Notes under the pieces: model-generated | The model's database searches: none | What the model was told of the DNA's origin: nothing | The model's input: only the letters and a program-made list of their open reading frames with translations | Shown: in pieces, positions 1-23,085 of the stretch | Layout: the number at the start of each line of letters is the position of its first letter | Numbering within the stretch: the stretch's first letter is position 1 | Position numbers and translations under genes: made by a program | Assembly: GCA_934725305.1 (NCBI GenBank) | Contig: CAKVBA010000043.1 | Location: 1-23,085 of the forward strand | Direction of reading: 5' to 3' | DNA from: an uncultured Parabacteroides sp. | Lineage (GTDB): Bacteria; Bacteroidota; Bacteroidia; Bacteroidales; Tannerellaceae | DNA: 23,085 nt

Positions 1-48
1 ATCGTTTTTCATAATACGAAGTAAGCAATACTTCTCGAGGATAAAAAA

Positions 49-1407
49 TTATCCCCACGAAAAATCTACTGAACCGTTAGAAGCAGCACCCCAACATGCG
101 TCTTCATTATAAGTTCCATCCGCATTTTTTACCGGAGCTGTCGGGTCGGCAGAGAACACCAAACTCAATGGTGAAGATGTACCAATACCTTGCTTCTGAT
201 TCTGCTGGTCACGGAAACCGTTCTGAGTTGTGAAAGCGATCATCTGCTTAGCACCTAATGTCAACCAGTCATTCACCTGGTGGTTCAAATTGACACGACC
301 TGTGAAACGTTCGAAGTCACTACCAATTACAATACCTTCTGCATTGTTGTAACCCAAACCTACATAGAACTGTGTGCGGTCGTTACCTCCGTTAACTGCC
401 AACTGATGGTTGTGAGTAACAGCAGAACGATATACTTCATCACGCCAGTTTGTATTTGTCTTACCTGAAGGATCATTGAAGAAAATGCCTAAATCGCCAT
501 CTCTATCAATAATAGAATAAGCCTGTTCGCGGTTAGCGGCTTCACCTCTCAAGATATAATAGTTAGAAAGAGCCTCTTTACCATACTGCAGCAATTCAGT
601 TGCATTCATGGGCTCAAACTGCTTAACAGCCATGTTACTCCAACCAACTTCACCATTATAAGATACTTTTGTCTTACCTTTCTTACCAGACTTGGTTGTG
701 ATGATGATAACACCATTAGCAGCACGTGAACCGTACAGAGAAGCTGCTGCAGCATCCTTCAAAACGGTCATACTTTCAATATCGTCCGGGTTCAAAGAGC
801 TCAACAAGCTTGATTGTTTGCCATAATATGCCATATCAGCATCCGACTTAACAGGAACACCATCAATTACATACAACGGAGATTTGCTGGCACTGATAGA
901 ACCGACACCGCGGATATTGATATCACCAGGAGCACCCGGGTCACCTGTGTTAGATGTTACACGTACACCTGACATCTTACCCGAGAGAGCTTTATCCAAT
1001 GATTCTTTTGAACCAGCCACAATGTCTTCTGAACTAACAGCTTTTGCTGAACCGGTAAATGAAGATTTCTTAGCTGTACCATAAGCGACAACCATTACTT
1101 CATCCAATTCTGTTTGTGCGGTATTCAATACCACTTTCATCACATCTTGTACGGGAACTTCGCGAGTTACCATACCCACATAAGAGAACTGTAACATTTT
1201 TGTTGAAGACGGAATTTCCAAAGTAAAAACACCGTCAAAATCTGTCACTGTACCTGTAGTCGTTCCTTTTACAATCACAGAAGCACCAATAATGGGAGCA
1301 TCGTCTTCTGCTGAAATAACAGTACCTGTGACTTTTCTCGTCTGCGCAAGCACCATACCAATTCCTACAAAAAGGAATAGCATTGCTAAAGTTAACTTTT
1401 TCATCAT
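49..1407 (-). CDS. Truncated SusC/RagA-type TonB-linked outer membrane protein
   Basis: N-terminal 452 residues of a SusC-type transporter, which normally runs to about 1000. A signal peptide (MMKKLTLAML...VLAQ) is followed by a carboxypeptidase-D-regulatory-like domain (about residues 25-110, with KGTTTGTVTDFDG and LQFSYVGM) and a TonB plug (about 115-230, with LYVIDGVP, LKDAAAASLYGSRAANGV and IITTKSG). The frame ends at TAA (49-51) just after NGSVDFSWG, early in the barrel. The 48 bases left to the window edge do not read as SusC in any frame I tried. No SusD partner is visible. The frame opens at a GTG at 1413, but ATGATG at 1407/1404 is the likelier start. The first ~120 residues are very close to the SusC at 9059-12187. 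Without a barrel it cannot transport, so it is either a pseudogene or a gene cut by recombination, insertion or assembly. Family call is certain; its state is uncertain. Confidence 0.85.
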   Translation of the reverse strand: MMKKLTLAMLFLFVGIGMVLAQTRKVTGTVISAEDDAPIIGASVIVKGTTTGTVTDFDGVFTLEIPSSTKMLQFSYVGMVTREVPVQDVMKVVLNTAQTELDEVMVVAYGTAKKSSFTGSAKAVSSEDIVAGSKESLDKALSGKMSGVRVTSNTGDPGAPGDINIRGVGSISASKSPLYVIDGVPVKSDADMAYYGKQSSLLSSLNPDDIESMTVLKDAAAASLYGSRAANGVIIITTKSGKKGKTKVSYNGEVGWSNMAVKQFEPMNATELLQYGKEALSNYYILRGEAANREQAYSIIDRDGDLGIFFNDPSGKTNTNWRDEVYRSAVTHNHQLAVNGGNDRTQFYVGLGYNNAEGIVIGSDFERFTGRVNLNHQVNDWLTLGAKQMIAFTTQNGFRDQQNQKQGIGTSSPLSLVFSADPTAPVKNADGTYNEDACWGAASNGSVDFSWG

Positions 1408-1441
1408 AGACACTCTTTTTAGTTAATAATAGTATAGATTA
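1402..1441 (-). promoter_or_regulatory. Conserved leader/start segment of the truncated susC
   Basis: On the minus strand the leader reads AATCTATACTATTATTAA, then an A-rich stretch and AGTGTCTATGATG. It is almost identical to the leader at 6896-6935. The last part (AAAAGAGTGTCTATGATG) also recurs at the third susC (12184-12201). Such conservation in a non-coding leader suggests a shared translation-initiation or RNA-binding site, or recent duplication. Confidence 0.5.
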
Positions 1442-1483
1442 AAAACATCTCGGAAACATTAATCTTTCGACTAATCCATATCG

Positions 1484-1513
1484 CAAATATAACAAATAAA
1501 TTATAAATACAAC
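1484..1513 (-). promoter_or_regulatory. Bacteroides-type promoter of the truncated susC
   Basis: On the minus strand TATATTTG (1484-1491) matches the Bacteroides -7 consensus TAnnTTTG, and GTTG (1510-1513) lies 18 bp upstream as the -33 element. The predicted start is near 1478, giving a leader of about 70 nt. The same 18-bp spacing occurs at both other susC promoters in the window. Confidence 0.6.
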
Positions 1514-1825
1514 GGAATTTCAACACTTTTACACAATAGCCATTAACAGCTGATTTTACGAGAAGAACTATACAGATTAAAGCAATTTACGGTTATAAAG
1601 AAACATATTAACACTATTCCATATATTTATGCTACATATTTCAATCATATCGGTATATAATATTTCACTAACACAATACATGTTTAATAACATACTTCCT
1701 GTTTTTCTCACCTATTTAAACCTTATTTTATATAAATACACGGTATATATATTCACATATATTTAATAAATACACGCATCTTATATTAACAGTACATCAA
1801 AACTTATTATTCCGCCCAAACTATG

Positions 1826-1941
1826 AAATTTAAGCCTTGCCCATAAATACAAGGGAAAGACTGTAAAAGAGAATGATTGTATAATTATGCACTATTCACC
1901 TCCTTTATGCATCCGGATAGGATAAAAGTGTTAGTTTCTCC
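1826..1941. repeat. Upstream block shared with 7273-7391 (copy 1)
   Basis: Aligns along its length with the region upstream of the next susC. Shared segments include TTGCCCAT(A/G)AATACAAG, GTATAATTATGCAC, TTTATGCA(T/C)CC and ATAAAAG followed by TAGTT. It lies about 420 bp before the coding start. It may be a regulatory element, an RNA gene or residue of duplication; no function is recognisable. Confidence 0.55.
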
Positions 1942-2035
1942 ACTGGAAACAGATAACAACTCTATTTTGGGAAAAGTCCGACATCTTCTTCCGGACAGCT
2001 TGACGGAACTTTTGGGAGAAAGTCAATTGACTTTC
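1925..2035. repeat. Degenerate ~22-bp-period quasi-palindrome cluster
   Basis: Short dyads separated by A- or T-rich spacers, for example TAGTTTCTCC near 1932, TAACAACTCT near 1954, GTCCGACA near 1976 and GCTTGACG near 1998, plus the perfect palindrome AGTCAATTGACT (2021-2032). The first four keep 22-bp phase but match each other weakly. It sits just beyond the susD terminator, like the clearer arrays at 7376-7436 and 13308-13505. Confidence 0.35.
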
Positions 2036-2076
2036 TTTTTCACTGACGCCTAAAAAGCAGTGTATCATCACAACTT

Positions 2077-2116
2077 AAGGGGCTGAATCAAAACAACCGC
2101 TTTGATTCAGCCCCTT
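2077..2116 (-). terminator. Terminator hairpin of the susC/susD operon
   Basis: A perfect 16-bp inverted repeat (2077-2092 with 2101-2116; core GGGGCTGAATCAAA) with an 8-nt loop, 80 bp past the susD stop. It is symmetric enough to work in both directions. Its sequence is nearly the same as the terminators at 7478-7518 and 13688-13724. Confidence 0.8.
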
Positions 2117-2195
2117 TTATAATGTACCAGTATTAGTAAATACAACGTTACTGTTTACAATACTGACGCACCGTCCTGCTATTCACATAGCACTA

Positions 2196-3656
2196 TTAAT
2201 TATTGTCTTTTACATCCCACCATACACGGGTGTCAAAATCATCAGCTCCCTGTGCACTGATAGCCGCTTTGTAATTATCAAGATTTGTCGTATAATCATC
2301 CGGATAATAAACTCGGCGATACGGAACATGAGTTACAGTAGCTGACGGACCCGGTTTCAATGCCGGCACATTCAGACGACGCCAATCAGACCAAGCTTCA
2401 ACTCCGTCTTGCATATAGTTGGCCAACCAACGCTGCATGGCAATCTTATCAATCTTTTGAGCCGCTGAACCGGTGAAGGCAATGTCGGCCTGTGCACAAT
2501 AGGTATCCAACTTGTCGCCTAACGCATGCTGATCAAACGACGCTTTGATACCTGCCTTATACAGCTCTTCGGCATCGGCATTGATCCAACCTCTGACTGC
2601 GGCCTCGGCCTCGATCAACAGGATATGAGAGGGAGAAATCACCACGATCGGTGAGTTCTGCTGATAATAATTTTCATGGAAGAATGCCTGATCAGTGTAT
2701 TTTACAACGTCTGACTGCAATATACCAAACGGCACACCCGCATAGTCGCCTTTAGAGTTTGGCACAGCATACGCCTCGACACGAGGATCGTTGTAAGCCA
2801 GCAACTGGTCCAAAATAGTCTTTGACGGAGCAAAGTCTTTACGCTTGCCTACCTGGATATTATCATACAGCGGATTCTCGTTGGCTGTCTCCATCAAGAA
2901 CTTATACTGAAGCATCTCTTCGTTATCCTTCATACCGCCATCGGCATAAGCCTTGGCAAAACGAGCCTTACCAACTTCCGGAGCCACATCTGAAAGTTTG
3001 ATAGCCATCATCATACGCAAAGAGGCATTCAGCTTCTTCCACTTGGCGATGTCACCGGCATACAGAATGTCATAGACTTTATCCAATGTGCCTGACTCAT
3101 CAAACTGAGCATAAGATTCGGTCAACTCCTTATCCAGATCTTCATAGATAAATTCCTGAGTGTCATACTTCGGAGTAAACAGCTCACTGTCACCCTTCAA
3201 TGCCTCGGAATAGGGAATCATACCCATAATGTCGGTCAAGTGCATATAGTAATAGGCACGCAACGTACGAGCAGCTGCTATCTGATTGGCTGAACTTCCC
3301 AACAAAGTTACATTCGACTGGTCACGAGTTGCATCGTCTTTATTCAGAGCGATAATGGTCTCCAGGTTCTTGATATATTCATAATAGTAAGGACCGGTAT
3401 TGAAGTCCGTGATACTATAGTTTGAATACTGGATATTCTGACGCTCTGACAGATATTGCGGAAACAGCTGTGTCCAAGGATTATAATTCGCATTATAGGC
3501 AAAATGATAGATATGCTTACATGCATAGGTAAACATAAATCTTGTTTCCGGCTTCGACGGATTGTTGGGATCTTCATTGATATCGCCAAAATCACTACAA
3601 CTGTTCATTGTCAACAACCCGATAAGGAAAATAGCTAATAACTTTATCTTTTTCAT
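2196..3656 (-). CDS. SusD/RagB-like nutrient-binding lipoprotein (SusD-like_2 type)
   Basis: Surface lipoprotein of 486 residues, the lid of a SusCD importer that captures substrate above the SusC barrel. A lipoprotein signal (MKKIKLLAIFLIGLLTMNSC) puts the lipidated cysteine at residue 20, followed by SDFGD, an acidic stretch like the Bacteroides surface-export signal. FGDINEDPNNPS just after it, and HILLIEAEAAVRGW in the C-terminal part, are typical of the SusD-like_2 branch (PF12771) and not of classical SusD. TPR-like helices dominate. It starts 20 bp after the susC stop and is followed by a terminator, so the two form one operon. The frame extends to a TTG at 3662, but ATG at 3656 is preferred. 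Substrate unknown. Confidence 0.9.
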   Translation of the reverse strand: MKKIKLLAIFLIGLLTMNSCSDFGDINEDPNNPSKPETRFMFTYACKHIYHFAYNANYNPWTQLFPQYLSERQNIQYSNYSITDFNTGPYYYEYIKNLETIIALNKDDATRDQSNVTLLGSSANQIAAARTLRAYYYMHLTDIMGMIPYSEALKGDSELFTPKYDTQEFIYEDLDKELTESYAQFDESGTLDKVYDILYAGDIAKWKKLNASLRMMMAIKLSDVAPEVGKARFAKAYADGGMKDNEEMLQYKFLMETANENPLYDNIQVGKRKDFAPSKTILDQLLAYNDPRVEAYAVPNSKGDYAGVPFGILQSDVVKYTDQAFFHENYYQQNSPIVVISPSHILLIEAEAAVRGWINADAEELYKAGIKASFDQHALGDKLDTYCAQADIAFTGSAAQKIDKIAMQRWLANYMQDGVEAWSDWRRLNVPALKPGPSATVTHVPYRRVYYPDDYTTNLDNYKAAISAQGADDFDTRVWWDVKDNN

Positions 3657-3676
3657 ATTCAATCCGAATCTTTAAA

Positions 3677-6600
3677 TTAGAATGTAAGATTAACCGTAAA
3701 ACCAAAAGTACGAGCAGAAGCAGCCTGACCGCCTTCAGAGAAACTATAAGAAGCACCACCCATTTCTGACGGGTCCATATTAGGAACGGCAGAATAGATC
3801 AACCATGGATTCTGGGCAACGAAAGAGACACTGGCCTTTTTCACGCCACAATTCATACGCTGCAAGAAGGCTGACGGCACGTCATAACCTATTGACAATT
3901 CGCGCATCTTCAGATAGCTTGCATCATATACATAGTCTTCCCAAACCAAGCTCTTACGGCTTTGGTAGTAATAGTTGGCATCCACGTAAGCTGTTGTCGG
4001 AGTATATGTACCATCGGCATTCTGAACCACACCGTCAACACGTACACCACCACCGTTTGCCACGCTCGAACGAATCGGGTTACCCTTGTCATTCAATCCG
4101 GTTGTTGATGCAAGCAAACCTGAACCTTCACCAAACATATTGGTTGCAGAGGCGATACATCCACCTACCTGGAAGTCGAAAGAAGCACCTAAGTGGAAGT
4201 CTTTGAAACGAAGAGTTGTAGAGAAACCACCGGTCAAGTCGGGCTGGATATTACCCAACTCTTCCTGAGCTGTTGTATTCAATAACGGAGCATACTGTCC
4301 CAACGGATGGTTAGCATTGCCACGGTCGCTCAAGATTATACGGCCTTGCGGATCTCTCTTCCAAGTAGAACCACGGATCACACCGATAGGTTCGCCCACT
4401 TCGGCATAAGAATATACGCGAGAACTCCAAGATCTCCAATAGATCTGATACTTATCAACACCCTCTGCCAACTCTTCCAAGGTGTTGCGGTTGCGAGAAA
4501 CGTTGGCATTCAATTCCCATGTCCAATTCTTCAAGTCGATGATGCGTCCACCCAAAGAGAGCTCAATACCACGGTTGCGAATCAGACCGGCATTCATCTT
4601 ACGGCTTCTGTAACCACTGGCCGGTGTTGTATTCACATTAATAATCTGGTCTTTTGAATCTCTGTTATAGAAGTTGAAATCACCCCAGAAGCGATCATTA
4701 AACAGACGGAACTCTGTACCGATTTCGTAAGAGGTAGAGATTGTCGGTTTAATATAAGGATCACGCAAGTTGGTGTCATTCCACATATTTGACAACTGTC
4801 CATATTTAATCAATGAGCTACCACTCTTTACGCGATAGATTGGATAGACATTATACGGACTCATAGTAGAACCTACCTGAGCCATAGAAGCACGCAATTT
4901 CCAGAAGCTCAACCAAGGAGTAGAATCTTTAAGCCAGTTGCTGGCGATGGCAGCAACAGAAGCACCTCCATACAGGAAGCTGTTCTTATCGGGATGCAAT
5001 GTTGAAGTCCAGTCGTTACGCAATGAGAAGTCAACATAATAGGTATTGTCCCAACCCACAGTTGCTGTACCATATACACTTCTATCGTGCTGCTTGCGGA
5101 CAGTTGAGCTACCACCCGGCAGACCGGAAGAGGCGGCTGTATTGAAGAAACCATTCATAAAGATACCGTCACGAGTAAAGGCATCTACCGTATCCAAGTC
5201 ATACTGACGGTCTTCAAAGAAGAGGGCTGCATCTAATGACAATTTCTCATTCAGGAAATGATCGTTCCATGTAACTCTGCCCTGTGTCTGAATATCAGAT
5301 AACTGGCTTTGTGTCTGGCTATATTCTGAAACCTGACCCAAAATATTCTGCGGCAGGCGAAGTTCATATTTATAATTACGCAAGTTTCCATTGACGCGGA
5401 TACCGGCTTTCAGGTTTTTCCAAATCTGCAACTCTGCATCACCGCTGAACACATGCCACTGATAAGTTTCGTCGCGGCTAACCTGTTCAAACAAAGCGTA
5501 TGGGTTGTCATGGAACTGAGGATTCAAGTTTGTCGGGCTGACAATATTCCAAGAACGGAAGGTACCGTCGGGGCGTATATAGTTTTCCTTCAGATCTTTC
5601 AGATTAACGTTGGTATGTCCAAACTGCTGATAAGAATACAACGCGTTACCCAATGACTGATAACCTTCTGCTGCTGCATTGTGGTTACGGCGATAGGTAT
5701 ATTTATAGTCTAATGACACACGCAAGCGATCGATGGGCTTGAAAGAGGTACGTGCCGACAAGAAGCGACGTGATGCACTACTGTTCGGAGTAATACCGGT
5801 ACGTGATACATTAGAGAAAGAAATACGGCTGGCATGATCCTTTTCCGACTTAGCAAAAGCCACATTGGTTGTATTGCTCAAACCGGTTCTGAACAGATCA
5901 TACAAATCCATTTGAGGTGTCCACTTGGCTGTCTGACCAAAACGTGGATCGGTGTTGTCCCATGCATACCAAGGTGCATACGTACGTCCATCCAACTTAG
6001 GACCCCAGCTGGCATCATTGGCATAGTCGTAGTAGCTCACGCCGTCCATCTGGGCCAAATAGGGAGCATGTATTTCGGAGTCATATTTGAAGACCGGCAT
6101 TTCTGCATCGGCTCCCATATAACCGCCACCATACTCTTTCTGCATATCATAAGGAATATAAGCTTTATCCCAAGCTATCGTGTGGCTCACGGTAATCTCG
6201 CTGTAAGAACCCTTTTCGCCACCTTTTGTTGTAATGATGATGGCACCATTACCACCGCGTGCACCATACAGAGCGGTTGCTGCCGGACCTTTCAACACAT
6301 TGACGGATGCTACATCGTCCATGTTCAAAGCCATATTATTAGAGATAACACCATCTATCACATAAATAGGTTCGTTACCGCCGGCTTCTGTCAATGAAGA
6401 TGTACCACGAAGCACAATCTTACCGGGATCGAAGGTTGCACCTGAAGAACCTAAGAAACGTACACCTGATACTTTACCCACCAAGGCATTGTTCAAATCT
6501 GTTTGGCGTGCCTGTGACAAATCATCTGCCTTAATCTGCTGTGTGGCGTAACCCAATGATTTCTGCTTACGGGTCAAACCCTGAGCCGTTACAACCACCT

Positions 6601-6901
6601 CTTCCAAATCTTGTGTGTCAGACTGCAAAATCACCTTGACGTGAGACTTGACCGCAACGTCTTGTGAGTTCATGCCGACATAAGAAATCTGCAAGATTTT
6701 TCCATCTTCCGGAACCTCAAGAATAAACTTACCATCGAGATCCGTTACTGTACCGACCGTAGTTCCCTTCACAACAATGGAAGCTCCGATAACCGGTTGA
6801 CCATCATCACCCGTAACAGTACCTGTGACTTTCTTTGACTGGGCCATCACACTTGTACCCACACAAAGACATAGCATCGCTAATGTTAACTTTTTCATCA
6901 T
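3677..6901 (-). CDS. SusC/RagA-type TonB-linked outer membrane transporter
   Basis: Complete SusC transporter of about 1074 residues. It pairs with the SusD-like lipoprotein downstream and moves bound substrate across the outer membrane using TonB energy. Order: signal peptide (MMKKLTLAMLCLCV...VMAQ), regulatory-like beta domain (about 23-105; KGTTVGTVTDLDG, LQISYVGM), EEVVVTAQGLTRKQKSLGYA, plug (about 120-250; EPIYVIDGV, LKGPAATALYGARGGNGAIIITT), then a 22-strand barrel ending in NLTF with the C-terminal Phe used for barrel assembly. The frame stays open to 7027, but that extension covers the promoter at 6988-7017, so it is not translated. ATGATG at 6901/6898 matches the other susC starts; ATG at 6916 is an alternative. 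The plug-linker motif differs from the other two SusCs, matching its different SusD partner. Confidence 0.93.
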   Translation of the reverse strand: MMKKLTLAMLCLCVGTSVMAQSKKVTGTVTGDDGQPVIGASIVVKGTTVGTVTDLDGKFILEVPEDGKILQISYVGMNSQDVAVKSHVKVILQSDTQDLEEVVVTAQGLTRKQKSLGYATQQIKADDLSQARQTDLNNALVGKVSGVRFLGSSGATFDPGKIVLRGTSSLTEAGGNEPIYVIDGVISNNMALNMDDVASVNVLKGPAATALYGARGGNGAIIITTKGGEKGSYSEITVSHTIAWDKAYIPYDMQKEYGGGYMGADAEMPVFKYDSEIHAPYLAQMDGVSYYDYANDASWGPKLDGRTYAPWYAWDNTDPRFGQTAKWTPQMDLYDLFRTGLSNTTNVAFAKSEKDHASRISFSNVSRTGITPNSSASRRFLSARTSFKPIDRLRVSLDYKYTYRRNHNAAAEGYQSLGNALYSYQQFGHTNVNLKDLKENYIRPDGTFRSWNIVSPTNLNPQFHDNPYALFEQVSRDETYQWHVFSGDAELQIWKNLKAGIRVNGNLRNYKYELRLPQNILGQVSEYSQTQSQLSDIQTQGRVTWNDHFLNEKLSLDAALFFEDRQYDLDTVDAFTRDGIFMNGFFNTAASSGLPGGSSTVRKQHDRSVYGTATVGWDNTYYVDFSLRNDWTSTLHPDKNSFLYGGASVAAIASNWLKDSTPWLSFWKLRASMAQVGSTMSPYNVYPIYRVKSGSSLIKYGQLSNMWNDTNLRDPYIKPTISTSYEIGTEFRLFNDRFWGDFNFYNRDSKDQIINVNTTPASGYRSRKMNAGLIRNRGIELSLGGRIIDLKNWTWELNANVSRNRNTLEELAEGVDKYQIYWRSWSSRVYSYAEVGEPIGVIRGSTWKRDPQGRIILSDRGNANHPLGQYAPLLNTTAQEELGNIQPDLTGGFSTTLRFKDFHLGASFDFQVGGCIASATNMFGEGSGLLASTTGLNDKGNPIRSSVANGGGVRVDGVVQNADGTYTPTTAYVDANYYYQSRKSLVWEDYVYDASYLKMRELSIGYDVPSAFLQRMNCGVKKASVSFVAQNPWLIYSAVPNMDPSEMGGASYSFSEGGQAASARTFGFTVNLTF

Positions 6902-6935
6902 AGACACTTTTTTCATTAATAATAGTATAGATTTA
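6896..6935 (-). promoter_or_regulatory. Conserved leader/start segment of the second susC
   Basis: Minus-strand leader beginning AATCTATACTATTATTAA and ending AGTGTCTATGATG, nearly identical to 1402-1441. It also decides the start: ATGATG keeps the same distance to the conserved leader in all three susC genes. Confidence 0.5.
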
Positions 6936-6987
6936 AAATACGTCTTCCGCTTTCTGTAATGCGAATCGTTTTGATTAACATGTTTTG

Positions 6988-7017
6988 CAAACATAATGAA
7001 TAATTTACAAAAGCAAT
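6988..7017 (-). promoter_or_regulatory. Bacteroides-type promoter of the second susC
   Basis: Minus strand: TATGTTTG (6988-6995) as the -7 element, then 18 bp, then ATTG (7014-7017) as the -33 element. The predicted start near 6982 gives a leader of about 80 nt. It lies inside the long open frame, which argues against any start upstream of 6982. Confidence 0.55.
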
Positions 7018-7272
7018 GGAAAATCAAGGTTTTTTATACAACTGCAAAGCACACGCCCAAAACCGAACAGATAAGAATAATTTTGATTAATATAGTAACA
7101 ACTATATACTATATCAATCACTTATATTTTATTTCTTAATTATTTCATCACAGACAACGCATCTGCATAATACATGTTTGACAACACATTCCCCGTTTTA
7201 TTGCCAAAAAACTCTATTTTATAACAATATCATTCATATATAATGGGAAAATATTCTTCTTCCTGAACAATG

Positions 7273-7391
7273 ATATTTAGGCTTTGCCCATGAATACAAG
7301 TGAAAGATTACCGGGGAAAATGCTGTATAATTATGCACCGTTTATTATATTTATGCACCCTTATAGATAGAATAAAAGGGATAGTTACTCC
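7273..7391. repeat. Upstream block shared with 1826-1941 (copy 2)
   Basis: Partner of 1826-1941. Both contain TTTGCCCAT or TTGCCCAT, GTATAATTATGCAC, a second TTTATGCAYCC about 20 bp later and an ATAAAAG segment leading into the 22-bp units. It lies about 400 bp before the susC start. Confidence 0.55.
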
Positions 7392-7436
7392 GTCCGGATT
7401 GGGTAGGAACCCATTTTCTACCGGATAATGACCCAT
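7376..7436. repeat. Three-unit 22-bp periodic array
   Basis: The cores TAGTTACT, TAGGAACC and TAATGACC start at 7382, 7404 and 7426, exactly 22 bp apart, with AT-rich spacers (CCATTTT). The middle unit, GGGTAGGAACCC, is nearly identical to units in the long array at 13308-13505. It lies 42 bp beyond the susD terminator. Confidence 0.6.
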
Positions 7437-7477
7437 TTTGAGTGTATATATATAAATGTATATTCTGACAAACGTTT

Positions 7478-7518
7478 AAAGGGCTGCATCAAAACAGTTG
7501 TTTTTGACACAGCCCTTT
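7478..7518 (-). terminator. Terminator of the first susC/susD operon
   Basis: A 17-bp stem (7478-7494 with 7502-7518) around a 7-nt loop. Read from the minus strand every position pairs, two as G-U wobbles; from the plus strand those two become mismatches. This supports minus-strand use, after the susD gene that ends at 7559. The sequence belongs to the AGGGCTG...ATCAAAA family also seen at 2077 and 13688. Confidence 0.8.
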
Positions 7519-7558
7519 TATTATAATGAACCCTAAGGTTTCGCTCTACAAAAATGTA

Positions 7559-9046
7559 TTAATCATTCTGATCATCTACATTGATTTCAGAGTTTGCATT
7601 GATCTCCTTCTGCGGAATCTGATAGATGAACAATCTATCGTTGGCCGGAACCTGCATAGGAATAGCAGCACCATGATTGATAGAATGTGTACGGTCCAAA
7701 GCCTCACCACGACGCTTCATATCGAACAAACGACGACCTTCACCCCACATTTCAATACGTTTCTGAAGCATGATCTCGTTCAACAAAGCTTCACCGGTAG
7801 CAGTTGTTGCATATTTCGGATCACGAGTCTTCATGATTTCCATCAACATATTCTTAGCTTCAGCCTCGTTGCCTGCTCTGTACAGAGCTTCTGCTGCTAC
7901 GAAATACATTTCACCGGTACGCAAGAAAATATAATCTGAAGCAAATACATCACCTGTACCTCTTGTAGAAACATCCTGGAACTTAATCTGGATATACTGT
8001 TTATACTTGAAGTGCGGGTTCTTTTCATCTACTTCCATACCAAACCATTTCTTACGGACATCGGTATCAGAAATCTTGTCATACAAGTCGCTGGCAATCA
8101 TCTTATAGTTACCCAATGCACCACCGTAACCGGGGCCCATCGGATCCATATGACTCATAAATGAAGCATAGAATGTATTGGTTTCAGCATTGATATCAGA
8201 ACCCCAAAGTACTTCGCTCAAGCCCAAATCGTTGAAACCAGACAACAACTCTTTTTCACTCATCAAAGAACCACCTTCGATAGCAATCTTGGCATACTTA
8301 GCTACTTCGTTCCACTGATTAGGATAGTCTGAAACGAAAGAAAGCACATTTGCATAGATAGCAGCAGCAGCATATTCATTCAATTCATCTTTCTTAGAGA
8401 TGCCTTTACCCTTCAAGAAGTTGTAACCCTTTTCGATGTCACTCAAGATCTGTGCATAAACCTCTTTCACCGGCACACGATTCAACTTAGTCTCAGATTC
8501 TGTATAAACCGGAATACCCAATTTATCCATATTCCACTGATAGGGATGCTGATACATGTTGATCAACCAATAGTAGCAATAAGCACGGATTGTGTAGCTC
8601 TGACCCAACATTCTTTCAACATCAGCATCACCGCTTTCGGCCTGTGAAATCAAACCGCCAATCACCTCGTTTGCACCGTTGATAATTGCATAGAGTTCTT
8701 GCCAGTAAGTTGTTGTACGACGATAAGTTGCACCACGGTTGTCCAACTGATAGTCGAAAACGAAGAAGTGCTGTGTTTTATAAGCCATATCGTCTCCCAT
8801 CAGATCTGTAGCCAATTCAAAAGCCTTCAGACCGAAGTCATCATGGGCCTGCCGAGCCTCAGGAGCAAATGTATTCTTATAGAAACCTGTGATGTAGGCT
8901 TGGATAGCTGTCGGATCCTTTTTCAACAGATCTTGAATCTGTTCTTCTGATGCGCTTCCATTGGGTTCTTTTTCCAAGAAGTCGTCACCACAAGCAGTCA
9001 TCATGAATGCAGCTGTCAGTGCTGCCAAATATTTTGTATATTTCAT
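7559..9046 (-). CDS. RagB/SusD family nutrient-binding outer membrane lipoprotein
   Basis: Classical SusD-type lipoprotein of 495 residues, partner of the SusC just upstream. The lipoprotein signal ends in FMMTAC, so Cys19 is lipidated, and GDDF follows as an acidic surface-export signal. FLEKEPNGSASEE near the N terminus, ELYAIINGANEVIGG, IRAYCYYWLINMY, YIFLRTGEMYFVAAEALYRAG and KRIEMWGEGRRLFDMKRRG are typical of SusD (PF14322 N-terminal and PF07980 C-terminal parts, with TPR-like helices). The length fits the family. It begins 12 bp after the susC stop and precedes a strong terminator. Substrate cannot be told from sequence. Confidence 0.93.
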   Translation of the reverse strand: MKYTKYLAALTAAFMMTACGDDFLEKEPNGSASEEQIQDLLKKDPTAIQAYITGFYKNTFAPEARQAHDDFGLKAFELATDLMGDDMAYKTQHFFVFDYQLDNRGATYRRTTTYWQELYAIINGANEVIGGLISQAESGDADVERMLGQSYTIRAYCYYWLINMYQHPYQWNMDKLGIPVYTESETKLNRVPVKEVYAQILSDIEKGYNFLKGKGISKKDELNEYAAAAIYANVLSFVSDYPNQWNEVAKYAKIAIEGGSLMSEKELLSGFNDLGLSEVLWGSDINAETNTFYASFMSHMDPMGPGYGGALGNYKMIASDLYDKISDTDVRKKWFGMEVDEKNPHFKYKQYIQIKFQDVSTRGTGDVFASDYIFLRTGEMYFVAAEALYRAGNEAEAKNMLMEIMKTRDPKYATTATGEALLNEIMLQKRIEMWGEGRRLFDMKRRGEALDRTHSINHGAAIPMQVPANDRLFIYQIPQKEINANSEINVDDQND

Positions 9047-9058
9047 AATCTTACATTT

Positions 9059-12000
9059 TTAAAATACTAAGTTAACACCAAATGACAAAGCACGGATTGA
9101 TGAATAGTTAGCATCGGAATAACCATAGGTGTACTGACGCGGGTCCATACCTTTACGTTTTGAGAACAATGCTACGTTATCTGCAGAAACATAGGCGCGA
9201 GCACTACTTGCAGCAATTACCTTCATCCAGCTTTTCGGGAATGTATAACCCAAAGCAAGGTTACGGATATTAAAGTAAGAAGCATTGATAAAGAAACGTG
9301 AAGACTGCTGGTTGCTATTCTGAGCACCATCCATAATAGGCACATCAGTATGTTTGTTTTCCGGAGTCCAAGCATTCAAGATATCTTTGTGCCAGTTTGA
9401 ACCAAAGTCACTACCTGAGTGCATAAAGCTTGAATACATGCTATCATATACCTTACCACCAATCTGGAAGCTTGTACCGATAGCGAAGTCAAATCCTTTG
9501 TATGCAAAGTCCATTGACAAACCGCCCTGGAATTTAGGCAATGTTGAGCCCTGAGCATATTTGCTTGCCTTTGTATAGTCTTCTGTCACTTCACGACCTA
9601 CCACGTTGCCGTTTTCGTCTTTTACGTTCATATACCACTGAGCAGCACCTGTTTCAGGATTAACGCCAGCTGATTCGTATGTATAGATATCATAGATTGA
9701 ACCACCTTCCATCAAACGGAACAATGAAGCTGCACCATGAACGATACCTTCTTTTCTGTTTTCTTCGGGCAAGCTGGTAATCTTGTTCTTATAGTGTGTA
9801 CCGTTGAAAGATACATTCCATACAAATTCTTCGTTCTGGATCGGGCTACCGCTGATAGTGAATTCAACACCCTGGTTTCTCATATCCAACAAGTTCATCG
9901 GAATATAAGAGATACCTGATGAGATAGGATAAGGCTTGTTATACAACATATCAGAAGTGCTCTTCAAGAAGTATTCCATTTCAAACTTCAAACGGTTGTG
10001 GAACAGGTCTGCTTCCAAACCAATGTTTAAGTTCTTACTCTTTTCCCAAGTCAGATCTTTGTTACCACGATACGTTTCAACCACTGAGAATGCACCGTTG
10101 TTGTTACTTACTGAATACTGCTTCATATAAGGCTGATAAACCAAGCCACCGCCCTGATACAAGATACCATCGTTACCCTGAGTACCGTAACTTGCTTTCA
10201 ACTTCAAGTTGGTCAACCATTCAGAATATTTCTGCATAAACTCTTCCTGAGTCATACGCCAAGAACCACCTAATGACCAGAATGTACCACGACGATGATC
10301 GGGGTGAAACTTAGAAGATTCGTCGGTACGGATACTTGCTGACAAATAGTATTTGTTTTCGAAGTCATAGTTTACACGGCCAAAGAAGCTCTCCATGCTA
10401 TGTTCTTCTTTCTGAGAATACATATCAGCCATAGTGATAGCATTGTTGTATTCCGGGTTACCGATAATAAAGAAGTTATACTTGTGAGTCATCAAATTGC
10501 TCAAGCTGTAAGAATAAGACTCATGACCGGCCATTACTTCAACATTGTGACGGTCAAAATTCTTGTTGTAGCTCAACACCTGGTTGGCTGTCAATGTTTC
10601 AGAACGCAAGTTATATTTATAGGTACGACCATTTACATTCTTAGCATCACCATACAACTGGTTCATGTGGTCTGTACGAACCTGGTTCATCAAGTCATAA
10701 CCCAAGTTGGCAGTAGCTTTCAAGCCTTCCAGAATATTAATGGTAATAGTACCACGACCGTTGAAGTTATCGTTCAATGTCTGGTGAACATCCAAATCAG
10801 AAGTGGCAGCCACGTTCTGGTTACTGAAACCACCCATACGAGTACTATATGTACCGTCACCAAAGTCGAACAGAGGTTTGCCGTTTTCGTCACGCTGCAA
10901 AACGCCGTTTTCGTCATAAGCATACACCGGATAGATCGGAGCGATTCTCTGTGTAAACATAAATGCGTTAGAATAATGACCCAAGTTTGCACCGTCAGCC
11001 TGACCCGCATTCTTTTCGCTACGAGCATAAGAAATGTTTCCGCTTAAGTCGATGTACTGGTTCACCTTGTGGTTGATGTTAGCACGTGTAGAGATACGTT
11101 CGAAGTCGGTGTTACGCAAGATACCTTCATCCTTCAAATAACCTACTGACAAGAAGTGAGTAGTGCTCTTGCTACCACCCTGCAAGCTCAAGTTATATTC
11201 CTGACGCATGCCATTGTGCAATGCAGCTTCAGCCCAGTCGTCATGGTGACGCAAAGGAGCAGATGTCAAAACTCCTTCCGGAGAAACCATGGCATTGTTA
11301 GCCACACCGATGAACGGATTGTAACCGATAGCACCAATCAGGTTTTCAGAAGCCTTTTCGCCAGAAGTCTGATTTGCCAACACATTCCATGCTGTCAATA
11401 CATACTGTCTCGGATCCTTCATGATGTCATATTCGGGAACGGCACGAGTGTTCACACCCCAACGAGCATCAACAGTTACTTTGGTTTTGTCGGCCATACC
11501 CTTCTTTGTTGTGATCATAACCACACCGTTAGCAGCACGTGAACCATACAACGCAGCAGAAGCAGCATCCTTCAAAATAGACATGCTCTCAATATCTGAC
11601 GGGTTCAAGGCATTAACAGATTCTTCGTCATAAGGCATACCGTCAACTACATACAATGGAGCAGATGATGCACTGAAAGAACCGATACCACGGATACGGA
11701 TCTTAGCGTTTTCACCCGGCTGACCGCTTGTGCTGATAACAGATACACCGGCAGCAGCACCTTCCAACGCTTTAGACACAGAAGATACCTGCATTTTAGC
11801 AATCTTGTCACCTCTTAAAGCTGTAGCAGAACCAGTAAAGGAAGATTTCTTAGCTGTACCGTAAGCAACAACCATTACTTCATCCAATTCAGTCTGTGCG
11901 GTAGTCATCACGACCTTCATTACATCCTGAACCGGTTCATCTTTTGTCATCATACCGACATAAGAGAATTGCAACGTTTTTGTTGATGTGGGAATCTCCA

Positions 12001-12187
12001 AAGAGAATACACCGTCGAAATCAGTCACTGTACCAGTGGTTGTACCTTTCACGACTACAGATGCACCAATAATCGGTTGATCATCTTCTGCCGAGATAAC
12101 AGTACCAGTGACTCTCCTCGTCTGAGCGAGCACCATACTGATTCCTACAAAAAGGAACAGCATCGCTAATGTTAACTTTTTCATCAT
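9059..12187 (-). CDS. SusC/RagA-type TonB-linked outer membrane transporter
   Basis: Complete SusC transporter of 1042 residues, first gene of an operon with the classical SusD that follows. Signal peptide (MMKKLTLAMLFLFV...VLAQ), regulatory-like domain (about 25-110), a DEVMVVAYGTAKKSSFTG segment leading into the plug (about 115-230; RIRGIGSFSASSAPLYVVDG, LKDAASAALYGSRAANGVVMIT), then a full barrel ending in GVNLVF. The first ~120 residues closely match the truncated SusC at 49-1407, but the two then diverge (GSATALRGDKI versus GSAKAVSSEDI). The frame opens at a GTG (12193); the ATGATG at 12187/12184 is the likelier start. The leader may be structured (12243-12344). No regulator or enzyme gene adjoins it. 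Confidence 0.94.
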   Translation of the reverse strand: MMKKLTLAMLFLFVGISMVLAQTRRVTGTVISAEDDQPIIGASVVVKGTTTGTVTDFDGVFSLEIPTSTKTLQFSYVGMMTKDEPVQDVMKVVMTTAQTELDEVMVVAYGTAKKSSFTGSATALRGDKIAKMQVSSVSKALEGAAAGVSVISTSGQPGENAKIRIRGIGSFSASSAPLYVVDGMPYDEESVNALNPSDIESMSILKDAASAALYGSRAANGVVMITTKKGMADKTKVTVDARWGVNTRAVPEYDIMKDPRQYVLTAWNVLANQTSGEKASENLIGAIGYNPFIGVANNAMVSPEGVLTSAPLRHHDDWAEAALHNGMRQEYNLSLQGGSKSTTHFLSVGYLKDEGILRNTDFERISTRANINHKVNQYIDLSGNISYARSEKNAGQADGANLGHYSNAFMFTQRIAPIYPVYAYDENGVLQRDENGKPLFDFGDGTYSTRMGGFSNQNVAATSDLDVHQTLNDNFNGRGTITINILEGLKATANLGYDLMNQVRTDHMNQLYGDAKNVNGRTYKYNLRSETLTANQVLSYNKNFDRHNVEVMAGHESYSYSLSNLMTHKYNFFIIGNPEYNNAITMADMYSQKEEHSMESFFGRVNYDFENKYYLSASIRTDESSKFHPDHRRGTFWSLGGSWRMTQEEFMQKYSEWLTNLKLKASYGTQGNDGILYQGGGLVYQPYMKQYSVSNNNGAFSVVETYRGNKDLTWEKSKNLNIGLEADLFHNRLKFEMEYFLKSTSDMLYNKPYPISSGISYIPMNLLDMRNQGVEFTISGSPIQNEEFVWNVSFNGTHYKNKITSLPEENRKEGIVHGAASLFRLMEGGSIYDIYTYESAGVNPETGAAQWYMNVKDENGNVVGREVTEDYTKASKYAQGSTLPKFQGGLSMDFAYKGFDFAIGTSFQIGGKVYDSMYSSFMHSGSDFGSNWHKDILNAWTPENKHTDVPIMDGAQNSNQQSSRFFINASYFNIRNLALGYTFPKSWMKVIAASSARAYVSADNVALFSKRKGMDPRQYTYGYSDANYSSIRALSFGVNLVF

Positions 12188-12242
12188 AGACACTCTTTTA
12201 ATTAATGGATATATTTGTTATTAGTCTTTATCAATACTAATC

Positions 12243-12344
12243 AGAGAGCAGGTAAAGGACACAACACAACTATGCGCTTTTTTTATTAAAAACCATAGAA
12301 ATCTTTCACCTTTATACCTTATTGTCTATTTTTGTGTGCTCTCT
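12243..12344 (-). promoter_or_regulatory. Possible structured 5' leader of susC
   Basis: Nested inverted repeats lie in the untranslated leader. AGAGAGCA/TGCTCTCT (12337-12344 with 12243-12250) encloses a second stem GGTAUAAAGG/CCTTTACC (12309-12318 with 12251-12258, a 2-nt bulge) and a weak inner stem CUAUG/CAUAG (12294-12298 with 12270-12274). The outer stem starts within about 10 nt of the predicted transcription start. It may control translation or termination; it resembles no riboswitch I know. Confidence 0.4.
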
Positions 12345-12356
12345 AAAAAGAGTGTG

Positions 12357-12386
12357 CAAAAATAGAAACAAAATTGTAATAACAAA
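12357..12386 (-). promoter_or_regulatory. Bacteroides-type promoter of the first complete susC
   Basis: Minus strand: TATTTTTG (12357-12364), 18 bp, then TTTG (12383-12386), a good match to the -7/-33 consensus with the same 18-bp spacing as the other two susC promoters. The predicted start is near 12351, giving a leader of about 160 nt, twice as long as the other two. Confidence 0.6.
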
Positions 12387-12540
12387 GATAAAATAAACAC
12401 CATTTCTACTTTTAGCACTGTTTTTCCAATCTATTCACTAACTTTAATAAATAATATCACTTAAACGAGAATTAGCCCTAATAACCAACCTTTTTTCACA
12501 TATCACTTTTGTAATCATCTAATCTCTTCTTGCTTTACCG

Positions 12541-12556
12541 CAAATCGGTCATCAGA
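12541..12556 (-). repeat. Dispersed 18-bp motif, inverted copy
   Basis: CAAATCGGTCATCAGA is the reverse complement of the TCTAATGACCGATTTGGG motif at 13129-13146 with one change. Related copies lie at 13605-13622 and 22372-22388. Confidence 0.45.
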
Positions 12557-12983
12557 ATATATTGCTTTCTTTTTGTTTTAATACAAGACAAAAATAGACT
12601 ATTCTGTCAGCTGAATTATAAAAAGAAGACAGCCTCAAAGTCTATTCATTGTCTTTTTGAATAAGAACGACTCTAATGAATATCCTGAATCTACTAACGG
12701 CATAAAAACTTTCAACTCAAACAGAGATTTTCTACATATGCCTATTTAACATATTGCTCTTTAACATATAAAACACATTATCAATATTATACATCTTGTA
12801 TTTATATCCATTTATCTTCGTTAAGAGCTGTTTCTAATTCACATAGAAAACATAATTTAACAACATATTTTACAATACATGTATTTAATATCTATTTGTG
12901 ATTTTTATAAAATATATAAGCATAATGCGCTAAAATATATAAACACACTAAGCAGAAAAAAAGGAAACAATGACGCATTCAAC

Positions 12984-13012
12984 GCGGCTACATCAAAACA
13001 CTCAGTGTAACA
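12984..13012. repeat. Half-copy of the terminator-family sequence
   Basis: CGGCTACATCAAAACA resembles one arm of the GGGCTGCATCAAAAC terminator family (2077, 7478, 13688), but the opposite arm is missing; a short ACACTGAGTGT palindrome follows on the reverse strand. Probably a decayed or partial copy. Confidence 0.3.
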
Positions 13013-13128
13013 ACCTTCCATCATATACATTAATATATATAGCCACCCGCAGGCGGAAGCAAGATGCCAAAAGAAGTGCTGACAAGAGTTGGAAAGAATA
13101 AAAATATTCAGCTGCTTACTTTTTTCGC

Positions 13129-13146
13129 TCTAATGACCGATTTGGG
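13129..13146 (+). repeat. Dispersed 18-bp motif TCTAATGACCGATTTGGG
   Basis: Reference copy. A direct near-copy is at 13605-13622 (one change), and inverted copies are at 22372-22388 and 12541-12556. Here and at 22372 it stands near the AATATGCRCCGAGAGATAG element. Confidence 0.5.
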
Positions 13147-13152
13147 ATAAAT

Positions 13153-13196
13153 GAATAGTCTATTATCTGAATCAAATATGCGCCGAGAGATAGTTA
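13153..13196. repeat. Palindromic repeat element (copy at 13153)
   Basis: Shares AATAGTCTAT at its left end, CTGAATCAAATATGCGCC in its centre and GAGAGATAG at its right end with 22486-22528. The flanks can pair (CTAT..TCT with AGAGATAG, small internal loop), giving a hairpin with a conserved loop. A similar TATGCACC..GATAG core occurs in the shared blocks at 1826 and 7273. Confidence 0.5.
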
Positions 13197-13214
13197 TTGT
13201 ATTTTTATCCGGAT

Positions 13215-13295
13215 TATTTTTCACTAAAAGCGGTAACGGATCCGGCAGAAGCGACGGGCGATTTCGCCGGACTTGACAGACGAATCTGTCTCGGC
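13215..13295 (-). ncRNA. Hairpin cluster, possible structured RNA
   Basis: A G+C-richer island in AT-rich surroundings. From the minus strand, GACAGA-UUCG-UCUGUC forms a perfect 6-bp stem with a UUCG loop (13277-13292), followed three bases later by UCCGGC...GCCGGA (13239-13269) enclosing GGCG-AAAU-CGCC. No known RNA family is recognised. It could equally be part of the neighbouring repeat structure. Confidence 0.3.
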
Positions 13296-13307
13296 CCAAA
13301 CACCCTG

Positions 13308-13505
13308 AAAAGGGGTTATAGACTATCTTTCAAGAGTCTATAGACTTTTCGGAATTAGTCTATAGACTTTTCTCAAAAAGGGTATAGACTTTTTTGAAAA
13401 TGGGTAGGCACTCCGTTCGAACGGAATAACTACTCCGTTTGGATTGGGTAGGCACCCATTTTTGACGGAATAACTACTCCTTTTTGATCGGATTAGTAGC
13501 CCCTT
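13308..13505. repeat. Nine-unit, 22-bp phased quasi-palindrome array
   Basis: The unit cores begin at 13317, 13339, 13361, 13383, 13405, 13427, 13449, 13471 and 13493, a strict 22-bp step. There are three core types: TATAGACT (within AGTCTATAGACT; units 1-4), TAGGCAC(T/C)CC (units 5 and 7) and TAACTACTCC or a variant (units 6, 8, 9). Each core is near-palindromic, and the spacers are A/T-rich, some palindromic themselves (CCGTTCGAACGG). Not a CRISPR array, since there are no unique spacers. The 22-bp step is about two helical turns, so bound proteins would sit on one DNA face. Any protein reading frame across it looks incidental to the repeat. Confidence 0.8.
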
Positions 13506-13604
13506 TTCCGCCTGTTGACTTATTGTATTTTTATGGATGATAAATAGGCCTTCAACACAGAGCCATTGCAATCTGCTCAAAACAAGCACCAACAAGAATC
13601 GTAA

Positions 13605-13622
13605 TCTAATGATCGATTTGGG
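13605..13622 (+). repeat. Dispersed 18-bp motif, direct copy
   Basis: TCTAATGATCGATTTGGG, one base different from 13129-13146 and in the same orientation. It lies 66 bp from the barrel-protein terminator. Confidence 0.5.
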
Positions 13623-13687
13623 TTTATCTACAACGATTAAAATCGTATATCGAGAACTTGGTAATAACAGCCACCAGTATCCACAAA

Positions 13688-13724
13688 AAAGAGCTGCACC
13701 AAAACAACCATTTGATGCAACCCC
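13688..13724 (-). terminator. Intrinsic terminator of the beta-barrel protein gene
   Basis: Read from the minus strand, GGGGTTGCATCAAA (13724-13711) pairs in full with the opposite arm down to 13690, using G-U wobbles at four positions, and a run of T follows. The plus strand gives mismatches at those places, so the minus strand is the transcribed one. Third member of the shared terminator family. Confidence 0.8.
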
Positions 13725-13778
13725 TTAAGATTTTGTCTGAAGCCATAAAAGCTTCACACTAAAAAAAATAAAACTCTC

Positions 13779-14261
13779 TTAGAAACGATAAGCAAAACCA
13801 ATATTGAAGACAGCCTGGTCAAAATCGCTTACCAACTGATAACGGAATTCGCAGTTCATTGTCCAGCTTGGAGCCAATTTAAAATCTGCTCCTACACCCA
13901 GATTCAGACCTACACGACATACATTGTCATCAAGATACGGTTTATCAGCATCAAACATCCAATCAGCAAATGTAAAACCAAGCAACGGATACAACTTCAC
14001 ATCACGTCCTACCGGACACAAATAGTGGAAGTTCATATTGATATCTAACATGCTGACACCGTCATTCTTGAAGAAATAATTAAACGAAGGCTCTAAACGA
14101 ATCGGACTGGTAATGTTATACTGATACTTCAAACCAAAACCAACGCTCTCAATCTCTGTACCATAACTCAAGCCAAAACCAATCGCTTGTCTTCCCTTTT
14201 GTGCATAAGCTGAAGCAAATGTCACAACCAATAAGCTTAATAAGATAAACGCTCTTTTCAT
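13779..14261 (-). CDS. Small outer-membrane beta-barrel protein
   Basis: A 160-residue protein with a clear signal peptide (MKRAFILLSLLVVTFASAYA, cleaved before QKGRQ). The mature part alternates polar and hydrophobic residues in about eight strands (AIGFGLSYG, VGFGLKYQYN, IRLEPSFNYFF, VKLYPLLGFTF and so on) and ends in GFAYRF, with the C-terminal aromatic residue used for barrel insertion. This fits the OmpA/OmpW-like barrel families (outer membrane protein beta-barrel domain). Single gene with its own promoter and terminator. Role unknown; such proteins are structural, adhesive or porin-like. Confidence 0.8.
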   Translation of the reverse strand: MKRAFILLSLLVVTFASAYAQKGRQAIGFGLSYGTEIESVGFGLKYQYNITSPIRLEPSFNYFFKNDGVSMLDINMNFHYLCPVGRDVKLYPLLGFTFADWMFDADKPYLDDNVCRVGLNLGVGADFKLAPSWTMNCEFRYQLVSDFDQAVFNIGFAYRF

Positions 14262-14329
14262 AATAACACACTATCTATTTCAACGATTTTATTAATACTG
14301 GCGCAAGATATATAAAATATTAAATACAC

Positions 14330-14360
14330 CAAATATATTAGTTCTTTTTTTCTGTTTCAA
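14330..14360 (-). promoter_or_regulatory. Promoter of the beta-barrel protein gene
   Basis: Minus strand TATATTTG (14330-14337) is an exact -7 match, with TTG (14358-14360) 20 bp upstream. It shares the 150-bp divergent gap with the HdeD-like gene on the other strand. Confidence 0.5.
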
Positions 14361-14414
14361 TAAAAAAATGCGTATCTTCATCTGTTGATTGAAAAACGAC
14401 AAAAGAAAAAGCGT

Positions 14415-14939
14415 ATGAAAACTATTCACTATTCGGTATTGCGCAGTGCGTTTGCCATCATATTGGGCCTTATTTTAGTGATGTGGCCAGAAGTAACAGT
14501 CCACTATATAGTGGTAACTATCGGTATATTCTTTATGATGCCCGGTTTGTTTGCTCTAAGTAACTTCTTCAGAAGAGACCGCAACAATCCGAACACATCA
14601 GACCGCTTCCCGATCGAAGCAACCGGAAGCATTCTGCTTGGAATGTGGCTGGTGATTAAACCAACCTTCTTTATTAATATATTAATGTATATATTAGGCG
14701 CCGTCTTGCTGCTTGGAGGATTGCAACAGATTGTTATGCTGATAAAGGCACGCCAATGGAGCTCTGTGCCTTTCGGTTTCTATGTGATGCCACTGCTTAT
14801 CTTTGTCACAGGCATCATGATCCTGACCTATCCGTTCGAAGCATTGGCCAACACTTTGACCATATTCGGTGTGGGCAGTATCGTCTATGGAGCAGTGGAA
14901 TTGCTGAACAATTATAAATTCAGACGCAAAGAATCGTAA
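14415..14939 (+). CDS. HdeD-like (DUF308) integral membrane protein
   Basis: A 174-residue inner-membrane protein with about six hydrophobic segments, beginning near SAFAIILGLILVMW and including YIVVTIGIFFMMPGLFAL, ILLGMWLVI, ILMYILGAVLLLGGL, FYVMPLLIFVTGIMILT and TIFGVGSIVYGAVELL. The pattern of paired helices with GI/GL turns is that of the DUF308 family, named for HdeD, an acid-resistance membrane protein of E. coli. It has a short basic tail (KFRRKES). The frame extends to 14385, but ATG at 14415 after an AAAAGAAAAAG stretch is the better start. It converges on the AraC-type gene with only 41 bp between and no clear terminator. Its role here is not established. Confidence 0.75.
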   Translation: MKTIHYSVLRSAFAIILGLILVMWPEVTVHYIVVTIGIFFMMPGLFALSNFFRRDRNNPNTSDRFPIEATGSILLGMWLVIKPTFFINILMYILGAVLLLGGLQQIVMLIKARQWSSVPFGFYVMPLLIFVTGIMILTYPFEALANTLTIFGVGSIVYGAVELLNNYKFRRKES

Positions 14940-14980
14940 CGAGTTTCCCCGTCAGCCCCAACAAGGCGATGCGTCAGAAC

Positions 14981-15886
14981 TTAGCAGGACTTACGATATT
15001 CCATCGGTGAAATACCCATGTGCTTCTTAAAGAACTTGCCAAAGGTGGATTGATCAGAGAAGTGCAGAGCATCAGCCACCTGCTGCACCGTGGCTTGAGG
15101 TGCTTTGAGCAATACTTTAGCTTCAACAATCAGAGCATCATCAATCCATTTATTGGCCGACTTACCGGTAAGCTCTTTTAAGATCAGTGAAAGATATTGC
15201 GGAGTAATAAACAACTTATCGGCATAGAAAGTCACCACATGCTGCTCTTTACAATGCTTGAACAGCAGTTGCAAAAACTGCTCAAACAACATCTCCTTGC
15301 GAGAAAGAGTAGGCTGAGCCATTACGCCATATTTACGCCCAAGAATGTCACCCAGCTCCAGGAAGAAACCATCCAGTGCATTTTGGATCAGCTCCTTCTG
15401 AAACAGATGCTCCTTATTACGAATCTTCTCGCGCATCGAAGAGCAATAAGAGGCCAGGAAATCGGTCTGCTCCGACTCTATGGAAAAACAGGGATTCTTG
15501 CGCACCTGCATATAGTGCAACATAGACTGTCCGTTCTTTACAGAAAGACAACCTTCAAGAAAGGCTTTAGAGATAATCAACACATAGCCCTTGAAATTAG
15601 AGCTCGATTCCGAGATCTGAATCGTATGCGTAGGCATAATGGTAACAAGATGGTTAGGACCAATCTCATAAGGAACATAATCGATGTTCAAGCTGGCGGT
15701 ACCACCTGTAACCAACACCAGCAATAACGCATTCAAACGCATGGGTGTTTTGTCTATCGACTTCTCATTCTCGGACATCGCCTTACTTCCATCCATTTCT
15801 GCAATAGAGAAGTCGTTCTGAAAACTCTCAATACCAACAATTTCTCTATTCATCTTCGCTATTTCAATCAAAGGGAGATTTTCCAT
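14981..15886 (-). CDS. AraC-family transcriptional regulator
   Basis: A 301-residue DNA-binding regulator. The N-terminal half (about 1-180) is cupin-like and probably senses a ligand or dimerises (LLLVLVTGGTASLNIDYVPYEIGPNHLVTIMP). The C-terminal ~100 residues hold the two helix-turn-helix motifs of AraC/XylS: FYADKLFITPQYLSLILKEL, and VQQVADALHFSDQSTFGKFF followed by KKHMGISPMEYR. It is transcribed away from the response-regulator operon across a 255-bp gap, so it may regulate that operon, itself, or both. An ACATAC/GTATGT dyad overlaps its predicted promoter. The inducer is unknown. Confidence 0.92.
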   Translation of the reverse strand: MENLPLIEIAKMNREIVGIESFQNDFSIAEMDGSKAMSENEKSIDKTPMRLNALLLVLVTGGTASLNIDYVPYEIGPNHLVTIMPTHTIQISESSSNFKGYVLIISKAFLEGCLSVKNGQSMLHYMQVRKNPCFSIESEQTDFLASYCSSMREKIRNKEHLFQKELIQNALDGFFLELGDILGRKYGVMAQPTLSRKEMLFEQFLQLLFKHCKEQHVVTFYADKLFITPQYLSLILKELTGKSANKWIDDALIVEAKVLLKAPQATVQQVADALHFSDQSTFGKFFKKHMGISPMEYRKSC

Positions 15887-15916
15887 AATCCTAACCTGTT
15901 CATTATTTATATCCTA

Positions 15917-15945
15917 ACATACAAATATAGTGAAATTCCGTATGT
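15917..15945 (-). promoter_or_regulatory. AraC-gene promoter with overlapping inverted repeat
   Basis: Minus strand TATATTTG (15922-15929) matches the -7 consensus; no good -33 element is visible. A perfect 6-bp dyad, ACATAC (15917-15922) and GTATGT (15940-15945) with 17 bp between, brackets it and could be an operator for autoregulation. Confidence 0.4.
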
Positions 15946-16098
15946 ATTTCGTTTTAGCCCTAAAAATAATGTGTTTTGCCCAATTTATCTCTCTACTTTG
16001 CACGATTTCCGCGAATACGGATGCTTTAACATCTTTCTTTTTGACAGAATAGAATTTATAAAAATTCATAAAAGAACAAATGTTTGTATATCTTTATG

Positions 16099-16106
16099 TA
16101 AATTTG
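16099..16106 (+). promoter_or_regulatory. Candidate -7 element of the response-regulator operon
   Basis: TAAATTTG fits TAnnTTTG and lies 35 bp before the preferred start at 16142. No convincing -33 element at the usual distance, so the promoter may depend on an activator, possibly the divergent AraC-type protein. Confidence 0.35.
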
Positions 16107-16141
16107 CCACATACAAACAGAAACAAATAACAAATAAACAA

Positions 16142-16885
16142 ATGACTAATGACAATCTTATTATGGAAAACAAATTTCACATCCTTATTTTCGAACCAGA
16201 CGACACTTTGAAATGTATGTTACAAGAGGGGATGCAAACCAACAAATTCAATCCGTTTGTTGTCTCTAACAGTTCGGAGTTTCAACAAGAACTGAACGAT
16301 AAAACCTATCACCTCTGTATCATCGATACACAAGGAGCCGAATTTGTAGGCATCCAGTTATTGAAGCATGTCAAAGAATCGAATGAGGATATTCCGGTGA
16401 TTATGATAGCTTCGCATCCATCGCACGAAGACATCACTATTGCTTATCGGTTAGGCACCGACGACTTTGTGCGCAAACCTTTCAGCCTGGATGAGCTGAA
16501 AGCCAGAATGACGGCTATCCTGAAGCGTACTTGCAATTCAAAGAAGGCGATTACAGCCTATTACCAAATTGGAGAGTATCTCTTTAATAATGTAAAGCGT
16601 ACGCTGACATTTGAAGGCGTGACTCACAAGCTGACTACAAAAGAGACAGAGCTGCTCAATCTATTCTGCTCACATCCCGACCAGCTTATTGAGCGTAACT
16701 ACACATTGCGAACCATCTGGCATGAAGAGAGCTATTTCAGTGCCCGCAGCATGGACGTTTATCTGACCAAACTGCGTCAGCTCTTAAAACATGACCCCAA
16801 TGTCTCACTGGTAAATATTCACGGAAAAGGATACAGACTGAAGATCAAAAAAGATGAAATGTCAATAAGAAACGAAGTAATATGA
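16142..16885 (+). CDS. Orphan OmpR-type response regulator
   Basis: A 247-residue two-component response regulator. The receiver domain (about 12-125) keeps the acidic pair D20/D21, the phosphorylated Asp62 (CIIDTQG), Ser91 and Lys112 (RKPFS). The winged-helix OmpR/PhoB domain (about 140-240) has LTTKETELLNLFCSHPDQLI, the recognition-helix segment ARSMDVYLTKLRQLL and the wing HGKGYRL. No histidine kinase lies nearby, so the partner is elsewhere or it senses otherwise. The frame extends to 15971, but the upstream part is low-complexity and covers the promoter region. ATG at 16142 is preferred, 16163 possible. The stop overlaps the start of the next gene by 4 bp (ATGA), so the two are translationally coupled. 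Confidence 0.92.
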   Translation: MTNDNLIMENKFHILIFEPDDTLKCMLQEGMQTNKFNPFVVSNSSEFQQELNDKTYHLCIIDTQGAEFVGIQLLKHVKESNEDIPVIMIASHPSHEDITIAYRLGTDDFVRKPFSLDELKARMTAILKRTCNSKKAITAYYQIGEYLFNNVKRTLTFEGVTHKLTTKETELLNLFCSHPDQLIERNYTLRTIWHEESYFSARSMDVYLTKLRQLLKHDPNVSLVNIHGKGYRLKIKKDEMSIRNEVI

Positions 16886-18105
16886 ACCAGTCCAAATTAT
16901 TCACACCGGGTAAGATTGGTCCCTTGACTCTCAGAAACCGCACGATCCGTGCTGCGGCTTTTGAGAGTATGGCTCCGGGTAATGCACCCTCAGAGATGCT
17001 TTATGAGTACCACAAATCAGTTGCCGCCGGAGGTATTGGCATGACCACATTGGCCTATGCTGCCGTTACCCAAAGCGGACTCTCTTTTGAGCGCCAGCTA
17101 TGGCTGCGCCCTTCGGTAATCGCCGGGCTGCGCTATATCACTGATGCCATTCACAAAGAGGGAGCAGCTGCCTCTATCCAGATGGGCCACTGTGGTAATA
17201 TGTCTCATAAAAGCATTTGTGGATGCACACCTATCTCGGCCTCAAGCGGTTTCAACATCTACTCGCCCACGATTGTGCGAGGCATGAAACCCTCTGAAAT
17301 TACGGCTATCGCCAAAGCTTATGGCCAGGCGGTATTATTGGCCAAAGAGGCGGGAATGGATGCTGTGGAAATTCATGCAGGTCATGGCTATCTGATCAGC
17401 CAATTCCTGTCGCCCTATACCAATCACCGTCGTGATGAGTTTGGAGGAAGCCTGGAAAACCGTATGCGCTTCATGAAGATGTGTATGGAAGAGGTGATGA
17501 AAGCTGCCGGCAATGACACCGCAGTCTTGGTGAAGATGAATATGCGCGATGGTTTTAACGGAGGAATGGAGATTGACGAATCGCTCGAAGTAGCCCGCAC
17601 CTTGCAGCAATGTGGTGCACAGGCTCTGATATTGAGCGGAGGTTTTGTCAGCCGTGCGCCCATGTATGTGATGCGAGGTTCGATGCCGATGAAGACATTG
17701 ACCCATTACATGCCAGCCGGATGGCTGCCGCTGGGCGTCAAGTTGGCCGGACGCTACATGATTCCATCCGTTCCCTTCAAAGAGGCCTATTTCCTGGAAG
17801 ATGCCTTGAAGTTCAGAGCAGCCTTGAAAGATATTCCACTGGTCTATGTGGGCGGATTAGTGTCACGCGACAAGATAGAAGAGGTGCTGAACGATGGCTT
17901 TGAATTTGTAAGCATGGCTCGTGCGCTTATTAATGATCCGGCATTTGTAAACCACATGAAGGAAGATGAGCATGCCCGTTGTGATTGTGGCCACAGCAAC
18001 TATTGCATTGGACGTATGTACAGCACCAACATGGCCTGCCATAAACATGTAAAGAATCTGCCGGAATCTCTGATCCGTGAAATCAAAAACTTAGAGTATA
18101 AATAA
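16882..18105 (+). CDS. NADH:flavin oxidoreductase (Old Yellow Enzyme family)
   Basis: A 407-residue FMN enzyme with the OYE/2,4-dienoyl-CoA-reductase TIM barrel. It reduces activated alkenes or related electrophiles with NAD(P)H. Visible motifs: LFTPGKIGPLTLRNRTIRAA at the N terminus, the substrate-binding EIHAGHGYLISQFLSPYTN with RRDEFGGSLENRMRF just after, and VGGLVSRDKIEEVL plus FVSMARALINDP in the phosphate-binding region. The C-terminal end has four cysteines, CDCGHSNYC then CHKH, recalling the iron-sulfur ligands of the larger dienoyl-CoA reductases, though the second flavin/NADPH domain of those enzymes is missing. Middle gene of the response regulator-OYE-SDR operon, overlapping 4 bp upstream and 1 bp downstream. 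Natural substrate unknown. Confidence 0.9.
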   Translation: MNQSKLFTPGKIGPLTLRNRTIRAAAFESMAPGNAPSEMLYEYHKSVAAGGIGMTTLAYAAVTQSGLSFERQLWLRPSVIAGLRYITDAIHKEGAAASIQMGHCGNMSHKSICGCTPISASSGFNIYSPTIVRGMKPSEITAIAKAYGQAVLLAKEAGMDAVEIHAGHGYLISQFLSPYTNHRRDEFGGSLENRMRFMKMCMEEVMKAAGNDTAVLVKMNMRDGFNGGMEIDESLEVARTLQQCGAQALILSGGFVSRAPMYVMRGSMPMKTLTHYMPAGWLPLGVKLAGRYMIPSVPFKEAYFLEDALKFRAALKDIPLVYVGGLVSRDKIEEVLNDGFEFVSMARALINDPAFVNHMKEDEHARCDCGHSNYCIGRMYSTNMACHKHVKNLPESLIREIKNLEYK

Positions 18106-18896
18106 TGGAAAGAGAATGGGCTTTGATCACCGGAGCCAGTTCGGGTATAGGATTAGCCTATGCAAACGAACTGGCTTCGCGTGGTTTCAATTTGGTCATC
18201 GTCAGCAATGAAGAGAAAGCCATAGAAGAAAAGGCCGCCCTGCTGACAAAGCAACATCAGGTCGAGGTGTTGCCTCTGTATCGGGACTTAGCGATTCCGG
18301 GTGCAGCAGAAGAGTTATACACCTATTGTCAGACCAAGGGCATCAAGATTGAAGTGCTCGTCAATAATGCCGGCATGTTCTATTTCAACGAAGTTGTTGA
18401 AGAGAATGCCAAGAAGACAGAAAAGATGCTCTACCTGCATGTAATAACAACCACGCAACTGTGCTATTTCTTTGGCAAGGAGATGAAGCAACGCCGCCAT
18501 GGCCATATCCTGAATATGTCATCCATGTCTGCATGGATTCCCTTTCCCGGCATTGCGCTCTACGCCTCAACCAAAGATTATCTGAAAGACTTTTCTAAAG
18601 CTCTCAGAGCGGAACTACGTGTATATAATGTAAACGTAACCGTTTTATGTCCGGGAGCTGTTGCCACCAATCTCTACAATCTGAGTGACAACCTGAAGCT
18701 ACTGGCCATCCGCTTAGGCATTATGATGCGTCCCGAAAAGTTGGCCAAGAAAGGCATCAATGCGCTGTTTAAACGACGCTGCTGCATCATGCCAGGACTC
18801 ATCAATAAGATAGCAACGCCTTTTGTAATGCTGCTTCCCTATCGATTTGTCCGATGGCTAATGCATAAAGTCAACTTATTGCCTTATATGCCCTAA
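18105..18896 (+). CDS. Short-chain dehydrogenase/reductase (SDR)
   Basis: A 263-residue NAD(P)-dependent Rossmann-fold oxidoreductase of the classical SDR/DltE-like group. The cofactor loop is TGASSGIG (9-16), NNAG is at 87-90, and the catalytic Ser140, Tyr153 and Lys157 (YASTK) are present. The usual helix-4 Asn of the catalytic tetrad appears to be His112 (YLHVITT), though the alignment there is by eye. PGAVATN follows at the usual site. The C terminus is basic and hydrophobic (LLPYRFVRWLMHKVNLLPYMP) and may associate with the membrane. The start codon shares one base with the OYE stop (TAATG). Substrate unknown; coupling with an OYE suggests consecutive reductions of one carbonyl or alkene compound. 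No terminator hairpin seen after it. Confidence 0.88.
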   Translation: MEREWALITGASSGIGLAYANELASRGFNLVIVSNEEKAIEEKAALLTKQHQVEVLPLYRDLAIPGAAEELYTYCQTKGIKIEVLVNNAGMFYFNEVVEENAKKTEKMLYLHVITTTQLCYFFGKEMKQRRHGHILNMSSMSAWIPFPGIALYASTKDYLKDFSKALRAELRVYNVNVTVLCPGAVATNLYNLSDNLKLLAIRLGIMMRPEKLAKKGINALFKRRCCIMPGLINKIATPFVMLLPYRFVRWLMHKVNLLPYMP

Positions 18897-18922
18897 AAGA
18901 GAAAAGAAAACTATAGAATATT

Positions 18923-18953
18923 TTTGCCATTCAAATAAAAACGCATATATTTG
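18923..18953 (+). promoter_or_regulatory. Promoter of rplY
   Basis: TTTG (18923-18926), 19 bp, TATATTTG (18946-18953): the best match to the Bacteroides consensus in the window. The predicted start near 18959 gives a leader of about 80 nt. Confidence 0.65.
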
Positions 18954-18975
18954 CACCGCTTTTTAGCCCCGTACC

Positions 18976-19022
18976 GTGTGATGGGAAATTAGAAAGCAGA
19001 TTATCTAATTTTGAGTAACACA
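18976..19022 (+). promoter_or_regulatory. Hairpin in the rplY leader
   Basis: AAATTAGA (18986-18993) pairs perfectly with TCTAATTT (19004-19011) across a 10-nt loop. A weaker outer GTGT/ACAC pairing can extend it. It lies 29 bp before the start codon. Ribosomal-protein genes often have autoregulatory leaders, but I cannot match this to a known one. Confidence 0.35.
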
Positions 19023-19039
19023 TTAAATTTCACAAAAAG

Positions 19040-19630
19040 ATGAAAACATTCCAATTACAAGGAACAACAAGAGAAATTCTTTCTCGTCCGGCTGATCAGA
19101 AAAGAGCTCTGAAAGCTATGCGTAATAACAACGGAATTCCTGCTGTATTATACGGTGGTGAAAAAGTAGTTCACTTTACAGTAACTAACGATGCTGTTCG
19201 TAACTTGGTTTACACTCCGGAAATCTATATCGTTGATTTGACAATCGATGGTAAGACTACAAAAGCAATCGTTAAAGACATGCAGTTCCAGCCGGTAACT
19301 GACGCTATCGTTCACATGGACTTCTTGGAAGTATCTGAAAACAAGCCTGTAGTAATGGAAGTTCCGGTTGCTTTGGAAGGTCACGCTGAAGGTGTTAAAG
19401 CCGGTGGTAAGTTGACACTGCAGATGAGAAAACTGAAAGTGAAAGCTTTGTATTCTCAAATCCCTGAAAAGTTGACTATCAATGTTGACAACTTAGGTTT
19501 GGGTAAGACAATGCAGGTCGGCGCTTTACACTTTGAAGGTCTGGAGTTGATGAATGCTAAGAACGCTGTTGTTTGCGCAGTTCAGTTGACTCGTGCCGCT
19601 CGTGGTGCTCAGGCTAACGCTGGCAAGTAA
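19040..19630 (+). CDS. rplY: 50S ribosomal protein L25 / general stress protein Ctc
   Basis: A 196-residue two-domain L25 (Ctc/TL5 type) that binds 5S rRNA in the large subunit. The N-terminal domain (about 1-95) has GTTREILSRPADQKRALKAM, then GIPAVLYG and KAIVKDMQFQPVTDAIVHMDF, typical of L25. The C-terminal TL5-like beta domain follows (VPVALEGHAEGVKAGGKL, LTINVDNLGLG). The length fits the long form found in Bacteroidetes. Codon use is more biased than in its neighbours, as expected for a highly expressed gene. It has its own promoter, and a terminator separates it from pth, a common neighbour in bacteria. Confidence 0.95.
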   Translation: MKTFQLQGTTREILSRPADQKRALKAMRNNNGIPAVLYGGEKVVHFTVTNDAVRNLVYTPEIYIVDLTIDGKTTKAIVKDMQFQPVTDAIVHMDFLEVSENKPVVMEVPVALEGHAEGVKAGGKLTLQMRKLKVKALYSQIPEKLTINVDNLGLGKTMQVGALHFEGLELMNAKNAVVCAVQLTRAARGAQANAGK

Positions 19631-19687
19631 TTATCAAATTGAATCTTAAAAAGATTTTTTCATAGTTAAGGTTTTGGTTTTAATTAG

Positions 19688-19727
19688 GAGGGGCTTGTTC
19701 GTGAGAATCAACCCCTCTATTTTTTTA
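19688..19727 (+). terminator. Intrinsic terminator after rplY
   Basis: GAGGGG-C-TTG (19688-19697) pairs with CAACCCCTC (19109-equivalent arm at 19709-19717), with one bulged C, followed by TATTTTTTTA. No separate promoter is visible for pth, so partial read-through is likely. Confidence 0.8.
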
Positions 19728-19752
19728 TATATACTAATATACATATCATTAT

Positions 19753-20316
19753 ATGAAATATCTAATCACCGGACTGGGTAATATTGGTTCTGAATACTGG
19801 GGAACTCGCCACAACATTGGTTTCCGTGTTGTCAATCAGTTGGTAGAAGATGCCGGAACCGCATTCACAGAAGAACGCTACGGTGCCATTGCCCGTATGA
19901 GAGTCAAGAACTGTGAACTTATTGTGCTAAAACCCAACACATTCATGAACTTGAGCGGTAATGCCGTTCGCTATTGGCTACAGAAAGAGAATATTCCGGT
20001 AGAGAATCTGCTGGTTGTCGTTGACGACTTAGCCTTGCCATTTGGTACGCTGCGACTGAAACCCAAAGGAAGTGATGCCGGTCACAATGGACTGAAAAAT
20101 ATAGCCCAAATGCTAGGTACACAAGTCTATTCACGCCTACGTTTTGGCATTGGAAATGATTTTCCACGAGGAGGACAAATTGATTATGTATTGGGTAAAT
20201 TCCCTTCGGAACAGGTAGAACAGATGCCTGAGATTCTGAAAAGAGCCTCTGAAATCATCAAGAGCTTCTGCTTGGCCGGAGTGCAGATTACCATGAACCA
20301 ATACAACAATAAATAA
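19753..20316 (+). CDS. pth: Peptidyl-tRNA hydrolase
   Basis: A 187-residue cytoplasmic esterase that frees tRNA from peptidyl-tRNAs dropped by ribosomes. The family's active-site residues are all visible: Asn10 (GLGNIG), catalytic His20 (TRHNIGF), Asn66 (FMNLSG), Asp92/Asp91 (VVVDDLALP) and Asn112 ([11 protein letters not shown]). The length matches bacterial Pth (about 190). It follows rplY after a terminator and precedes the S4-domain gene by 17 bp, forming a translation-quality cluster. Confidence 0.96.
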
Positions 20317-20333
20317 CAAACTGTTTTTATAAC

Positions 20334-20780
20334 ATGAACGAAGTACGTATTGATAAATGGATGTGGGCTACTCGTATTTTCAAGACGAGAACCATTGCTG
20401 CCGATGCTTGTAAAAAGGGACGGATCATGATTGGTGGTGTCAATGTGAAACCTTCGCGCATGATTAAGGTGGGCGAAGTAATACAAGTACGTAAACCTCC
20501 TATCACCTTTTCTTTCGAAGTATTGGCGCTGAGCGAACGCCGTATGGGTGCAAAGTTAGTTCCTGACTATTTAAAGAATGTAACAACTCCCGATCAGTAT
20601 GAGATCTTAGAGATGAACAAGATTTCGGGATTCGTCAATCGAGCTAAAGGAATGGGACGCCCGACAAAGAAAGACCGACGCGAACTGGAACAGTTCACCG
20701 ATCCGGGCCAGCTGTTCGACAGCTTCGATTTCGAATTTGACTTCGATGAAGCGGACAATGAGGACGAAGAGGATTTCTAA
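20334..20780 (+). CDS. S4-domain RNA-binding protein, HslR/Hsp15-like
   Basis: A 148-residue protein. The S4 RNA-binding domain covers about residues 4-65 (RIDKWMWATRIFKTRTIAADACKKGRIMIGGVNVKPS, given in two overlapping stretches in the family pattern: RIDKWMWATRIFKTR and ACKKGRIMIGG). It resembles Hsp15, which in E. coli binds stalled 50S subunits carrying peptidyl-tRNA, so its place next to pth makes sense. The tail is strongly acidic (DFEFDFDEADNEDEEDF). It follows pth closely and is probably co-transcribed; a terminator follows. Function by analogy only. Confidence 0.88.
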   Translation: MNEVRIDKWMWATRIFKTRTIAADACKKGRIMIGGVNVKPSRMIKVGEVIQVRKPPITFSFEVLALSERRMGAKLVPDYLKNVTTPDQYEILEMNKISGFVNRAKGMGRPTKKDRRELEQFTDPGQLFDSFDFEFDFDEADNEDEEDF

Positions 20781-20794
20781 TCCCGACATATATT

Positions 20795-20840
20795 AAAGGC
20801 GATGTGTCATAATTAGTAATATGACGCACCGCCTTTTTGA
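20795..20840 (+). terminator. Intrinsic terminator after the S4-domain gene
   Basis: AAAGGCGATGTGTCAT (20795-20810) pairs with ATGACGCACCGCCTTT (20821-20836) with one mismatch and one G-U pair, followed by TTGAATC after a T run. It ends the pth operon. Confidence 0.8.
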
Positions 20841-21030
20841 ATCACTCCTTTCTGACCCTTTTGAATATACTAAACACTCTTCACCAAGGAAAACAAATTG
20901 CCTTTTCCAAACAATTTCCACCGCCTCGAATTATTATTCTCTATAACCGGTATGACCCATAAACCTCATCGCCCCAACAAGTACGGCACTCTTTTCCCCT
21001 ATGAGCTGAGAAGTTTTGAGAGGTTTTTAG

Positions 21031-21038
21031 TACATTTG
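21031..21038 (+). promoter_or_regulatory. Candidate -7 element of the DUF3843-like gene
   Basis: TACATTTG fits TAnnTTTG, 21 bp before the ATG at 21060, so the leader would be very short. No clear -33 element. It argues against the upstream TTG start of the longer open frame at 20898. Confidence 0.4.
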
Positions 21039-21059
21039 CATCCTACAAAAACTGAAAAG

Positions 21060-22313
21060 ATGAAACAAATAAAGATTTTCCCGAAAGACTGGCTGCTATT
21101 GCACCCGTATAAGCAGAGTACACCGGTCGATTCCTATTATACAAGTATCGCCAACCGCATCTATGGCTTCATGGAACAGACTGAATTAAACAACTCTTTC
21201 GAAGGCGATGAAACTAAACAGATCTGTATCCGTCTTGCTGCCTATTTTGAAGATGTGATCTCTGAACTTGGTATCTGGCGTACATTCATCAACTCTTTTA
21301 AAGAAAAATATGGCAGCTATTTGCCCTTCTATACTCCGGACGATCACTATTATGACGACGAAGTGAATCTGGAAGATGTGCGCTTCTTGTTGTGGCATTA
21401 TACACAGCAATTCCATGGCCAGCGCAGAGGAACGTTTGTCAGTCCGGATAATCAGGTAAACGAAAAGACAGCCAAGATGATCTATCAGCTGTTTTGTGAT
21501 GAATGGACAACAGCACCCGAAAACAGCCGCATGAAGAAGCTCTTCTCCAAAGAGACTCGCTATGAAGACCAAGATTCATACGAACCGCTGTTGCAATGGT
21601 TCTATTATAATATGTATCTGTTTACCGATTCGAACCGCGAACTGACTGAACAAAGTATGACTCACTGGGATGAATATCGTACACAGCCTGAAAAATTGAG
21701 TAATATGCTGATGAATATACACCAGCGACTCATCTATGTGGCCCAAACAGAGCTGCTGGGCTGGACCACTCCACAATGGATGGCTAAGATCATGCCGGCC
21801 GATCATCCCGATATGCCTTTTATGCAAGAGATTGCCGAGTTGTCTAAGATGGTTACTCCGGAAGAGGTGTTGCAGAAGAACAAGGCTGATTACGAGAAGT
21901 TCCAGCAGGTCGCTGAAGGTAAACTGCTACTTTACTTCAAGAGTGTAGAAGAGGTGAAAAACTTCATTGCGGAGAAAATGGAGATTACATTGTCCGAAGA
22001 GTTCATGAAGAATCATGCCCGCGCTAAACAGATTGCCCTTTATGCCACAGAGAAAGAGGGAATTGCCGTAATTGTCAACAACCTGGAAAGCATCAAGGAC
22101 GAAAATAACCCCTTCTATGACGAAGCGTTCGCGGCTGCTCATGCCATTGTCTTCTTCATCGTGAAGCATTGTAGCATAGATCTGATCCGCCAGATGGAAG
22201 AAAGAGGCATGTTGGCAGATGCGCAAGCCAAGAGCACACTCGCTCCGACTCGCGGTAAAGCTATCATACATGAGAACTGGGAATTCTTATGCAGCTATTT
22301 CTTTAAAGAATGA
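21060..22313 (+). CDS. Uncharacterised Bacteroidales protein, probably DUF3843 family
   Basis: A 417-residue soluble protein without signal peptide or membrane segment. The start MKQIKIFPKDWLLLHPYKQ, with DSYYTSIANRIY and a conserved HYTQQFHGQRRGTFVSP-like region, recalls DUF3843, whose members have about this length; the assignment is from memory. It is mostly helical, rich in aromatic and acidic residues, with long amphipathic helices in the C-terminal half (EEVLQKNKADYEKFQQVAEG). The frame is open from a TTG at 20898, but the preceding part is unlike protein and carries a promoter-like TACATTTG, so ATG 21060 is preferred. It stands alone between two terminators. I cannot propose a function. 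Confidence 0.75.
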   Translation: MKQIKIFPKDWLLLHPYKQSTPVDSYYTSIANRIYGFMEQTELNNSFEGDETKQICIRLAAYFEDVISELGIWRTFINSFKEKYGSYLPFYTPDDHYYDDEVNLEDVRFLLWHYTQQFHGQRRGTFVSPDNQVNEKTAKMIYQLFCDEWTTAPENSRMKKLFSKETRYEDQDSYEPLLQWFYYNMYLFTDSNRELTEQSMTHWDEYRTQPEKLSNMLMNIHQRLIYVAQTELLGWTTPQWMAKIMPADHPDMPFMQEIAELSKMVTPEEVLQKNKADYEKFQQVAEGKLLLYFKSVEEVKNFIAEKMEITLSEEFMKNHARAKQIALYATEKEGIAVIVNNLESIKDENNPFYDEAFAAAHAIVFFIVKHCSIDLIRQMEERGMLADAQAKSTLAPTRGKAIIHENWEFLCSYFFKE

Positions 22314-22325
22314 TTGAAAACCCAC

Positions 22326-22370
22326 AAAGGGTTCAAGTAACTTATCGGCTCTGTTACTCGAACTCTTTAT
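22326..22370 (+). terminator. Intrinsic terminator after the DUF3843-like gene
   Basis: AAAGGGTTCAAGTAAC (22326-22341) pairs with GTTACTCGAACTCTTT (22353-22368) with one mismatch and one G-U pair, then TATTCC. It lies 12 bp after the stop codon and 2 bp before the inverted 18-bp motif. Confidence 0.75.
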
Positions 22371-22371
22371 T

Positions 22372-22388
22372 CCAAATCGGTCATTAGA
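22372..22388 (-). repeat. Dispersed 18-bp motif, inverted copy beside a terminator
   Basis: CCAAATCGGTCATTAGA is the exact reverse complement of 17 bases of the motif at 13129-13146. It directly abuts the terminator of the upstream gene. Both copies are followed or preceded by a TTTTTTCG tract. Confidence 0.55.
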
Positions 22389-22485
22389 GATTTTTTCGTG
22401 CAAAAAGAAAGCGAATAGCAACTTATAGTCATCATTATAGCATCTGTATAACAAACACAACACGTTGTTTTCAGCCTGTTTATAT

Positions 22486-22528
22486 AATAGTCTATCCTCT
22501 CTGAATTAAATATGCACCGAGAGATAGT
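22486..22528. repeat. Palindromic repeat element (copy at 22486)
   Basis: AATAGTCTATCCTCTC then TGAATTAAATATGCACC then GAGAGATAGT. CTATCCTCTC pairs with GAGAGATAG (9 bp, one bulge). It matches 13153-13196 in loop and right arm, while the left arm differs in a way that keeps pairing. It lies just outside the transposase remnant. Confidence 0.55.
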
Positions 22529-22564
22529 CCTGACTTCGTCAATGCGCCACCCTAAACAAGAATC

Positions 22565-23017
22565 TCATTTGGGCGCGTCAAAAAGCGACTTGATTGCGAG
22601 GTGCTTCTCTGTAAGGAAGAGCGTTTTCGTAAAGTAAGTGCCGTTCTCAGGCATTTTTATCCTGATTGTGGTTATGGTTTTAGCGGCATCAAGCACATGA
22701 TCGACACTCATGTCAATCTTGTTTATGCCTATAAGTCGCTCCAGTTCTTTATATACTTTATAAGCGATGAAACATATACAGATGTGGGCTTCAATCCTCC
22801 TTTCCGTGAAGTGAAATATCGGACGCATCTCCAATGTTTCTTTTGAGATACGGAAGGCACGTTCCACCACCCATAAACCATGATATTGGGCAATGACACG
22901 CTCGGCATCAAGGCCTGTATTGGTGATATATCCTTTCAGACCATCCCACTTGCAGTCCTCGACAATCTTCTCCTCGCTGATGGAAACCTCTATGTCCTTG
23001 CTGATTTCAACCCAACT
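22565..23017 (-). pseudogene. C-terminal remnant of an IS4/IS1634-type transposase
   Basis: About 150 codons read without interruption on the minus strand: EISKDIEVSISEEKIVEDC, WDGLKGYITNTGL, AQYHGLWVVERAFRISK, RIEAHICICFIAYKVYKELE. This is the end of a DDE transposase, and WVVERAFRISK carries the catalytic glutamate. The two aspartates and everything N-terminal are missing: an in-frame TGA (23018-23020) precedes the fragment, and the bases beyond do not continue the protein. Full members are about three times longer. The piece is either a decayed insertion sequence or one cut by another insertion or an assembly edge. An isolated GTG at 22870 is not a real start. Confidence 0.8.
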
Positions 23018-23084
23018 TCAACATCTTCTGAATAAAATTTCTCTAAAAATCAGCCTTTTCCTTTTTTGTAGATTTTCGTTGGGT
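23010..23084. repeat. Segment bounded by ACCCAAC/GTTGGGT at the window edge
   Basis: ACCCAAC (23010-23016) and GTTGGGT (23078-23084) are inverted and bracket 61 AT-rich bases, exactly where the transposase frame is lost. It may be the end of another insertion element or part of a diverged transposase gene; the window ends one base later, so it cannot be decided. Confidence 0.25.
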
Positions 23085-23085
23085 A

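What the first reader, a model, noticed from the sequence alone, without database searches (positions are those of the whole stretch)
13308..13505. Nine quasi-palindromic units in exact 22-bp phase
Seen directly: cores start at 13317 and then every 22 bp to 13493 without drift, although core sequences alternate between three types (AGTCTATAGACT, GGGTAGGCACCC, GGAATAACTACTCC). Phase kept while sequence varies suggests selection for spacing, as in operator or iteron arrays bound by a protein on one DNA face, or in a string of small RNA hairpins. It is not coding, not CRISPR and not at a recognisable origin. It has partial relatives at 7376-7436 and 1925-2035. I know of no described element with this pattern, but I could not search.
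Basis: partly seen in the sequence, partly recalled or inferred. Interest (0 to 1): 0.75.

Follow-up and report, generated by a model that had tools for sequence, protein, structure and literature searches.

The report
Hairpin repeat arrays with 22-base beat
Between its genes this gut bacterium carries a string of roughly mirror-symmetric 22-letter DNA units; related bacteria carry many such strings with other letters but the same beat, and there single units have flipped over in place, which points to DNA-copying errors at hairpins rather than to a control switch.

Summary
The 22-bp phase is real: lag-22 identity 0.619, reached by 0 of 5000 dinucleotide shuffles at any lag 12-66. The window lies near Parabacteroides; its genome is not held. 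In 1.94 Mb of Parabacteroides DNA, intergenic tandem arrays fall at lags 21/22/23 in 1/24/12 cases, against 10 at the other 55 lags from 12 to 69. Unit sequences differ from locus to locus. 32 of 47 arrays are palindromic at p<=0.05. 48 arrays sit in gap classes as intergenic base counts predict (31/11/6 against 30.4/11.5/6.1), so operator or terminator roles are not supported as the general rule. Between two close species, 4 inversion-like windows occur in 10 arrays (about 0.07 expected), and 4 of 12 arrays differ by whole units: the known footprint of template switching at inverted repeats, plus slippage. In another genome such arrays lie inside MITE-like elements with IS982-type ends. The closest published relative is BrickBuilt of Porphyromonas gingivalis (23-nt repeats). 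Why the period is 22-23 bp is unexplained. Unit flipping was not shown for the window's own array.

The parts
13299..13516 (.). Whole array; its two ends (13299-13318 and 13497-13516) are inverted repeats of each other
   Evidence: Lag-22 identity; end pair 80% complementary; DNA fold of 13290-13520 z -4.83, 0 of 200 shuffles as stable
13317..13514 (.). Nine rows of 22 bp, in three core types
   Evidence: Row listing; TRF rows
13335..13346 (.). Perfect palindrome AGTCTATAGACT (centre 13340.5)
13357..13368 (.). Perfect palindrome AGTCTATAGACT (centre 13362.5)
13413..13424 (.). Perfect palindrome CCGTTCGAACGG in a spacer (centre 13418.5)
7375..7441 (+). Related short array upstream of the SusC-like gene 3677-7027
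   Evidence: 78% identity to 13420-13487; lag 22 = 0.54 over 7376-7436
1925..2035 (+). Weaker related array upstream of the TonB-plug ORF 49-1413
   Evidence: lag 22 = 0.44, 0 of 2000 shuffles
12534..12556 (-). Transposon-end-like repeat TTTACCGCAAATCGGTCATCAGA, inverted relative to the next two
13128..13151 (+). Transposon-end-like repeat CTCTAATGACCGATTTGGGATAAA left of the array
   Evidence: the same sequence matches G017, G029 and G041
13605..13622 (+). Transposon-end-like repeat TCTAATGATCGATTTGGG right of the array, same orientation as the left one
9059..12193 (-). SusC-like TonB-dependent receptor gene downstream of the array
   Evidence: Pfam Plug and CarbopepD_reg_2
13779..14261 (-). 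Outer-membrane beta-barrel protein gene; the array lies 3' of it
   Evidence: Pfam OMP_b-brl

Best explanation
The array is a hairpin-forming minisatellite, one of many in intergenic DNA of Parabacteroides and some other Bacteroidales. Each unit is a quasi-palindrome of 22 bp (21-23 in the class). Shown in relatives: whole units are gained or lost between close species; single units appear as their reverse complement in place; arms can change together. Inferred: flips and arm matching come from DNA-polymerase template switching at the hairpins, which inverts spacers and homogenises arms, so that palindromes are regenerated without selection for a protein or RNA; unit number changes by slippage or unequal exchange; some arrays spread as passengers of MITE-like elements. 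Extended from relatives without direct test: that the window's own array is kept the same way. Not explained: why the period is 22-23 bp whatever the sequence.
For: Lags 21/22/23 hold 1/24/12 intergenic arrays against 10 at the other 55 lags in 1.936 Mb of Parabacteroides DNA; 0 arrays in 150 kb of E. coli K-12. Palindromicity against period-keeping permutations: 32 of 47 arrays at p<=0.05, window p=0.01. G043 against G005: 4 inversion-like windows in 10 arrays, about 0.07 expected, none in flanks (alignments). Unit pairs that match better inverted within one array: 27 of 57 arrays, 5.6 expected. Differences of 22, 23, 23 and 44 bp inside 4 of 12 orthologous arrays. Matched C-to-T and G-to-A changes on two sides of a stem (221610). 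Placement as intergenic base counts predict. No clear sense-strand preference. Template switching is known to homogenise arms and invert spacers (PMC8604942, abstract and passages) and to create and keep hairpins (PMC8794818, abstract).
Against: 8 of the 10 G043/G005 pairs show no inversion window, and three of the four windows lie in one array. 15 of 47 arrays are not significantly palindromic; a consensus-based test gave only 11 of 37 at p<=0.05. The window array has no inverted-better unit pair. Other orthologous arrays differ by lengths that are not unit multiples (for example 36 bp at the edge of locus I, 31 bp in 378566, 1 bp in IV). Generic template switching and slippage do not predict one narrow period. 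Arrays are somewhat rarer near start codons than random (16 against 22.1), so placement is not wholly neutral. The E. coli control is small.
Confidence: 0.55

Rival explanations
1. MITE passenger: the window array is a minisatellite carried by a transposon-derived element, as in BrickBuilt, and owes its dispersal to a transposase. This can hold together with the best explanation; as the main cause it is a rival.
For: In G007, 15 aligned elements share a leader and 22-bp modules, and L043, L047 and L049 keep recognisable versions of both ends CCCGTTGGCGGAATTAAT / ATTAATTCCGCCAACGGG. Outside G007 only those ends match, and in G052 they bound an element with an IS982-family transposase. Transposon-end-like repeats surround the window array.
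Against: In G001, G043 and G005 the 180-bp flanks of different arrays are mostly unrelated apart from orthologues and a few pairs. The two end-like repeats directly beside the window array point the same way, which is not a simple MITE.
Confidence: 0.2
2. Operator or iteron array: a protein binds the dyads in phase and controls the SusC operon or replication.
For: All three phased stretches of the window lie upstream of TonB-dependent receptor genes; the dyads are phased.
Against: Related arrays differ in sequence at nearly every locus looked at, are placed like intergenic DNA at large, and some are missing at orthologous sites. No replication gene among the 16 window proteins scanned.
Confidence: 0.1
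3. RNA role: the array is transcribed as a string of small hairpins (terminators, 3' UTR stabiliser or decoy RNA).
For: Strong predicted folding (mean z -5.0 over 57 arrays; window RNA z -7.0 on + and -4.9 on -); T runs follow several window hairpins on the + strand (read directly).
Against: No enrichment in convergent gaps (6 against 6.1) nor near stop codons (20 against 18.7); sense strand folds better in only 18 of 31; the window's T runs are on the strand opposite to both neighbouring genes; no Rfam match.
Confidence: 0.1

Closest known systems
BrickBuilt minisatellite-MITE of Porphyromonas gingivalis (PMC4596501; abstract, sections 5 and 8, part 1 of section 7 and passages seen)
   Different: BrickBuilt has one 23-nt unit family with IS5-type ends and a non-repetitive leader and tail, reported by its authors in P. 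gingivalis and P. gulae only. Here the period is mostly 22, unit sequences differ from locus to locus within one genome, most G001/G043 arrays share no leader or tail, and units invert in place. The paper also mentions unlocated 22-nt repeats of strain W83.
Template-switch mutation at quasi-palindromes (PMC8604942, abstract and passages; PMC8794818, outline and abstract)
   Same: Spacer inversion and arm homogenisation in inverted repeats match the unit flips and matched arm changes.
   Different: Described there for single inverted repeats in yeast genes and for RNA stems; the passages seen do not treat phased tandem arrays ('tandem' had 0 occurrences in PMC8604942).
REP elements and RAYT transposases (PMC3733652, passages)
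   Same: Short intergenic palindromes in many copies.
   Different: REPs are families with one consensus, tagged GTAG or CGTC, often linked to RAYT genes; here no RAYT domain was found in G005 and G008, which carry arrays.
CRISPR arrays (recalled)
   Same: Regular spacing; some arrays keep a core and vary the stretch between cores (L129, L045).
   Different: Period 22, imperfect units that flip, no Cas domain among the 16 window proteins scanned.

Membership tests
BrickBuilt MITE | Tandem 23-nt unit | tested here: not met
   Window period is 22; 23-bp arrays exist in relatives
BrickBuilt MITE | Intergenic tandem repeats able to form hairpins | tested here: met
BrickBuilt MITE | Leader and tail with IS5-type terminal inverted repeats | tested here: inconclusive
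   Other, inverted and same-orientation, end-like repeats lie around the array; the window genome is not held, so no copies to compare
REP/RAYT element | Dedicated Y1 tyrosine transposase in the genome | tested here: not met
   PF01797 found in 5 of 8 genomes, not in G003, G005, G008; G005 and G008 carry arrays. Not testable in the window's own genome
CRISPR array | cas genes nearby | tested here: not met
   No Cas domain in 16 window proteins scanned against Pfam; distal cas genes not testable
Operator/iteron array | One conserved binding sequence repeated in phase | tested here: not met
   Three core types within the array and differing units between arrays
Operator/iteron array | A bound protein | not testable with these tools
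   Needs a binding experiment
Template-switching quasi-palindrome | In-place inversion between orthologues | tested here: met
   Met in 2 of 10 orthologous G043/G005 arrays (4 windows, about 0.07 expected); not testable for the window array itself, which has no orthologue in hand

The most novel reading that the evidence does not exclude
Bacteroidales own a dedicated activity with a 22-23 bp ruler that builds and reshuffles tandem hairpins in intergenic DNA whatever their sequence, adding, removing or inverting one unit at a time, so that the arrays are products of an unknown enzyme system rather than of generic slippage and template switching.
Probability: 0.1. Interest if true: 0.85.

Novelty: new variant of a known kind. 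Interest (0 to 1): 0.55.

Why it matters
It turns one odd array into a countable class: 37 arrays in 1.936 Mb of Parabacteroides DNA, about one per 52 kb (orthologues in three species counted apart). Compensating changes in hairpins are usually read as proof of a functional RNA or protein site; the unit flips suggest that mutation alone can keep such pairing. The narrow period across unrelated sequences is a sharp, testable puzzle about how Bacteroidales copy or repair hairpin DNA. The arrays are also candidate variable-number markers for telling strains apart.

Tried and rejected
Operator/iteron, RNA/terminator, CRISPR and REP/RAYT readings: reasons in the rival list and membership test. The consensus-based palindrome test was weak (11 of 37 at p<=0.05 for lags 21-23, 2 of 10 for other lags); I then used a column-permutation test (32 of 47); both are reported. 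Rfam, tRNA, plasmids and phages gave no match. A viral-contig scan for one 15-base piece gave 34 contigs, which I take as chance without a test; they served as a further control (352 kb: lags mostly multiples of three, none at 22, 2 at 21, 1 at 23). The array as DNA query found nothing in P. gordonii; in 38 Parabacteroides genomes it found end-like repeats in G017, G029 and G041 and weak array matches in G019 and G025 (at most 17 candidates per genome were scored). Synteny of the window locus: in L001-L007 the DUF308 gene is found in all seven, the OMP gene in none, a SusC match only in L001, so no empty-site test for the window. The first orthologue BLAST failed by a wrong database name and was rerun.

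Dropped rows and biases: arrays less than half intergenic, or of low complexity, were dropped before counting (number not printed); unfiltered counts are and spread over more lags, in G019 above all. In one search two of 12 orthologue pairs (136494, 322443) were left out because the arrays did not align. Part of the G043 and the G005 stretches were chosen by synteny to a G001 stretch holding two arrays. The G007 stretches were chosen by motif hits and are not in the count; L110 and L134, fetched for array hits, were left out of it. The array sets (60; 57; 47; 48; 57) overlap, use different cut-offs, and contain orthologues and, G007 or L007 arrays, so they are not independent.

Literature: BrickBuilt paper: abstract, sections 5 and 8, part 1 of 2 of section 7, passages. 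PMC5771137, PMC8604942 and PMC3733652: passages only (the abstract among them for PMC8604942). PMC8794818: outline and abstract. Searches for such arrays: searches returned no paper; some searches returned papers whose listings do not describe such arrays outside P. gingivalis; led to BrickBuilt. This is no proof of absence in print.

Full report
What was checked. The region 13308-13505 repeats with a 22-bp beat far beyond chance (0.619 identity at lag 22; 0 of 5000 shuffles at any lag 12-66). Tandem Repeats Finder sees the same period. Nine rows can be written from 13317 to 13493. Two perfect 12-bp palindromes lie on unit cores and one in a spacer.

Where it lies. The eight loci that carry a relative of the window's DUF308 protein are five Parabacteroides, two 'Bacteroides sp.' and a Tannerellaceae MAG. 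The window's own genome is not held. The array sits in a 1.6-kb gap, 3' of an outer-membrane protein gene and about 1.1 kb upstream of a SusC-like gene. The gap also holds repeats that look like transposon ends; a further copy at 22366-22389 lies near a fragment of an IS1634-family transposase (22565-22870; 82.2 bits, under the model's cut-off of 100).

A class, not a single case. In the window plus the eight loci (178.6 kb, not chosen by arrays), lag 22 gave 7 arrays; otherwise lags 40 and 41 (1 and 2) and the multiples 44 and 66 appeared, and five shuffles gave none. The L007 genome (G007) has 57 copies of one core within one mismatch against 4 for the reversed control pattern, many of them 22, 44 or 66 bp apart; the other seven genomes have 1 to 10 against 2 to 19. 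In stretches of Parabacteroides G001 (400 kb), G043 (800 kb), G005 (126 kb), G019 (380 kb) and a mixed set (230 kb), intergenic arrays count 1, 24 and 12 at lags 21, 22 and 23, and 10 at the other 55 lags from 12 to 69. Three of the ten are one similar lag-39 consensus in three genomes, and one (46) is twice 23. E. coli K-12 (150 kb) gave none. Units of different arrays of one genome look unrelated, for instance AATTTTGAGCTAGCTCAAAATT, CTGCTTATAACTGTCGGCAAGC and ATTATAATGGGTATTATTCCCC in G001.

Hairpins. Against permutations that keep the period but scramble the unit, 32 of 47 arrays are palindromic at p<=0.05 (window p=0.01) and 15 are not. Mean RNA folding z is -5.0 over 57 arrays; of 31 arrays between co-directional genes the sense strand folds better in 18. 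The window array folds as DNA with z -4.83.

Position. 48 arrays lie in tandem, divergent and convergent gaps 31, 11 and 6 times; base counts predict 30.4, 11.5 and 6.1. Arrays within 40 bp of a stop: 20 against 18.7; within 60 bp of a start: 16 against 22.1. This speaks against terminators and promoter-bound operators as the general role. Genes here are simple open-reading-frame calls, not curated annotation.

How they change. G043 and G005 are close (flanks 85-99% identical in 11 of 12 orthologous array pairs). In one array, units of one species match the reverse complement of the other: over 24 bp 5 mismatches direct and 1 inverted (TTGCTCACAATTGTCAACAA against TTGTTGACAATTATGAGCAA within it), over 18 bp 4 and 1, over 12 bp 3 and 1; a second array has 3 and 1 over 18 bp. 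These are 4 windows in 10 arrays against about 0.07 expected from point mutation, none in flanks; 8 arrays have none. Comparisons with the more distant G001 give 2 windows in one pair (0.047 expected) and 1 each in two pairs (0.087 and 0.05 expected). Within arrays, 27 of 57 hold a unit pair that matches better inverted (5.6 expected); the window array is not among them. Four of 12 orthologous arrays differ by 22, 23, 23 or 44 bp inside the array; others differ by lengths that are not unit multiples or do not align. One pair shows matched C-to-T and G-to-A changes on two sides of a stem (221610). At some loci the gap between aligned flanks is much shorter in another species: 210 bp against 35, 383 against 110, 214 against 91.

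Mobile carriers. In G007, 15 aligned elements (of 28 arrays taken from stretches chosen by motif hits) share a leader and 22-bp modules of up to three sequence types; three keep recognisable versions of both ends. Of 81 genomes of the family, 10 match (G007 included), and outside G007 only the ends match; at most 7 candidates per genome were scored. In G052 the ends bound an element of about 1 kb whose 288-aa protein is an IS982-family transposase. So arrays can lie in transposon-derived elements. In G001, G043 and G005 flanks of different arrays are mostly unrelated, so this is not the general origin.

Mechanism. Template switching between inverted repeats homogenises arms and inverts spacers (PMC8604942, abstract and passages) and can make and keep hairpins (PMC8794818, abstract). 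This explains flips and matched arms without selection. Gain and loss of whole units would be slippage or unequal exchange (inference). Neither explains why the period is 22-23 bp in unrelated sequences; that is the open point, and the reason why a dedicated activity stays on the table as the bold reading.

Known relatives. BrickBuilt in P. [quoted passage not shown] its authors report it in P. gingivalis and P. gulae, and mention unlocated 22-nt repeats in strain W83 (PMC4596501). The present class is wider, mostly 22 bp, diverse in sequence within a genome, and shows unit inversion. I file it as a new variant of a known kind.

Noticed in passing
window 22366-22389 and 22565-22870: C-terminal fragment of an IS1634-family transposase (82.2 bits, model cut-off 100) near an end-like repeat that recurs at 12534-12556, 13128-13151 and 13605-13622; G017 has 7 matches to it, two of them in inverted pairs about 166 bp apart (L097, L098).
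   Followed up: partly
window 22486-22528 and 13154-13194: A 43-bp stretch is 88% identical between the two intergenic regions, outside the end-like repeats.
   Followed up: no
window 1672-2128 and 7166-7532: The upstream regions of two TonB-dependent receptor ORFs share several blocks (72-80% identity), including a hairpin AAAGGGCTG...CAGCCCTTT just 3' of each susD-like gene, as if whole susCD loci had been duplicated with their upstream arrays.
   Followed up: no
L003 18140-18422 and L008 9251-9609: Tandem arrays with lag 41 (0.93 and 0.82 identity); the BrickBuilt paper mentions 41-nt repeats in another P. gingivalis MITE. No sequence comparison made.
   Followed up: no
L066 about 11541, L069 about 2249, G043 contig C8 about 378566: Three arrays of different unit sequence begin right after genes whose last residues read GEDDRPVIE (read by eye), as if arrays tended to form or diverge quickly behind this gene family.
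   Followed up: no
G043 contig C8 80863 and 189664: Two arrays with the same core and homologous flanks (84% and 93%): a dispersed copy within one genome.
   Followed up: no
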